This document shows positions 1-64,000 of a stretch of 64,000 bases of DNA, one piece after another. Position 1 is the first letter of the stretch; each line of letters begins with the position of its first letter. A program made the position numbers and the translations under genes. This DNA comes from Bacillus sp. FSL K6-3431 (GTDB taxonomy: Bacteria; Bacillota; Bacilli; Bacillales; Bacillaceae_C): the NCBI RefSeq assembly GCF_038002605.1, contig NZ_JBBOCT010000001.1, positions 2,666,001 to 2,730,000 of the forward strand. Reading direction: 5' to 3'. Under the pieces are notes generated by a model. It was given only the letters and a program-made list of their open reading frames with translations, was not told where the DNA came from and ran no database searches.

Positions 1-956
<956 letters not shown>

Positions 957-969
957 CTAATATATGCTT

Positions 970-998
970 TTAATACGTTAACTCATTCATTTTATCAA
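970..998 (-). promoter_or_regulatory. purA promoter (SigA type)
   Basis: Read on the minus strand, TTGATA (993-998) and TATTAA (970-975) are separated by exactly 17 bases and lie about 35 bases before the purA start. This is a good match to a vegetative sigma-A promoter. Confidence 0.65.
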
Positions 999-1021
999 CA
1001 AAATAAAGCGTAGTCAATTCA

Positions 1022-1065
1022 AAACACGTACATTACATCGCATTTTATTATTATTGTTCGGTAAA
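1022..1065 (-). promoter_or_regulatory. PurR operator: inverted pair of PurBoxes
   Basis: The minus strand of 1052-1065 reads TTTACCGAACAATA, 13 of 14 matches to the Bacillus PurBox AWWWCCGAACWWTH. A weaker inverted box lies on the plus strand at 1022-1035 (AAACACGTACATTA, 11 of 14). Exactly 16 bases separate them, the spacing known for PurR operators. The site lies just upstream of the purA -35 element, so PurR repression of purA is inferred. Confidence 0.7.
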
Positions 1066-1179
1066 TAAAATTTATGAAAACACCTAAAAAAAAGAAATTA
1101 ATCTAAAACCTAAAGAGATTAACAAACATAATAGATGTATGGTAGGAATTAAATAGAGGTGGAGAAAGATGACATATTA

Positions 1180-1257
1180 ATGAATAAAAGAGATTTTCCA
1201 ATACCTGAAACAGATATTAATTGTGTTGGAAAAGTTTTATTGGGTGGTGTGAATTAG
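1180..1257 (+). other. 25-codon ORF, probably a fragment
   Basis: An ATG at 1180 opens a 25-residue reading frame ending at TAG 1255-1257, with a GGTGGAG-like ribosome site 18 bases upstream next to an earlier ATG that stops after three codons. I do not recognise the peptide. It sits between the purA control region and an IS3 scar, so it is as likely to be a gene fragment as a real small protein. Confidence 0.15.
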
Positions 1258-1302
1258 TAAATTCTTATTCAGGCGGAAAAACCCAACAATCCAGTGTTGT
1301 CA

Positions 1303-1465
1303 TTTATTCGAAGGCACTTTCACACCCTTGAACAACTGGCTCTTGAACTTTTCGATTATGTTCATTGGTACAACAATATCCGGATGCATAGTTCAATCGA
1401 TTATTTAAGTCCAATAGAATATAGAAACCTATCTTTTAAAAAAACTGCTTGATTTAGTGTTGACA
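1303..1465 (+). pseudogene. IS3-family transposase (OrfB) C-terminal remnant
   Basis: The plus strand translates to the end of an IS3/IS150-type OrfB integrase: HTLEQLALELFDYVHWYNN, then RMHSSIDYLSPIEYRNLSF, ending at TGA 1450-1452. The rest of the transposase is missing. The bases after the stop (gatttagtgttgacatacca) look like the element's terminal repeat. A second, more damaged copy of the same end is at 46230-46380. No left end is visible here, so this is a scar and not a mobile element. Confidence 0.75.
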
Positions 1466-1507
1466 TACCACCTTTTAAATTAGGAATTAGGTAAAATCAC
1501 CTTCATG

Positions 1508-1537
1508 TTGACCACCTAACTTCATTTAGGATACAAT
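1508..1537 (+). promoter_or_regulatory. Promoter of the fused anthranilate synthase gene
   Basis: TTGACC (1508-1513) and TACAAT (1532-1537) are 18 bases apart. Transcription would start near 1544, so the TRAP triplets that begin at 1555 lie almost at the 5' end of the mRNA. Confidence 0.65.
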
Positions 1538-1554
1538 ATAAATTGTCAGAAGAT

Positions 1555-1614
1555 TAGAAGAGTTGAGGCTAGGTATTCCTAGATTGAGAAGAGTTTAGTT
1601 GAGCTGAGTTTGAG
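1555..1614 (+). promoter_or_regulatory. TRAP-binding site: eleven (G/U)AG triplets in the trp leader
   Basis: TAG or GAG triplets start at 1555, 1560, 1565, 1570, 1580, 1586, 1591, 1596, 1601, 1606 and 1612. Neighbours are separated by 2 or 3 bases, except for one 7-base gap (1573-1579). The 11-subunit TRAP protein (MtrB) is known to wrap RNA with 11 such triplets when tryptophan is bound. The match in number, spacing and position before a trp gene is very strong. The wide gap lies inside a CTAGG-TATT-CCTAG mini-hairpin (1569-1582), which may fold out or compete with binding. Confidence 0.85.
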
Positions 1615-1646
1615 ATTCCCCAATTTAATACACTCTAACTTTTTTT

Positions 1647-1673
1647 CCTCATCTCCTTTATTAATTAAGGAGG
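1647..1673 (+). promoter_or_regulatory. Shine-Dalgarno-sequestering helix, with alternative pairing to the TRAP site
   Basis: CTCCTT (1653-1658) is perfectly complementary to AAGGAG (1667-1672), the ribosome site of the TTG start at 1682. CCTCATCTC (1647-1655) instead can pair 8 of 9 bases with GAGTTGAGG (1560-1568), which holds TRAP triplets 2 and 3. The two helices share bases and exclude each other. The inferred model is that TRAP binding frees CTCCTT to hide the ribosome site and shut translation. A run of seven T (1640-1646) may also allow termination. Confidence 0.6.
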
Positions 1674-1681
1674 AAATTAAT

Positions 1682-3850
1682 TTGAGTATCTTATCGAGCC
1701 AAATCCCTGTTCAAGATGAAATTCATTATTTTACCAATGAAGGAATTGGAATAACACGAAGAAAGTGCCTTCTTGATGTAGAGACAGCAACTGATACGAT
1801 CCTTAAAGAGGTCGATAGTAGAAAAGGAGCTTTATTTTCTAGTCGTTACGATTATCCAGGGCGATATTCGCGTTGGGATGTTGGCTTTTATAACCCCCTA
1901 ATAGAAATTCGTGCAAATGGAAAAGAGTTTAGTATAGATGCTCAAAATCAAAGGGGAGAAATATTACTAACGCCAATCTCTAAAAAGTTAAAAATGGTAT
2001 CCGAGATAAGCTCACTGGTTATTAACCAGACATCTTTAACCGGAACTATTCAGGACGGAAAAGATGTTTATGATGAAGAAAAGCGAAGTCATCAACCATC
2101 TATTTTTACAGTTATAAGAGCAATTAAATGTCTTTTCGGATCCAATGAAGATTCATTTCTTGGTCTTTATGGTGCATTTGGATATGACTTAGTTTTCCAA
2201 TTTGAACCGATGGAATTTAAACATGATCGTGACGTTGGTGATTCGGACATTGTACTGTATATACCCGACGAATTGATCGTTGTAGATCATCAATTAAATA
2301 TTTCCTACCAATTATCATACGAATTTACCTTTGAAGGAAAAAATACAACAGGAATTCCAAGGGATGGGAGACTGTCAGAATATATCTATTGTTCAAATAG
2401 TAAATCGAAAGGTTATCAACCTGGGTATTACACTGAAATGGTTCGAGAGGCAAAAAAATCCTTTAAAAAGGGAGATCTATTTGAGGTCGTACCATCACAT
2501 ACATTTTATGAGAAATGTGAAAGTGCTCCTTCAGAGGTGTTCAAACGTTTGCAGAGTATAAATCCTAGTCCTTATGGATTCATAATAAATCTAGGAAACG
2601 AATTTTTGGTTGGATCATCACCTGAGATGTATGTACGAGTAGAGAATAATAGGGTTGAAACATGTCCTATTTCAGGAACAATTAAACGTGGGAAAAATGC
2701 AACAGAAGATGCAGATCGAATTCTAGAATTATTGAACTCTTCTAAAGATGAAGCAGAGTTGACGATGTGTACAGACGTTGACCGTAATGACAAATCCAGG
2801 GTATGTGAACCTGGTTCTGTAAATGTCATTGGAAGAAGACAAATTGAAATGTATTCGCATTTAATTCATACAGTCGATCATGTTGAAGGTAAACTGCGTC
2901 CTGAGTTCGACGCTTTAGATGCTTTTCTTACACATATGTGGGCAGTAACTATAACTGGAGCTCCGAAACGAGCTGCTATTCGCTGGATAGAAGATCATGA
3001 ACGTTCTCCAAGAGGCTGGTATGGCGGTGCTGTAGGATGGTTTAATTTCAATGGGAATATGAATACGGGGTTAACATTAAGAACAATGAAAATTAAATAT
3101 GGCGTAGCTGAAATCAGAGTTGGTGCAACCCTTTTATATGATTCCGTCCCTGAGGATGAAGAACAAGAAACGCTAACTAAGGCAGCAGGGCTTGTTCAGG
3201 CAATTCGAGAAACTCAAAAGATTGATAACAATATACCTAATAAGATTTATCAATCAGGTAAAGGAAAGAGAGTTTTGCTTGTTGACCATGAAGATTCGTT
3301 TGTTCATACACTAGCAAATTACATGAAACAAACTGGAGCTGAAGTGTTAACTTTACGATCACAATTAGCACGAGAAGAAATAAAAAGGAATCCTTCTTAC
3401 GATTTAGTCGTACTATCCCCTGGTCCTGGAAAACCAGCACAGTTTCATTTAGCAGATACGATTAATATATGTTTAGAAAAGGATTTGCCGATATTTGGTG
3501 TATGTTTAGGGCTTCAGGGGATTGTGGAGTATTTTGGTGGATCTCTTAATATATTAGAATACCCCCAACACGGTAAACCTTCCATTGTCAGACAAACTCA
3601 GGACAGTTATTTATGGAGTGGCCTTTCCGAAAAGTTTAAAGTCAGTCGGTATCATTCTTTGTATGCAGAAAAGGTACCAAAAGATATTGAAATAATAGCA
3701 TTATCTGATGATGATGTCGTCATGGCAATTCAGCACAAGGAGCTTCCTATTTCGGCTGTTCAATTTCATCCAGAATCCATTCTGACAACGAATAACGATG
3801 TTGGATTTAAAATAATTGATAATGTTATAAAACAATTAAACAATAAATAA
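1682..3850 (+). CDS. trpE(G): Fused anthranilate synthase, TrpE-TrpG type (722 aa)
   Basis: This makes anthranilate from chorismate and glutamine, the first step of tryptophan synthesis. The TrpE part (about residues 1-510) contains PISGTIKRG, TDVDRNDKSR, HTVDHVEG and TGAPK. The glutamine amidotransferase part (about 525-722) has the oxyanion motif SPGPGKP, the nucleophile in GVCLGLQ (Cys608), and FHPES (His696, Glu698). The fused layout and motif wording resemble rhizobial TrpE(G), not the separate trpE and pabA/trpG of Bacillus subtilis. I chose the TTG at 1682 because AAGGAGG lies 8 bases upstream; the longer frame from the TTG at 1610 would run through the TRAP site. It is apparently monocistronic, with no other trp genes beside it. 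A PhzE-like enzyme is possible but less likely given the TRAP leader. Confidence 0.93.
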   Translation: MSILSSQIPVQDEIHYFTNEGIGITRRKCLLDVETATDTILKEVDSRKGALFSSRYDYPGRYSRWDVGFYNPLIEIRANGKEFSIDAQNQRGEILLTPISKKLKMVSEISSLVINQTSLTGTIQDGKDVYDEEKRSHQPSIFTVIRAIKCLFGSNEDSFLGLYGAFGYDLVFQFEPMEFKHDRDVGDSDIVLYIPDELIVVDHQLNISYQLSYEFTFEGKNTTGIPRDGRLSEYIYCSNSKSKGYQPGYYTEMVREAKKSFKKGDLFEVVPSHTFYEKCESAPSEVFKRLQSINPSPYGFIINLGNEFLVGSSPEMYVRVENNRVETCPISGTIKRGKNATEDADRILELLNSSKDEAELTMCTDVDRNDKSRVCEPGSVNVIGRRQIEMYSHLIHTVDHVEGKLRPEFDALDAFLTHMWAVTITGAPKRAAIRWIEDHERSPRGWYGGAVGWFNFNGNMNTGLTLRTMKIKYGVAEIRVGATLLYDSVPEDEEQETLTKAAGLVQAIRETQKIDNNIPNKIYQSGKGKRVLLVDHEDSFVHTLANYMKQTGAEVLTLRSQLAREEIKRNPSYDLVVLSPGPGKPAQFHLADTINICLEKDLPIFGVCLGLQGIVEYFGGSLNILEYPQHGKPSIVRQTQDSYLWSGLSEKFKVSRYHSLYAEKVPKDIEIIALSDDDVVMAIQHKELPISAVQFHPESILTTNNDVGFKIIDNVIKQLNNK

Positions 3851-4014
3851 TAGAAGAGCAAAGTAGATGAGTACAAGGTTAGATATTAATCGTATAGTAT
3901 TTTTAGGTAGTACTTATGATATATATTAATATGTTTAACCTCTCAGAAAAAGATTTATAGGAAAAAAGATACTGGATTGTCCAGCAGGAGGATGCTCCTT
4001 TCCAGCTTTAGTGT

Positions 4015-4128
4015 GAAGTAAAGATTGCCAAAATAGAAGCGGGGCACCACCGTTCAAGTTATCCAGACTTTTGTAAACTTGCATTTAACATTCAGGTATT
4101 GCCTCATGAATCAGATGATAATGGTTAA
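4015..4128 (+). pseudogene. Possible Xre-type helix-turn-helix remnant
   Basis: One plus-strand frame reads KIAKIEAGHHRSSYPDFCKL and on to TAA at 4126. This resembles the second half of an Xre/Cro HTH domain (an S/A-K-I-E-x-G-x-R-x-P-S pattern). There is no start, and a stop lies just upstream in frame. The rest of 3851-4244 shows nothing else I can name. Confidence 0.3.
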
Positions 4129-4256
4129 GGAACAGGTACGAGAAAAGTAATGTTCCAGAGGGATATGTTAATAAATAAAACGAAGGTAATAGTCTGTAAT
4201 AACTTTTCTAATCTTTTATTTACATTTAAAACTACATCTATTAATTGAGAGGATTA

Positions 4257-4288
4257 TTCAACCAGTGGTATTATTACCACTGGTTGAA
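4257..4288. terminator. Perfect 14-bp hairpin after the minus-strand sugar operon
   Basis: TTCAACCAGTGGTA (4257-4270) is perfectly complementary to 4275-4288 with a 4-base loop. It lies 43 bases past the stop of the AllA-like gene and probably ends that operon. It has no strong T run on either strand, so it may act mainly as a 3'-end stabiliser. Confidence 0.5.
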
Positions 4289-4330
4289 TGAAAATGGCTT
4301 TACTTCTAACGAAATATCAATAATTAATTC

Positions 4331-4846
4331 TCAAAATTCAAATGCTACTTTTGCATTATTTTCAAATTCAACCCAAGGATTCATGATTTCATCTCCAAAT
4401 TTATCCGGCTTTCTTTCAATAGCAAAGAAATAAAGTGTATCTTCAGTTGCCGGATAAGCTGGACTATGCCACACCCCTTTTTTTATAATAATTCCTTGGC
4501 CTTGTTTTAAATGAAGGCATTTTACAAGGCTAGGATCGGGCTTTTCATCTGGGTTTTCTAGATCTTTGGATAATGCTAATGGTTGAATAATATCCCCTTG
4601 GAGGGCAATTAATAGTTCTTCTCTGCTATCATGTCTTTCCATGGATTCAATAATAAATGGTCGTCGTTTAGTATTAACCAACCCCATCCCAACTTCAGTG
4701 TCCACTTCCATCATCTGTATATAATTCCAACACTCCCATCCATCGCCAACTTTCGTGGGTGAACTTGCGGGTACTTCTACAATTTTTCCAAACGGTTCAA
4801 AGTTTGCAACAGTTAAAGCCTCAATTTTTATTGTCACTTTTCTCAT
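4331..4846 (-). CDS. AllA-like (ureidoglycolate lyase family) cupin protein, 171 aa
   Basis: The sequence matches the AllA/ureidoglycolate lyase family: an N-terminal EALTVANFEPFGKIVEVP, WECWN, then RHDSREELLIALQGD and the HSPAYP region that forms the beta-barrel core. AllA itself splits ureidoglycolate to glyoxylate and urea. No other allantoin gene is nearby. Instead it is the last gene of a sugar-import operon, 8 bases after the binding-protein gene. Its substrate is therefore probably a sugar-derived acid or aldehyde; that is inference. Family assignment is good, the reaction unknown. Confidence 0.75.
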   Translation of the reverse strand: MRKVTIKIEALTVANFEPFGKIVEVPASSPTKVGDGWECWNYIQMMEVDTEVGMGLVNTKRRPFIIESMERHDSREELLIALQGDIIQPLALSKDLENPDEKPDPSLVKCLHLKQGQGIIIKKGVWHSPAYPATEDTLYFFAIERKPDKFGDEIMNPWVEFENNAKVAFEF

Positions 4847-4854
4847 CCTTTATA

Positions 4855-5883
4855 TTAGAAGTCAAAATCTTCTACATTGTCTTTCGTAATTATTTCAGTC
4901 CCAATTAGTATAAATTTATCCTGAACCTTCACTTTTCCAACAGTCGGAATATCCATCCCATCCTTGATTTCCTCTCCATTAGAGAGCGCATTAAGAACAT
5001 ATACAGTTGCATATCCTAGTTTAGTAGGATCCCATGTTACAAGTTGTTCGATAGTCCCACTTTTTACGTATTTCTCAACCAGACTAGGCACAGCAAAACC
5101 AGTAATTGTTATTTGTCCTTTTTTAATCTTACCTTCTTCTACCGCTCTTTCCACCGCTTGAGCCGCAGCTGGGGCTTCTGCTCCGGCAAAACCAACAATT
5201 CCATTTAAATCTGGATACGTACTAATTAAATTTTGAGCATTTTCAAATGCCTTTTGTTGGTCATCATTACTGGAGACAGTTGCTACAACTTCAATATCAG
5301 GGTATTCTGCTTTTAGTAACTCCTTAGCTGCTTCCACTTTATCAGTTTGGTTCTGTGCAGCCAAACTAGCTACCATAAAAGCAAGCTTACCTTTTCCACC
5401 AATTTTTTCTGCTGTCATTTTTATAAATTGCTCACCTAACTCCCCATCAGTTGCAGGCCCAATATAATAGTCCCGACTAGTTGTCGGAGCGTCACTATCC
5501 CAAGTGACCACATTTACATTTTTACTTTTGGCAGTATCAAAAATAGAAGCCACCGCTGTTGGATCATTAGGTGCTATTCCAATACCTTTCACTTGTCTTG
5601 TCAACATATCTTGGATCATATTAATTTGTTGTGATGAATCTGTAGTAGATGGCGCGTTAAAAATTACATCTACTTCTAAATCCTTGCCAGCTTGCTTTGC
5701 CCCTTTCTCAGCAGCGGAATAATAAGCTGGTCCTATTGATTTAGGATTTATGAAGAAACTTTTATCAGAACTTGAAGAATTACTCTCTTTTTTAGTATCA
5801 CCTTCCGTTTGTCCTTGCGTTGAACATCCAGCTATTAAAATAACAATTAAAACGACTGATAGAATTTTGCTTATATACTTCAC
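4855..5883 (-). CDS. LsrB/RhaS-type sugar-binding lipoprotein (342 aa)
   Basis: This is the extracellular solute receptor of the ABC importer encoded upstream. It has a lipoprotein signal with lipobox LIAGC (Cys20), a Ser-rich linker, then a periplasmic-binding fold of cluster B (Peripla_BP_4). It resembles LsrB (autoinducer-2) and RhaS (rhamnose) more than RbsB: KSIGPAYY near the start, VTWDSDAP, PDLNGIVGFAG, TWDPTKLGY and the C-terminal KDNVEDFDF parallel LsrB landmarks. The Asp-Gln pair that LsrB uses to bind AI-2 appears as Ala-Gln (AAQNQ), so a different pentose-like or deoxy-sugar ligand is likely. Confidence 0.85.
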   Translation of the reverse strand: MKYISKILSVVLIVILIAGCSTQGQTEGDTKKESNSSSSDKSFFINPKSIGPAYYSAAEKGAKQAGKDLEVDVIFNAPSTTDSSQQINMIQDMLTRQVKGIGIAPNDPTAVASIFDTAKSKNVNVVTWDSDAPTTSRDYYIGPATDGELGEQFIKMTAEKIGGKGKLAFMVASLAAQNQTDKVEAAKELLKAEYPDIEVVATVSSNDDQQKAFENAQNLISTYPDLNGIVGFAGAEAPAAAQAVERAVEEGKIKKGQITITGFAVPSLVEKYVKSGTIEQLVTWDPTKLGYATVYVLNALSNGEEIKDGMDIPTVGKVKVQDKFILIGTEIITKDNVEDFDF

Positions 5884-5901
5884 TTAAATCATCCTCTCTT
5901 T

Positions 5902-6858
5902 TTACTTATTTTGTCTACCTACAGCTATTAAAATTAATACACCCAAAATCATTGTTTGGAACAATACAGATACACCCATAAGGTTTAAACCATTTCTCAG
6001 TGTTCCAATTAGCAAGATACCTAAGAAGGTACCTAATAAACTACCTCTCCCACCAAATATATGGGTCCCTCCAATTAAGACAGCGGTAATTACATCGAGT
6101 TCAATTCCATCTCCAGCATCAGCCTGTGCACTTGCATATCTTGATACATAGAAAACTCCGGATATAGCTGCAAAGACACCACTCATTAAAAAGGTCATAA
6201 ATCTTAATCTTACAACGTTAATACCCGAATATCGAACTGTCTCTTCATTATTACCGAGCGCATAAACATATCTCCCAACTCTTGTTTTTTTTATGATTAA
6301 ATAAGCGATTGTAAATAGTAATACCATGACAATTACGTTAAAAGGGAGTCCAAATACCGTACCTTGTCCTAGAAAATAAAACGATTCTGGATATCCACTA
6401 ATTGGTTTTCCCTCCGTGATGATATAAACTAACCCACGTAAGGTAACAAGCGTTCCAATAGTTACAACAATCGCCTGCATTTTAAATTTCGCTATCAAAA
6501 GTCCATTTAAAGATCCAGCCAATGCTCCTGCCAGAATTGCCAATATTACACAAATCCAAATATTCAGTCCGCTTTGAAAAGAAAAACCTAGGGTGACAGC
6601 CGAAATCCCTAATATAGACCCTACTGATAAATCCATTGCACCTGAAATAATAATAAACGTCATCGGTATTGCTATAAATCCAATTGTTGTTACCTGTATT
6701 AATATATTGGAGATATTAGATTTAGAGAGAAAAAAGGCTGATTGTGAACTAAAAAATATGAAAAAACCAAGTAATAAAATTGTTAAAATCACATTATTAT
6801 TTATTCTAAACGGGAGGACAAACGTTCTTTTTTGTTTTATTTGCTCTATTAAATTCAT
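5902..6858 (-). CDS. Sugar ABC transporter permease 2 (RbsC/LsrD family, 318 aa)
   Basis: Inner-membrane channel subunit of the sugar importer. It has 8-10 hydrophobic segments and the BPD_transp_2 core AMDLSVGSILGISA, plus the conserved AVLIGGTHIFGGRGSLLGTFLG near the C-terminus that contacts the ATPase. Its ATG overlaps the stop of permease 1 by 4 bases, so the two are translationally coupled. Two different permeases with one ATPase match the LsrCD or RhaPQ layout, not the single-permease ribose system. Confidence 0.92.
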   Translation of the reverse strand: MNLIEQIKQKRTFVLPFRINNNVILTILLLGFFIFFSSQSAFFLSKSNISNILIQVTTIGFIAIPMTFIIISGAMDLSVGSILGISAVTLGFSFQSGLNIWICVILAILAGALAGSLNGLLIAKFKMQAIVVTIGTLVTLRGLVYIITEGKPISGYPESFYFLGQGTVFGLPFNVIVMVLLFTIAYLIIKKTRVGRYVYALGNNEETVRYSGINVVRLRFMTFLMSGVFAAISGVFYVSRYASAQADAGDGIELDVITAVLIGGTHIFGGRGSLLGTFLGILLIGTLRNGLNLMGVSVLFQTMILGVLILIAVGRQNK

Positions 6859-7817
6859 ATTAATTCTCCCCCCTTACTTGAGACACTTCTGCTTCTCTGA
6901 ATGGTATTCATAATTATTGCAAGTATAAGAATAAAACCAGTCGCAGCATCAATCCAATATACCGAGGCTTGACTTAAGACAAGACCATTTTTAATAATCC
7001 CCATTAATAAAACACCAATTATCGTTCCTGGAAGTGTACCTACACCTCCAAAGATACTAGCGCCACCGATTAATACTGCTGCAATCACAGTAAATTCGAT
7101 GCCCTTTCCTGCGGTAGAGGCTTGTACATTTCCAATATTCGAAGCGAATATAACTGCGGCTACCGATGTAAGCATTCCACTAAAAATATAGACGTATAAC
7201 TTTGTTGTTTTTATTTTCATTCCAGCTAATTTAGCCGCTTCTGGATTCCCACCAATTGCGTAAATTCTTCGTCCAAATGATGTCTGGCTAAGAATATACC
7301 AAAAAATGATTGCCGCTATAATTAGTAGTACAACTGAAACTGGGACCCCTAGAATAGAACCTTGTCCAAAGTAGTTAAATGCTTCTGGAAAGTTTGTTAC
7401 CCATTGACCATTACTAATGGCAACTGCTAAACCTCGAAAGATAAACATTGTTGCTAGAGTTGTAATAATGTCTGGTATATTAAATCTAGTAATGAAGAAA
7501 CCGTTAATCGCCCCGCATATTGCACCAACAATAATGCCTATTAAAGCAGCTAAGACTGGATTTACACCTGCGTTAACTAACATTCCTACAATTGTAGCGA
7601 CAACCGCTAATACAGAACCAACAGAGAGATCAATTCCACCAAATAAAATGACCATTAACATACCGATTGCTATTAATCCGATCGTAGTAATTTGCGTTAA
7701 AATTAATGATATATTTTCAAAGGTAGAAAAGTTAGACGATAGAGTTGAAAAAATCACAAAAATCGATACGGAGAAAATAAGAATCGGAATTTCTTTAGCT
7801 TTTATAATGTTATTCAT
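6855..7817 (-). CDS. Sugar ABC transporter permease 1 (RbsC/LsrC family, 320 aa)
   Basis: Partner permease of the same importer, with the family motifs GGIDLSVGSVLAVVA and AVLIGGASIFGGVGTLPGT and about ten hydrophobic segments. It begins 3 bases after the ATPase stop and overlaps the next permease. It would form a heterodimer with the downstream permease. Confidence 0.92.
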   Translation of the reverse strand: MNNIIKAKEIPILIFSVSIFVIFSTLSSNFSTFENISLILTQITTIGLIAIGMLMVILFGGIDLSVGSVLAVVATIVGMLVNAGVNPVLAALIGIIVGAICGAINGFFITRFNIPDIITTLATMFIFRGLAVAISNGQWVTNFPEAFNYFGQGSILGVPVSVVLLIIAAIIFWYILSQTSFGRRIYAIGGNPEAAKLAGMKIKTTKLYVYIFSGMLTSVAAVIFASNIGNVQASTAGKGIEFTVIAAVLIGGASIFGGVGTLPGTIIGVLLMGIIKNGLVLSQASVYWIDAATGFILILAIIMNTIQRSRSVSSKGGELI

Positions 7818-7820
7818 TGT

Positions 7821-9326
7821 TTATACCTCCGAAACCATATCTGAATCTGATGCCACTTTTAAGAGATTATGTTGATTAGCTTCTCTTCTTCCATATTCCT
7901 TTGTTATCTTCCCATTATTCATTACTAAAATCCGATCACTTAAACCTATTAATTCAGGCATTTCTGTAGAGATTAATATAAAACTTAGTCCTTCGGAAGC
8001 TAAACGATTAATTAATTTGTAGATTTCCGCTTTTGCACCTACATCAACACCTCTAGTAGGTTCTTCCATTATTAATATCTCTGGTTTTGTAGCTAACCAT
8101 TTGGCTAATGTTATTTTTTGTTGATTTCCGCCACTCAAAAAATTGACTGTCTGGTTCTGATTTGGTGTCTTGATCCGAAGTTGTTCAATATAAGTTTGTG
8201 TAAGCTCCTTCTCTTTTTGATTGTTAATCATAAAGGCTTGGGATAACTCTTTCAAAACTGTTAAACTTATATTGTCTTTTACACTAAGCTCTTTGACTAA
8301 ACCTTGTCGATGTCGATCAGGCGGTAAATACGCTATACCATGATTCATTGCATCTTTCGGAGTCTTTATAACTACATCCTTTGAATGCACTTTTACAACT
8401 CCAATGCCTTTCCTTAATCCAAATAATCTTTCGGCCAAGGTGTGGGTACCTGAACCCACTAAACCATAGAAACCCAATATTTCTCCTTTATGCAAATCAA
8501 AAGATACCCTGTCTTTATTAGTAATATAAAAGTCTCTAGTTGACAGCACAATATCTTTAGCAATTTCATGATTAGTATTCGGATAAAGATTTCCAACTTC
8601 TTGACCAACCATTGAATTGATTAGTTCTTCTTCAGTAGTTTCATTAATTAATTTAGTTGAGACTCTTTTTCCATCTCTTAAAACGGTCACTTTATCAGCA
8701 ATCTCAAAGATCTCTTTCATTCGATGAGATACATAAACAATCGCTACACCATTTCTCTTCAACTGATTTACAACATTAAACATATTTTGCACTTCATCTT
8801 CTGGAAGCGCAGCAGAGGGTTCATCCATAATTAATATCTTTGCATTAAGTGAAAGTGCCTTTGCAATTTCAATTACTTGCTGACTATGAACGCCTAAGTA
8901 TTGAACTTCTTTCTTCACATCGATATTTGCACCAATAGATTTTATTAACTCATCTGCTTTTCTATAGATTGACTTCCAAGCTATTTTACCGAGTTTTCCC
9001 TTTGAGTCTTTTCGGTCTATAAAAATATTTTCTGCAGCGGAAAGATTTGGGAAGAGATTGAATTCTTGATGTATAATAGAAATTCCCAATGCTTGTGCAT
9101 CAACCGGATTTTTCAAAGTGATTTTTTTTCCCTCTAAATACATGTTTCCAGATGTCTCAGAATACACTCCAGAAAGTATTTTCATTAAAGTTGATTTTCC
9201 AGCCCCATTTTCACCCATTAGAGCATGGACTTCTCCAGGATATATCTCAAAATCTACTCCATTTAATGCTTTAACTCCTGGAAACTCTTTAGTGATAGCC
9301 TCCATTTTAAGAATAGGCTTAGACAT
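7821..9326 (-). CDS. Sugar ABC transporter ATP-binding protein (RbsA/LsrA family, 501 aa)
   Basis: Cytosolic motor with two fused ATPase domains. Domain 1 has Walker A GENGAGKST (about residues 38-46), a signature region LGVHSQQVIEIAKAL and Walker B ILIMDEPSAAL. Domain 2 has a degenerate Walker A GLVGSGTHTL without the Lys, the signature LSGGNQQK and ILIMEEPTRGVD with Glu in the Walker B. Loss of the second Lys is normal in this family. It starts 4 bases after the PfkB kinase stop. Confidence 0.94.
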   Translation of the reverse strand: MSKPILKMEAITKEFPGVKALNGVDFEIYPGEVHALMGENGAGKSTLMKILSGVYSETSGNMYLEGKKITLKNPVDAQALGISIIHQEFNLFPNLSAAENIFIDRKDSKGKLGKIAWKSIYRKADELIKSIGANIDVKKEVQYLGVHSQQVIEIAKALSLNAKILIMDEPSAALPEDEVQNMFNVVNQLKRNGVAIVYVSHRMKEIFEIADKVTVLRDGKRVSTKLINETTEEELINSMVGQEVGNLYPNTNHEIAKDIVLSTRDFYITNKDRVSFDLHKGEILGFYGLVGSGTHTLAERLFGLRKGIGVVKVHSKDVVIKTPKDAMNHGIAYLPPDRHRQGLVKELSVKDNISLTVLKELSQAFMINNQKEKELTQTYIEQLRIKTPNQNQTVNFLSGGNQQKITLAKWLATKPEILIMEEPTRGVDVGAKAEIYKLINRLASEGLSFILISTEMPELIGLSDRILVMNNGKITKEYGRREANQHNLLKVASDSDMVSEV

Positions 9327-9330
9327 TCAA

Positions 9331-10293
9331 TCACCTTCCTTGCATAAAGTTTTCATATTCTTGAATCGTTGGCAAAGAAGACTGTGCTCCTTTTTTAGTA
9401 ACTGACAACGCTGCGATTTTTACAGCATGTTCGACAGCGTCATATAAATTACCATTCCTGACCCAAAAGGCTGAAACCGCTGCAACAAAACAGTCGCCTG
9501 CAGCAGTAGAATCCACAACATCCACACGTGGCGGCTGAAAATGCTGAGCAGTAGATGACGTGCTTAATAGAGCCCCACTTGCGCCTAATGTAATTACAAC
9601 GCTTTCAATTCCTCTATTGTTCAATATTTTGGCTGCTTCTATTGTAGATTCAATTGTATTTATATCCATACCTGTTAATTCAAATGCTTCCGTTTCGTTA
9701 ACAATAAGTAAGTTAACCATTGATAAAACTTGTGGATCAATTGGAACAATAGGTGCTAAATTTAAAATGATATATTTATCATGTTGTTTAGCCTTCCTTA
9801 TAATATGTTCTGCTACAACTTGCTCCATCTCTAGTTGCAAAATAACTGCCTTAGAATGAATAAGACTCTCTTCTGCTTCGTCAATATCAGAAATAGTTAA
9901 ACTTTCATTTGCCCCTTTGTTCGTAATGATCATATTATCTCCATTTTGATCAACACCAATCATGGCAATACCTGTACTACTTCCAACATCCTTTTTTATC
10001 GTTTCCGTTACAACACCTTCTTGATTAATATTGTTAATTAACTCTTCTCCCAAATAATCATCGCCTACTTTTCCTACCATCCCTACCTTAATACCTAGGC
10101 GTGAAGCTGCAACAGCTTGATTCGCAGCTTTTCCACCAGGAACCATCATAAAATCCTTTGCACTTAACGTCTCGCCAATTTTAGGCAGCTTATTTAAAAA
10201 AGCTACAAAATCCATATTTAAACTTCCATAGACCAATATTTCTACATGATTTTTCAAGAGTAACCCCAACCTTTTTGTAATATTTACAAACAC
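9331..10293 (-). CDS. PfkB-family sugar kinase, ribokinase-like (320 aa)
   Basis: Cytosolic kinase expected to phosphorylate the imported sugar with ATP. PfkB hallmarks are GSLNMDFVAFLNKLPKIGET with GGKAANQAVAASRLG near the N-terminus, and DSTAAGDCFVAA near the C-terminus, where the catalytic Asp lies in the anion-hole motif. The usual DTTGAGD reads DSTAAGD, a conservative variant. The start may be GTG 10293 (GAGGAAG upstream) or a TTG 12 codons later. A second ribokinase at 16180 belongs to a different operon, so this one may have another substrate. Confidence 0.85.
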   Translation of the reverse strand: MFVNITKRLGLLLKNHVEILVYGSLNMDFVAFLNKLPKIGETLSAKDFMMVPGGKAANQAVAASRLGIKVGMVGKVGDDYLGEELINNINQEGVVTETIKKDVGSSTGIAMIGVDQNGDNMIITNKGANESLTISDIDEAEESLIHSKAVILQLEMEQVVAEHIIRKAKQHDKYIILNLAPIVPIDPQVLSMVNLLIVNETEAFELTGMDINTIESTIEAAKILNNRGIESVVITLGASGALLSTSSTAQHFQPPRVDVVDSTAAGDCFVAAVSAFWVRNGNLYDAVEHAVKIAALSVTKKGAQSSLPTIQEYENFMQGR

Positions 10294-10335
10294 TCCTACT
10301 CTTCCTCATATTCTAATAATTAAAGCTATAAAAAA

Positions 10336-11151
10336 TTAAGAATTAATAGGTTGCTTCTTCATTTTTCTCGCTCTTTTCACTTCATGCATAAATATCTCTG
10401 CTCTCTCTGGATTTATCGGATTTTTCATATCACCGTTTTTAATCCACGTAGCAACACAAACACCGTCATAATCTTGTAGTAGCTCACAAACATTTTCGCC
10501 CGTAGCTCCTCCACCTAAGAAAATAGGCGTACTATTTACTTTGGAACGTGCTTTTTTTACTAATTCTCTACTTTCCTCGGCATTTTTTCCAGCTATAAAT
10601 AGACCATCGGCAAAGGCTTCATGAACTGATTCCCATGCTGCATCCTCTATTGGTTTTCTTCCTAACGGCACTCCATGTACTTCATATACATCGGCATAGA
10701 TTGGAACACTACTTTTGATCCTCTTCCTCAATTCAGCGATTTCCACACATTGTGCTTGTAACAGGCCTGCACTTGTTACCTCAACTCCTGTAAATAAATG
10801 TTCAACCCTTACGAAATCAGCACCGATTGCATCAGCAACTGATAGTCCAGCTACTCCATCCCAATTCATCAAAACACCTAAAATTAAATCAGGAAATCGC
10901 TTTCTTATTTCATAACCGATTTTTGTCATATAGGCGATAGCCTCTGGTGAAGAATATTGTTTTATCGGCATATCATTCATATTTTGAAGTATCACACCAT
11001 CAAAACCATTAACAGCCACCATTTCTGTTTCTTTTAATGATTGATACAAAATATCATCAATTTTTTTATCTGTATGTCTATAACTGCCTGGCAAGGGATC
11101 AGGTTGTATCATCGATATTGCTAAACAGTTTGGATGTAAAAGATCAGCCAT
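10336..11151 (-). CDS. BtpA/SgcQ-family TIM-barrel protein (271 aa)
   Basis: This belongs to the BtpA family (cyanobacterial BtpA, E. coli SgcQ). Characteristic stretches are GVLMNWDGVAGLSVADAIGA, FVRVEHLFTGVEVTSAGLLQ, VPIYADVYEVHG, FIAGKN and IFLGGGATGENV, the last being a phosphate-binding loop of a TIM barrel. The biochemical role of the family is not settled. Its position between an eIF2B-like gene and a PfkB kinase in a sugar operon suggests action on a phosphosugar; that is inference. It starts 2 bases after the upstream stop. Confidence 0.75.
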   Translation of the reverse strand: MADLLHPNCLAISMIQPDPLPGSYRHTDKKIDDILYQSLKETEMVAVNGFDGVILQNMNDMPIKQYSSPEAIAYMTKIGYEIRKRFPDLILGVLMNWDGVAGLSVADAIGADFVRVEHLFTGVEVTSAGLLQAQCVEIAELRKRIKSSVPIYADVYEVHGVPLGRKPIEDAAWESVHEAFADGLFIAGKNAEESRELVKKARSKVNSTPIFLGGGATGENVCELLQDYDGVCVATWIKNGDMKNPINPERAEIFMHEVKRARKMKKQPINS

Positions 11152-11153
11152 AT

Positions 11154-12131
11154 TTACCTTTCTCCTTTTAATTCGTTATAGTATTCAAGGCTAACATTAA
11201 AGATTTGATGGCTTGGAATGATTCCACGCTCTGTAATATAAGCAGTAATATATTTAGCATCTACACCTAATAACTCTGGGCATATAAAATCTGTTTTTTC
11301 CTGTTCGTCCATATGCCAATGGGCAGCTAATTTATGAGTTAAATCATTCTCTACTAACACTTTTTGATAACCATATATGGAGCGTATATCCACCTTTATT
11401 AAAGGGGTAAGAACATAAAGTGGAACATTAAATTCCTTACAAACTAATCCAACAATATCTGAACCAGTAGTATTAAACATTGTCCCATCTGGGAAAAATG
11501 TTTCAGCCCCCATGAAAGCGGCCTCACATTCTTTCAGAAAATACATGATTGCTGCATCTGGTATAAACTTAACTTGATGGCCTATTTGCAGGCAGGTCCT
11601 TACAAATGCATGACCTCCGTCAATTGATCTACTCTCAGGAATATAAACAGTTAACCCGTTTTGCCCTTCCAAGTTTTCCAAAAAACGATCCACGGTGCTG
11701 GAATAATCAAATACCATTATTCTTTTCATGTTTTTTGCTACTTCAACACTATATTCAACAACTTGATCAAGGGCTTGTGATGCCCCTTTCAAATAATTGT
11801 CCTTTCCACGTAGAATGAATTCCACTGCATCCTTTGTTTCTAGGTTTCTTGCATACTCTAGATCCTTTATCATGATGTTGATTGCGTTACTTATCGCTTG
11901 ACTCGCTTGACCCCTAGTCTCTTTAAAAAAATGTGACACGGTTAAGATATCATCGACAATTGCATTTACTGGGATATTGTTTTCCCCCCCATCTAAGACG
12001 ATGGATTCTATCATTTCACCAATCATATTAATATGCTTACTTGCGCCTAATACTCTGTGATAAACAATATTGTCGAACATTTCTTGATATTCCGCTGATA
12101 AAACCTGCCTCGCACAATTTAATTCAATCAT
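11154..12131 (-). CDS. eIF2B/MtnA-like (aldose-phosphate isomerase fold) protein (325 aa)
   Basis: The C-terminal two thirds match the eIF2B alpha / MtnA / ribose-1,5-bisphosphate isomerase fold: VYIPESRSIDGGHAF, IPDAAIMYFLKE, then FMGAETFFPDGTMFNTTGS and FNVPLYVLTPLIKVD. In active isomerases the second region reads GAD with a catalytic Asp, and an upstream strand carries a catalytic Cys. Here it is GAE and the strand reads VFDYSSTV with no Cys. It may be a divergent enzyme or a sensor. The N-terminal 100 residues are helical. First structural gene of the operon, 37 bases after the GntR gene. Confidence 0.7.
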   Translation of the reverse strand: MIELNCARQVLSAEYQEMFDNIVYHRVLGASKHINMIGEMIESIVLDGGENNIPVNAIVDDILTVSHFFKETRGQASQAISNAINIMIKDLEYARNLETKDAVEFILRGKDNYLKGASQALDQVVEYSVEVAKNMKRIMVFDYSSTVDRFLENLEGQNGLTVYIPESRSIDGGHAFVRTCLQIGHQVKFIPDAAIMYFLKECEAAFMGAETFFPDGTMFNTTGSDIVGLVCKEFNVPLYVLTPLIKVDIRSIYGYQKVLVENDLTHKLAAHWHMDEQEKTDFICPELLGVDAKYITAYITERGIIPSHQIFNVSLEYYNELKGER

Positions 12132-12168
12132 TGATTAATCCTCTCTAATGGGTATTTTTCGTTTATTC

Positions 12169-12939
12169 TTAATCACTCTTTATACTCATGGATACTTTGT
12201 AACGATAAGCATCAGCATTATAATAAATCTCTACATACTCTATTGGCTCATCATCATGATTAAATGTAATTCTCTCTTTATAAAAAACAGCTTGGTCATC
12301 CGATAGTTTAAGTAGCTTCTTCAATTTCTCATTAGGTATCCTTGCTTCTAAAATTTCATCCGCTGACTTCAGCCTTATTCCTTTATCAGTCAATAATTTG
12401 TAAAGCGATGTTTCACTATTAATTTCTTCCGGCGAAATTAAAACAGGACTGTTTTTCTTTATATAAGCTTTATGAAGACCAACAATTTTATTCTCCATCA
12501 TCCTTAAGCGTTCAAGATAATACACTGTTTCTCCTAAACCAATTTTTAGAAAATCAGCAACCTTCACATCGGCCTCTACTTCCTTAAAGTCTAAAATCTG
12601 CGAATTTGAAATACCTCCTGCTTGCTGCACATCAGAACTAAAGCTCGTTAATTCTTGTAGATTATAATTGTGTTTAGTTGGCATAACAATGGTGCCTTTT
12701 CCTTGGTATTTTTTTACAAATCCATCTCTTTCCAAGTCCTCCATTGCTTTCCTGACAGTGATTCTACTTACACCAAATATTGTTTGGAGCTCTTTCTCAG
12801 AAGGTATTTTCTCACCCTCTTTAATTTGATTACTTTCTATTGCCTCTTTTAATTTCAAATAAATTTGATAATGAAATGGAAGCATTGAATCTTTATCAAT
12901 TGTAAAATCTATATTGATTTTAATCGCCCTCCCCATCAT
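12169..12939 (-). CDS. GntR-family regulator, HutC/UTRA subfamily (256 aa)
   Basis: The N-terminal winged helix shows PFHYQIYLKLKEAIESN, EKIPSEKELQTIFGVSRITV and the recognition-helix end KAMEDLERDGFVKKYQGKGT. Residues about 90-250 form a UTRA ligand-binding domain typically sensing sugar phosphates. It heads the operon and overlaps a perfect palindrome, so autoregulation with induction by a pathway intermediate is likely. Start choice is uncertain: ATG 12939 has no ribosome site, while GGGGAGG lies just downstream of it and would suit an ATT codon at about 12924. Confidence 0.9.
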   Translation of the reverse strand: MMGRAIKINIDFTIDKDSMLPFHYQIYLKLKEAIESNQIKEGEKIPSEKELQTIFGVSRITVRKAMEDLERDGFVKKYQGKGTIVMPTKHNYNLQELTSFSSDVQQAGGISNSQILDFKEVEADVKVADFLKIGLGETVYYLERLRMMENKIVGLHKAYIKKNSPVLISPEEINSETSLYKLLTDKGIRLKSADEILEARIPNEKLKKLLKLSDDQAVFYKERITFNHDDEPIEYVEIYYNADAYRYKVSMSIKSD

Positions 12940-12955
12940 AACGTTATAACGTTAT
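12938..12955. promoter_or_regulatory. Probable GntR operator, perfect 18-bp palindrome
   Basis: ATAACGTTATAACGTTAT is its own reverse complement and also a tandem repeat of AACGTTAT. It lies about 12-29 bases after the predicted transcription start and overlaps the regulator's first ATG, so repressor binding would block the operon. Confidence 0.65.
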
Positions 12956-12972
12956 CTCGTTAGCATGTTTCC

Positions 12973-13001
12973 ATCATATATTCATTTTTTTTATCCGTCA
13001 A
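12973..13001 (-). promoter_or_regulatory. Promoter of the GntR/sugar operon
   Basis: On the minus strand TTGACG (12996-13001), a 17-base spacer and TATGAT (12973-12978) make a near-consensus sigma-A promoter. Confidence 0.7.
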
Positions 13002-13097
13002 GTAATAATTTTCATTTTTCGACTTACTTCTTACTATTCGAAAATAAAAAAAGCCGCTAACAATTGTTAGCAAGCCAAGAAATACTTTATTCACGTT

Positions 13098-13340
13098 TTA
13101 TACTCTAATAATTTCATTTGAAAGGGATTGTAGAGGACGGGCTCCATCTTTCGTAACTTGGAAGCCATCTTCAAGTCTTAGTCCCCCCCCAAGAAGTTAA
13201 CGCCACCCTTCATATCCACTGCTCCGCGACAATCTTACCTCCAAAAGGATCTTGGGTCCAAAAGGATCTTGGGTCCAATTAGTTCCGGCCATAACAGTAT
13301 CTCATTCCCCTTCCCCTTTAGCGTCGCAGCCATCCTTTGA
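13098..13340 (-). pseudogene. Decayed peptidase genes: M24 C-terminus and M20 fragment
   Basis: Minus-strand 13098-13190 encodes RLEDGFQVTKDGARPLQSL and SNEIIRV then a stop, the C-terminus of an M24 (Xaa-Pro/creatinase-like) peptidase. Next to it, 13190-13330 holds pieces of an M20 peptidase: GTNWTQDPFGGKIV and, in another frame, DMKGGVNF. A 17-base tandem duplication (13241-13257 and 13258-13274) breaks the frame. The remaining 13341-13592 shows nothing I can identify. Confidence 0.6.
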
Positions 13341-13592
13341 AAGACTTAATTAAGTCTGTTAACTATAAACTGGGATCTTGGATTAAAATCTATTTTTCCT
13401 TATATCCTCTAAGCCAAATATGAGCATTTATTCAAGTTCTTCGTCACCCGATAATTGTTGCGATATTCGTATTTTTACTAAAAATACGATATCAATCACT
13501 ATTTGCAAGTTTTATCTAGAATCAAATAAGGTTAAACTCATAGCTCCTTCATGATGTTAAAAATTTGCAAATATTCACCATCATATTATTAA

Positions 13593-15023
13593 TTATAGAA
13601 ATATTATCATAGATAATATAAACATAAAGACCACGCCAGAAACCATCGGTACGGTTGTTCTTTTAACAATTTCTATTGGGTCTACTTTTACTGTTCCTGC
13701 TACAATTAATACAACTGCTGCTACAGGAGAAACCGCTCTAAATAGGTTGCCAGCTAGTCCCATTGGAACAGAGATAGCTATTGGGCTAATCCCCGCTGCT
13801 TCAGCTAATGGAACAATTAATGGAATCATAGCGAAAAACAAGGCGATACCACTACCACTTAACAAAACAATGAGAGCTGTAAAAGCTACTAGTATCAACG
13901 GTAATGCAAAGTCAAATCCTTGACCTTGGATGTGTTGCATAGACTGTTGTAGCTCGTCAATTAGCCCTATTGATTTCAAACCAGTGACAAATACTGATGC
14001 TGCCACTAACAGTGCTACAATCGACATTGCTCCGCCCATTCCTTTAAAGAATGTTTCGGTATTTTCCAAGACTTTCTTATCACCTTTAAATCTAATGAGT
14101 TCACAAATAATGGCAAGTATGAGGGAGACTATAGTAGCAACCTCAACACTAATATCAATTGTTATACCAGTAGATAATTGAACTCCATACGCCGCCAATA
14201 ATAGAATAATTGGAAATACAGGAAGGATCGCATACACTGTTTTATATAGCTTACCTCCACCAATTTCAGCATACTCTTTTACTTCAAGTTTATCTTCATT
14301 TGCAGATGTAGCTCCAAGTTGAGCTTTTTTATCCATTCTTCTTTGCCAAAAGAAATGAACGATAGCGATAAAGATTAATGTAGGTATGGACACTAATGCA
14401 TGATAGTTAAATACGTAATCAGCTACATTTATATTGGCAAAAGCAGTGTGTTTTGCCAATTCTTCAGCAATAGCAACATTGTCGCTTCCCAATGGTGTCG
14501 GAACGATCGTAGCCGATGTGGCGATTACTGCTCCGGCAGTTAATGCTGACATCCCAGCTCTTCTTAACACAGGGTAAAGAGTAGCAAGTAGGATAATCGC
14601 TAAATTGGAGGCACTAGGTACAACAAGAGAAAGTAAATTCCCTATTAAGAATACGACTGGGACCAAAACATAAACTGATTTAAACTTCGATATTGGTTTA
14701 GTTAATACATCGACTGTAACATCATTTGCTCCTATAGCGGACATATATGCTGTATATCCACCCAACATCAGGATGACTAATCCAGCCGCGCTAAAAGTAT
14801 CTTTAAATTGTTGGACAATTACTAGGAGTGGATCTAGCAATAAAGATCCTGTTGAAACAAAATCTTTAATAGCAACTTCTTTTCCCATCGCAAGACTGAT
14901 CCAAACGAGTACGATACCCATCAAGAAGAGGGAAATTTTAATATCCATTTTTTTAATTAGCATATATACTACGATTGCTATAGATAGAATAGCTGAGACA
15001 TACATTATAATATCAAGAGTCAT
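13593..15023 (-). CDS. DcuC-family carrier, probably for nucleoside or related substrate (476 aa)
   Basis: An integral membrane protein with about 12 hydrophobic segments and DcuC/C4-dicarboxylate carrier motifs, including VVPSASNLAIILLATLYPVL, ATSATIVPTPLGSDNVAIAE and GNLFRAVSPVAAVVLIVAGT. DcuC proteins exchange C4-dicarboxylates. Here the gene is last in an operon with a nucleoside hydrolase, a ribokinase and a LacI regulator, so it more likely imports a nucleoside; that is inference from context. It has a normal length. Confidence 0.75.
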   Translation of the reverse strand: MTLDIIMYVSAILSIAIVVYMLIKKMDIKISLFLMGIVLVWISLAMGKEVAIKDFVSTGSLLLDPLLVIVQQFKDTFSAAGLVILMLGGYTAYMSAIGANDVTVDVLTKPISKFKSVYVLVPVVFLIGNLLSLVVPSASNLAIILLATLYPVLRRAGMSALTAGAVIATSATIVPTPLGSDNVAIAEELAKHTAFANINVADYVFNYHALVSIPTLIFIAIVHFFWQRRMDKKAQLGATSANEDKLEVKEYAEIGGGKLYKTVYAILPVFPIILLLAAYGVQLSTGITIDISVEVATIVSLILAIICELIRFKGDKKVLENTETFFKGMGGAMSIVALLVAASVFVTGLKSIGLIDELQQSMQHIQGQGFDFALPLILVAFTALIVLLSGSGIALFFAMIPLIVPLAEAAGISPIAISVPMGLAGNLFRAVSPVAAVVLIVAGTVKVDPIEIVKRTTVPMVSGVVFMFILSMIIFL

Positions 15024-15072
15024 AATTATCTTCTCCCCTTATGTTGAATAACTTCGATGAATTGTGTGAGTG

Positions 15073-15099
15073 TTGTGTGAGTGCCAGGCACTCACACAA
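15073..15099. repeat. GTGCCAGGCAC-type palindromic repeat, copy A
   Basis: TTGTGTGAGTGCC (15073-15085) and its perfect reverse complement (15087-15099) flank a single A. The core GTGCCAGGCAC recurs at 18169 and 18307. This copy lies between the nucleoside hydrolase and the carrier genes of the same operon, where it could trim downstream expression. Confidence 0.75.
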
Positions 15100-15128
15100 A
15101 TCGGACCAATACCTTAAGATTCATCATA

Positions 15129-16049
15129 TCAATTACATCTTGATAAACTTTCCATGAACCAATCTTTAAATATTACCGGATCAATATCTATACAAACCTT
15201 TGCATTATTAGGCTGTTTTAAATATCCTTTGATATCTACTACTGTACAGCCTGACGTCATAGTTCCATTGACTTCTACATCTACAAAAGTGTCGATTACT
15301 TCAAACATCTCGGGTTTTAGTAAATAAGCAACAGCACAGCTATCGTACATTTTCAACCCTGTTTTTAAGCTGCCACCTCGATATTTTTTGAATAAATGAT
15401 AGATCATGTTTCCTGTTTCATTTAACTCTTTTAATCTTTCACTATCTTCTGGATAAACTAACGCTTTTAATCCAACATCTAGCCCAACCATCACCTTTGG
15501 AATATTACTTTGGAATACAATTTTAGCTGCTTCTGGGTCCGCAAATATGTTATATTCCGCCATTACGCCTGCATTGCCTCTTCCGGTAGATCCTCCCATT
15601 AATACAATTTCAGCAATGTGATCAGTCACCTCTGGGTACATCTTTAGTAATAAAGCGATATTTGTTAACGGGCCAATGGGAACAAGCGTTATTGGTTGTT
15701 CACTTGACATGATCACTCTATACATGGCATTGACAGCATTCTCTTTCAGCACCAACTCATGTGTTGGCTCTTCAAAATCAAACCCATCCATTCCACTCTC
15801 TCCGTGTACATTACTGGCATCAATTGGCGCCTTCATAAGTGGACGATCAGCACCAATAGCTACAGGTATATCCTTCTTAAAAAACTTGAGTAATCGCAAT
15901 GCGTTATATGTCACCTTATCAAGGCCAACATTTCCAGCAACCGTTGTTATTAATTTAACATCTAATTCCTCACTGAAAAGAGCGATTGCAATAGCTACAG
16001 CATCATCAATTCCTGGGTCCGTATCAATAATAATTGGTCGTTTTGTCAT
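15129..16049 (-). CDS. Inosine/uridine-preferring nucleoside hydrolase (306 aa)
   Basis: Hydrolyses ribonucleosides to base plus ribose in the cytosol. The N-terminus holds the Ca2+ and catalytic cluster IIIDTDPGIDDAVAI. Other family features are TTVAGNVGLDKVTYN, VPIGPLTNIALLLK and IVLMGGSTGRGNAGVMAEYN. I start at ATG 16049 because GGAGGGG lies just upstream; the frame is open 12 codons further without a ribosome site. The ribose released would feed the adjacent ribokinase. Confidence 0.93.
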   Translation of the reverse strand: MTKRPIIIDTDPGIDDAVAIAIALFSEELDVKLITTVAGNVGLDKVTYNALRLLKFFKKDIPVAIGADRPLMKAPIDASNVHGESGMDGFDFEEPTHELVLKENAVNAMYRVIMSSEQPITLVPIGPLTNIALLLKMYPEVTDHIAEIVLMGGSTGRGNAGVMAEYNIFADPEAAKIVFQSNIPKVMVGLDVGLKALVYPEDSERLKELNETGNMIYHLFKKYRGGSLKTGLKMYDSCAVAYLLKPEMFEVIDTFVDVEVNGTMTSGCTVVDIKGYLKQPNNAKVCIDIDPVIFKDWFMESLSRCN

Positions 16050-16179
16050 GTTATTTCCCCTCCATATTTTAGTAAGCGATAACAATAATTGGTATTGCTT
16101 TTCTATTCATAGGACAGATAATGAGTTACGTTATTATCGGCCTCATTATCTGTACAGATTTTCTACTTTTAGAAATTAC

Positions 16180-17058
16180 TTATTTGCGAAGAAATGCTTT
16201 AACTTCTTCACTTGTTGGCATTCCTGTCTGCGCACCAAGCTTCGTTGTTGCTAATGCACCTACTGCATTTCCGTAAGCACAAGCCTCTTCTAAAGGAAGA
16301 CTTTTACCTAAAGCAAATGCAAAACCTCCGTTAAAAGCATCTCCGGCACCAGTAGTATCAACAACACTTACTTCATATGCAGAGATATTTTTATCCTCCC
16401 CATGATCACGGAAGGAAACACCTTCGCTTCCTTTTGTTAAGATTATCTTCTCTAACAAGTCTGTACGGTTTTCTTTTATATTTAAATGTATATACTCATG
16501 TTCATTGGGTGTTAAATAATCAACTTGTTCAAGTAATTCATCTGGAAGATCACAAATAGGAGCTGGATTTAATATCACAGTTACTCCATTTTCTTTTGCA
16601 ATTTCAATTGCTTTTCGTACTGCCTCTAGCGGAATTTCTAACTGTAGGATTAGAATATCGCTATTTGCAATTACATCCCGCTTCGATTCCACGTAGGTGG
16701 ATGTTACATAATTATTGGCACCAGGTACAACAATAATATTATTATCATTATTTGAAACAATAATTGTAGCTGTTGCAGTTGAATAGGTAACCGGTTCCAC
16801 ATTGCTTACATCAACACCTTCAGTATGAAGATGCTGCAGTAAATCCTTACCAAAAGTATCATTGCCGACACAGCCAATCATACGAACTTGCGCTCCCAGA
16901 CGTGCAGCTGCTACAGCCTGATTGGCACCTTTTCCCCCAGGATTCATTTGAAACTGTTGCCCTATGATTGTTTCACCCATCTTCGGGAGCTGGTTCGTAA
17001 TCGTTACCATGTCCATATTGATGCTTCCCACGACAGTTATTTTAGGGGTATGACTCAT
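16180..17058 (-). CDS. rbsK: Ribokinase (292 aa)
   Basis: Phosphorylates ribose to ribose 5-phosphate. Motifs are VGSINMDMVTITNQLPKMGE, GGKGANQAVAAARLGA, NPAPICDLPDELLEQVDYL, LTPNEHE and DTTGAGDAFNGGFAFALG with the catalytic Asp. Length is typical. It starts 15 bases after the LacI gene and is followed by the nucleoside hydrolase, consistent with ribose salvage from nucleosides. Confidence 0.93.
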   Translation of the reverse strand: MSHTPKITVVGSINMDMVTITNQLPKMGETIIGQQFQMNPGGKGANQAVAAARLGAQVRMIGCVGNDTFGKDLLQHLHTEGVDVSNVEPVTYSTATATIIVSNNDNNIIVVPGANNYVTSTYVESKRDVIANSDILILQLEIPLEAVRKAIEIAKENGVTVILNPAPICDLPDELLEQVDYLTPNEHEYIHLNIKENRTDLLEKIILTKGSEGVSFRDHGEDKNISAYEVSVVDTTGAGDAFNGGFAFALGKSLPLEEACAYGNAVGALATTKLGAQTGMPTSEEVKAFLRK

Positions 17059-17073
17059 ACTTACTTCCCCTCC

Positions 17074-18048
17074 TTATGTTGAATGTCTCTCTATTAATTT
17101 AATGTCAAGCTGATAGAAGTTCTTTTCCAATTGATCTCCTTCAATTAACCTAACTAGCATTGTGGCTGCTTTTTCCCCTAAATCATACATCGGTTGTGCG
17201 ATTGTTGTTAGTTCTGGGGTTGTTGCTTTAGACAATGTGATACCATCAAAGCCAATGATAGATATGTCTTCAGGTACTTTTAGTCCAAGCTGATGAGCTG
17301 CTTTAATCGTACCAATTGCCATCGTATCATTCGCAGCAAAAATCCCATCAATCTCAGGATGTAATTGTAAAAGCTGTAATGTTACCTCAGTTGATGTTTC
17401 CATATGATAGTTTCCGTTTACAATATAACTTTCTTTAAACCACGGTTCCTTAGATACTACATCTTTATACCCTTCGCATCGTTCTGCAGCGTTTACCACA
17501 TGATTAGGACCTCTAATATGGGCGATTTTCTGGCGACCTATTTTTTTCAGAAAGCTGGTAGCCATTCGTGCTCCCTTTTTATTATCCACTACAATAGTTG
17601 GTATATCCTTACTAATCTCCCTATCGATGCTGACTACAGGTATATTCAATTCATGTATCGTTTTTGCCTTTAAGGTATTTGAAGAGACAATGATTCCATC
17701 TACATATTTTTGTAGCAAAACATCCAAATAACGTTGTTCTTTTTCCTCATCTTCATCGGAATTACATAAAATCACATTATATCCAAGTCCAGCAGCTGTA
17801 TCTTCAACCGCCCGAGCTAATTCAGGAAAATACGGATTCATGATATCCGGTACGATTAAACCAATTGTTTTCGATTGTTTTTTAAAAAGGCTTCTAGCAA
17901 CTTCATTTGGTTTATATTTCAATTCTTCAATGGACTCTTCTACTTTCTTCCTTGTATCTACACTCACATATCCTTTGTCATTTAACACTCGGGACACCGT
18001 TGCAACTGATACGCCTGCATGTTTTGCTACGTCTTTAATCGAAACCAC
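17074..18048 (-). CDS. LacI/RbsR-family repressor (324 aa)
   Basis: N-terminal helix-turn-helix SIKDVAKHAGVSVATVSRVL with the hinge YKPNEVARSL, then a periplasmic-binding-like sensor (TIGLIVPDIMNPYFPELARA, DGIFAANDTMAIGTIKAA). GTG 18048 is preferred: GGAG lies 8 bases upstream, while the longer frame would start inside the operator. It likely represses its own operon and is relieved by ribose or a nucleoside-derived ligand. Confidence 0.9.
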   Translation of the reverse strand: MVSIKDVAKHAGVSVATVSRVLNDKGYVSVDTRKKVEESIEELKYKPNEVARSLFKKQSKTIGLIVPDIMNPYFPELARAVEDTAAGLGYNVILCNSDEDEEKEQRYLDVLLQKYVDGIIVSSNTLKAKTIHELNIPVVSIDREISKDIPTIVVDNKKGARMATSFLKKIGRQKIAHIRGPNHVVNAAERCEGYKDVVSKEPWFKESYIVNGNYHMETSTEVTLQLLQLHPEIDGIFAANDTMAIGTIKAAHQLGLKVPEDISIIGFDGITLSKATTPELTTIAQPMYDLGEKAATMLVRLIEGDQLEKNFYQLDIKLIERHST

Positions 18049-18071
18049 TTTTCTCACTCCATCGCAAATAG

Positions 18072-18083
18072 GTAACCGGTTAC
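18072..18083. promoter_or_regulatory. LacI-family operator
   Basis: GTAACCGGTTAC is a perfect 12-bp palindrome with the central CG typical of LacI-family sites. It lies immediately downstream of the -10 element, overlapping the expected transcription start of the LacI/ribokinase operon. Confidence 0.65.
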
Positions 18084-18087
18084 ACAT

Positions 18088-18116
18088 AGTGTATCGTTTT
18101 TTATTTTAATAGTCAA
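18088..18116 (-). promoter_or_regulatory. Promoter of the nucleoside/ribose operon
   Basis: Minus-strand TTGACT (18111-18116), a 17-base spacer and TACACT (18088-18093) form a good sigma-A promoter abutting the palindromic operator. Confidence 0.7.
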
Positions 18117-18168
18117 GATAAAATATTTAGTCTCATTGAAATAGATATTTTCAGTAGCATTAATTGTG

Positions 18169-18191
18169 TTTTGGTGCCAGGCACCCAAACA
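18169..18191. repeat. GTGCCAGGCAC-type palindromic repeat, copy B
   Basis: GTTTTGGTGCC-A-GGCACCCAAAC has arms complementary at 10 of 11 positions. It shares the core of copies A and C and lies 53 bases upstream of the LacI promoter. Confidence 0.7.
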
Positions 18192-18257
18192 ACTCCGGGC
18201 AAAATCTAAATCTAATCAAGAAAAATTCATGAAAAGATTCCAAAAAACTTACTCAGC

Positions 18258-18308
18258 AAATCAGTTTAACTCCCAAAACCCAAAAGGTTTTGGGAGTTAA
18301 ACTGATTT
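18258..18308 (-). terminator. Perfect 23-bp hairpin, probable terminator of the tasA operon
   Basis: Bases 18258-18280 are perfectly complementary to 18286-18308 with a 5-base loop. On the minus strand it follows the tasA-like stop and is trailed by a run of six T about ten bases after the stem. Its outer edge overlaps repeat copy C by two bases, making one composite palindromic block. Confidence 0.6.
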
Positions 18309-18333
18309 GTTTGGGTGCCAGGCACCCAAACAA
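18307..18333. repeat. GTGCCAGGCAC-type palindromic repeat, copy C
   Basis: TTGTTTGGGTGCC and its perfect reverse complement flank a single A, giving the same 13-1-13 architecture as copy A though the outer arm bases differ. The core is conserved and the arms co-vary, the pattern of a REP-like mobile palindrome. Confidence 0.75.
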
Positions 18334-18345
18334 CTAACAACTAAT

Positions 18346-18933
18346 CTATCTTTGCTTTCCTTCTGTTTGTTGGGCGTTAAATGTCCAGGTAAGATCCATT
18401 GAATCTCCTTGAAATTGATTTTGGTCTTCACCGTTATCGATAAAATTGAATTTTACGACGAGATCGTTCATTTTACCTGTTGGCAAACCTTTTTCATCGA
18501 AGATTGGTTCGAAAACCTTTTCATTTACAACTTCTGGATTCATATCTTTTAGTTTAGCTAAAGTTGTTTTGTAAATGACTTCGTCGAGCTTGTCCATATT
18601 GTAAAGAAATTCTACTTCAATATGCTCACCAAAGTCTTCTGCGTTATCTCCCTTTGCATCTGTCACTGTATAAGCAGTTGTTAATAATACTTTTCCAATA
18701 TCCAATGAACCATTATTCTGAAGTTCAAAATCACGTATAAAGGAGTCACCTGGTTTCATGTTGCTGACATCAATAATCTGAGTAGGGTTCACAGCGAGAT
18801 CCAACGTCCCTGCTGCAAATGTATTATTCGTTTCCGCACTATCACTAAAATACGCGTAGGTTCCGCCCCCAATTAATGTAATGCCGATGACAGCTGATAG
18901 TAATCCCATACTTAATTGCTTTTTGATATTCAT
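18346..18933 (-). CDS. tasA: TasA/camelysin-family matrix protein (195 aa)
   Basis: Secreted fibre-forming protein of the biofilm matrix. The N-terminus MNIKKQLSMGLLSAVIGITL is a SipW-type signal, followed by GGGTYAYFSDSAETNNTFAAGTL, the TasA/CalY signature after cleavage, then PGDSFIRDFELQNNG. It is shorter than B. subtilis TasA (261) and near camelysin in size. It is last in a tapA-sipW-tasA operon with its dedicated peptidase directly upstream, so TasA or CalY are both fair names. Confidence 0.88.
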   Translation of the reverse strand: MNIKKQLSMGLLSAVIGITLIGGGTYAYFSDSAETNNTFAAGTLDLAVNPTQIIDVSNMKPGDSFIRDFELQNNGSLDIGKVLLTTAYTVTDAKGDNAEDFGEHIEVEFLYNMDKLDEVIYKTTLAKLKDMNPEVVNEKVFEPIFDEKGLPTGKMNDLVVKFNFIDNGEDQNQFQGDSMDLTWTFNAQQTEGKQR

Positions 18934-18970
18934 CCGTTTTCTCCCCCATTTTTTATATTGTAAAAATCTA

Positions 18971-19540
18971 TCAATCTATTGTTCCTTTAGGATTGGACCT
19001 TTTAGGTACTTCAATTAGACGCAGCGTACGCCAAATGGTAAATATAGCATGTCCAAGAAACAACAGACCAGGTATGAACAACAACAGGATGGCTCCTTGC
19101 TTCGTATTCGCATAATGGAAGGCATAGCCCAAATACGGGACCGTCCACCCCGAATATTTCCCAACAATATTTTGGGCTAAGACCGGTTCTACATCAGGTC
19201 CATTATTATTATCGCCTTGGGTAATAAAGCGCTGACCATCATTTTCTACCCCGATGATTCGATGTGTGACAAGAATTGCGTCCTTGGTCTGAAATGTAAT
19301 GACATCACCGCTTTTAAACCTATCATTTTCATCTGCTAACTGGACCAAAATAACCGAACCAACTTGCATTTCTGGCTCCATGGAACCAGATAATACTGTT
19401 TTTAATTGGTAACCAAATAGGCTTGCTTCTCCTCCTGCTGCTCGAGATGAAATGACGATAAATACAACACAGACTAACAGGACGATGAACAGGGTTGAGA
19501 TGCAATTGCTAATCCATTTTAGAATGATTTTCCCTTTCAT
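18971..19540 (-). CDS. sipW: SipW-type (ER-type) signal peptidase I (189 aa)
   Basis: Membrane protease that processes TapA and TasA. A hydrophobic anchor (about residues 10-34) is followed by the nucleophile motif SGSMEPEMQVGS and by VTHRIIGV, where the general base is His, not Lys, as in ER-type peptidases. A second hydrophobic segment lies near the C-terminus. ATG 19540 has GGAG upstream (GGAGTGAGGCGAAT); the start lies within a few bases of the tapA-like stop, indicating translational coupling. Confidence 0.92.
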   Translation of the reverse strand: MKGKIILKWISNCISTLFIVLLVCVVFIVISSRAAGGEASLFGYQLKTVLSGSMEPEMQVGSVILVQLADENDRFKSGDVITFQTKDAILVTHRIIGVENDGQRFITQGDNNNGPDVEPVLAQNIVGKYSGWTVPYLGYAFHYANTKQGAILLLFIPGLLFLGHAIFTIWRTLRLIEVPKRSNPKGTID

Positions 19541-19547
19541 ATTCGCC

Positions 19548-20156
19548 TCACTCCGGTGGATCTGATTTTTGTACATCTGATTCTATTATTGCCTTGTCGG
19601 AATCCAGTTTAGCGTCATCTTGTCCTTCGCTTTTCAAAGCTTGTTCGGCTTCTGGTTTGATATCCTTCTTTTCCTGACTACCTGTGATATCAGTAGATAA
19701 ATTAGGCGGCTCCTTTGAGTTAACTTGATCTTGTTCTTTTCCTTCGGGGCTTTCCTCTTCTTCTATTGTACTTTGTTTTTCCTCTTGATGAACTTGCAAA
19801 TCACTCTTAAGATCCTGTTCCCCTTTTTCGGGAACTTCTCCAAAGTTCTTCTCTTCTTGTTCATGGTTTTCATCTTTTACAACCTCGTCATCAACCGCCT
19901 CTGCTGCTTTTAATTGATTTTCACTTTGAAAAGGTAATTCCTTCTCTCCCTGTTGATGTTCAAAATCATCATGTACAGATAGTGTCCCCATAATCGTTGT
20001 AACATCCTGGAAAGAGGCACTAGTTGGTGTTGTTAGCTGCGAGCCGATTAAAAATAACAAGTATAATAGAATTAGCAGCTGCATTGGTTTCATTATTCCA
20101 CCTTTATGGGCACTGCACTGCTTTTTTTTAGTTCTGCGGTATCGCTTCATTTCCAT
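19548..20156 (-). CDS. tapA: TapA (YqxM)-like matrix anchor protein with acidic tail (202 aa)
   Basis: A basic N-terminus, one hydrophobic segment (LLILLYLLFLIGSQL) and TSASFQDV after it match the TapA-type export region that SipW cuts. The rest differs from B. subtilis TapA: residues about 65-202 are almost entirely Glu, Lys, Gln, Asp and Ser, probably disordered, and no Cys-containing folded core is seen. Order and coupling with sipW and tasA support the call; sequence alone would be weak. Confidence 0.7.
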   Translation of the reverse strand: MEMKRYRRTKKKQCSAHKGGIMKPMQLLILLYLLFLIGSQLTTPTSASFQDVTTIMGTLSVHDDFEHQQGEKELPFQSENQLKAAEAVDDEVVKDENHEQEEKNFGEVPEKGEQDLKSDLQVHQEEKQSTIEEEESPEGKEQDQVNSKEPPNLSTDITGSQEKKDIKPEAEQALKSEGQDDAKLDSDKAIIESDVQKSDPPE

Positions 20157-20297
20157 CTCCCTTCCAAGAGGCTTATAATCCGATCATCTACCATTTCAAT
20201 AAAATCTAATTGAATATCTAGCAGATAGTAGGATGAACAGAATAGAATGTGTAAATAAGGAACCTCATTATGCTCATGTAACTGATTCCTATCATTC

Positions 20298-20329
20298 GGA
20301 ATTCCCCATGCTAGCTCATGGGGAATTCC
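20298..20329. terminator. 13-bp perfect hairpin after the rhamnogalacturonan enzyme gene
   Basis: GGAATTCCCCATG (20298-20310) pairs perfectly with 20317-20329 around a 6-base loop, 16 bases past the stop of the 1609-residue gene on the minus strand. There is no U tract, so 3'-end protection is as likely as termination. The remainder of 20157-20344 holds nothing else visible. Confidence 0.45.
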
Positions 20330-20344
20330 CTTTAGATACTCCTA

Positions 20345-23300
20345 TTATTTAGCTTCCCATTTTTGAATAAGCGAATTGGTATCTGTCTTGAGAATTTCGT
20401 ATAGTTCTTGAGAAATCAAATTGTTTTCCAACTGATGATCAAGTAATTTCTTAAAGTTTTCCATATGTTTGATTATTTTCTCAGCCGCTCCCTTTTGCTC
20501 AAATTGGCCCACTGCTGTCAAATGAGTATGGAGAGCACGATAATCTTTTTCAGCTACATCTCCTTGATGCGCTTCAAGGATGGAAAGCATATAAGATGTA
20601 TTGAATGCTTCTAGTGTTACCAGCCCATCCACCGCTGATTGTAAAGCTGCAATCGCAGCGTTCAATTCATCTACCGTTTTCACCTCTCCAAGAGCCTTTT
20701 CTGCTATCAATATCGCATTTTGCAAGGCCGTAAACGTGAATTCCGTATACTTCCCTTCATTCTTAATTGATTTTGCTTCTTCCAATAAGGATTCTAGTTC
20801 TGAAACATCTAGTTCCGGATCTGGATCCTCCTTATCTACTTTTATAACCTCAATATTCGGAATTGAAGGTTCTTCCATTCCCGCTCCAATAAAGAAGCTC
20901 GGATGTGGCGGCTGGTTATAGGCGACATTTTGCCAAGCAATCGCCACACGATATTGTGGATCATGCATTAAGGTGAAAATTTTATGGTCTGTTACATCTG
21001 TTGTTGTAAATACACGAAGTGCACTACTATCCTCTGTTCTCCAGATCACTTCTTCACGCCAATCACCAAATAAATCGGCTTGTAACGCTGGTGTTCCCTT
21101 CGTGTGATTGTTCGATAATGTTCCTTCAGCCGTTAATAAATTGACAAGTTTTTTATTTTCATAATCCCATTTATCAATTTTACCCACTCCTGCACCAAGT
21201 TCCTCATCGAAATCATGATCAAGGAGTTCACGCAACAAGTCACCATCCCACCAAATAGCAAAGTTAGATGTAGGGATATTATCTGATATCTGTTTCCCAT
21301 CTGCTGCATGCAAGCCACCAGCTTGACTATTCCATGCTCCATTAATAGCCCAAGCTTCAGCACCTTCATGAGTAGGATCAATATCAGCAACTAATCCACG
21401 CCCTGTGTCTTGTCCTGTGTGTTCCCCCCATAATACCTTGCCAGTTCCTGCATCTCGCATCACATAGCCATATTCCGCACTTTTATTTTCTTGCACCGAG
21501 TATACTTCCAGTCCTTCGCGGTCCGGGATAAAGTCACCCACATGCAGTGCATCTCCATGTCCTAAACCTGTACTGTATAATCCTGTACCATCATCGTCAA
21601 TCACCATTTGCCCGAAAACAACTTCATCCTTTTGGTCGCCATCCACATCTGCCACACTTAATGAATGGTAGCCTTGTCCAGCATATTGACTATTGCCTTT
21701 ATCGTTGGAATCAAATTTCCACCGCTTTTCCAATTTCCCATCAATAAAATCATAAGCGACTAATACGGAACGAGTATAGTAGCCTCTCGTCATGACAATA
21801 CTTGGTGTTTCCCCATCTAGATATGCTACACCTGCTAAGAAACGGTCTACGCGATTTCCGTAACCATCTCCCCAATCATCGACCTTTCCTCGTGGTGGAT
21901 CATAGTCAACCGTATCGATTGCAGCTCCCGTCTTCCCATCGAAAATCGTTAAATATTCATCTCCTTGGAGAACATAACCACTGCTATTGCGATGATCGGC
22001 GTCTGCTCGTCCAATCACTTTCCCTTGTCCATCCTTTGTGCCATCAGCAGTTTTCATGACAATCTCTGAATGACCATTACCATCAAAATCATATGTCAAA
22101 AATTGAGTATAATGAGCACCGGCACGAATATTCACACCGAGATCAATTCTCCAAAGAAGTGTTCCATCCATTTTATAACCATCTACATAGACATTGCCTG
22201 TATAACCAGATTGTGAATTATCTTTTGCATTAGATGGATCCCACTTGACAACCAAATCATAATTTCCGTCACCGTCTAAATCACCCACACTTACATCATT
22301 CGCACGGTAAGTGTACGGATCACCAAGTGGGGTCACACCATCAGCTGGCTTTTGCAACGGAATGTCGAAAAAGTTATTTTCCATTATCGTTATTTTGTCC
22401 TTTTGTTTTTGCTCTTTTCCATCTATGATCTTTCTAATTTCATAGACGGAATCTTTTTTTCCATCCTTGTCCAAATAATTTGTGCTTGCTGTAATTTCCT
22501 TTTCGGAAATCCTTTTACCATCTCGATAAACATGGAATGCTATATTCTTAGGATCCGTTCCTAGCATTCTCCAACTTAAGTAAACTCCCTCATTTGTTTT
22601 CACCGCTACTGGCGCGCGATCAAGATCTTCCATTTGTTTCTTTAAAATAGTTGGCACAGATGTTTTCAAAGCTTTAGACTGTTTTGATACTCCCCCGGCA
22701 TTCACTGCAGCTACTTTATAATAATAAGGAGTGGTTGTTAAAACAGATGTATCTGTGTATTCTTTCTTATCTGTCTGACCAATTAATTGAAATTCCCCAT
22801 CTGGTTTTGTTGCACGGTATACATTGTAAGAAAGAGCGTCTTCAACAGCATCCCACGATATCGTTACGTCATTTTTATTAATGGAAAGCTCTTTAAGATT
22901 TTGTGGAACATCAGGAATTGCTTGTGATGAATCGACCATTTCTACCTGCAAAGGTAAAGAAGGAACCGTTTCCTTTCCGTTATGCCCCACCATTGTAACG
23001 GTGTATTCATACACATCTCCAACTCCAACCTTTGTATCTGTAAAAGTTGGGTCACTCGTTTCAGCAATTTGTTCCGCTTCATTCGATCCAATTACTTTAC
23101 GATACACACGATAATGCTTAGCATCATCTGCTGCATCCCATGATATTTTTACAGAGGGGGATTGTGGATCAAAGTTTTTCTCGTCCAATTTCAATCCACC
23201 TGGCGCCTGAAAAATAGGTGTAATTTCTAGACCATTTGCGATTCCCGTGGACCCTCCAAAATGAATATTCATTTGTCCATCTGTAATCGAAATGTCTGAA

Positions 23301-25165
23301 ATCACTCGTTCGATTGAGCCATTTTTCGGGGCATTAACTGCTCCATAATCTTGCCCTTCAATCGCTACATTCGTACGTGCACTACCAAGAAAATCTGCAA
23401 CATGAATTTTTGCCGCATAAAGGCCGTTCGGCAAATCAACTTGAAAGTCCCAGCCAATATCAAAATACCCAAGCCAATCACGAAGCAAATCTCCGCCATC
23501 ACCGCGATCACGTGCAATCATTCCCTTATTATCGACAATGCCGTATCCTAATTCCTTTGTATAAAGGGTCGATAAATTTACTTCCTTATATCCTTTCGCA
23601 ACTGGAGATCGACCTCCATTTTGCGTTTGTCCAAAATCAAATTTCCAAACAGCCGTTTTTGTAAAAATTTGTACGGCTTCAGACTGTTCAGACTCGCCTT
23701 TTCCATTCAGTGCAGTAATCACAATATCGTATGTCTTCCCTTCCTCCATACCAGTCAAGCTTAACTGTGGCACTGTCGAGGTATTTACTAACTGATATTC
23801 CTTTTCTTCCGTAAGCTTACGATAAATACGGTAAATATCCGCACCCTCTGAAGGCTCCCATGATAATAATGCGCCTGCATTACTTATATTCGATACAACG
23901 ATATTTTTCGGAGTAGCTGGAACTTCACCTGCTTGTCCACCATCCACAACATAATTCGCCAATGGCGTATTAAGCTTTGCGATGGCTGAAGCGAGAATGC
24001 CAGCGACTTGAATAGCTCCATATTCTTGGAAATGAGTATTATCTTCTACACCATTTGGAAAAGCCTCATAAATTCCTGGGTCAGCATGTAAAAAGACAGA
24101 GCGTGTTCCCTCAGGACCAATTTGGTCAAAATACCCGCGACTTAATGTGTTGAAATCAACTAATAACACATCCAAATCTTCGGCAACCTCTTCCGCTGCT
24201 TGTTTGTATTCTGGAAAACTTACATTGAATTTACCAGTATCTTTATTAAAATCCCTTCGATTTACGGGTGTAATCAAAACTGGTATCGCGCCGCGTTGAC
24301 GTGTCCCATTTACATAGGTTTTTAAATACTCTTTATAATCCTCCACTGGGGTATAACGATCCGGCACACTGACGGTTGCATCGTTATGACCAAATTGAAT
24401 AAGCAAATAATCTTTTGGTTTTATTTCTCGTAATACCGCATCTAAACGTCCTTCATTATAGAAGGTTTTCGTACTTCTACCACCAATGGCATGATTGTTT
24501 ACTTTGACCTTTTCATCGAAAAACTTCGGAAGCATCTGCCCCCACCCTGCTTCTGGCTTCCAATATGGATCGAATGTTTGAGCAGTTGAATCACTGACGA
24601 TGTAAACCGCCGGATCATCTGAGGCAGCTCGTTCAGGCAATGCTTTAATTTCTAAAGCATTGATTTTCGGATGATCGCCAGTCAATTGTATTGCTATTTG
24701 ATCATTAATTACGGCAATGTCAAATTCGCGTTCAACAAATTCTCCCTTTGACACAGACGTATTTTGGATCTTTTGGATGGAATTCGCCTTCACACCAAAC
24801 TCGGTTGTTTCAGCAGAATCCCCGGCAATAACCTTAACCGCATAATCACCATTTGGGAGATCTACTTGAAAAGTAGTTTCCGTAAAAACGATAAAATCCC
24901 CATTTAATTTATCTTGCCCCTCCCGTGCAACTGCTGTTACCTTTGAAGGATCTTCAAATCCATATCCTTGTTTTTCCTTATACTCGGTATTAGGATGTAC
25001 CTGCGTATAATCTTCCTTAACCGGGCTATCCTCTGTCCCAAAGTCAAATCGCCACATTTCAGAAGCGGCCTCTGCTTTCCCCATGAAAGGAAAACTTGAA
25101 ATCATCAATAATAAAACGAGAAAAGATGAAAAATACTTTTTCCCCCATAATTCTCTTTTCGACAT
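20345..25165 (-). CDS. Secreted rhamnogalacturonan acetylesterase-lyase, multidomain (about 1606 aa)
   Basis: A signal peptide (to AEAAS) is followed by a malectin-like carbohydrate-binding domain (about 38-180), then an SGNH/CE12 rhamnogalacturonan acetylesterase (about 185-420: YIVSDSTAQTFD, GGRSTKTF, GHND, DNTHFQEYGA). Next come an FN3 domain, a second malectin-like domain (about 510-655), two FN3 domains and a PL11 rhamnogalacturonan lyase (about 845-1470, starting APVAVKTNEGVYLSWRMLGT, with VGDLDGDGNYDLVVKWDPS). It ends in a FIVAR-like helical module and a tail. It deacetylates and cuts pectin RG-I outside the cell. ATG 25165 has AGGTGGG upstream; a GTG three codons earlier is possible. 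Esterase plus lyase in one chain is unusual. Confidence 0.9.
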   Translation of the reverse strand: MSKRELWGKKYFSSFLVLLLMISSFPFMGKAEAASEMWRFDFGTEDSPVKEDYTQVHPNTEYKEKQGYGFEDPSKVTAVAREGQDKLNGDFIVFTETTFQVDLPNGDYAVKVIAGDSAETTEFGVKANSIQKIQNTSVSKGEFVEREFDIAVINDQIAIQLTGDHPKINALEIKALPERAASDDPAVYIVSDSTAQTFDPYWKPEAGWGQMLPKFFDEKVKVNNHAIGGRSTKTFYNEGRLDAVLREIKPKDYLLIQFGHNDATVSVPDRYTPVEDYKEYLKTYVNGTRQRGAIPVLITPVNRRDFNKDTGKFNVSFPEYKQAAEEVAEDLDVLLVDFNTLSRGYFDQIGPEGTRSVFLHADPGIYEAFPNGVEDNTHFQEYGAIQVAGILASAIAKLNTPLANYVVDGGQAGEVPATPKNIVVSNISNAGALLSWEPSEGADIYRIYRKLTEEKEYQLVNTSTVPQLSLTGMEEGKTYDIVITALNGKGESEQSEAVQIFTKTAVWKFDFGQTQNGGRSPVAKGYKEVNLSTLYTKELGYGIVDNKGMIARDRGDGGDLLRDWLGYFDIGWDFQVDLPNGLYAAKIHVADFLGSARTNVAIEGQDYGAVNAPKNGSIERVISDISITDGQMNIHFGGSTGIANGLEITPIFQAPGGLKLDEKNFDPQSPSVKISWDAADDAKHYRVYRKVIGSNEAEQIAETSDPTFTDTKVGVGDVYEYTVTMVGHNGKETVPSLPLQVEMVDSSQAIPDVPQNLKELSINKNDVTISWDAVEDALSYNVYRATKPDGEFQLIGQTDKKEYTDTSVLTTTPYYYKVAAVNAGGVSKQSKALKTSVPTILKKQMEDLDRAPVAVKTNEGVYLSWRMLGTDPKNIAFHVYRDGKRISEKEITASTNYLDKDGKKDSVYEIRKIIDGKEQKQKDKITIMENNFFDIPLQKPADGVTPLGDPYTYRANDVSVGDLDGDGNYDLVVKWDPSNAKDNSQSGYTGNVYVDGYKMDGTLLWRIDLGVNIRAGAHYTQFLTYDFDGNGHSEIVMKTADGTKDGQGKVIGRADADHRNSSGYVLQGDEYLTIFDGKTGAAIDTVDYDPPRGKVDDWGDGYGNRVDRFLAGVAYLDGETPSIVMTRGYYTRSVLVAYDFIDGKLEKRWKFDSNDKGNSQYAGQGYHSLSVADVDGDQKDEVVFGQMVIDDDGTGLYSTGLGHGDALHVGDFIPDREGLEVYSVQENKSAEYGYVMRDAGTGKVLWGEHTGQDTGRGLVADIDPTHEGAEAWAINGAWNSQAGGLHAADGKQISDNIPTSNFAIWWDGDLLRELLDHDFDEELGAGVGKIDKWDYENKKLVNLLTAEGTLSNNHTKGTPALQADLFGDWREEVIWRTEDSSALRVFTTTDVTDHKIFTLMHDPQYRVAIAWQNVAYNQPPHPSFFIGAGMEEPSIPNIEVIKVDKEDPDPELDVSELESLLEEAKSIKNEGKYTEFTFTALQNAILIAEKALGEVKTVDELNAAIAALQSAVDGLVTLEAFNTSYMLSILEAHQGDVAEKDYRALHTHLTAVGQFEQKGAAEKIIKHMENFKKLLDHQLENNLISQELYEILKTDTNSLIQKWEAK

Positions 25166-25279
25166 CCGACCCACCTGACCTTTCTATTTTTTCTGTGAAA
25201 ATGTAAGAAGACTCATGGTGTTGGTTCATTTTCCGTACAAAATAAAAAACTCTCCCCCTCTTTCTAACATCTCTTTAAT

Positions 25280-25293
25280 AGAAAACGCTTACA
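25280..25293 (-). promoter_or_regulatory. cre site (CcpA) upstream of the rhamnogalacturonan enzyme gene
   Basis: Minus-strand TGTAAGCGTTTTCT matches the cre consensus TGWAANCGNTNWCA at 13 of 14 positions, about 115 bases before the start codon. Catabolite repression is inferred. Confidence 0.65.
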
Positions 25294-25334
25294 TTTATAT
25301 CTTATATAATTATTCACAATAATTTGAATTGAGA

Positions 25335-25374
25335 AAACAGTTAAAAATGTTTAAAAAACAGTTTTTAACTGTTT
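25335..25374. promoter_or_regulatory. AAACAGTT inverted and direct repeats, possible operator
   Basis: AAACAGTTAAAAA (25335-25347) is perfectly mirrored by TTTTTAACTGTTT (25362-25374), and a third AACAGTT lies between the arms. The cluster is about 165 bases upstream of the start codon, beyond the cre site, suiting an activator. Region 25375-25530 adds only an ACCCACCG...CGGTGGGT inverted repeat (25469-25506). Confidence 0.4.
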
Positions 25375-25662
25375 ACAATGTTTATCGCGCTTTATCTGTT
25401 TTAATCATAAGCGAAGTCGTTATCTATTATGTTCTGAATTTGGAAACTGAAATTTGGGAATTAAAATGACCCACCGGGGTAGGGATTATTAAGAGGCGCG
25501 GTGGGTACTGTTAAATTAACGGTATTTCTATGATCAGAATTTGTCAAAATAAACATGTTAAAGTGCATTTTTCGCATAACCAGCTACCAACCCATTATCC
25601 TGTGAAACAAATTATGGAACAAGAAAATTCGAGGAGTAACAGGCACTGTATAGGCATCGAAA

Positions 25663-26685
25663 TTATCTGGATTGCTTCGCCTTTTTGTAGGACTTTTTAT
25701 ACAATTCGCTATAATTTTTAAAAGCTTTAGGGACCCTGCTTGTTGAGAAGAACTTCTTTCCTTTTGCATATCCAGCTTTTCTGACTTCTATAGCTTTTTT
25801 ATTGGATTTAAACCCCTTAATATACCATTCTGTATATTCCTCATTACTTTTATAATTCTTAGGCACTTTAAAACTGTAGTTCGTATTTGCAGATACTTTT
25901 CCTTCTTTCTTAATCGCCTTTTTAAGTCCTGCCTTGTATCCTTCTTCATAAGATGTAACATATTCATTTCTATCCGTATTCCCTGGTTCTTTTGTTTCCT
26001 TTTTAAGCCCATGTTTTTTCCCTAGTTTATTTTGCTCTTTCTTTATTTGTTCCACTCTTTCGGGATGACCAATATTAAATCCTTCTTCAAAATAATGTTT
26101 TCGCTCTTCTGGAATTCCATCCAAATCAATTTCTTCTTGATTTTTCCCCTGGTCGTAACCTTTCTGGTAAAAGTCCCTTTTATTCTGCTCTTCTTTCCAT
26201 GCATTAGCGTAGCCCTTTTTAAACCCACTAGAATATGCATCTGACTTTCCTTCTAAATATTTCCCCGGGTTATTTTCTTCTGTCCCGAAATCTTCCGTTC
26301 CTTTAATAACACCTTCTTGTGAACCTAGTTGCCTTTCTTCTTCAGACTTTTTTAGTCTTTCTTCTTCCTCTTTTTTTAATCGTTCAGCTTCAATTGCTTT
26401 TTGTCGAGCTAGTTCTTTTTGTTTACGCTGTTCTTCTAATTGTTGATTACTTTTTTGTGTAGATTTTACGTGATTCGTATTTTGGCCTCCTGAACTACTT
26501 CCACCTGAACCGCCTCCGTTGTGATAATGGTATTCATCATATTCTAATCCCCATTTTTCACAATTAGTTCTACAGGTATGGCCCCCGTTACTATCGGTTC
26601 TTCCCGGGTGTGCATAAGATAAGCTTGGTATAAGCAAAGTCATTAGTATAACGCTAACCAGTAGTATATAGTCTTTTCTATTCAT
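25663..26685 (-). CDS. YHYH-domain secreted repeat protein (340 aa)
   Basis: The signal peptide is followed by HPGRTDSNGGHTC and WGLEYDEYHYH, the short YHYH domain found in many Gram-positive surface proteins and spaced for metal binding. A Gly/Ser linker and a charged coiled coil (about 85-130) come next, then at least six degenerate repeats of the form aromatic-x-x-G-aromatic-x-x-G (SGFKKGYANA, YQKGYDQGK, FEEGFNIGH, YEEGYKAGL, YIKGFKSNK, VRKAGYAKGK). ATG 26685 is chosen because AGGAG lies just upstream. Monocistronic; function unknown. Confidence 0.75.
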   Translation of the reverse strand: MNRKDYILLVSVILMTLLIPSLSYAHPGRTDSNGGHTCRTNCEKWGLEYDEYHYHNGGGSGGSSSGGQNTNHVKSTQKSNQQLEEQRKQKELARQKAIEAERLKKEEEERLKKSEEERQLGSQEGVIKGTEDFGTEENNPGKYLEGKSDAYSSGFKKGYANAWKEEQNKRDFYQKGYDQGKNQEEIDLDGIPEERKHYFEEGFNIGHPERVEQIKKEQNKLGKKHGLKKETKEPGNTDRNEYVTSYEEGYKAGLKKAIKKEGKVSANTNYSFKVPKNYKSNEEYTEWYIKGFKSNKKAIEVRKAGYAKGKKFFSTSRVPKAFKNYSELYKKSYKKAKQSR

Positions 26686-27020
26686 ATTCCTTCTCCTCTT
26701 TCTAGCCACCGTATTCGACTATTGGGTATATTATCCTATTTTTGAGTGCTATTCCTATATCTTAATATATAGGAGCGAGAAAGACTAGAGTAATAGGGCG
26801 ATTATGGTGTTTTCAATTACTTTGAGGCGTAAAAAAGTATTACGGAATATCAGAGATGTTCATTTGGGAGCTTTTTATCTTAATAGATACTTATCTTCTG
26901 CTTACACTTGCAGACATGCAGCAGCCGCAAATATGCTATAATAACCGGTGTAAATCGTTCTAAAAGATCCTCAAACCTTTCCATGCAAGTCCTAAGCCCC
27001 AATTAATACACACAGCGAAA

Positions 27021-27052
27021 AGCGCCCGGAGCTAATTTTGGCCCCGGGCGCT
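27021..27052. terminator. GC-rich hairpin
   Basis: AGCGCCCGG (27021-27029) pairs with CCGGGCGCT (27044-27052). It lies just past the stop of the LCP-family remnant on the minus strand and was probably its terminator. Region 26710-27020 holds nothing else visible. Confidence 0.45.
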
Positions 27053-27062
27053 CAATTACATG

Positions 27063-27285
27063 CTACGTCAACTGCAAATGTTTCGTTAATCTGGCTCGGA
27101 CTTTCTTCCACTCCTCTTGTGAAACATCGAGATACCAAATACTAGCAATCTCAATTTGCTCAACCTAATGCCGGGCATCATCATAATTCTCCTGTACGTC
27201 TTTCGTCTCATCAAAGGTTAGGTTCGTTTCGACATTATTGCTTAATACTTTAAGAACATCATCATATTTTCATAGGCTGAGCTGA
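27063..27285 (-). pseudogene. LytR-CpsA-Psr (LCP) family C-terminal remnant
   Basis: Minus-strand translation gives VLSNNVETNLTFDETKDVQ, ENYDDARH, a stop, then VEQIEIASIWYLDVSQEEW and RLTKHLQLT before the final stop. This matches the C-terminal end of LCP wall-teichoic ligases, which end with a V-S-D-E-E-R type motif. The upstream catalytic domain is missing and one internal stop is present. Confidence 0.5.
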
Positions 27286-27368
27286 GATGCTAGAACTTCA
27301 ACTATTTCTATTTCACTATTATGTTTAAATTTATTTACTACATTATCTCCAAATCCAATTACCTTCAT
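27267..27368 (-). pseudogene. N-terminal fragment resembling a PfkB kinase (FrlD-like)
   Basis: An ATG at 27368 with a clear GAGGTGGGG ribosome site starts MKVIGFGDNVVNKF, which looks like the first strand of fructoselysine kinase-type PfkB proteins. It stops after 33 codons and runs into the LCP remnant, so two broken genes are joined here. Confidence 0.35.
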
Positions 27369-27557
27369 GAAACCCCACCTCTACCATAATCATACAATTT
27401 TTAATAAACCTTTTCTCATATACTAGCGACAATTTGGCTCCTAGCTCGCTCAATATCGTTATTGCTACTTCAAAACTAAATATGCTTCGAATAACTAAAC
27501 TTTAAAATAAGGAAGCTTGAACCGCCATTAATACAGTGTTTATCTTTAATTATAGAT

Positions 27558-27579
27558 ACTAATCAAACGTTTGATTAGT
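27558..27579. promoter_or_regulatory. Orphan 22-bp perfect palindrome, TetR-type operator
   Basis: ACTAATCAAAC (27558-27568) is directly followed by its exact reverse complement. AATCAAACGTTTGATT-like sites are typical for TetR-family repressors. No intact gene starts beside it, so it may be the relic of a lost gene's operator. Confidence 0.45.
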
Positions 27580-27848
27580 GAAACGCAACTATCACAAAAA
27601 CAGTTGGGTATATATAACGCACTTCTTCCAATTTCAATTTCCTTTTAAAATAGAGAGTTTCGAAGAAACGCGTTTTTGATTAGGCAGCTGAATCTGTTGT
27701 GTTGCTGAACTTGTCAGATTCGTTTACGTGTTCATGTAGCGATTGTTTTAACAATTTAATAATTGATATGTAGCTAGATGATGTCTTAGTACATAATGAT
27801 TTAATGTCAATCATTATTTTTATTGAATATTAAATATGAGTGATATAA

Positions 27849-28013
27849 ATGCAAACTAAACATCAAAAAATTCATGGTGACACTGGAATTAAACAAGGAT
27901 TTTTTGGAAACAAGTCCGGGCTGTCCACGGGAGCATACAGTCTTATAGTTGGAGGAATACCGATGCCTGAATTATCATCAGCAATAAGGATAACGAGGTT
28001 TATGGAAAAATAG
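27849..28013 (+). other. 54-codon ORF of unknown nature
   Basis: ATG 27849 to TAG 28011 encodes 54 residues including TGIKQGFFGNKSGLSTGAYS. I do not recognise it and no strong ribosome site precedes it. Around it, 27580-28270 shows nothing else identifiable; it could be a gene fragment. Confidence 0.2.
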
Positions 28014-28270
28014 TTATATGATAGAGATTTGGTAAAAATACTCATCTACTTTTTAAATGAGTTTGCGGGAATCCTGAAGCCACATAAATTTAATTATATG
28101 CGAAAGTTCGTTTGATTACAGTTGGAAATATGTGTTTGAGAAAACAAAAAAGCCTTCCTCAATTGAAAATGGCGTTATATGAAAAAATCATCCTTACTCA
28201 TGTTTTTTTCTTGATCACTTTCTAATTTAATCATAGCACCCACGTAAAATTATACATGCCAAACTTTTCT

Positions 28271-28291
28271 AAAGGTGTTCAGAGCACCTTT
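28271..28291 (+). terminator. Small hairpin with weak T run
   Basis: AAAGGTG (28271-28277) and CACCTTT (28285-28291) form a 7-bp stem followed by GTACTTTT. No gene ends here, so it may terminate a short RNA or be a relic. Confidence 0.3.
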
Positions 28292-28392
28292 GTACTTTTA
28301 ATAGTGGGATACGTTTTTTAAACTGCTAATCTGATAAACTACGGATGGTGGTGGGCATTAGCCAGCTACTATCATGGGTTGGAAAAAAAATC

Positions 28393-28431
28393 AAAAGCAG
28401 GAAGAGAACCCGTGTTTCTCTCCCTGCTTTA
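28393..28431 (-). terminator. Terminator of the GH43-containing operon
   Basis: On the minus strand AAAGCAGGGAGAGAAA pairs with TTCTCTTCCTGCTTT across a short loop, followed by GATTTTTTTT. This is a convincing intrinsic terminator about 90 bases after the GH43 stop. Confidence 0.75.
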
Positions 28432-28522
28432 TTTTAGAAATTTTTTAGATAGCCCGCATTTCTAAAATTTAAATTCAAATATTACCCTGAATCGTATTTT
28501 TAGGATCAGATCCCATTTAATT

Positions 28523-29473
28523 TCAGAACGCTTTTTCTTCAATCTCTAATCCATCAACCATCTCCGACACCCTTAAAAATAGTGGATGTTCTTTGCCATG
28601 TGGAGTATCAGGATAATGAGTTGCTAAATAGAGTTGTCCATCTAATGTATGGAAGAGACTGGAGTGCCCAGCATTCCGATCCATTAGTAAGGTGGGATCA
28701 TGCTCCCAAGGGCCTTCGATTTTTCCAGAACGTGAGCGAGCGACAGCAACGGTATAACCACCCAAACCTTGATCTCCATAATCCGGAATGGAATAGCTTG
28801 ACCATAGTAATAGTAGATCACCATTTCTTGCCTCGTACATAAAAGGTGCATCTGTGAGATATCCTTCTTTTTCAATGCGTGGATCGCCGAATGGGCGAAT
28901 CCAAGGCATGTCGATGGCATTTAAAATCTCGATCGGTTCACCGAATGAACTTTTTAAGTCGGACGTCAGGCGAATCGCTTTTATTTTCCCTTCATATTCT
29001 TGGGTCCATTCATGGCAAAAAATCATCCACCGTTGACCATCTCGATCTTCATAATAAGTTCCATCTAGACATTCCCAGTTCTCTGGAGTAACAGCTTTTT
29101 CGCTATGGGGGGTATAAGGGCCAGCAGGATGATCAGCGACTAAAATCCCTGTTCCCCGGTGTTCACCGATTCCACCCTTACTCGATGCGAACATATAAAA
29201 TTTCTCATCGATTTTAAATACTTCCGGAGCCCAATAATGGCGGACACCCCAAAATCCTTTCGGTGGTTGGAAGGCGACATATGGGCCTTCCCAATGTCGT
29301 AAATCGCTCCCCACATATACTTCAAAAGTTGGGTCTTCGTCTCCACATCCATCTGCAAAACTTGTCCCAAATAAGTAATAATTTTTCTCTTGGTGATCAG
29401 TATAGACAAAGGGATCTCTCATATGAATTTCTTCTGTTGTCACCTTTTTAATCGTCCGAAACCCTTTGATCAT
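28523..29473 (-). CDS. Glycoside hydrolase family 43 (316 aa), cytoplasmic
   Basis: A five-bladed propeller enzyme acting on arabinose, xylose or galactose side chains. The catalytic base lies in MRDPFVY (Asp20). HYWAPEVFKID, ECLDGTYYEDRDG, RPFGDPRIE and NAGHSSLF are the family landmarks. No signal peptide is present, so it acts on imported oligosaccharides. It follows the GH2 gene by 3 bases and closes the operon SBP-permease-permease-GH2-GH43. Confidence 0.88.
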   Translation of the reverse strand: MIKGFRTIKKVTTEEIHMRDPFVYTDHQEKNYYLFGTSFADGCGDEDPTFEVYVGSDLRHWEGPYVAFQPPKGFWGVRHYWAPEVFKIDEKFYMFASSKGGIGEHRGTGILVADHPAGPYTPHSEKAVTPENWECLDGTYYEDRDGQRWMIFCHEWTQEYEGKIKAIRLTSDLKSSFGEPIEILNAIDMPWIRPFGDPRIEKEGYLTDAPFMYEARNGDLLLLWSSYSIPDYGDQGLGGYTVAVARSRSGKIEGPWEHDPTLLMDRNAGHSSLFHTLDGQLYLATHYPDTPHGKEHPLFLRVSEMVDGLEIEEKAF

Positions 29474-29476
29474 TCG

Positions 29477-31279
29477 TTATTCCCCCTTTTTAATGATGTC
29501 ATTATGCCACTGATCATTGATTTTTTTAATTTCTCTAAGGTCGCATTTTGGCTTTCTATCATACGTGACAAGCCCGTTTATTTCTTGCTCGACATCGGTT
29601 AATTGCGTATAGCAATAGCCATGCAATACCTCTGATTGATACACATGTTCCATAATACGTGTATAATCTGCGAGGAATTCTTCAGTGCCTGATACGGATG
29701 TATAGCCCCAACCACTTTCTTCGCCAACTTTGTAGCCAATGCCACCAAATTCAGTCAAGAGAATTGGTTCGTCATTATATTGAAATCCTTGCGCATAGAT
29801 GGTACGTTTCGCAGGCATGGATTGTAAAATATCTTCTTTTGTGAATAAGGATTGTTTAAATGCTTCTTGTTTCGCCAGTTCGTCTTTTCCTCCATGGTTG
29901 TAATTATGAACAGCACAAATATCGGTTCTTGTTAGCTCCCACCCATCATTAGAAATGACGAGCCTTGTTGTATCCAATGATTTGATTAAATGATACATCG
30001 CCAATGAATGATTTTGCTGTTGTTTATCACTTCTCACATTCGGAATGCCCCAGCTCTCATTTAAAGGAACCCACGTAATAATCGAGGGATGGTTGTAATC
30101 TCTTTCCACTGCTTCTAGCCATTCTTTAGTTAAACGCGACGCCGCTTTTTCACTATAAGAAGCAGAAGCAGCACATTCACTCCATACGAGGAAGCCTAAA
30201 CGATCTGCCCAATAAAAGAAGCGAGGATCTTCTATTTTTTGATGTTTACGACAGCCATTGAAGCCCATATCTTTCGCAAGCTCAATGTCTTTCACAAATG
30301 CCTTATCTGTTGGTGCGGTAAGCAATCCTTCTGGCCAATATCCTTGGTCTAATACAAGCTTTTGGTAGTACGGTTTATTATTAAGATAAACCATCCCGTT
30401 TTCTGTATGGACTTTGCGCATACCAAAATAGGAATCAATTTTATCTAATACTTGATCATCTTCTTTTAATGTAATCACACAATCGAATAGATTCGGATTT
30501 TCTGGTGTCCAGCACCAACCATCATGATGGTAACCTGTTCGAAAGATTTTATGATTAAATACATTTAAAGAACGTTTCGTATAATCTTCCTGCAATGTAA
30601 TTGTATCTTTTGTCACGATTTTATTTTTAAAAGAAATTTCAATTTCCACTTGCTTGCCGATATAATCTCCAGTTACTTCCCATTCAAGTTGCACATCACC
30701 AGCATCAATATCCGGCGTGAATTTTATAGACGAGAGATGTGTCGGGTGAACAGCTTCCAACCAAACGGTTTGCCAAATGCCGGTTGTCCGTGTGTACCAA
30801 ATCGATGCTGGCTTCTCTTCCCAAAATTGTTTTCCACGTGGTATCGTTTCATCTTTGGATGGATCATGTACCCGTACCGTAACAGTTTCCTCTTTACCTG
30901 TTAGACAATGGGTAACATCAAAGGAAAAAGATGTTCCGCCACCTTCATGAAATCCGACATATTCACCATTCACATATATCCACGCTCGGTAATCTACCGC
31001 TCCAAAATGAAGTTTGATCTGTTTTTCTTTCCAATCGACGGGTACGGTAAATTGGCGGCTATACCAAACCCAATCATGAAAAGAAGGATCATGGATCCCG
31101 CTTAATTCTGTCTGGTATGCGAAAGGAACTTCGATTGTCTCATTCAATGCTGAAGGATCCTGATGCCATCCCTGTTCCAAACCAATATTTTTATCATCAT
31201 AAGAAAATTTCCATGCACCATTTAAATTAACCCACTCATCTCTTACAAGTTGTGGCCTAGGATATTCTGGACGTCTCAC
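29477..31279 (-). CDS. Glycoside hydrolase family 2 (beta-galactosidase/beta-glucuronidase type, 600 aa)
   Basis: The three N-terminal GH2 domains begin YPRPQLVRDEWVNLNGAWKF and include WYSRQFTVP and GAVDYRAWIYVNGEYVG. The TIM barrel has the acid/base in VPLNESWG (Glu408) and the nucleophile in LLTEFGG (Glu510). There is no signal peptide. It is coupled to the ABC importer genes upstream and GH43 downstream, suggesting intracellular removal of a beta-galactosyl, glucuronyl or arabinosyl residue from imported pectic fragments. Exact specificity cannot be read. Confidence 0.92.
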   Translation of the reverse strand: MRRPEYPRPQLVRDEWVNLNGAWKFSYDDKNIGLEQGWHQDPSALNETIEVPFAYQTELSGIHDPSFHDWVWYSRQFTVPVDWKEKQIKLHFGAVDYRAWIYVNGEYVGFHEGGGTSFSFDVTHCLTGKEETVTVRVHDPSKDETIPRGKQFWEEKPASIWYTRTTGIWQTVWLEAVHPTHLSSIKFTPDIDAGDVQLEWEVTGDYIGKQVEIEISFKNKIVTKDTITLQEDYTKRSLNVFNHKIFRTGYHHDGWCWTPENPNLFDCVITLKEDDQVLDKIDSYFGMRKVHTENGMVYLNNKPYYQKLVLDQGYWPEGLLTAPTDKAFVKDIELAKDMGFNGCRKHQKIEDPRFFYWADRLGFLVWSECAASASYSEKAASRLTKEWLEAVERDYNHPSIITWVPLNESWGIPNVRSDKQQQNHSLAMYHLIKSLDTTRLVISNDGWELTRTDICAVHNYNHGGKDELAKQEAFKQSLFTKEDILQSMPAKRTIYAQGFQYNDEPILLTEFGGIGYKVGEESGWGYTSVSGTEEFLADYTRIMEHVYQSEVLHGYCYTQLTDVEQEINGLVTYDRKPKCDLREIKKINDQWHNDIIKKGE

Positions 31280-31293
31280 GTTATCTGTCTCCT

Positions 31294-32127
31294 TTATTTA
31301 ATGCCTGAATTCGTAATGCTTTGGACAAAATATTTATTTGCAAACAAGAACACAATGATAGCAGGGATAGTCGCAATGACTGTCGAAGCCATCATTTTTG
31401 CTGGATTGACAAAATTGGCTCCTTGAATAAGTGTGGCAATCCCTAAACTAATCGTCTTCATTTCATTCGTATTTACGACAAGGGATGGCCATAAATAATC
31501 ATTGTATATCGCCATAAAGGTAATAATCCCTAAAGTAGTAGCAACCGGTTTAATAGATGGAAAAATGACATGGCGTAAAATTTGCCATTGTGTCGCCCCA
31601 TCTATATAAGCTGCTTCTTCCAAATCTCTTGGAAAAGAAAGTAGAAAGTTATAGACGAGAAAAACACCCATCGTACTTGCTGTATAAGGCAATATCAACG
31701 GAAAAAAGGTATCGAGCAAATTCATGCTTTTAAATAAATAAAAAGCAGGGAATAATGTGACAATTCCTGGGATCGTCAAAGCAGCAACAATCATCCCCAT
31801 AATGATTTTTTTGCCAGGTACACGCAATCTAGCGAGAGCATAGGCAGCCAAAATATCAATAGCTACAACTAAAATGGTCCCAACCGCTGTGATAAGTGCC
31901 GTATTAAAAATCCAGCGAATTATCGGCGCATCACTCGTCGAAGAGAAAATATCTATATAATTTTGGATTGTCCATGTTTTCGGTAAAATCGCTGCACTAG
32001 ACATCGACTCACTTAATGTTTTAAAAGATGTAAAAACCATCCAAACAAGTGGGAGAAGAAATAATATCGCAATTAGACTAGCAAGAGTAACAACAAAGAA
32101 ATTTTTTCTTTTTGTCCGGTGCATCAT
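31294..32127 (-). CDS. Carbohydrate ABC transporter permease, MalG type (277 aa)
   Basis: Six membrane segments and the ATPase-contact EAA loop DLEEAAYIDGATQWQILRHVIFP define a MalG-type subunit. Its ATG overlaps the stop of the partner permease by one base. No ATPase gene is present in the operon, as in many Bacillus oligosaccharide systems that share MsmX. Confidence 0.93.
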   Translation of the reverse strand: MMHRTKRKNFFVVTLASLIAILFLLPLVWMVFTSFKTLSESMSSAAILPKTWTIQNYIDIFSSTSDAPIIRWIFNTALITAVGTILVVAIDILAAYALARLRVPGKKIIMGMIVAALTIPGIVTLFPAFYLFKSMNLLDTFFPLILPYTASTMGVFLVYNFLLSFPRDLEEAAYIDGATQWQILRHVIFPSIKPVATTLGIITFMAIYNDYLWPSLVVNTNEMKTISLGIATLIQGANFVNPAKMMASTVIATIPAIIVFLFANKYFVQSITNSGIK

Positions 32128-33032
32128 TATGCCCCTCCCTTTTCTTTCGTTCGTCCCATGAAATACTGTGCCGCTGTAATAAACAACATAATAAAGCCCA
32201 TCAGCATTGCCATCGCCGATCCAGCTCCAAGCTGGTTCATATTCATCACTGTGTTCTGAATATTCATCGTCAAAGATGTCGTCGATTGCTCAGGCCCACC
32301 TGCTGTAATAAGCTTCGATTGACCATACAGATTGAAGGAGGCAATGACCGTCATAATGACAATGAAAAGAGCGACATTGCGAATTTGCGGCAAAATAATA
32401 TAGAAGAATTTCGCGAAGAAATTAGCCCCATCTAGATCTGCCGCTTCATATAAGCTAGGGTCCACTTCATCAATCGCATTAATAAACAACATCATATTAA
32501 AACCAATTGTCCACCAAACTGTTGCGATCAATACCGATACCCACGCATATGGCTGTTGGCTTAACCAGCTAATTGGCTCTTTCAAAATGCCAGTCGAAAC
32601 TAGTAAATTATTAAAAAAACCACCATTTTCATTGAACAACCACAAGAAGATCGCAGATACAGCCGTAACTGAAATGGAATACGAGACAAAATAAATTGTT
32701 CGAAACAAAGGCTTCAACCTCATTGGCAATTGATCAATAATCAAAGCCAAAATCAAAGCAATAATCACCAATGGCGGAACACTGATAACGACAAATAGTA
32801 GCGTATTTTTCAATGCCACGATAAAATATTCATTGTAAAGTGACCCTGGTGTCAAAATATCAATGTAATTTTGCAAGCCTACAAATCCATTATTTCCGGA
32901 AGATAAATTCCAGTTATGCAAGCTGGCATATATACCTACAACCACCGGTATTGCCCAAAATAAGAGAAAGCATAAAACAAAGGGGAATACCATCATAAAT
33001 GCCGAGGTTTTGGATGCGACTCCTTTATTCAT
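32127..33032 (-). CDS. Carbohydrate ABC transporter permease, MalF type (301 aa)
   Basis: Six membrane segments with the EAA loop SLYEAADLDGANFFAKFFYI. ATG 33032 is preferred over the 15-codon longer frame because GGAGG lies about 10 bases upstream. It works with the MalG-type subunit just downstream. Confidence 0.92.
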   Translation of the reverse strand: MNKGVASKTSAFMMVFPFVLCFLLFWAIPVVVGIYASLHNWNLSSGNNGFVGLQNYIDILTPGSLYNEYFIVALKNTLLFVVISVPPLVIIALILALIIDQLPMRLKPLFRTIYFVSYSISVTAVSAIFLWLFNENGGFFNNLLVSTGILKEPISWLSQQPYAWVSVLIATVWWTIGFNMMLFINAIDEVDPSLYEAADLDGANFFAKFFYIILPQIRNVALFIVIMTVIASFNLYGQSKLITAGGPEQSTTSLTMNIQNTVMNMNQLGAGSAMAMLMGFIMLFITAAQYFMGRTKEKGGA

Positions 33033-33090
33033 ATTTTTCCAACCTCCATAAACCTTTTTTGGTAAGGTAATTTCCAAAACTTATAAAGAA

Positions 33091-33117
33091 GAGTGACGAC
33101 AAGATAAACCGTCACTC
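33091..33117 (-). terminator. Intercistronic hairpin behind the solute-binding protein gene
   Basis: GAGTGACG (33091-33098) pairs with CGTCACTC (33110-33117). Placed between the binding-protein gene and its permeases, such hairpins usually protect the 5' message or partly terminate, giving more binding protein than permease. Confidence 0.5.
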
Positions 33118-33125
33118 TCTATCTA

Positions 33126-34385
33126 TTATTCAGGTTTTGTTTGAACAATTTGTTTCGCTTGTTTAGTAGCTGTTTCTAATTCTTTCATTAATTGCTCTTT
33201 CGTTAAATCCTTTTTCGTCACTAATTGGCTAAATACTTTTTCGTTCATATAACGTATTTGTTCTCCGTATTGATATACTTGTGGAGGTTTCACATAATCA
33301 TCGAATTGCTTTTCGTTTTGAAAAGCAATTTCATACTTTTCTGGTTCGCTTTTGATTTTCTCAATCGTCGATAAATGAACTGGTGCTTGTCCACCTTCTG
33401 CCCAATGGATAAGATTATCAGGTGTAAACATATACTTCATAAACTCGGCAATACCTGCTAACTTCTCTTCATCTTTTACTTTCTCTGACAGAGAAATCAA
33501 ATGGGCATTCCCATATGCCGCTTGTTGTTTTCCAATTTGAGGAATCGGTGCAATTCCTAATTGATCACCGTATTTTTCTTTCGCAGCTCCGTAATACCAT
33601 GGACCGGTCAAGGCAACCGCTGTTTGTACTGACGTTCCTGACTCCGCTTCTTTCATAAATGCTTTAAATTCTCCATCCAATCCTAAGTTAGCTGGCGAAA
33701 TTTTATCCTCCCAAACCATATCATGGAATGTCATTAGAGCATCTGCGAATTCCGGTTGAGCAAAATTCAAGCTATCTCCGTCTTTTAAATCGATTCCATT
33801 TTGTGATGCAATCATCAACATATAAAATTCAACCAATCCTGAAGAAGGTATCCCAAGTGAATATAAGTCCTTACTTTCCGCTTGTAAATTAGTATTCAAT
33901 TGTTTTAAATCTTCATATGTCTGTGGTGCCTCTGCAACTAATTCCTTATTATAGAACATAGTAAGCGGATGGATATCTAGTGGAAATCCATATAATTTTC
34001 CATCTAACTTAGCTAAATCAATACCCGCTTGATGAAAATCAGATTCGTTTATTCCAGCTTTTTCATAGAGGGATTCCACATCAGTGATCAATCCATCCAG
34101 TCGATAGGTTTCAAGATTATTCCCATGAATAACAACTAAATCATAATTACCCGATTTAAACTTTGTATAATGTTCTTTTTCCTGACTTTCGACAATGCTG
34201 TATTTGTCTTGTGATTCGTTAAAGCCATTAGTGATTTTCTTCATATAGGCGCCATCGCCACCTGTAAATCCATTAATAAATGAAATTTCAATACGACCAT
34301 CCTTAGATGTAGTATCTTTGTTCCCACATGCACTAAGAATTAGGATAAGTGAGAAAACTAAAAGTAACCATTTACTAGATTTCAC
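33126..34385 (-). CDS. Sugar ABC transporter substrate-binding lipoprotein, family 1 (419 aa)
   Basis: The lipobox LILSACG gives an acylated Cys at about residue 20. The mature part has cluster D features such as FINGFTGGDGAYMKKITNGF, DGKLYGFPLDIHPLTMFYNKE and GPWYYGAAKEKYG. It delivers an oligosaccharide to the two downstream permeases. As first gene of the operon it directly follows a well-formed promoter and cre-like site. The ligand is inferred to be a pectic oligosaccharide from the linked GH2 and GH43. Confidence 0.9.
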   Translation of the reverse strand: MKSSKWLLLVFSLILILSACGNKDTTSKDGRIEISFINGFTGGDGAYMKKITNGFNESQDKYSIVESQEKEHYTKFKSGNYDLVVIHGNNLETYRLDGLITDVESLYEKAGINESDFHQAGIDLAKLDGKLYGFPLDIHPLTMFYNKELVAEAPQTYEDLKQLNTNLQAESKDLYSLGIPSSGLVEFYMLMIASQNGIDLKDGDSLNFAQPEFADALMTFHDMVWEDKISPANLGLDGEFKAFMKEAESGTSVQTAVALTGPWYYGAAKEKYGDQLGIAPIPQIGKQQAAYGNAHLISLSEKVKDEEKLAGIAEFMKYMFTPDNLIHWAEGGQAPVHLSTIEKIKSEPEKYEIAFQNEKQFDDYVKPPQVYQYGEQIRYMNEKVFSQLVTKKDLTKEQLMKELETATKQAKQIVQTKPE

Positions 34386-34402
34386 GGTAATTCCCCCTTT
34401 TT

Positions 34403-34459
34403 AATAAACGCTTTCATTTCCTTGAGATTATTATTACACAAATACATGTAATAGATCAA
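34403..34459 (-). promoter_or_regulatory. Promoter, spacer palindrome and cre-like site for the GH2/GH43 operon
   Basis: Minus-strand TTGATC (34454-34459), a 17-base spacer and TAATAA (34431-34436) form the promoter. ATTACA (34447-34452 read on the minus strand) and TGTAAT (34433-34438) form an inverted repeat filling the spacer, a likely repressor site for the adjacent ArsR-type regulator. A cre-like TGAAAGCGTTTATT (34403-34416, 12 of 14 matches) lies just downstream. Confidence 0.55.
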
Positions 34460-34575
34460 GTGTTTATGTAATAAAAAAAACAACCAGATAGAAAACTAGT
34501 AGTTTTTTTCTCAGAAATATATTTTATTATAGAGGTGTTACTTCAATTTTCTCCTATATAAAAATAAGAAACTCC

Positions 34576-35493
34576 TTATTTTATATGGGCATATTTAACT
34601 TTCATAATTAATCCCTGTTCATAGTTTCCGAACTTGGAACCGAATATATTAATCCCACCAAGATTATTCGCATCTTTCTTTATTCCAAGTTTCAATGAAA
34701 TATAAGGATGTTCCTGAAGCTGTAGATCGTCAATGGTAACAGATGAAATCTTCACACCATCAATAAAACTTCCTTCTTTATTAATATTCCAATATTTCAA
34801 GAGACCATATTGAGTATTATGGGTTTCCCACCAACTCGGTGTTAAAAACCCTCTTTCTCCACCGAAATCACCAGGACTTGTCCAATCACCGATCTCATGA
34901 TCATTGATGAAACAAGTAATGTCCGAAGGCCAATCCAGATTATGATAAGGAGCCTCTGAGCAAAGTTCAATAGAAAAACTTAATTCCTCTACTTCCGTCC
35001 CATATGGTATGCGATTAGGAAAATGATATTCAATATGACCAGCACGAAACCAGATAAGCTGAGCATTTTTCCGTTCCGGTTCAAAGAAAGAGCGAGGGTC
35101 ATCAAGAATATGGATAATTCCTTTATCACTAAGAAGTCCACAAGTAGGTTCCACCTGACAGTGAACATATTCCCCAATATTCAATTCAAAAGTAATTTCA
35201 TCTTCCATAATTGGCTTTTTTTCCTCTAAATCAATAATAATTCGATCATAACGTTTGGAACTAACCTTTTGATTCCCTCGTCCAGGAACAATTTCTGTTT
35301 TAATCATCTTGGTTTCTTCTAATTTTTTAATATGGGCAGCAGCCGTGGAAAATGGAATAGCTAATAACTCAGAAAGATCATTCACATTTTTTGGACCACC
35401 TGTTAACTGGTTTAAAATCTCCATCCGATGCTCATTCGATAGTGCTTTCGTAATTTCAATTGCCTCATGTAAAGTTAATTGTAAGGTTCTCAC
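34576..35493 (-). CDS. ArsR/HTH_20-type regulator with large C-terminal domain (305 aa)
   Basis: Residues 1-90 form a winged helix (ITKALSNEHRMEILNQLTGG, AIPFSTAAAHIKKLEETKMI). The remaining 215 residues are rich in beta-strand and aromatic residues (WFRAGHIEYHFP, GDWTSPGDFGGERG, PSWWETHNTQYG), suggesting a jelly-roll sugar-sensing domain in place of the ArsR metal site. It lies just upstream of the binding-protein operon on the same strand and probably controls it through the spacer palindrome. No close characterised homologue is known to me. Confidence 0.75.
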   Translation of the reverse strand: MRTLQLTLHEAIEITKALSNEHRMEILNQLTGGPKNVNDLSELLAIPFSTAAAHIKKLEETKMIKTEIVPGRGNQKVSSKRYDRIIIDLEEKKPIMEDEITFELNIGEYVHCQVEPTCGLLSDKGIIHILDDPRSFFEPERKNAQLIWFRAGHIEYHFPNRIPYGTEVEELSFSIELCSEAPYHNLDWPSDITCFINDHEIGDWTSPGDFGGERGFLTPSWWETHNTQYGLLKYWNINKEGSFIDGVKISSVTIDDLQLQEHPYISLKLGIKKDANNLGGINIFGSKFGNYEQGLIMKVKYAHIK

Positions 35494-35748
35494 TATGGTC
35501 GCCTCTTTATTCTATATTTTGTTGTAATAATACCTTTATATGGGGATATAATGCAAGGGGAAGTAAATAAGTTTGTAGTATTGCACTCTTTCTAGAAAAA
35601 CTTATTTGTTTACTAATCGATTCATGTATATGATTGAGGAAAAAATTGAGGTTTCAAAATATGTATAGTAGTATCTGATATTTTAATTATGCTTAAATAA
35701 GCGATGAGTAAAGCCAACCTTTAATTGGATATATGAAAAATAAAAAAT

Positions 35749-35777
35749 CAACTGGTGAAATTCCTCTCTACCAGTTG
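35749..35777 (-). terminator. Terminator after the thuA-like gene
   Basis: On the minus strand CAACTGGT pairs with ACCAGTTG over a 13-base loop and is followed by ATTTTTTATTTTTC. It ends the long operon that starts near 41.8 kb. Between it and 35527 nothing else is visible. Confidence 0.7.
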
Positions 35778-35802
35778 TTTTTCTTTTCAAACTATTTCCC
35801 TA

Positions 35803-36528
35803 TTAACTTTTCACCTTAATGTTTTCGATCGGCTCTACATTTCCATAGGTCGGGCGTTTACGATTAACAGGAGCCGCCCATTTCACCGCATTAATAATGA
35901 CCTTTTGAATTTCTTTATTGTGGTAAGTTGGATATGTTTCATGTCCTGGTCTGAAGTAGAAGATCTTTCCGTTTCCTCGAGAGTATGTACAACCACTACG
36001 GAACACTTCCCCGCCTTCAAACCAACTTGTGAAAATCAACTCATCAGGAGCGGGAATATCAAAATGTTCACCATACATTTCTTCTTTCTCTAGTTGGATA
36101 CTTTCCCCAATCCCTTCTACAATTGGATGGTGAGGTGCAACGACCCAAAGGATTTCTTTGTCATCTGCTTCCCGCCACTTCAAGTCACAGCTTGTTCCCA
36201 TAAGCGTTTTAAAAACTTTTGAAAAGTGGCCAGAATGAAGAACAATTAAGCCCATTCCATCTAATACTCTTTGTTGGACTTTCTGAACAATTTCATCCTT
36301 CACCTCATGATGTGCAAGATGTCCCCACCAAATCAATACATCTGTACTATCTAATACATCATCTGTCAAACCATGCTCCGGCTCATCTAATGTCGCTGTT
36401 TCAGCATCAATACCTTCATCATTTAGAAATGCTGCAATTGCACCATGAATACCATTGGGATAGATTTCTCCCACTACAGGATTTTTTTGCTCATGTCGAT
36501 TTTCATTCCATACTGTTACCTTCATCAT
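35803..36528 (-). CDS. ThuA-family (trehalose utilisation) class I glutamine-amidotransferase-fold protein (241 aa)
   Basis: Matches ThuA-like proteins: [53 protein letters not shown] and [15 protein letters not shown]. The family's reaction is not firmly established; ThuA of rhizobia helps oxidise trehalose to 3-keto sugars. It overlaps the Gfo/Idh oxidoreductase gene by one base, a frequent pairing, which suggests joint 3-keto-sugar chemistry on an imported glycoside. Confidence 0.85.
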
Positions 36529-37604
36529 TATATTTCCTCCCTATCGAGTTTTACTAACTGCCCTTTTTCCACAGATCGAATCACACTTTCAATGACAAGC
36601 TGACTATTATACCCGTCAACAAAAGTTGGGACATTTGAATTTTCTCCATCCATTATTAGACTTGCAAAATCGCGTAATAGGGACTTGTTTCGATGTTTTT
36701 CCGGTACTTCCTCCGTTTTCCACACAGGCTCTTCATCCGAATATTTTATACACATTCTAACTTCATCTGGTCGTTCAATATTCATATTTAACGTTCCAGC
36801 ATCACCGTATATCATTACCTCCAGCTGATTCGCTGATCCGACCGCATTCCTTGTAGTTACAAAATTACCAACTACATGATTTTCAAGTTCAGCCTGAATG
36901 CTTGTAAAATCATCTACCGAAACTTCTCTTTCTTCATCTGTTGTTGGATCAATTCTATTTTCAATAAAGGTCTTCATTAAAGCGGTGACTGACTCAAATT
37001 CCCCAACGAAAAAGCGCGCACTATCAATTATATGGGCTCCTAAATCTCCTAAAGCACCTGTACCAGAAATCTTTTGATCATAACGCCATAAATAAGGAGT
37101 TTCATAGAATGGTGCTCCGAATGATTGCTGGTATTTCACATCAATATACCGAATCTTACCAATCGCATTTTCATCTATCAGCTGCTTGGCATATTGAAAA
37201 GATGGTGTATAGCGATGAATAAAGCCGATTGCAAAAGGAACAGGACTTTCTTGGTATAATTTTCTTAAATGATCCGCCTCTTCCATATTCAATGTAAAAG
37301 GTTTTTCCGACATGACAGGCATCTTATTTTTAATACATAATTCTACAATTTTGGCATGCACGTTATTTGGCACGACCGCAACGATTGCATCAATATCAGA
37401 AGATGCAATGATATCTTCAATCTGAATGAAACGTTTCTCTTGCCCAATTCCTTCCTCTTCACCTACTTTGTCAACCAACTCTTGATGGACATCGCAAATT
37501 GCTCCCAGGCGAATGGTTTCGATAGTGGAAATGAGATTTCGATAATAATTAGACATCCCACCGAGTCCAATTAACCCGATATTCAGTATCTTATTTGTTT
37601 CCAT
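36528..37604 (-). CDS. Gfo/Idh/MocA-family NAD(P)-dependent oxidoreductase (358 aa)
   Basis: The N-terminal Rossmann motif [17 protein letters not shown] is followed by the diagnostic MSEKPFTLN (Lys of the EKP motif) and the C-terminal substrate domain with [14 protein letters not shown], which holds the catalytic His. ATG 37604 is used because GGGAG precedes it; 12 earlier codons lack a ribosome site. Coupled to ThuA. It probably oxidises a sugar or glycoside at C3; substrate unknown. Confidence 0.9.
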
Positions 37605-37617
37605 TTTGCTACTCCCT

Positions 37618-38253
37618 TCAGCATCGATTAAAAACTTCATATTTACTAAAAACCTTGCTAATTATAAGGGCATTTAAATAGGCAAGGAATGCAAATCCTC
37701 CAAATGTTACAAAATATAGCCCTGTTAGAAACCCTAAGTTTGAAGATAAGACAATAAAAACGAAAATGCTATTCATCAATAATATCGCTAAAAGATTAGG
37801 AAAATTAGAAGTCCCAATTAGCAATGAATTTAAGATTGATTTTTTTATCGTATCCTCATATCTTGCTGTATAAGGAAAAATAAATGCCGAGATACACAAA
37901 AACACAAATCCAAATATAATAGCCATGCCCGTAAATAGAAACCGAACAAGTCCTGAAAGATTACCCAAAAATAAAAAATCCAGTAGAATAATTGCCCCAA
38001 TAAAGACCGTAATCATCCATAATATTGTACTTTTGAAAAAGTTATCCTTAAAAGAAATGAAAAAGCTTTTTACAATACTCTTCTCTTCATTTTTGATCAT
38101 TTTCATTAAAACTGAATAAAGGGCTGTCGTCGATGCCCCAATTGTAATGATAGGAAGACACAAAATAATAAATACTAGATTTAAAATAAAGATATCTACT
38201 ATTCTGGCCAATACGTGAGAAATGGGACTTCCTAGACTAAAAAGTTGCCCCAT
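37618..38253 (-). CDS. yesL: DUF624 (YesL-like) membrane protein (211 aa)
   Basis: Five or six hydrophobic segments, with the DUF624 N-terminal pattern LARIVDIFILNLVFIILCLP followed by GASTTALYSVLMKM. YesL-type proteins accompany YtcQ/YtcP/LplB importers and YesM/YesN in pectin loci. Proposed as an accessory of the transporter or sensor; role unproven. It starts downstream of a terminator-like hairpin. Confidence 0.85.
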   Translation of the reverse strand: MGQLFSLGSPISHVLARIVDIFILNLVFIILCLPIITIGASTTALYSVLMKMIKNEEKSIVKSFFISFKDNFFKSTILWMITVFIGAIILLDFLFLGNLSGLVRFLFTGMAIIFGFVFLCISAFIFPYTARYEDTIKKSILNSLLIGTSNFPNLLAILLMNSIFVFIVLSSNLGFLTGLYFVTFGGFAFLAYLNALIISKVFSKYEVFNRC

Positions 38254-38277
38254 TATAATCCCCCCTCATTTTAAAAG

Positions 38278-38310
38278 GACAGTCGGCTTTCTATTATATA
38301 ACCGACTGTC
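38278..38310 (-). terminator. Intercistronic hairpin behind the YtcQ-like gene
   Basis: GACAGTCGG (38278-38286) and CCGACTGTC (38302-38310) form a 9-bp stem followed by CTTTT on the minus strand, right after the binding-protein stop. It likely lowers expression of the yesL-Gfo/Idh-thuA part relative to the importer. Confidence 0.6.
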
Positions 38311-38318
38311 TTAACATT

Positions 38319-39860
38319 TTATTTAAGTGAATTTTGATATCTTTCAAATGCTTGTTTTTGAATATCCATAAATTCTTCAAAGCCCATTTTTTCCAGCTGA
38401 TCAATATAGGTATCCCACTCTTCTTTAGCGCCACCATCGACAACCCATTTCGATTGCATTGATCCTATATACGAATCAATATCGGTAGTTAAGGCACTTA
38501 AACGATTCATTTCTTCTTCTGAGTAAACAACATTCGGGAATTGCTCTTTTATATATTTATTTATTTCTTTATCTAATTCAAGCTTTAAGCCGTCCCCACC
38601 AGTAGTTGGTAATTTTACTTTGTCATTAAATCCTTCACCGATATATTTTGGTCCGAAATCTCGGAATGAATGTACCCAAGCAAAAATATCAGCTGATTCA
38701 CCTTTAGGAGCATCTAATACGGTGTATGTTCCATCATCATTTTTCGCCACTCCTACATCGAAGGAACCGTAAAATGTTTGAATACTTGCATCTTCTGTAT
38801 AGAACTGATCAATCCATTGCAATAACTTTTCAGGATTCTTTGCTTTTGTTGTGATCAGAAACTCACGTCTTTCATAAGTAGGTGCATCTGTCATAACATA
38901 GCGCTCACCATCCGGCCCTTCTAGCGCTGATAATGGAGCATATTGATCAGAATTTGGTCCAAATACAGCATCTGGTGTCCAACCATGAGATACTCCAACT
39001 AAAGCTTGGTCTGGATTTTTCCTTTTTGCTTCAGCCATTGATTCATCTTGTGTAAATAATTCTTGATCAATTAAGCCTTCTGCATATGCTTTATGCATCC
39101 ATTCAATTCCTTCACGATACTCATCAGTTGCAGGCATGAAAACTGGCTCTCCATTTTTGACAGTCATTGTTGTTGAGTATGCGCCAAGAGGTAAACCAAA
39201 CGGTAAAATAAAGTTCATGGCTGAACCTTGGTAGGGAATTTCATCATTTGGGTCACCATTTCCATTTGCATCTTGTTCTTTGAAAGCTTTTAATACATCA
39301 TAGAAATCTTCATATGTTTCAGGCATGGATAAATTTAAATTATCCAACCATTCTTTGTTAATGAATAAAGCATTTCCTGCTAATGGGCGAAGCGGTAATT
39401 TTTTTGGCAAACTATAAATATGGCCATCTGGCGAAGTAACCATTGCTCGTAAAGCAGGGTCATCTGCAAATGCATTTACTAAGTTTGGCATATGTTCTTC
39501 AATCATATCTTCTAGCGGAATAAATACACCAGGGTTTTTAGCAATATCTGAATCAGATAGAGCAAGTGAGCCAAAAAATGCATCTGGCCACTCTCCGCCT
39601 GATAAAAGAATTGATTTTTTATCTCCCCACTCAGAATTCAAGTAAATATCCCAATCAACCTTAATACCTGCTTCCTTCTCCGTATCTTCTAAAAACCCTT
39701 TTGTAAACTCGTCTCCCCAATCTGACCAACGAACGGTTGCAATCTTATATGAGCCATCTGTTGAAGATTTTGTTTCGGAAGAAGAACCACTGCTACACCC
39801 AACTATTAAACTTGAAGCTAATGCTAAACTTGCGAACGCTTTGATTTTATTTTTTAACAT
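38319..39860 (-). CDS. ytcQ: YtcQ/LplA-type oligosaccharide-binding lipoprotein (513 aa)
   Basis: Lipobox LIVGCSSG gives the acylated Cys after a short signal. A large cluster D binding protein with IATVRWSDWGDEFTKGFLED, SGGEWPDAFFG, NALFINKEWLDNL and DGHIYSLPK, close in length to B. subtilis LplA/YtcQ. ATG 39860 (GGGGGAT upstream) replaces a 10-codon longer frame. It works with the two permeases upstream. No ATPase is encoded here. The ligand is inferred to be a rhamnogalacturonan-derived oligosaccharide. Confidence 0.9.
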   Translation of the reverse strand: MLKNKIKAFASLALASSLIVGCSSGSSSETKSSTDGSYKIATVRWSDWGDEFTKGFLEDTEKEAGIKVDWDIYLNSEWGDKKSILLSGGEWPDAFFGSLALSDSDIAKNPGVFIPLEDMIEEHMPNLVNAFADDPALRAMVTSPDGHIYSLPKKLPLRPLAGNALFINKEWLDNLNLSMPETYEDFYDVLKAFKEQDANGNGDPNDEIPYQGSAMNFILPFGLPLGAYSTTMTVKNGEPVFMPATDEYREGIEWMHKAYAEGLIDQELFTQDESMAEAKRKNPDQALVGVSHGWTPDAVFGPNSDQYAPLSALEGPDGERYVMTDAPTYERREFLITTKAKNPEKLLQWIDQFYTEDASIQTFYGSFDVGVAKNDDGTYTVLDAPKGESADIFAWVHSFRDFGPKYIGEGFNDKVKLPTTGGDGLKLELDKEINKYIKEQFPNVVYSEEEMNRLSALTTDIDSYIGSMQSKWVVDGGAKEEWDTYIDQLEKMGFEEFMDIQKQAFERYQNSLK

Positions 39861-39870
39861 TCCAATCCCC

Positions 39871-40791
39871 CTATTCCTTAACGGATCCAATCATAACCCC
39901 TTGATTAAAATATTTTTGTAAAAATGGATATAACATCATAATTGGCAGTGTTGACACAACGATTGCTGCATACTTCATCATATCTGATAATTGTCTCAAC
40001 TCCGACGCTAGATCCCCCGATGCCATTTCAAAGAGTGACTCATTCATAATTAAAAGCCTTCGAAGAATCAGCTGTAGTGGTTGCAAATTTTCATTTGAAA
40101 TATAAATCATAGCATCAAACCAAGAATTCCAAATTCCTACTGCAGTCCATAGACCAATGACCGCAAGAATGGCTTTAGACAACGGCAAGACCATTGTAAA
40201 AAAGTAACGAATAGTGCCGCAACCGTCCATTTGTGCTGCTTCCCATAGCTCTTCCGGAATACTATTTTTAAAAAATGTTCGAGCAATAATAATATTAAAA
40301 GCAGAAACAGAAAAAGGTAAAACTAATACCCAGAATGTATCAAGCATCCCAAAATTCTTCACAACCAAATAGGTTGGAATTAAGCCCCCAGTAAAAAACA
40401 TTGGAATAATATAAAATGTAGTAATCCAGTTCCTTCCAGGCAAATTAGGTCTCGATAGAGCAAAACCAGCAGGAATGTTCACACATAAACCAATCACGGT
40501 CCCTACGAGAGTATAAATAATTGTATTTAAATAACCTCGCCAAATTGATTCATTCTTCAACAATTCGATATATCCAGCTAATTTCCACTCCTTCGGCCAA
40601 AACCAGACATTTCCACTTGCTACATCACCCGGATTACTGAAAGAAGCAATGATAATGAACCAAAGGGGATACACAATCATAATAATCATCATAATAGCGA
40701 CGCCGTATATAGAAAAATCAAATAATCGGTCTTTCCAGTCTCTCTGAATTCTTGCGTGTTTTCGCCCCTTATTTTTGATTGCAGCCTCCAA
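39871..40791 (-). CDS. ytcP: ABC permease, YtcP/LplC type (306 aa)
   Basis: Six membrane segments; the EAA loop reads SIPEELWEAAQMDGCGTIRY. The C-terminus YFNQGVMIGSVKE is the usual LplC/YtcP ending. It lies 10 bases before the ytcQ-like start and 15 bases after the partner permease. Confidence 0.93.
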   Translation of the reverse strand: MEAAIKNKGRKHARIQRDWKDRLFDFSIYGVAIMMIIMIVYPLWFIIIASFSNPGDVASGNVWFWPKEWKLAGYIELLKNESIWRGYLNTIIYTLVGTVIGLCVNIPAGFALSRPNLPGRNWITTFYIIPMFFTGGLIPTYLVVKNFGMLDTFWVLVLPFSVSAFNIIIARTFFKNSIPEELWEAAQMDGCGTIRYFFTMVLPLSKAILAVIGLWTAVGIWNSWFDAMIYISNENLQPLQLILRRLLIMNESLFEMASGDLASELRQLSDMMKYAAIVVSTLPIMMLYPFLQKYFNQGVMIGSVKE

Positions 40792-40806
40792 TTTGCACCC
40801 TCCCTT

Positions 40807-41775
40807 CTATAATAAACTCGTTTTCGTCAATCTCTTAGACAACCAATTCACAAAGAGTAAGACAATAACATTCACAACGGTATTAAATAAACCAATTGCG
40901 GTTGATAGGCTGAACTGGAAGTTTTGCAGTCCCATTTTATATACATACGTGGAAATGACTTCACTTCCAGGTAAGTTCAAAGAATTTTGCAATAATAGAA
41001 CTTTTTCAAAACCTACACTTAAAATACCGCCTGCTCGTAATATCAATAAAATCATCGCCGTAGGTAAAAGCAAAGGAATATCGATATTCCAAATCTTTTG
41101 CATTTTACTCGCGCCATCCATCGTTGCAGCTTCATAAAAGGTTGGATTTATTGCTGATAAAGCGGCTAAATAGATAATACTATCCCAACCAACATGTTGC
41201 CACACATCACTCCAAACATATATACTGCTAAAGAATAATGGCTTTGCTAAAACATTAGGCATTTCAATCCCAATTAATTCTAATAAATTTGCGATCATTC
41301 CACTACTAGGTGATAAGAATATTAAAATCATCCCACACATGACCATCGTTGAAATAAAATGCGGTAAATATGTTGTCACTTGAAATGTCTTTTTAAACAT
41401 CCCATCACGCATTTGATTACAAAGGATGGCAAGTGATATTGGTAATGGAAACCCTATCAAAATACTATATACACTAATGCTCAACGTATTTTTGATTGTT
41501 AGTTCAAATTGATAGGAATTAAAAAATTGAATAAAATGTTTGAATCCTACCCAAGGACTACCCCATATCCCTAATACCGGGGAGTAGTCTTTAAAAGATA
41601 TAATTACTCCATACATTGGTATATATGTAAAACAGATCAATAAAACAATAGATGGAAGTAATAATATATACAATGGAACACTTTTCTTAAATTGTTTCAT
41701 TGCCTTCTTTTTCTTTTGTTCCCTCGGTATAATAGCCCGATTTGCGATCATTGGTGAACTTACTTTACTTTCCAA
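40807..41775 (-). CDS. lplB: ABC permease, LplB type (322 aa)
   Basis: Six membrane segments with FYEAATMDGASKMQKIWNID as EAA loop and PLYILLLPSIVLLICFTYIP as first segment, typical of LplB/YteP. I prefer TTG 41775 since GGGGGAGG lies about five bases upstream; the open frame extends 20 codons further through that ribosome site. First gene of the YtcQ operon, divergent from yesM. Confidence 0.88.
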   Translation of the reverse strand: MESKVSSPMIANRAIIPREQKKKKAMKQFKKSVPLYILLLPSIVLLICFTYIPMYGVIISFKDYSPVLGIWGSPWVGFKHFIQFFNSYQFELTIKNTLSISVYSILIGFPLPISLAILCNQMRDGMFKKTFQVTTYLPHFISTMVMCGMILIFLSPSSGMIANLLELIGIEMPNVLAKPLFFSSIYVWSDVWQHVGWDSIIYLAALSAINPTFYEAATMDGASKMQKIWNIDIPLLLPTAMILLILRAGGILSVGFEKVLLLQNSLNLPGSEVISTYVYKMGLQNFQFSLSTAIGLFNTVVNVIVLLFVNWLSKRLTKTSLL

Positions 41776-41835
41776 TCTTCCTCCCCCTATATTCATGCTC
41801 GATAGAGAGTTTCCCGCATTTCTGCATACTCTCAC

Positions 41836-42117
41836 TTAAAAGAGCCCTTACATATTTCTATTAACCTATCAAAATAGTAAAACCGTAAGAACTGTCTTTA
41901 TTGTATGATAGCGCATCCATCGTTTAATATAAGTAAACCGTCAACTATTAATATGATTCCGACTTAAATGGAGGAGAATCTAAATATCTAACTGAACAAA
42001 TAGTACTATTCAGTCCTGACTGATACTTTTTACTCATTTCACACAATTTTGTGCTATAAAATGAAATCAGAGTCTTTATAATTATTAATAAGGAGTCGAT
42101 AAAGGGGAGAAATCATA
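41836..42117. promoter_or_regulatory. Divergent control region between lplB-like and yesM-like genes
   Basis: On the minus strand a TTGACG (41937-41942) is visible but is not followed by a good -10 at 17 bases, while TATCAT and TACAAT occur further on; such a weak promoter suits AraC-type activation by YesN. On the plus strand TATAAA (42055-42060) with TCACACAATTTTGTG upstream precedes yesM. No strong single operator was found. Confidence 0.4.
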
Positions 42118-43827
42118 TTGAAGTTGCATTTTGGGAAAAATACCTCGCGATCGGTAAACTATTATTCTAAAGTGTTATTTATCATATTAATCTCAATCCT
42201 ATTAATAAATATGATTGTAACTTTTTTTACTATCACCATTACAAGACAACAAAGTATCGAATATGTTACAAATACAATTAATCTTTATTTAGAAGATACC
42301 ATGTTAAGGCTTAATGCTGTTGAACACTTTATGATCTGGACAGTAAAAAACGAGCCCTTGATCAAAGATATGGAAAAGGCAAAGGATATGTCAGAATTAC
42401 CTAAAAGTATTCACGACTTCAGAACTAGAGTGAACGACTTTCAATACTCGACAGGTAAAGAATATCAGTTCTTTTTAGCATTAAAAAAAGAGAACTATTT
42501 CTTCAGTAGTTCTCCCATTCAAATGAACTATTCCGAATACTTAAAGATAAAGGATTACTTTCTATCCAAAAAACGATCCGTTAATAAGTATGAAGATATC
42601 TATACATGGCAATCTTTGAAAATGGATGAAAAGTACTATTTATATCATTTACTAGAATACGAAAATCGCATGTTTATTTCCGTGATTGCAGTTGATGATA
42701 TCCTTTTACCACTAAATGAAATTAATCTTGGCGATAAAGGAACACTCATGATTGAAAATGATGAAAACGGTTTTTTATCCGGATCAAAAGAAAACATAAG
42801 TAATAGAAAGCTAAAGTTTATCTTTACTAGTTATCTTACCTTTCATCAAGATGATACTGGACTGCCATTCTCCCTACATGTATCAGTAGATCATTATAGT
42901 GCATATAAAAAAGTAGCGATTGCTCAATTTGTTCTTGTGCTAGCAACCATAATTATTGGTTTAATCTTATTCTTCGTTTTAGGTTATTTTAGGAATAAAA
43001 TTTTAGCACCCATTCAAAACTTCTCTCAAACTCTCTCAGATATTAATAAAAATAGTGAGAAAGTTGACTTTAGCAGTAGTATTATTGAACTTGAGCAAGC
43101 GAATGAACAATTCGAAGGTTTAATGAGCGAAATTAAAAAATTGAAAATCGATTATTATGAACAGGAATTTGAAAAGAAACAAATACAGATGGATTTTATG
43201 AGATTACAAATAAAACCTCATTTTTATTTAAGCTGTTTAACCACCATTCACAGTATGGCTGAGATGGGGATGTATAAAGAAATTAAAAAAATGACTATAT
43301 CGACATCTAACTATTTTAGGTACTTATTTCAAACAAACCAAAACTATGTAAAGCTTGAAAAAGAATTAATTCATATTCAAGATTATCTGGCAATCCAAAA
43401 ATTATTGCATGCCCATTCATTTAAGTTTGACATTCAAACAGAACCTTCGATTGAGGAGGCAATGGTTCCTCCACTAATGATTCAAACGTTTATTGAAAAT
43501 ATTGTAAAGCATGCTGTTTCATTAGATGAGCAAATTAACATTCAGTTAAATATTCATTCAAAAATAATTGAGAACAGAAAATCAATCATCATAACTTTAC
43601 TTGATAATGGACCAGGATTTCCAGCTGATATTTTGGAAAGTCTCCAAAGCGATATGCTTATAACCACGATAAACGGAAATCATATTGGCATTAACAATGT
43701 GATCCAAAGATTACGTTTATTATTTGAAGAAGATTTTAGTATTGAATTTTCAAATATTGCAGATGGGGGTGCGAAGATTCAAATCATGATTCCTTATCTG
43801 GCCAAGGAGGAGAGAGTAGAAAGATGA
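42118..43827 (+). CDS. yesM: YesM-type sensor histidine kinase (569 aa)
   Basis: Membrane segment about 17-40, an extracellular sensor region, a second segment about 264-288, a HAMP-like linker, the His_kinase domain and a C-terminal ATPase with LLDNGPGFPADIL and GIGLNN-like HIGINNVIQRL. The phospho-acceptor motif is KPHFYLSCLT (His368), where the family normally has NPHFLYNTLN. TTG 42118 is used, with GGGGAG upstream. It overlaps yesN by 4 bases and should sense pectic oligosaccharides. Confidence 0.9.
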   Translation: MKLHFGKNTSRSVNYYSKVLFIILISILLINMIVTFFTITITRQQSIEYVTNTINLYLEDTMLRLNAVEHFMIWTVKNEPLIKDMEKAKDMSELPKSIHDFRTRVNDFQYSTGKEYQFFLALKKENYFFSSSPIQMNYSEYLKIKDYFLSKKRSVNKYEDIYTWQSLKMDEKYYLYHLLEYENRMFISVIAVDDILLPLNEINLGDKGTLMIENDENGFLSGSKENISNRKLKFIFTSYLTFHQDDTGLPFSLHVSVDHYSAYKKVAIAQFVLVLATIIIGLILFFVLGYFRNKILAPIQNFSQTLSDINKNSEKVDFSSSIIELEQANEQFEGLMSEIKKLKIDYYEQEFEKKQIQMDFMRLQIKPHFYLSCLTTIHSMAEMGMYKEIKKMTISTSNYFRYLFQTNQNYVKLEKELIHIQDYLAIQKLLHAHSFKFDIQTEPSIEEAMVPPLMIQTFIENIVKHAVSLDEQINIQLNIHSKIIENRKSIIITLLDNGPGFPADILESLQSDMLITTINGNHIGINNVIQRLRLLFEEDFSIEFSNIADGGAKIQIMIPYLAKEERVER

Positions 43828-45443
43828 ATGTATTAATCGCGGATGATGACCGCTTTGTTGTTTCTGCACTTGAACAAAAAATCGATTGGACTTCCCTAGG
43901 TGTTAAAAGTATATATTGCGCTTATAATATTCGGCAGGCAAAGAAACTCTTTATGGAACATCCAATCGATATTCTTATTTCTGATATTGAAATGCCCCAA
44001 GGAAATGGCCTGGAATTATTAGCTTGGATCAGGTCAGAAGGATATAAAGTTCAAACGATATTTTTAACCAATTACGCTGATTTTCACTATGCCCAGAAAG
44101 CAATTGAACTACAAAGTTTTGAATATTATTTAAAACCGATTGAGTTTGAGAAACTAGAATTAATCATCAAAAAGGCGATCAAAAATGTAAAAGCAGGTCA
44201 AGAAAATGAGAATGCATTAAAGGTTGGACAATACTGGCAAGAAAATAATGATGAACTTAAAGAACACTTTTGGAGTTCACATATTAAAAGAAATGATTTT
44301 CGATTTACAGTGGAGGAGTTACAAGAAGAGTTAGAAACCAAACATATTGATTATTCCGTTGACGATCATTTCTTACCATTATTAATAGAATTTTTTCCAT
44401 ATGAATTGGTAGACAATAAAGAAATACTATCTTTATTCAACCACGAAGGCAACCTTAGAAATAAATTAAATTCTATCATTGAAACGGTTTTTCAAAATCA
44501 TACGATTCAATTGGATGGATTACTACCCTTGCGTATGAATAACGAAGAATATTTAGCTATCTTTAAAGTGATGAAAACTCCTGATTTGGCATCATTGTCA
44601 GCTGCTTGTAATGAGCTAATTGAAAGCGTTAACCATCAATTACACTGTGATATCCAATGTTATTTAGGAACAATGGAATCATTAGCTCAATTTAAATCCA
44701 GAGTAACGTATCTCCAGGCTGCTAGAGACGAAAATATTAACTACAGAAACAGAACGATTTTGCTCCGTAATCATCAAACCAAAACAGCTAAGTATGTAGA
44801 ACCTAATTTAAGATTGTTAGAGGAGTATCTACTAACAGAAAATCGTAATAGTTTCATAAATCGATGTCAACGATACCTACATAATTTAGTAAACAAAAGC
44901 GAGGCAAACCAACACGTAATTAGTAATTTTAAAATTGATATTACCCAATTGATTTATACTCATTTAAAAAAGAAAGAAATCCTTGCACATCACTTGTTTC
45001 AAGGGAAAATATTTAATTTCTTACAAGAACAATCGATGAGATCGATAGAAGATTTAATGAACTACCTGTCTTACTTAGTTGACGTTTCTTTAGATTTTAT
45101 GAAATTTATCAATTCACAAAAGTCAGTTGTTCATAAGATTTGTGACTACATTGATCAGAATTATCATGAAAATGTTACTAGAAGCAACTTAGCAAGTACC
45201 TTATACTTAAGCCCTGATTATATCGCGCGAATCTTTAAAAAGGAAATGGGAATCTCACTGATCAATTACTTAATCAAGAAAAGGATTGAAGTCGCGAAAG
45301 ATTTACTAAGCAATACAGACCACCCTGTTCATCTGATTTCAGACAAAGTAGGTTACGGAAATTACTCTTATTTCACAAGAATTTTCAAGAAAGAAACTAA
45401 TTATACTCCAATGGATTATCGAAAAGTGACAAATAATAAATAA
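43824..45443 (+). CDS. yesN: YesN-type response regulator with AraC DNA-binding domain (539 aa)
   Basis: Receiver domain with acidic pocket ADDDR and phospho-acceptor ISDIEMPQGNG (Asp54), Lys in YYLKPIEF, a long middle region, then two AraC helix-turn-helix units at the C-terminus (NVTRSNLASTLYLSPDYIAR, VHLISDKVGYGNYSYFTRIF, KKETNYTPMDYRK). It likely activates the divergent YtcQ operon and possibly other lyase genes nearby. Coupled to yesM. Confidence 0.93.
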   Translation: MNVLIADDDRFVVSALEQKIDWTSLGVKSIYCAYNIRQAKKLFMEHPIDILISDIEMPQGNGLELLAWIRSEGYKVQTIFLTNYADFHYAQKAIELQSFEYYLKPIEFEKLELIIKKAIKNVKAGQENENALKVGQYWQENNDELKEHFWSSHIKRNDFRFTVEELQEELETKHIDYSVDDHFLPLLIEFFPYELVDNKEILSLFNHEGNLRNKLNSIIETVFQNHTIQLDGLLPLRMNNEEYLAIFKVMKTPDLASLSAACNELIESVNHQLHCDIQCYLGTMESLAQFKSRVTYLQAARDENINYRNRTILLRNHQTKTAKYVEPNLRLLEEYLLTENRNSFINRCQRYLHNLVNKSEANQHVISNFKIDITQLIYTHLKKKEILAHHLFQGKIFNFLQEQSMRSIEDLMNYLSYLVDVSLDFMKFINSQKSVVHKICDYIDQNYHENVTRSNLASTLYLSPDYIARIFKKEMGISLINYLIKKRIEVAKDLLSNTDHPVHLISDKVGYGNYSYFTRIFKKETNYTPMDYRKVTNNK

Positions 45444-45712
45444 GCTTAAAACCTTTTCCTACCAATATTGTTAATTGATCATTAAGTAACTAAAATATGC
45501 ATATGAGGAAAAAGGTATATAAGTCGATGAGCCAATTTAAATTAATATATTATTCACAGCAATGTTTTTAAAATCCATAGTTAAAATCACAAAGATGACT
45601 TTGAACAAGAGTTTAAAGTCAATAAATTTGAAGTTTAAAGGAAAAATCTAATGAAAGTATTGAGTGCTAAATATGAATCAAAATAGATCTATTTGATATC
45701 AAAGTTTTAAAG

Positions 45713-45743
45713 TGAGGTGTTGTATATATTCCACGCCTCTCTT
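45713..45743 (+). terminator. Weak terminator-like inverted repeat
   Basis: GAGGTGTT and CACGCCTC can pair with one G-U and one end mismatch around a 12-base loop, followed by TCTTTACATTTT. It lies 270 bases after yesN; no other signal was seen in 45444-45800. Confidence 0.3.
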
Positions 45744-45799
45744 TACATTTTCTGGATAGGAAACACTTAGTTAGACTAAAGATAAGGGCGAGTAGAATA

Positions 45800-46380
45800 A
45801 TATACAACTATTGAGGAGAATCTACCGTGCCTAAAACAAAAATCGCCAAGTATATGGCACTCGCAAAATAAAAAAAGTCCTTGATAAAGAAAGTTATACT
45901 GTCTCCAGACGTCGCATAGGACGATTAGGAGGAGCTTGGAATTCGGTCCAAATATACACAAGCATCGTTATAAACCGATGACTTCTCGACCAAATGAAGA
46001 ACCCGTTCGAAATGTGCTGAATCGAGAATTTCAAGTGGTTAAAGAGATGTCTGTTTTGGTTAGTGATTTAACAAGCAAACTATTTCACACTGACGAGGAT
46101 CTGAATTTAAGAACGTTGGAACGAATGAGTTATTAAGTAACTATCAGATTAAAAGATCTCTAAGCCGTAAAGGAAATCCCTATGACAGTGACGGAAACAA
46201 CATTTAAGATTTTAAAAACAGAATGTTAAATGGAAAGCACTTTCACACCCTTGAACAACTGGCTCATGAACTTTTGGTTTAACAATATCCGAACGCATAG
46301 TTCAATTGACTATTTAAGGCCAATAGAATATTGAAACCTGTCCCTTAAAAAAGATGTTTGATTTAGTGTTGAAATACCAA
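45800..46380 (+). pseudogene. IS3-family transposase remnant with internal deletions
   Basis: The plus strand gives pieces of OrfB in several frames: QVYGTRKIKKVLDKESYTV, SRRRIGRL, YKPMTSRPNEEPVRNVLN, SLSRKGNPYD and finally HFHTLEQLAHEL with many stops. The same end as the scar at 1303-1465 is present, including GGAAAGCACTTTCACACC-like bases and the terminal gatttagtgttga. The DDE core is mostly deleted, so it cannot move. Confidence 0.75.
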
Positions 46381-46406
46381 TGAACTGGAATCAAAATACG
46401 GTAATT

Positions 46407-46450
46407 CCTCTACACCTTACGATCCAATAACAAATAACTGTTCTTTCTAG
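46407..46450 (-). pseudogene. Short fragment of a DUF1537 kinase gene
   Basis: These bases are closely similar to 56408-56450, which lies in the larger DUF1537 remnant (the ERTVIVIGSSG region). The fragment abuts the IS3 scar and is too small to be functional. Confidence 0.4.
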
Positions 46451-46488
46451 TTGCACAACATTCGTGGCAAGATTTTTTTGATTAAAAA

Positions 46489-47886
46489 TTACTCTACCAT
46501 TTTTTTTGCAGGCGAATCCTTTTTCAACCTAAAATCATATTTGTTTGCATTTTTATATTTTGGATCTAAATAACTGGATTTCGCGCTGCTTTTTGAAACT
46601 TTTTTGAATTCTGGAAAAGACGTATATTCTTCCTCTTTCCATATCCATATACCCGTTTTTCCTTTTTCTTTATGAAAAACATTCCTTTTTAGTTTATTTT
46701 CTTGATTGGAAGTAAAATAGTTTGCAATAAAGATGCGAGATGGTCCGGCGCTCAAAATGTTTTTTTCTATCACATTGTTTTTTGTATCATGTTGCAATAA
46801 AAGCTGTCCCCCATCTAGTCCCTTCGTGTCATTTCGATAAATAATATTTTGAGAGATTGTAGAATTTATTGTTCCTCCCTTATTTTCATTATACCCGCCA
46901 ATCGATATCCCAGTATAAAAGTTATCATAAATAATATTGCTGATAATCTTAATATTATCAGCATATTTTTTTGCATGCTCAGAGGTTGCTTCAATTCCGA
47001 TATCGCTTTTATAAATGGTGTTTTTTTCAATAGTTATATTTTTCCCACCATCTACATAAATTCCGCCAGCAGAATAATCTTCTCCATAAGCAGGATTTCC
47101 GTACGAGGATATTTCATAAACTTTATTATTTTTTACTACACCATTTCGTACATAGTCAGCTTTATTATCATTAGAGGTACCTTCGTAACCAATCAGATCA
47201 ATCCCGATATTATCACTACGGCGAACTAGATTATTTTCCACCTTAAAACCGTCAATATTTCCATTAAGAACAAGTGATTCACTTAATCCGAGTTTTAAAT
47301 CTTCCACCGTATTATTCACAATACTTATGTCTTTCATTTGGCCAGTTCCGTATATAGCTATCCCATGGCCATTCCCATCGTCGGCATAGGTTTCTATACG
47401 CTGCACATGGTTATTTTCTAATATAATATGACTGCTAGAGCCTATTACATAAATACCCATTACTGTTTCATCCGTTAAATCAGTAGTTAAATCCTGTATA
47501 ATTATTCCACTAATCGTAAGATAGTTTTTATTGTTTATCGTAACTAAAGCTGTATCTCCTTCCACATCCATTAAGCCCTTTCCACTAAGAACAACCTTAT
47601 CTTTTTTGTAGGCTTTAAAAATTATTGGTTTTGATTTTGTACCACTATGTTTAACGACAAGCTTTTCATTATAGATTCCTTTTCGTATGAAGACAGTAGC
47701 CCCAGCTTTAGCTTCTAAAGCAGCCTTTTTTAGTGTGCGAAATGGCTTTGATTTTGTACCATCATTTTGATCATTTCCATTTATGGCCACATATATAGCC
47801 ATATCATGTTTTGCATATGCATTAATTAAAACAAAAACAATCATGATGACAGCTACAGCCAAGATGATAAAGTATATTTTTTTCAT
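46489..47886 (-). CDS. Membrane-anchored right-handed parallel beta-helix protein (465 aa)
   Basis: An N-terminal hydrophobic segment (residues 4-24) acts as signal or anchor. YVAINGNDQNDGTKSKPFRT followed by AGATVFIRKGIYNEKLVV is the standard start of DUF1565/beta-helix polysaccharide-active proteins. About 10 coils of the IxIxxNxI type follow (IILENNHVQRI, ISIVNNTVEDL, ITIEKNTIYKSDIGI, ISQNIIYRN). PL9-type pectate lyases share this layout, but no catalytic Lys-Asp set can be assigned. Probably a pectin-active lyase or hydrolase. Confidence 0.75.
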   Translation of the reverse strand: MKKIYFIILAVAVIMIVFVLINAYAKHDMAIYVAINGNDQNDGTKSKPFRTLKKAALEAKAGATVFIRKGIYNEKLVVKHSGTKSKPIIFKAYKKDKVVLSGKGLMDVEGDTALVTINNKNYLTISGIIIQDLTTDLTDETVMGIYVIGSSSHIILENNHVQRIETYADDGNGHGIAIYGTGQMKDISIVNNTVEDLKLGLSESLVLNGNIDGFKVENNLVRRSDNIGIDLIGYEGTSNDNKADYVRNGVVKNNKVYEISSYGNPAYGEDYSAGGIYVDGGKNITIEKNTIYKSDIGIEATSEHAKKYADNIKIISNIIYDNFYTGISIGGYNENKGGTINSTISQNIIYRNDTKGLDGGQLLLQHDTKNNVIEKNILSAGPSRIFIANYFTSNQENKLKRNVFHKEKGKTGIWIWKEEEYTSFPEFKKVSKSSAKSSYLDPKYKNANKYDFRLKKDSPAKKMVE

Positions 47887-47970
47887 TCAATCATTCCTTA
47901 TTAAAAATAATTCATAACGCGATCAATCAAGTATAGCAAAGAATTAGACGGCAGGGAGGATCTCGAGATG

Positions 47971-48216
47971 CTAATCCAGGAAAGGCATAAACCAATCATG
48001 GTGGAGTTGGAGTCCAAAGGTAATGTTTCCATTCATCTCCATCCTTATATTCGAGCTCGAAGCTTTCAATCCTTTGCCCCATCCGGGCTCTTTCAACACG
48101 ATATGATCAAACGTCTTTTTCTCTTGCAAATCGACTTCGATGGTCGCTCGCTCCGTGCCTTCCTCCGGGGCCCAATAAGTATCTTGAACAGTTAACAATT
48201 TGTTCAAAGCCGTCAA
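47971..48216 (-). pseudogene. Alpha-L-fucosidase (GH29) C-terminal remnant
   Basis: Minus-strand TVQDTYWAPEEGTERATIEV and DLQEKKTFDHIVLKE resemble the F5/8-type domain that closes GH29 fucosidases (D-x-x-TYW ... E-V-D-L ... F-x-x-I-x-L-x-E). After GWGKGLKA the frame is lost. The catalytic domain is absent. RG side chains can carry fucose, so this may be a lost part of the pectin locus. Confidence 0.5.
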
Positions 48217-48236
48217 ATCTTATTCTAATCCTAAAT

Positions 48237-48700
48237 ATGTATATCAAAATGCTTCTTGAATACAAAAAACATCTATCTAGGCTTGAAGATGGGATAGATG
48301 CTTTAGCAAAAAGTATGGAAGAATATAAAATTATCCAATCTATCCCCGGTATCAGAGTTATAATTGCGGCAACGAATATTTCTGAAATTGGGGAAATTAA
48401 TCTTAATCAACCTAAGAAACTAGTGGCATTTGCCGGAATTGATCCAAGTGTCTTCAAATCTGATACATTCAAAGGTACTTTAAATCGAATTACTAAAAGA
48501 GGATAAAGTATACTACGGCACGCCTTGTATATGCCGTTAAATGTGCAATTTATGATTGTCGGGATAAGAAAACGACAGATGAAATCATTCCTCGTAACAA
48601 GCGAATGCGAGAGTATTATGATAAGAAACGTGAAGAAAAATAACCTTTTAAAGTAGCTGTGATAGCCTGTGCCAATAAACTCTTACATTGGATAAAGAAA
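48237..48700 (+). pseudogene. IS110-family transposase C-terminal remnant
   Basis: The plus strand encodes IIQSIPGIRVIIAATNISEI, then LVAFAGIDPSVFKS and GTLNRITKRG before a stop. In the next frame come YAVKCAIYDCRDKKTT, REYYDKKREE and VAVIACANKLLHWI. These are the Transposase_20 domain landmarks of IS110 elements. The N-terminal DEDD domain is missing and at least two frame breaks occur. Region 48701-48975 shows nothing else. Confidence 0.75.
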
Positions 48701-48975
48701 GCTGACCACCAATATACACAAATCCCATATAAAACCAATAATCATTATATTAGTTTTTGGGAATAGATATATCAAAATACTCAAAATTACCAAATAAATC
48801 AGTTATTGATTATATACAAAACTCTAAACGGACGTTTATAGTAGAGGATACATAAAAATTACAACGTTGTTATTATTAAAGGGGTGGTCGATAAAAAACG
48901 TAATTTGCTTTCATTGTGTTTTTGATAATGACAAATTTTCGTTACCATTATTAAAAAATGTATAGGTGATAAAAG

Positions 48976-49333
48976 ATGAAGAATTCCAAGTATAAGAGGG
49001 TAGAGTCTCAATTTTTGTTAGTAAATACCAAAGAAAAACATATGGGGGTAATCGGAGAACCAGCAACGAACGGATCTTACGAAGGCTATTATAGCTATGA
49101 ATCGCAAACAAAAGCGGAGGTGCTTTACAAGGACAATGAAAATTACTTAGTAAAAGATCCGACAATTGGTTTAGATTCGAATACGTATTTACTTAAATTG
49201 GAAAGTTTAAAAATGATGCCAAGAATAAATATATTCTTGGTCTATTGGATAAAGCCGGCTTTGATGCAGCAGTAAAAAAATGGAAAAGGAAGGCGGTAAT
49301 GCAGTTATTAAGGTATTTAATGAACAATATTAG
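48976..49333 (+). pseudogene. Frameshifted 3' end of an unknown gene, possibly a solute-binding protein
   Basis: One frame reads YYSYESQTKAEVLYKDNENY and LDSNTYLLKLESLK; a shift leads to NDAKNKYILGLLDKAGFDAA and a second shift to GGNAVIKVFNEQY and a stop at 49331. The final segment resembles the C-terminus of LplA/YtcQ-like binding proteins. It ends 37 bases before the pectate lyase gene. Identity uncertain. Confidence 0.35.
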
Positions 49334-49370
49334 ATACAGGTTTATATGATTCTATCCTAGGGGGAGTATT

Positions 49371-51029
49371 ATGAAATTTAACAAGGCAATAATCTGGTTA
49401 TTGGTTCTAACATTTCTTACTTCACCGTTATTATTAGGTGAAAGTAAAGTAACAAAGGCGGCAACTATTGATTCTATACCAAACACAACAAGAGATATTA
49501 GGGACTACGACAATAGTTTTCTGTCAGTAACCGGTTTTGCGTCATTAGGAGTTAATGATCGAAGCAGTTACATAGGAACCTCTTATTATAGTAAGGTTAA
49601 AACTGGAAGAGAGTTTTTACAGGCCATTTTGGATGCTAGAAATGGTAGTGTGAAAGTAATTGAAATAGCGAAAGATATAAACTTAGGGTGGACAGAATTA
49701 AATCTAAGTTCAGAAGAAGCTAAAAAGTATAGTTTTATAACAAAATATCGAGATCCTATGAACGGATTTACAAATCCAACGTTAGCTTCCTCCGGTGTTT
49801 CACAATTAAGTATAGCTGATGTCGATGGGTTAACTATTTTTTCAAAAAAAGGGAAAACAATTAGGCATGTAGAAATAAAATTACAAAGATCAAGTAACGA
49901 TATTGTCATTAGGAATCTGAATTTTGATGGAATGTGGCAATGGGATGATACTGGTAAACATAAGGAAGTAGGCTGGACTTTTATTAAGGTAAATGGTGCA
50001 AATAATGTATGGATAGACCATTGTAAATTTTCGATTGCAGCGGATGGATTAATTGATACTGAGAATGGTGGCTCCAATATTACCATTTCCTGGTCTGAAT
50101 TCGGATTACCTGCAAATGAGAATCCGACAGAAGATAGTGATATTTATCAATCGATTCAGTATATGGAAGAAAAATTTGCTTCAAATAAACTTAATTCCGA
50201 GAGTGTGTACTATAACATGCGCAATGGCGGTGCGACCAAAGAGCAGATAATGGCATATGCAGCATATCATAGCAAGGTGCATTTAACTGGTTCCGGAGAT
50301 AAGGACTATGTGAATTATGTGTCTAGTAACGGAAATGAGATAAAAGATGGCAATCAACGAATCCGGTTAACTCTTGCCTATAACCGTTATACCAATGTTG
50401 GGCAGAGAATTCCGATGATACGTCAAGGTAGTGGTCATTTATACAACTGTTATCTTGACAACTCAACTCATTATGATGTTTTGGAGAATGTAGGCGCTAT
50501 TTCTGAATATGGAACCGATCAACTGTCACGAGCACTGAATGCAAGGAATGGGGCTTCTATTGCAGCAGATTCCTGTGTCTTCCATGATATTAACGAGCCA
50601 ATCACAGGTGCTGAGATTCAAGGAGAAGATATAAAAAACATGGATAAACCTTGGGATGAACTATTCCAAAGCGCTTATAACAATAATTTAATTGTAAACT
50701 CCCAAATAACAAATAAATATGGAACTTATACAGGAAGTAGTTGGGACAATAATGGTGAAAATCTATTTACAAAAGGATTTGTATGGTATGACAAATCAAC
50801 CATTGGAAATTGGGCATGGTCTTCTCATATTGTGGGAAATGAAGATATGAGTAAAACAAATCCACCGACTGATCCATTTACCTTCAAATATAATGATAAT
50901 GAGGAGCTACCTTATACTTATAATGTACTTCCTTTAAATAGTGTTGTGGCAACACTTACAAAATATGCAGGGGCAAACAAAGTTAATATCGGTTTAGTAG
51001 ATTGGTTAAAAACAGAATATAGTAGATAG
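49371..51029 (+). CDS. pel: Secreted pectate lyase, family PL1 (552 aa)
   Basis: Signal peptide to about residue 31 (SKVTKAA). The beta-helix body carries the PL1 signature NNVWIDHCKF (Asp216, a Ca2+ ligand), IVIRNLNFDG before it and YNRYTNVGQRIPMIRQGSGHLYN after it, with the catalytic Arg in the RIPMIR stretch. It cuts de-esterified pectin by Ca2+-dependent beta-elimination outside the cell. GGGGGAG precedes the ATG. The bases after the stop still encode a helical tail that the gene has lost. Confidence 0.92.
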   Translation: MKFNKAIIWLLVLTFLTSPLLLGESKVTKAATIDSIPNTTRDIRDYDNSFLSVTGFASLGVNDRSSYIGTSYYSKVKTGREFLQAILDARNGSVKVIEIAKDINLGWTELNLSSEEAKKYSFITKYRDPMNGFTNPTLASSGVSQLSIADVDGLTIFSKKGKTIRHVEIKLQRSSNDIVIRNLNFDGMWQWDDTGKHKEVGWTFIKVNGANNVWIDHCKFSIAADGLIDTENGGSNITISWSEFGLPANENPTEDSDIYQSIQYMEEKFASNKLNSESVYYNMRNGGATKEQIMAYAAYHSKVHLTGSGDKDYVNYVSSNGNEIKDGNQRIRLTLAYNRYTNVGQRIPMIRQGSGHLYNCYLDNSTHYDVLENVGAISEYGTDQLSRALNARNGASIAADSCVFHDINEPITGAEIQGEDIKNMDKPWDELFQSAYNNNLIVNSQITNKYGTYTGSSWDNNGENLFTKGFVWYDKSTIGNWAWSSHIVGNEDMSKTNPPTDPFTFKYNDNEELPYTYNVLPLNSVVATLTKYAGANKVNIGLVDWLKTEYSR

Positions 51030-51044
51030 AGAAATCGCAAATGA

Positions 51045-51160
51045 CCGTGCGGCACATGATTTAATATTTCATTTGACCGCAGTGAGTCAATTTGAACAGA
51101 AACAGGCAAGTGATAAGGCAGTCGAACATATGTAGGCTTTAAATTATTGCTGGATCAACA
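51045..51160 (+). pseudogene. Orphaned C-terminal helical module behind pel
   Basis: Downstream of the pel stop one frame reads NDRAAHDLIFHLTAVSQFEQ and KQASDKAVEHM, then after a stop and frame change GFKLLLDQQ. This is clearly related to the end of the 1609-residue RG enzyme (RALHTHLTAVGQFEQK ... HMENFKKLLDHQ). The pectate lyase probably once ended in this module. Confidence 0.65.
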
Positions 51161-51267
51161 AAGAAGATAAATGAACTTCAGATAGCGCGTATGATCCCCT
51201 TTATAAAAGTACCAATTCAATTATTTCAAAATGACAATAAAATCAGTCTAGATTAATCGTGTAACTT

Positions 51268-51295
51268 CCTCTGTGACCATAATGTGTCACAGAGG
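51268..51295 (+). terminator. Terminator downstream of pel
   Basis: CCTCTGTGAC (51268-51277) pairs perfectly with GTCACAGAGG (51286-51295), followed by TTTGTT. It is the likely terminator of the pectate lyase transcript. Confidence 0.65.
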
Positions 51296-51340
51296 TTTGT
51301 TAATATCAACTGGCAATAAATTAGAAACCTATAAATGATT

Positions 51341-51565
51341 CTAATGATCAGCTTCATATTGATATTCAATTAAGTAATCTCTGAAAGCTAAATGTTTAAC
51401 CATTTCTTTTGTTCCAGTTTGATAAATATGTATATGATGTGTTCTTTTATTATCCTTCTCTTTTATAAAATACATTCTACCTTTAATCCCGTTTTCTCCT
51501 CTTGGTTTGAACCCTGTTTGTAGTCCCCCCAATCTCTCTAAACATGATCCTATACTCTTGTCCAA
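51341..51565 (-). pseudogene. GrpB-family (UPF0157) fragment
   Basis: The minus strand encodes YFIKEKDNKRTHHIHIYQTG and HLAFRDYLIE, the core of GrpB-family proteins (nucleotidyltransferase fold). A complete protein has about 170 residues; both the N-terminal part and the final helices are missing. No ribosome site precedes the only possible start. Confidence 0.6.
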
Positions 51566-51644
51566 TCAAAGTTAAAGGATAAAACATAGTATAACAAGGG
51601 AAAATCAATCCCTTTTAATGAAAAATAAGAAAGGAGGTTATATG

Positions 51645-52052
51645 ATGAGCTGGAACAAGTCAAAAACACTTTGTCAAGAGTTTGCTAGGATACTAGATGG
51701 AATTGGAAGCCTAGATGAAAATGGAGTTTGTCTAGTGCAAAAGTTTCGTAATATTAATTTTACTATTCTTGGACGTGAAACAAACTCGCCACTAGTTGTT
51801 CCTCAATTTTTCACTTTTGAAAATTTGGATAGGAAAGGTAATTCACTGAATTTAGGCGAAACGGTTTTATTACAAGAAGAAGTTAACCCCTTATTAACAG
51901 AACTTCGAAAAAGAGATATTATCGTTACTGCTGTTCATAATCACTGGTTATTTGAAGAACCAAGGGCAATGTACATGCACTTTGAATCAATTGAACCCCC
52001 ACTACAATTTGCTCGAAAAGTAAGAGAAGCATTTAAAGTATTAAAAGGATAA
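51645..52052 (+). CDS. DUF1259-family protein (135 aa)
   Basis: The sequence matches the DUF1259 (LppY/LpqO-like) domain: CQEFARILDGIGSLDENGVC, then LGETVLLQEEVNPLLTELRK, IVTAVHNHWLFEEPRAMYMH and FARKVREAFKVLKG. The conserved HNHW and MHFE suggest a metal or ligand site, but the function is not known. AAAGGAGG lies 7 bases before ATG 51645; an ATG one codon upstream is possible. Single gene with its own terminator. Confidence 0.85.
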   Translation: MSWNKSKTLCQEFARILDGIGSLDENGVCLVQKFRNINFTILGRETNSPLVVPQFFTFENLDRKGNSLNLGETVLLQEEVNPLLTELRKRDIIVTAVHNHWLFEEPRAMYMHFESIEPPLQFARKVREAFKVLKG

Positions 52053-52130
52053 GAAAGTTATTCCCTATAAAGCTATTGCATTGAACACACCATTCATTTT
52101 CATTTAAATAAACATAACTTTAGAAAGTAT

Positions 52131-52170
52131 AAAAATGCGAATACCTTGCACTCAAGGTGTTCGCATTTTT
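52131..52170 (+). terminator. Strong terminator of the DUF1259 gene
   Basis: AAAAATGCGAATACCTTG (52131-52148) pairs with 52153-52170 with one G-U pair and a 4-base loop; the A and T flanks make it bidirectional. From 52171 to 52360 nothing else is seen. Confidence 0.8.
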
Positions 52171-52361
52171 TATAAATATTAATAGAGGGGTTTATCAAAC
52201 TATCTCAATGCCTTTATGGAAATTACTAAAAAATCATAAAAGTAATAGGATAATGATATAAGAGAATACTTTAGTATAATAGCTGTAACTCTCGGTATCA
52301 TTGCTCATAAGATTTTTTAGGTGTTAAGATATCAATACACTTAAAAATTGATAAATCAAAA

Positions 52362-52383
52362 ACCGTACCTAAAAAGATACGGT
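52362..52383 (-). terminator. Small terminator-like hairpin past nhaC
   Basis: ACCGTA (52362-52367) and TACGGT (52378-52383) form a short stem followed on the minus strand by TTTTTGATTT. It could end the patB-nhaC transcript. Confidence 0.5.
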
Positions 52384-52544
52384 CAAAATTCTAAACTTTT
52401 CAGTTTATTTTTTAACTAAAAAAACTGGCAGGAAGTTTCATTTTTCGTTCCATTTTGATCTGTAAGATGTTTTAAAGATAAATTGTTAAATACAATGCAA
52501 GTTACTGACAGAGTTGTTGACCATCTGTTTGATTGTTATAACCG

Positions 52545-54032
52545 TTAATTTGCAATTTTACTGACATGATCATCAGTTTTTTCCAATTCATCACTCATTT
52601 GCTGCTGCTCTACCGGAGTTAATTTCGCAATACCAAAACCAGTAAAGCCCCATAATGTAGCGAATATAATACCTGTCCAACATAATACAGCCCAAGGTAA
52701 ATAATCTACCGTAGCTACCCCAAGCGTACCCGCCATATACGCACCTGCTGCAGTCCAAGGCAAGATCGGCTCAATGATCGTAGCGGAATCTTCTATTGTT
52801 CGACCAAGGGTTTTCGGATGCACACCTCTCTTAATATAGCTTTCTCTCAACATTTCACCCGGCATAAGGATTGAAATTTGACCATTACTTGTTACACCAA
52901 TCATCGTTAACCCTGTTACAATCGTTGTGACAATTAAACTGCCTGTTGAGCGTGCAAACTTTAACATTTTATTGATAATTAAATCCAGTGATTTAGTCAC
53001 AGAAATCGTTCCCGCAAACGTAATCGCACAAAAGCAAATTAATAGTGTACCCATCATTGAGTTCATACCACCACGATTTAATAATTTGGGAATATCCTCA
53101 ATCACGGTATTTGGATCAAAACCTGGGACAGTTATCATAGATAAATTAAAACCGTTTACAACTGATGTAACAACATCATTTAAAGAAAATCCTTGGAAAA
53201 CTAGTGCGTTACCCATCGCAAAGATGGCGGATAAAAGCATCACCGGTATCGTCGGTTTCTTCCAAATAGAGCCAATCAATACAATAAGGATTGGAACAAC
53301 CAATAGTATATTCCATTGAAAAACGGAATGTAACGTATCCGTAATCTCCCCTACCTTCTCTGGAATTTCAACATTGGCCCCACTTGAATTTAAACCTGCG
53401 ATCACATATACAATTGCCGCCACAATGAAGGAAGGAAGCGTTGTATAAAGTAGATGAGCAATATGTTCATATAAGTTTACACCTGTTGCCAGAGCCGCAA
53501 TATTCGTCGTATCTGATAAGGGAGATAACTTATCGCCAAAATATGCACCAGCAACAACTGCACCGGCTACAGCTGCTAAATTAGCATCCATACCTGCACC
53601 TACTCCCATAAAAGCAACTCCAATTGTTCCAGCTGATCCCCAGGAAGTTCCTGTACATACTGAAACAATAGCAGTAACAATGAAAGCAGTTATCAATAAA
53701 AATTGAGGATTAATGATTTTTAAACCGTAATAGATCATCATCGGAATCGTACCGCCAACCATCCAAGCACCAATCATAAGTCCTACGATAATTAAAATCA
53801 TAATCGCCGGCATCGTTTTTGCAATTTTCCCAGAAACAGAATCTAATATCTCTTGATAAGAATAGCCCAAGTAAATCGCGACTATCCCGGCAACAATGGT
53901 TGATAAAATGATTAATGGTTCCGGAGGCAATTCAAAAAATACATAACCAAAGGATAAAGATAAAACCATTGTAAGAATAGGCAATAATGCTAAAAACATC
54001 GTTGGTTGCTTTACTTTTTTTGTCTTTGTCAT
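52545..54032 (-). CDS. nhaC: NhaC-type Na+/H+ antiporter (495 aa)
   Basis: About 12 membrane segments with NhaC landmarks: TGTSWGSAGTIGVAFMGVGA, GAVVAGAYFGDKLSPLSDTT, TSNGQISILMPGEMLRESYI and EDSATIIEPILPWTAAGAYM. It exports Na+ in exchange for protons; relatives also carry malate-lactate or amino acids. It follows the PatB-like gene by 43 bases in one operon. Confidence 0.9.
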   Translation of the reverse strand: MTKTKKVKQPTMFLALLPILTMVLSLSFGYVFFELPPEPLIILSTIVAGIVAIYLGYSYQEILDSVSGKIAKTMPAIMILIIVGLMIGAWMVGGTIPMMIYYGLKIINPQFLLITAFIVTAIVSVCTGTSWGSAGTIGVAFMGVGAGMDANLAAVAGAVVAGAYFGDKLSPLSDTTNIAALATGVNLYEHIAHLLYTTLPSFIVAAIVYVIAGLNSSGANVEIPEKVGEITDTLHSVFQWNILLVVPILIVLIGSIWKKPTIPVMLLSAIFAMGNALVFQGFSLNDVVTSVVNGFNLSMITVPGFDPNTVIEDIPKLLNRGGMNSMMGTLLICFCAITFAGTISVTKSLDLIINKMLKFARSTGSLIVTTIVTGLTMIGVTSNGQISILMPGEMLRESYIKRGVHPKTLGRTIEDSATIIEPILPWTAAGAYMAGTLGVATVDYLPWAVLCWTGIIFATLWGFTGFGIAKLTPVEQQQMSDELEKTDDHVSKIAN

Positions 54033-54075
54033 CTGTTTTCACCCCGTTGAATGTGTAAAAATCTAGTTGTTAAGC

Positions 54076-55233
54076 TTATAAATGCGCAATTCGACGTAAG
54101 CCTTCCTCTAAATGCTTCCGAGATGTAGCAACATTCACTCGTATAAAACCTTCATACGCTAAACCAAAAGAAGTACCAAAGCTAACACTTACCTTTGCCT
54201 CTTCTAAAATTAAACGCTTTAATTCAGTTTCTCTAGCACTCCAATTTCTACAATCCATCCACAATAAAAAGGTACCTTCTGGTTCAATGATCTGGATTTC
54301 AGGCAAATGTGCACTGCAAAATACCTTTGTAAAAGTAATATTATCTTGTATATAAGCTTTTACATCTAATAACCAATCATCGCATGCTGTGTAAGCGACT
54401 TCCAAAGCAGGTACAGCGAAAAAAGTTGGATTATGAATACCTGCTTGAATCATAGTTTCTTTAAACTTTGTTCGTAGTTTTTCATTTGGAATAATTATGT
54501 TTGCGATCTCTAAGCTTGCTAAGTTAAACGTCTTCGCCGGAGATGTGCAAATCATACTTATCTCTTTCAATTGCTCTGATAGACTAGCTATAAACGTATG
54601 AGTATGGTCCCCATGGATGAAATCGGCATGTATGTCATCCGAAACTAAAAGGACATGATATTTCACGCATAATTCTCCCAATCTTAGAAGTTCTTCCTTT
54701 GTCCATACACGGCCAGTTGGGTTGTGCGGAGAACATAATAATAGTATTTTTACGCCCTCTTGCATCTTTTTTTCTGTATCCTCAAAATCTATTTCATATC
54801 GTCCATTTTTTAGTAATAGCGGACTTTCCACCAAGGTCCTTTTATTCACCGTTACTGCATTTGTAATCGGCATATAAGAAGGAGTATGGACGAGTACTTT
54901 TTCTCCTTCTTGAATAAAATTCTGTATTATGAGAGAAACTGCCTGTACAATACGCGGACAAAATACGACCCACTCGCGCTGAATCTCCCAATTATACATA
55001 CGCTTAAACCAATTTAGGATCGCTTCATAATAAGGAGGAAACGGATCTGTATATCCATAAATACCGTGCTCAGCCATCTCAACCATCTTATTGATTAGAA
55101 CCCGCGGTGCTTGTAAATCCATATCTGCAACCGATAGAGCGATTACATCCTTTCCATGATCAATCGCGATTCCATCCCATTTGGCAGAGTTCGTATTGAA
55201 ACGATCCACTATTTTATCAAAATTTGTTTTCAT
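54076..55233 (-). CDS. patB: PatB/MalY-type C-S lyase aminotransferase (385 aa)
   Basis: PLP-dependent fold-type I enzyme: LSVADMDLQAPRVLINKMVE at the N-terminus, LLLCSPHNPTGRVWTKEELL, VSDDIHADFIHG and the PLP Lys in CTSPAKTFNLASLE. Such enzymes split cystathionine or other cysteine conjugates to pyruvate, ammonia and a thiol. In one operon with NhaC, whose job might be to move a substrate or counter-ion. Start ATG has GAGGTG upstream. Confidence 0.9.
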   Translation of the reverse strand: MKTNFDKIVDRFNTNSAKWDGIAIDHGKDVIALSVADMDLQAPRVLINKMVEMAEHGIYGYTDPFPPYYEAILNWFKRMYNWEIQREWVVFCPRIVQAVSLIIQNFIQEGEKVLVHTPSYMPITNAVTVNKRTLVESPLLLKNGRYEIDFEDTEKKMQEGVKILLLCSPHNPTGRVWTKEELLRLGELCVKYHVLLVSDDIHADFIHGDHTHTFIASLSEQLKEISMICTSPAKTFNLASLEIANIIIPNEKLRTKFKETMIQAGIHNPTFFAVPALEVAYTACDDWLLDVKAYIQDNITFTKVFCSAHLPEIQIIEPEGTFLLWMDCRNWSARETELKRLILEEAKVSVSFGTSFGLAYEGFIRVNVATSRKHLEEGLRRIAHL

Positions 55234-55924
55234 TATTCTTCACCTCTTTGAGGACACTCTAACTTAGGATTGTATAGCGCTTTCTATTCCCGTAAAAATA
55301 TTAATAGATGGAGATGTTCAGCCCATCGTGTAAAAAAAGTTTAACACCTAAATCGAACTTTGTCTACTGGTTAAACAAAGTTCAGAAATTACAGGCTTTT
55401 ATTTAAATACTAGCTTAAAACAAGAACTTATTACGTTTTTTAGGTAACTACTCTTTGGTCTTCAATGGATAATACAGACAATATCCTATAATAGAAAGGG
55501 ATTGTAAAAAGTTCGATATAAACTTGGATAGTAGGTGATTACCATATAAAATTTATATTATATTCATGAAGAATGCTAAACTCACCTTGCAAACCCAGCT
55601 TACACCCAGTGTCGTTTATCATCTAAGATCGACATCTTCAGACCAAAACTACTTGTAATCAATGTATTTGATAGAAGGAAATATGGGGATAAACGATAAT
55701 AGCAATATAAAAGGGAGATTAAAATACTTGACGGATATTCCGCATTTTGATGGATGACTAATATTGTGCCACTCGACGCAGCTTTTCCCAAAAAACATGG
55801 CCTCATAATTCAGCCATAGCCGGAGTGGTCCGATAAAAACGATAAAAAAAATGACTGGCCTCAGACTTTAAGAGTTGGAACTGTCTGGGTGCCAAGCACT
55901 GAATTGGTAATCACTCTCCAAAAA
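55234..55924. other. Gene-poor stretch with one degenerate palindromic repeat
   Basis: Upstream of patB a TACAAT with TTTACG 16 bases before it (minus strand, around 55270-55295) could be the promoter. GGGTGCCAAGCAC (55887-55899) is a decayed relative of the GTGCCAGGCAC repeats at 15073, 18169 and 18307. The open frame at 55600-55806 has no recognisable motif. Confidence 0.35.
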
Positions 55925-56575
55925 CCTTTTTCAAAGATTTGGTGGAGTAGTAAAATTCACTTTTGACGATGGAAGTATTTTATTTAATGTAGGCGTTGCA
56001 GTTCGTTTTTTCAATTGCCAGTTTGATTGTTTTCCGAATTCTCGCCCCAAAAGCTTGCTACTATTTGAAGTGTTTTCAACAATTAATAATAAGTACTCCC
56101 AGAGTAATCGTTGCGTCATTTGTACCTAATGCGGAGTAAAGAATTACATTTTCACCTTTATGAATAAAATGAATGATATCTAGTAGCACTTTTGAAAATA
56201 TTCTTCCTTTGTATCTGGATTAATTAAATCAACTACTGAAACTCGATAATCTATCAAATTTTCTGTTTCTCAGTAACTGCGGAACAGCTTCCAGAAACAA
56301 CTAAGACTTGTTTGGATGAAGTCTTGACCTGTACCAATCCGCTTTTATTAATAGGCACTTTCTATAGTGTGTCATTTTTCATGTAGTTCCAATAGTTTGT
56401 TAGTGTATCCTCTACTCCTGACGACCCAATAACAATAACTGTTCGTTCTCCTCTCTCCGAATCAACTGATCAATGTTTCTTAAATGATCATCATGTATTA
56501 CATCAAACAAGACGGATTCTGTTTGCCCATCTAGAAATTTATCTAATCTGGTCTGGATTTCTTCATCTTTCCTCT
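55925..56575 (-). pseudogene. DUF1537 (four-carbon acid sugar kinase) gene remnant
   Basis: Reading the minus strand across frames gives LDKFLDGQTESVLFDVIHDD, ERTVIVIGSSGVEDTLTNYW, KQVLVVSGSCSAVTEKQ, LLDIIHFIHKGENVILYSAL, GTNDATITLGV and SKLLGRILRKTIKLAIEK. These follow the order of DUF1537 kinases (OtnK/DtnK/LtnK), which phosphorylate threonate- or erythronate-type acids. Several shifts and stops separate them, so it is dead. A partial second copy sits at 46407-46450. Confidence 0.6.
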
Positions 56576-56611
56576 AGATTCACTACATTTAATAATAATG
56601 AGTTATTACTT

Positions 56612-57529
56612 TTAGTCCGATTGTTTTTGCATTCGTTTGAGCTTATATTGTTCAAAGTCCCACTTTGACAAAAATTTTTTTGCAGAGGTATAGCCTGAAT
56701 TATATAAAAAGTCAATTTGATCTTCATTTAGATCAAAATCAGTAGAATTGATGCCATTAGTCGGAATTTGGATTGTGCGTTCAATCGTTTCATCGTTCAT
56801 ATGTCGTAAATCATGGGCTTGAAGCATCGTTTTAAATATATTTTTGAAAAGGTGAATCGGAGTTGGTATAACCGCATTTATGTTAACTTTATCTTTCACA
56901 AAATGGAAGCCGAATGTAGGAAAACGAGGGTTATTAGAATCAAATATCCATACTGGGAAGTTACTAAGTAAACCACCATCTAAAATATAGGATTTGTTAC
57001 GATCCTTTGATTTCAAAATAACTGGACGGAAGAAAAATGGCAAAGAGGCGCTCATCATAACAGCAGTTGAAACTTTTAAATCAGAAGGAGTCATCCCATA
57101 GCGATCCAAATCGTCTGGAAAAATAAGCATTTTCCCATTCGTAATATCAGAAGCAATAACCTTTAACTTTCCATCTGGAAGATCCGCAAATGTCTTAATG
57201 CCTTTTACTGATAGAAGTGAATCCAACCATGTTTCCAAATAATCGTTTTTATAAATTCCAAGATGAACCATCAGTTCTAAAAAGCTCCCGAAAATAGGAA
57301 TTCGATTTAGGATCGTCCTACCTCGAAGCTTTGAGAAGTCGATTTCACTAAGCGGCCCCCTAATTTCATGGCTTTTATAGCCGCTTGCCAACAGTGCAGC
57401 TATTACAGATCCAGCTGATGTTCCAGCAAGTCTTTCCCATTCTACATTTTCTTCTTCCATTGCTTGAATCGCTCCAATAAAAGCAATTCCTCTGACCCCA
57501 CCACCTTCAAAAACAGCATCTGCCTTCAA
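56612..57529 (-). CDS. Patatin-like phospholipase (305 aa)
   Basis: Serine hydrolase with the oxyanion-hole motif GGGVRG (residues 9-14), nucleophile in GTSAGS (about Ser40) and the catalytic Asp in DGGLLSNFP (about residue 190), the usual Ser-Asp dyad. Cytosolic or membrane-associated lipid acyl hydrolase of the RssA/YlbK-like bacterial patatins. Monocistronic. Confidence 0.92.
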   Translation of the reverse strand: MKADAVFEGGGVRGIAFIGAIQAMEEENVEWERLAGTSAGSVIAALLASGYKSHEIRGPLSEIDFSKLRGRTILNRIPIFGSFLELMVHLGIYKNDYLETWLDSLLSVKGIKTFADLPDGKLKVIASDITNGKMLIFPDDLDRYGMTPSDLKVSTAVMMSASLPFFFRPVILKSKDRNKSYILDGGLLSNFPVWIFDSNNPRFPTFGFHFVKDKVNINAVIPTPIHLFKNIFKTMLQAHDLRHMNDETIERTIQIPTNGINSTDFDLNEDQIDFLYNSGYTSAKKFLSKWDFEQYKLKRMQKQSD

Positions 57530-57666
57530 TTTTTTTCACCTCTCGGTAAATAAATTTTAAACTGCCATCATTGGTCGCTAACATTTATTGTGAGTAAAGT
57601 CTCCAGTGTTTGTTGAATAATGCCAAAAACCTCTTTATATTACCTTCCTTGAAGAAGATGATAAAC

Positions 57667-57697
57667 AAAAATCCCGTATTAAATTACAGGATTTTTG
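57667..57697. terminator. Terminator-like hairpin
   Basis: AAAAATCC and GGATTTTT flank a 14-base loop with A and T tails on both sides. It lies upstream of the patatin gene and downstream of the toxin locus on the minus strand, so it may end the toxin mRNA region. The rest of 57530-57850 is very AT-rich with nothing else visible. Confidence 0.4.
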
Positions 57698-57884
57698 ATC
57701 AAACTTTTATAAATATAATTAATCATTTTTAAACAATCTAAATCTTATGTGAATAATTTTAACATTTATATTATTTTTTTAAATTTTCACTAAAATGTAA
57801 CATTTTTAATGGTAACCTTACATAATTTGGGGTATTATATAAGTAAATATTAGCGTATTTTAACAAAAGACCGCTGGTGTTGGA

Positions 57885-58150
57885 ACACTGCGCTTACGCT
57901 GGAACACTACGCGGTCCATACAATAGACGGTTCCCTCCTTGGGCGATCTGCTATGAGAAAGAAATTAACTCCCCCTATGCTTGGAGGCTCAAGGGTGGGT
58001 TATTTTTTTTGACCAAATGACAGCATTGCCACGAGTAAACCTGCAAAGGTACACGAGAACATCAACGCTTCAAAGACCGACACAGGCACTCCCCCTTTCA
58101 ACCGAGGTATGCTGACCACCCTTGAGAAACCCTATTCTATTGATTTTTTT
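57885..58150 (+). ncRNA. Probable antisense antitoxin RNA region of the type I module
   Basis: By analogy with txpA/RatA and bsrG/SR4, an antisense RNA from the plus strand is expected to overlap the toxin mRNA 3' end. The region contains the inverted repeat CAAGGGTGG/CCACCCTTG and ends near GATTTTTTTATTAT (58141-58155), a T run usable as a terminator. Promoter and exact ends cannot be set from sequence. Confidence 0.4.
58000..58083 (-). CDS. Holin-like type I toxin (27 aa)
   Basis: GTG 58083 to TAA 58000 encodes (M)SVFEALMFSCTFAGLLVAM then LSFGQKK: a very short N-terminus with FEALMF, one membrane segment and a polar Lys tail. This is the pattern of the putative holin-like toxins (Hol_Tox, TxpA/BsrG/Fst group). 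AAGGGGGAG lies 5 bases upstream. CAAGGGTGG (57990-57998) and CCACCCTTG (58117-58125) flank the gene as an inverted repeat, and the ACTCCCCCT segment occurs both before and after it. Such repeats are usual in type I toxin-antitoxin loci. Confidence 0.75.
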   Translation of the reverse strand: MSVFEALMFSCTFAGLLVAMLSFGQKK

Positions 58151-58764
58151 ATTATATCATAGTTCAATTGATTTTATGGTATTATATTCCAAAAGGGTAA
58201 ATTTGTCCTATATGAATTTTTTTACCGTCTAGAGTAAATAGACTAGGACCTAATGCTCTTCTATTGAAGTAACCTTTGCCTCAAACATATATTACTTTCA
58301 CCTTTAGGATTGAATTATATGCTATAAAGACGGCCCCTTCTTATGAAGGAATTTTAAACTCTTTATACTTAAGCCTGGAACTGTTCGAAGACATTTGTAT
58401 TTGATAGACGCGTGAACGAGGACCGTCTGCTGTTTCTAATCATTTGTTCCAATTGGCGGAAACACGTACATATGTGGCGATTTTCATACGGGCAATCTGT
58501 TGTCCTTCTGTGATGCAAACGGACGTGTTGGCATACTTTATCAGCCGAGTAGCTTTCGGCTATGATTTTGTTCGAAGTGCATAATAAATCCTTATTGGTA
58601 TCTAAATCAAGGGGCAATTCGCACAGATTTGACACCCCGCATCATACCAAGAGAGCTATTTTGTTCAAATCTCCAAAAAATCTTCTAACAGGAACGCTTC
58701 TTCTATCCCTTTTATCACCGAAATAGATGGTACAAGGATTTTCTTGTACCTCAATGAAAAACAA

Positions 58765-58785
58765 GGCTGCCCAAATAGGGCAGCC
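58765..58785 (-). terminator. Terminator of the M24 peptidase gene
   Basis: GGCTGCCC and GGGCAGCC with a 5-base loop, followed on the minus strand by TTGTTTTT. It lies 8 bases after the stop codon. Between 58160 and 58760 only an unrecognised open frame (58369-58635) is seen. Confidence 0.85.
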
Positions 58786-58792
58786 ACTTTAA

Positions 58793-60016
58793 TCAATTAA
58801 ACCCTTCTCCCACCAAATGTTGCAAATTAATTGGTAAATCGTTTAATATCCTAACCTCATCACCATATTTTCCTAAGGTTTTTTCTATTACAATATAGTC
58901 AAGGTCAGGAATAATAACCTCATCCCATGTCTCCCCGTAACCTTTTATTCCTGTATCCATCATCATGACCATCTGATTTGCCAGTGGTTTATTGAAATCA
59001 AGAGAAAGAGCACCATAAAATTCTTGGCATTCTGTATATCCAGAGTTATGCGTCGTAACATAACCCTTTTGTTTCGCAAAATTTGTTAATGTAATTCCAG
59101 TTATCGCACTTAACTCATCAGCTTTACTATGATAATAATCAATCATAGCCTGCTCATGGTAACATCCTGGAAGTTTCTGCTTTACAACTTTATTAAACTC
59201 CGCAACTCCTGCCTCAAATGCTCCCTCGAGAAATTCAATCCATAATTTATATTTATCAGGGACTAAATCAGGATGCTTCACACAAACAACAGATCCTCTT
59301 TGGGCAGCGGATAACCCATCGCGCTTTGGTGATACACCTATATGGACAATATCTCCTTCTTTTATGATATTATTTGATGCACGGCCTACCATTGTTTTGT
59401 TTGAATCTCCTGCTGTTACCATTACCATAAATCCCATTTCTTCCACACCAAGTTCATGTGCGATAGCGTATCCCCATTGCGCTAATTGTGTCTCATACAT
59501 TCCTGGTCGTAGAACTCGAAGCATTCCCTCCATCATAATATCGCTAATCTTACTGCCTTCCTCAATTAGACGCATCTCATTATCTGATTTTTCATATTTA
59601 ATTTCATAATATTTTTCCGATAGATCCTCAATATTTTCTTCACCTATATATTTCCTTAATACATTAAATAATCCTAGAGGAAAAACATATCTAGTTGTAA
59701 GCAATGCGATTCTTTTCGGTTTCCTCCCACATGCTTCCTCAATAATATCCGCAGGACGCAAGAGATCTTCGGGATATTCTTTATCATCAATCTTCATGAT
59801 TTCCACACTTCTAATCTGGGCTTGGGAACGTTGAGAAAATTGTGGTGCTATAATGCCACTCTCCAGACCTGCAATAAAGTAAAAGCCATTTTCCGTGATA
59901 ACGCCTGCTATTGGCTCCACTGCTATATTGTTATTACCTGCTAAATATGGAACATCCCCACAGTAATGTTCATCTGAATATACAATCCCACAATCATATC
60001 CAGCCTTGTTTACCAT
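58793..60016 (-). CDS. M24-family metallopeptidase (Xaa-Pro dipeptidase/creatinase-like), probably 5'-truncated
   Basis: The creatinase-like N-terminal domain is followed by the pita-bread fold: AGDSNKTMVGRASNNIIKEG with IVHIGVSPKRDG, THNSGYTECQEFYG and MMMDTGIKGYGETWDEV. The usual metal ligands D-D-H-E-E are only partly recognisable (Asp-x-Gly and His positions vary), so activity is uncertain. The frame continues upstream of ATG 60016 as SEEFAIRQKKVWDMVNKAG, which is clearly homologous N-terminal sequence, but there is no start before a stop near 60065. The first residues were lost at a junction with an Xre gene. Confidence 0.75.
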   Translation of the reverse strand: MVNKAGYDCGIVYSDEHYCGDVPYLAGNNNIAVEPIAGVITENGFYFIAGLESGIIAPQFSQRSQAQIRSVEIMKIDDKEYPEDLLRPADIIEEACGRKPKRIALLTTRYVFPLGLFNVLRKYIGEENIEDLSEKYYEIKYEKSDNEMRLIEEGSKISDIMMEGMLRVLRPGMYETQLAQWGYAIAHELGVEEMGFMVMVTAGDSNKTMVGRASNNIIKEGDIVHIGVSPKRDGLSAAQRGSVVCVKHPDLVPDKYKLWIEFLEGAFEAGVAEFNKVVKQKLPGCYHEQAMIDYYHSKADELSAITGITLTNFAKQKGYVTTHNSGYTECQEFYGALSLDFNKPLANQMVMMMDTGIKGYGETWDEVIIPDLDYIVIEKTLGKYGDEVRILNDLPINLQHLVGEGFN

Positions 60017-60055
60017 ATCCCAAACCTTTTTTTGTCGAATAGCAAATTCTTCAGA

Positions 60056-60220
60056 TGGAATATTTCATTAAGAGAACTATCTAGATTAACAGACATACGA
60101 CACGCAGCATTGAGTGAACTAGCCAACCAAAAGCGTGAAAATATTAATTTTAATCATATCGAAAAAATAGCAGAAGCCCTTCACATTAGCGATATACGAG
60201 ACATTATTGAGTTAAAATAG
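60056..60220 (+). pseudogene. Xre/Cro-type HTH regulator, 5'-truncated
   Basis: From about 60062 the plus strand encodes ISLRELSRLTDIRHAALSEL and HIEKIAEALHISDIRDIIEL, a small YozG-like Xre protein missing its first 10 or so residues. Upstream codons are antisense to the M24 gene, and the only start (TTG 60032) has no ribosome site. It may still be made as a chimera, but is probably dead. Confidence 0.65.
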
Positions 60221-60268
60221 CGCGAAAGAATGAAAAAACTAGGCATACTCCAAGTAATATTAATTCGG

Positions 60269-60304
60269 AAAAAGACGATAGATTCCTCTCTTCGTCTTTT
60301 TTTC
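60269..60304 (+). terminator. Terminator of the truncated Xre gene
   Basis: AAAAAGACGA and TCGTCTTTTTTT form a stem with T tail after the Xre stop. It is a good intrinsic terminator. Confidence 0.75.
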
Positions 60305-60419
60305 GTCTTTGAAAAATTTACTTGTATTTTTAGTAAACAGCTAATACTGACGGATAATAACAAAATATTCCCTTTTATCTGAAGTTTATTCTAAATACGA
60401 CAGGAAAATTGAACTACGT

Positions 60420-60444
60420 ATAGAATAGTATATAAGTATGAGGG
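60420..60444 (+). promoter_or_regulatory. Conserved upstream block of the small-protein module, copy 1
   Basis: The block atagaatagtatataag plus the following bases recurs nearly unchanged at 63489-63513, both times about 95-120 bases before a TAGGAGGAGATAT ribosome site. TATATA may be a -10 element with TTGAAC about 17 bases before it. Conservation between the two diverged copies suggests a regulatory role. Confidence 0.4.
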
Positions 60445-60537
60445 TGATTTTAAGGTTGGCCACTAGGTAGAAATAAATATTAAGATAAGCAAACCATAAG
60501 ATGACTATCATCAAGAAAAATAGGAGGAGATATTACG

Positions 60538-60876
60538 ATGTATAATCATAATGATGTGCCTATTGGTGGTCACATATATTGGACAACACATAATGAACTT
60601 GATATTGAGATCTTTTTCAATGTATATCAAACCTATACATGGGTTTCTGCTAGTTACTATTATCGGTTTGATGAAAGTATTGTAGGAGTAGGCACGCAAG
60701 AAATAGGACGTGCAGGTGTAAAGGCATCATTAAAAATAGCCAAAGAAGTGGCTCTTGATGAATTATTTCAAGAGCTTGCTAAGCAAAGGTTAACCGTTTG
60801 GCACACAAAAAGACCCGACACAAATGAAACAGCAACGATCACGTTCCTTGCACCTGAAAGGAAAAGAAAGAACTGA
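60538..60876 (+). CDS. Uncharacterised 112-aa protein, intact member of a local pair
   Basis: Not a family I recognise. AGGAGG lies 10 bases before the ATG. The protein begins MYNHNDVPIGGHIYW and has a central block EIFFNVYQTYTWVSASYYYR, FDESIVGVGTQEIGRAGVKA and VALDELFQELAKQ, with a basic C-terminus. No signal or membrane segment. A paralogue with the same upstream region and a frameshift lies at 63581-63843, so the pair brackets comK, the sigma factor and a replication-like pseudogene. Confidence 0.75.
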   Translation: MYNHNDVPIGGHIYWTTHNELDIEIFFNVYQTYTWVSASYYYRFDESIVGVGTQEIGRAGVKASLKIAKEVALDELFQELAKQRLTVWHTKRPDTNETATITFLAPERKRKN

Positions 60877-61024
60877 TAGTGGATTAGGACCGCCTCTGGG
60901 CAAATTTGAGCTTTTCTGTCATCAATAGTCCTATTAACAGCTTAACAGCAATTTAATTTTAGGAAGAGCAAAAGAGATGAAATAATGTCTGTAATATCCC
61001 TCTATTAAAATTCAGCCATCCCCC

Positions 61025-61055
61025 AAATAAAGCCTCCACAGTGGAGGCTTTATTT
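61025..61055 (+). terminator. Strong bidirectional terminator
   Basis: AAATAAAGCCTCCAC (61025-61039) is perfectly mirrored by 61041-61055, followed by TTTTGC. It closes the small-protein transcript. Confidence 0.85.
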
Positions 61056-61333
61056 TTTGCATTTCTACCATCTTATTCAACGAATAACACCTCAGTGTCA
61101 ATTGGAACTTTTGACGAAAGTTAATTGAAAGTGTAGATTTGTTATAAACTAACACACATCCTCTAACACATGTCCTTTGATTCATTTGAATGTAATATAT
61201 TGCTATTTTGGAAAAAATAACCTATAAATCATTGGATTTTTAGCTCTCATATGAGACAATAGACCCGAAGACATCCAAGTATTATACATCTAGAGCAAAA
61301 TTATGTTATAAAATTAGATGGTAAGAAAGGAAG

Positions 61334-61915
61334 ATGAGAAGATTGAAGACAACGAAGCATTATGTTATCAACCGAAAGACATTCTCTTTTATACCAACGT
61401 TCGATTCATATGGGCATCTATTTACACGGGTGATTGAAAGTGATACTTCTTTTCTTGTCAGTAGGAGTCCATTACAAATAATCGAGCAAAGTATTATCTA
61501 TTATGGGCACGATTATAATGGAGCGAAAGTGGCGGCAAAACAGGCATTAGGGAATATTGATATGCCCCCTATAAAAATAAGCGGGCATTTAGGAATCTAC
61601 TGGTTTCCGAGCATGTCACCATCAAGGGATGAATGCATTTGGTTTTGCGAGGATCATATTGATGATAGTATATATCTTTCTCGTAAAAAAACAAAAATTA
61701 TATTACCGCTTGGTCATGAAATTATAATTGAAGGTTCTAAAAAACACTTTGACCTTAAATTGCATCGTGCTCGAGACTATCGGAAAAAGATAGAAACTAG
61801 AACGACAGAAACATCATATCTTTTACATAAACCTCATGAAGAAATACACATACTTAAAGAACATAACCCAAACTCCTACCAATTCGATCAAACAACCCAG
61901 AAGAAGAAAAAATAA
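61334..61915 (+). CDS. comK: ComK-family competence transcription factor (193 aa)
   Basis: ComK activates DNA-uptake genes by binding paired AT-boxes. Family landmarks are present: SPLQIIEQSIIYYGHDYNGA, KVAAKQALGN, KISGHLGIYWFPSMSPSRD and ECIWFCEDHI, in the order of B. subtilis ComK. The C-terminus differs and ends in a run of Lys. ATG 61334 has AAAGGA close upstream; a TTG three codons on is an alternative. It runs tail-to-tail with a sigma factor gene. Confidence 0.88.
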   Translation: MRRLKTTKHYVINRKTFSFIPTFDSYGHLFTRVIESDTSFLVSRSPLQIIEQSIIYYGHDYNGAKVAAKQALGNIDMPPIKISGHLGIYWFPSMSPSRDECIWFCEDHIDDSIYLSRKKTKIILPLGHEIIIEGSKKHFDLKLHRARDYRKKIETRTTETSYLLHKPHEEIHILKEHNPNSYQFDQTTQKKKK

Positions 61916-61924
61916 CATATGATA

Positions 61925-61961
61925 AAAAAGGACGATGATTTGCTAGTCATCGTCTTTTCTC
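61925..61961. terminator. Shared bidirectional terminator of comK and the sigma factor gene
   Basis: AAAAAGGACGATGA and TCATCGTCTTTTCT pair around a short loop between the two converging genes. Confidence 0.8.
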
Positions 61962-61975
61962 GTTTTAAGATTGCA

Positions 61976-62467
61976 TCAACATTGAGCCAAAACTACATTT
62001 TTCTTTAATTTAGGAATGGCACCAATACGCCATTTTTTGACGGCAGAGGGTGATACCTTTTCATGCCCAGCAATTTCTTGGATTGTCATCCCATAATAAA
62101 AGGTATATACGACCCATTGCTTCTGTTTCTCTGTCAGGTCAGTGCAATAAGAAAGTAGGATGGCAAGCTGCAATGGCTGCTCCCCATTATCGACTGCCGT
62201 TTCCCAAAAGGATTCCTCAGGATAAACGTTTCTCTCTTCCATCTTCGTTCTGTTCGATAAATCCGTCATGATCCGCCCTTTTATGTAAGAGAAGGCATAC
62301 GTGCTAAATAACGTTCCTTTATCTGGCTCAAATCGCCGCTGAGCATCCCAAAGAGCAATCATACCTGTTTGAAAATACTCCTCCACATCTTTATAAATAT
62401 GAAGGTATTTAATAATATGGTAAATCATTGGTCGAAACTCTTCCACAACATCCTCAAACCTTGCCAT
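61976..62467 (-). CDS. Sigma-70-family factor, SigH/ComX-like (163 aa)
   Basis: Region 2 is YFQTGMIALWDAQRRFEPDK with TLFSTYAFSYIKGRIMTDL. Region 4 is LTEKQKQWVVYTFYYGMTIQ and EIAGHEKVSPSAVKKWRIGA. Region 3 is very short. The size and lack of an adjacent anti-sigma gene fit the small competence or stress sigma factors (staphylococcal SigH, streptococcal ComX) more than ECF factors. Its convergent position to comK makes a role in competence plausible but unproven. GGAAGGAAT precedes the ATG. Confidence 0.8.
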   Translation of the reverse strand: MARFEDVVEEFRPMIYHIIKYLHIYKDVEEYFQTGMIALWDAQRRFEPDKGTLFSTYAFSYIKGRIMTDLSNRTKMEERNVYPEESFWETAVDNGEQPLQLAILLSYCTDLTEKQKQWVVYTFYYGMTIQEIAGHEKVSPSAVKKWRIGAIPKLKKNVVLAQC

Positions 62468-62604
62468 TCTGATTCCTTCCTGGAAAGCGCGCTATTCAAT
62501 TGTATTCCCGGGTACCCATACAATAATAAAAAGCGTGTATGTATACGAACGAACAAAATATTAAAAATGAGTCGATAAATTTGGGATTAGACCAAAATAA
62601 ATGT

Positions 62605-62644
62605 CAATAAGTCACTTTTCTCCTAGGGGATAAGTGACTTATTG
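62605..62644. repeat. 40-base near-perfect palindrome
   Basis: CAATAAGTCACTT (62605-62617) pairs perfectly with 62632-62644, and the inner TCTCC...GGGGA can extend the stem. It lies in the sigma-factor upstream region and has no T run, so it looks like a repeat element or protein site instead of a terminator. The rest of 62470-62900 shows nothing further. Confidence 0.5.
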
Positions 62645-62911
62645 AAACAATTTCACAACGGATCATTGTGGACAGATGTTTTTATCCATGCAAATATGCC
62701 TGGTTAAATAAAATTATCTACCAAACTAGTTAGGAGAATATCATGCGTCTTGACTTAAGATGAGATTTTCATTGAGATCATTCTGTCCTTTTGATGTAGG
62801 TGTCCAATATTCCTCATTATATATATCAAAGGTGGAAGTAATGAGTGAATCGAGCAAGACAATTGCGTGGATTCGATTACTTTTGCATAAAAAATAATTG
62901 GAGGAATGAAA

Positions 62912-63359
62912 ATGAGTAAATTATTGATGAAGGAATGTCCAGTCGTGTTTCAGCCGTCTTTTGCACAAGAATTGGGAGTAAACGCAGCCATTTTATTGCA
63001 ACAAATTCATTATTGGCTCATTACTTGCTCGACGAAGAAGGACGGGTCGCAAATGGGTGTATAACACGTATAAGGATTGGCAAGAGCAGCTGCCGTTTTG
63101 GTCGGAGGTGACGATCAAAAGGGCCCTCAAATTACTGGAAAGGGAAGGCTTTATTTTCACCGCCAATTTTAATAAGTATCGTATGGATCAGACGAAATGG
63201 TATACGATTAATTATCCAAAAATACTCGAGTCGGAAAAAGCGTCTCATTTAGATCAGGACGATAGTCATTCTATTCTATTGGATGGTACAGAATGCCCTA
63301 TTCAAGGGGGCAATGTGAGCGGAGCAATACCAGAGATTACTACAGAGAATACAAAATAA
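62912..63359 (+). pseudogene. Replication-initiator/DnaD-like N-terminal gene, frameshifted
   Basis: GGAGGAATGAAA precedes ATG 62912, which starts MSKLLMKECPVVFQPSFAQE and QIHYWL. The frame then shifts, and the continuation reads RKWVYNTYKDWQEQLPFWSE, TIKRALKLLEREGFI and WYTINYPKI before TAA at 63357. This is the winged-helix N-domain of phage or plasmid replisome organisers. The C-terminal DnaD part is absent or replaced by a short unrelated tail. It is probably a prophage or mobile-element relic. Confidence 0.65.
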
Positions 63360-63488
63360 ATATATAATAACCCCTATTCCGAGGTGATCGAATACTTAAA
63401 TAGTATAACAAATGCTGCATATGGAAGTAATAACAATGATTCAACTTTACTAAAAAACTTTGAAAATTAATAGAAAAGTCAAATTAAA

Positions 63489-63513
63489 TAGAATAGTATA
63501 CAAGCATGTAGGT
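63489..63513 (+). promoter_or_regulatory. Conserved upstream block of the small-protein module, copy 2
   Basis: The block atagaatagtatacaag and flanking bases match 60420-60444 with few changes. It again precedes a TAGGAGGAGATAT ribosome site. Confidence 0.4.
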
Positions 63514-63580
63514 AATTCATCTTACCCTCGCTAGATAGAATTAAATGGAACGGTGAAAAAAAGTAGGAGGAGATATAGTT

Positions 63581-63843
63581 ATGTATAATTTCAATGAAGT
63601 ACCTGTTGATGGACATGACTATTGGATAAAGCACAAAGAACTGGGGATATTGAGATCTTTTTCATTGTAAATCAAACGTATACATGGGTCTCTGCAAGTT
63701 ACTGCTTTTGGGATGAAGAAAGCATTGTAGGAATAGGCACACAGGACATAAAAACTGCAGGTATACAGGCCTCTTTAAGAAAGGCAACAAAAATAGCTAT
63801 TAATGAATTATTTCAAGAACTTGCTGAGTGTCAGTGCCGCTGA
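63581..63843 (+). pseudogene. Frameshifted paralogue of the 112-aa protein
   Basis: ATG 63581 starts MYNFNEVPVDGHDYW, closely matching the protein at 60538, but the frame breaks after HKELG, where GGG replaces a single T of the first copy (net +2 bases). In the right frame it goes on DIEIFFIVNQTYTWVSASY, EESIVGIGTQ and INELFQELAECQ, and stops about 27 codons earlier than copy 1. Confidence 0.75.
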
Positions 63844-63861
63844 TAAAATACCCAATAACGC

Positions 63862-64000
63862 CGGTTTAAAATTCCCCAATAATAACAGATAATCGTCACA
63901 TAGACTGAAAGATTAGGAGTGTATGTGACGGTGCTGAAGATAGGGGAATTTTTTATGATAAGAGAATTACATCAGAAAGGTTGGACAATAACTGCAATTG
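63862..64000 (+). mobile_element. Left end of an IS21-family element (runs off the window)
   Basis: The region starts with a short end sequence containing AAAATTCCCC, which is mirrored by GGGGAATTTT at 63943-63952, and leads straight into an istA-type start. The exact terminal base cannot be set without the right end. Confidence 0.6.
63925..64000 (+). CDS. istA: IS21-family transposase IstA, first 25 codons
   Basis: GTG 63925, with AGGAG 5 bases upstream, opens VTVLKIGEFFMIRELHQKGW and TITAI, the standard IstA N-terminus with its helix-turn-helix beginning. The gene continues past the window edge. IstA is the DDE transposase that works with the IstB ATPase. Confidence 0.85.
   Translation, partial: MTVLKIGEFFMIRELHQKGWTITAI

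Follow-up and report, generated by a model that had tools for sequence, protein, structure and literature searches.

A putative TRAP-type leader on a stand-alone fused anthranilate synthase gene in a Bacillus whose trp operon lies behind T-boxes

What controls a fused anthranilate synthase gene (trpEG) in a Bacillus genome that also carries trpE and a trpDCFBA operon? An initial annotation of 64 kb of Bacillus sp. FSL K6-3431 DNA (the window, meaning the whole stretch analysed), made from the sequence alone, had proposed mainly translational control by TRAP (MtrB). Our analysis makes it likely that the leader is a TRAP target that hides the Shine-Dalgarno sequence (SD) when tryptophan is ample, ahead of the gene for an extra enzyme, in a genome whose trpE and trpDCFBA lie behind T-boxes. 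In all that sequence can reveal (the site, mtrB, the gene type, the T-boxes and the recurrence in relatives), the leader appears to be of the TRAP type.

TRAP-regulated leaders carry about 9–11 NAG repeats, mostly (G/U)AG, separated by short spacers. A triplet-chain scan found eleven (G/T)AG triplets ahead of trpEG (Table 1), starting at 1555, 1560, 1565, 1570, 1580, 1586, 1591, 1596, 1601, 1606 and 1612. The annotated number stands; the near-regular spacing of 5–6 bases holds for nine of the ten steps (5, 5, 5, 10, 6, 5, 5, 5, 5 and 6), the fourth being too long. In repeat number and spacing, the leader thus resembles known TRAP leaders. The chain score, in which (G/T)AG triplets are counted, steps of 5–6 bases are free and other steps up to 13 are penalised, reaches 10.2 and was matched by none of 5000 dinucleotide shuffles of 1540–1690 (best shuffle, 7.4). 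No other chain in the 64 kb window, on either strand, scores 5 or more, and 60 shuffles of the entire window gave a top score of 7.2.

Table 1. Positions of the trpEG gene and of the leader elements within the window
Feature	Position	Strand	Remark
Promoter-like pair TTGACC-18-TACAAT	1508..1537	+	candidate; transcript start inferred near 1545
TRAP-type site	1555..1614	+	eleven (G/T)AG triplets, 10-base step between 4th and 5th
Triplets 2–3, GAGTTGAGG	1560..1568	+	possible partner of 1647–1655
Inverted repeat CTAGG-TATT-CCTAG	1569..1582	+	includes triplets 4 and 5, fills the 10-base step
CCTCATCTC	1647..1655	+	pairing potential with triplets 2–3
Anti-SD CTCCTT	1653..1658	+	complement of the SD
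Shine-Dalgarno AAGGAGG	1667..1673	+	first six bases complementary to 1653–1658
Fused anthranilate synthase gene trpEG	1682..3850	+	722 aa, TTG start

The complementarities described in the annotation are also real. CTCCTT is an exact complement of the AAGGAG of the TTG start (1653–1658 against 1667–1672), and CCTCATCTC pairs with triplets 2–3 at eight of nine positions, giving a duplex of −9.5 kcal/mol. The inverted repeat within the site, at −5.0 kcal/mol when folded as a 27-nt piece, could compete with TRAP. Folded as a single strand, the leader (1544–1690) is no more stable than its shuffles (z +0.90). We found no GC-rich terminator in it besides the SD hairpin itself, and no T-box (RF00230) match at E ≤ 1 in 1000–5000, before the fused gene of the window. 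The promoter-like pair is only a candidate, because such matches (11 observed, 13.0 expected) are no commoner than in shuffles.

The gene itself is, as the annotation held, a stand-alone fusion of the rhizobial type. Its product exceeds the curated cut-offs of NF010081 (1103.5 bits; cut-off, 645) and TIGR01815 (1031.1 bits; cut-off, 739.15), with Anth_synt_I_N, Chorismate_bind and GATase domains. The SD lies 8 bases before the TTG at 1682, and the M-S-(I/L)-L beginning that this start gives is found in the proteins of several relatives; the frame stays open upstream to another TTG at 1610. Among the matches listed (best 120 of 7995), the closest proteins share 87, 81 and 72% identity and the remainder at most 66%, and many are named from Paenibacillus, Pseudalkalibacillus and other bacilli. 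A plasmid protein search gave a top identity of 54%, with no bacilli among the best 20 of 892 records, and a peptide-pattern scan of the genome contigs returned eight loci at 33–38% identity.

The surroundings of the gene show signs of decay. Just 5' of the promoter-like pair, 1261–1449 is what remains of an IS-type transposase gene (rve_2, 58.7 bits), and this fits arrival or rearrangement of trpEG. Directly after the gene, 3867–4007 holds a remnant of a Methyltransf_11-type methyltransferase of congeners (50–53% identity over 45–48 residues, the frame interrupted by stops); the start of this remnant carries a weak chain of triplets (score 3.4). Further on, a long inverted repeat (4246–4300, CAACCAGTGGTA-TTA-TTACCACTGGTTG) looks perfect by eye and is absent from the terminator-scan output.

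Is the regulator present, and what controls the rest of the pathway? The annotation had named a missing mtrB as grounds for rejection; the gene is there (G000:C1:180477), and the encoded protein matches TRAP chains of known structure, retaining the RGTDTRFHHSEKLD stretch and KIRG. The gene ahead of it was read by eye as folE/mtrA. The genome holds four TrpE-like genes: trpE (L104), which scores over its cut-off and lies downstream of two T-boxes; a gene (L003) with a match to an amidotransferase just downstream, the pair being read as pabB-pabA; the fused trpEG; and a weaker match (L005). Judged by sequence, trpEG would be an additional anthranilate synthase beside the trpE of the same genome. 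The sole trpC sits in the trpDCFBA operon (L106), in which trpF, trpB and trpA were named by eye and which is preceded by two further T-boxes. All four T-boxes have TGG at what we take to be the specifier position. TRAP-like chains stay below score 5 in L106 (best 3.6), L104 (4.4, after trpE) and L003 (2.6). Matches to the Bacillaceae-1 RNA (RF01690) adjoin trp and mtrB genes (L106:4283-4349, − strand; L104:1453-1519, + strand; L108; and others). The trpP gene (L120) has five triplets that reach its SD region; since trpP and trpEG both carry triplets, at least two genes of this genome are likely TRAP targets. With T-boxes before trpE and trpDCFBA and TRAP-type triplets before trpP and trpEG, the two anthranilate synthases therefore appear to be governed by different sensors.

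The triplet score looks specific in the loci surveyed. In a survey of 5286 tiles of 200 bases from fetched loci, mostly chosen for the genes concerned and with some sites counted more than once, 51 reached a score of 5; 50 of them coincide with the start of trpEG, trpD/trpE, trpP or a methyltransferase gene, and one falls inside a pabB-like coding sequence. A chain at L041 was rejected as a TRAP site, being coding sequence. A profile (R1) built from 17 sequences, the window site among them, gave a single match at E ≤ 0.5 among the candidates scored in its own genome, the 1555–1614 site (4.1e-5). Across 26 sources, with the window itself in the model, it matched 15 places at E ≤ 0.1 and three more at E 0.05–0.74. 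At least seven of 16 congeners have a match at E ≤ 0.5, with 150 of about 1400–2000 first-look candidates scored per genome. R1 is no exhaustive count of TRAP targets, because it gave trpP for G007 alone against triplets in 15 of 15 trpP leaders. Six KAGNN units, taken as a strict pattern with a single mismatch allowed, had no match in the genome; this pattern misses the window's own uneven site.

Within the genus, two of 16 genomes have the fused gene. Fifteen genomes carry mtrB and the same fifteen carry trpP, the single genome lacking the one being the single genome lacking the other. All 15 trpP leaders have chains scoring 4.6–6.6 whose triplets run into the SD region (0–3 of 300 shuffles as good, each). 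Leaving the fused gene aside, the top TrpE-like locus shows two T-box end motifs in each of the 16 genomes and a chain of score 5 in none. The other fused-gene congener, G014, has its trpEG behind a T-box and without a triplet chain, and its protein is 63% identical to that of the window. In G010, G006 and G012, TRAP-like triplets extend across the ribosome site and start of a methyltransferase gene (Methyltransf_11; L110, L111 and L112), at about 1485–1570 of each locus (profile E 4.6e-4, 0.0021 and 0.0125; equalled by 0, 0 and 3 of 1000 shuffles). By its sequence this gene could be a further TRAP target, and the array may reflect N-terminal residues because part of it is coding.

Do the triplets persist before the same gene in more distant relatives? 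The fused gene was found at E ≤ 1e-150 in 19 of 397 genomes of the order, which with G014 gives a set of 20. All 20 carry mtrB, to be weighed against a high family baseline (29/34). Nineteen leaders are readable, a contig end cutting L063. A TRAP-like site without a T-box (score at least 5.0) precedes the gene in 14 (the window, L046, L048, L051, L052, L053, L054 and L056–L062; scores 5.2–12.0), and each of the 13 arrays outside the window was equalled by 0–1 of 300 shuffles. One leader has a weak chain (L055; 4.2, 0/300), three have a T-box (L014, L047 and L049) and one has neither (L050; 2.0, 118/300). An array without T-box is thus kept at this gene in 13 of the 18 other readable leaders, in several families of the order, and the free drift of triplets that the annotation had set as a counter-argument is not seen. 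L048 and L060, with six counted triplets each, are borderline because stable TRAP binding is reported from seven repeats upward in a passage of PMC4027176.

The trp operons of the same genomes offer a context for trpEG. In the 19 fused-gene genomes other than the window's, a TRAP-like site stands ahead of the first operon gene in 18 (scores 5.6–10.2), that gene being trpD in 16 and trpE in two; G014 has two T-boxes instead. The natural reading of these operon loci is that trpEG would supply anthranilate synthase where the operon is without trpE, under a second TRAP site. Two layouts place both genes together: in G403 (L048/L102) and G195 (L046/L092), trpEG follows trpDCFBA in the same orientation, its triplets starting 14 and 946 bases past the TrpA-like frame, respectively, and one operon can therefore contain two TRAP-like sites. 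The window's genome alone among the 20 combines TRAP-type triplets on trpEG with T-boxes on the trp operon. The mirror image occurs in G047 and G296, with a TRAP-like site before trpD and a Trp T-box before trpEG. In these two trpEG leaders (L047 and L049; 3668–3978, − strand) the T-box is followed by seven triplets that cover the ribosome site (score 5.0; 2/300 shuffles), and to judge from sequence the T-box and TRAP might exert double control of one mRNA. On balance we favour, with some reserve, a tryptophan pathway split between two RNA sensors in the window's genome, TRAP acting on trpEG and trpP and T-boxes on trpE and trpDCFBA, a division mirrored in G047 and G296. TRAP would then sense free tryptophan and the T-boxes the charging of tRNA-Trp, and the two signals would control separate parts of the pathway.

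To what extent does the leader behave as a switch on the SD? The trpEG leader contains both an anti-SD/SD complement and a competing triplet pairing. In transcripts ending at 1655–1668, folding predicts the triplet region as the partner of the anti-SD (P 0.77–0.97); after the SD has emerged, the SD hairpin is favoured at equilibrium without TRAP (P about 0.75–0.79). Occupying the site lowers SD exposure from 0.12 to 0.04, a change equalled by 23 of 60 shuffled spacers, and the SD hiding by 16 of 60. The window's switch would thus rest on the order of folding during transcription. The spacer-shuffle test covered 13 leaders, the window included; L046, L050 (no array), L055 and the T-box leaders were set aside. 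In the occupied state, mean SD exposure across the 13 was 0.06, against 0.24 with shuffled spacers. The change was reached by 0–3 of 60 shuffles in L054, L056, L058 and L059, and there was practically none in L052, L053 and L062. In L046 the triplets lie over the SD and start instead. These models suggest that a hidden SD recurs in fused-gene leaders and that some lineages have a well-predicted switch. The annotated claim of mainly translational control is accordingly plausible: both pairings are possible as described, but the SD is predicted to be mostly hidden without TRAP and the predicted change falls within the range of shuffles.

We infer TRAP binding, its direction, translation as the level of control and the role of the extra enzyme as follows. 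At ample tryptophan, TRAP, encoded elsewhere in the genome, would wrap the RNA of 1555–1614 round its rim. The wrapped triplets would be unavailable to CCTCATCTC, the CTCCTT/AAGGAG hairpin would shut over the SD, and less of the fused anthranilate synthase would be translated. When tryptophan is scarce, the anti-SD of the nascent RNA would stay paired to the triplets, and ribosomes would load. Against the model stand the SD that is mostly paired at equilibrium without TRAP and the chance level of the promoter match; the exceptions to a TRAP leader on the fused gene are the congener G014, with its T-box, and L050, with neither element.

Translation is a plausible level for TRAP control of trpEG, to judge from folding. 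TRAP might instead bind and affect mainly transcription (termination or pausing) or mRNA stability, not the ribosome site, which we consider unlikely. A run of seven Ts follows CTCTAAC, which can pair with triplets; the SD hairpin itself scored as weakly terminator-like in the terminator scan; the predicted TRAP-dependent change in SD exposure is small; and a passage of PMC4347634 credits TRAP with roles in both transcription and translation. The pairing ahead of the T run, however, has a long loop and is weak without the upstream triplets (−3.8 kcal/mol). It consumes triplets, and TRAP would therefore prevent it; the scan gave no further terminator-like hairpin on the + strand of 1200–4400.

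Far less probable is a relic site, in which the gene arrived with its leader, TRAP binding is weak or inconsequential and the T-boxes run the pathway. The presence of the fused gene in only two of 16 congeners, the 63% identity of the other copy and the flanking integrase-type transposase remnant and decayed methyltransferase, which fit arrival or reshuffling, speak for it, whereas none of the eleven triplets has been lost, the SD complement is whole, the trpEG frame is full length, and the genome has both mtrB and a TRAP-type trpP leader. That a purine-rich tract arose by chance we give almost no credence: none of the 5000 shuffles was as good, the array recurs before the fused gene in several families, and we found no support for it.

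The preferred reading, an SD-hiding TRAP target, would make trpEG a new target for an established regulator, in a pathway unusually wired to two sensors. It would add a recurrent TRAP target to those named for B. subtilis in passages of PMC4347634 (the trp operon, trpG and trpP). A search of open-access literature, by titles and abstract openings and with subscription papers mostly outside it, found no report of TRAP control of a fused trpEG. The comparison among relatives suggests that TRAP and T-box control have changed places on these genes from one related bacterium to another. This organism would allow a side-by-side comparison of the two sensors in a single pathway of a single cell, as to what each senses and why both are retained.

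Multiple T-boxes before trpE in bacilli are already published, according to a passage of PMC2494555. Such tandem Trp T-boxes are found here before trpE and before trpDCFBA; unlike that trpE, the window's fused gene is without a T-box, whereas that of G014 has one. The B. subtilis trp leader has eleven (G/T)AG repeats (passage of PMC4027176), and a structure change hides the ribosome site of trpE (passage of PMC4347634, citing Du and Babitzke 1998). Our leader resembles that of trpEDCFBA, as far as those passages describe it, in its eleven repeats, its predicted SD-hiding structure change and the anthranilate synthase gene downstream. It differs in preceding a stand-alone fused trpEG, in being short and without a clear terminator, and in belonging to a genome whose trp operon proper lies behind T-boxes. 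In B. subtilis, trpP and trpG are translation-level TRAP targets (titles of references in PMC4347634). The trpP of the present genome is like them, with triplets extending into the SD region, whereas the trpEG triplets stop 52 bases before the SD, which would be hidden by a hairpin rather than by direct cover.
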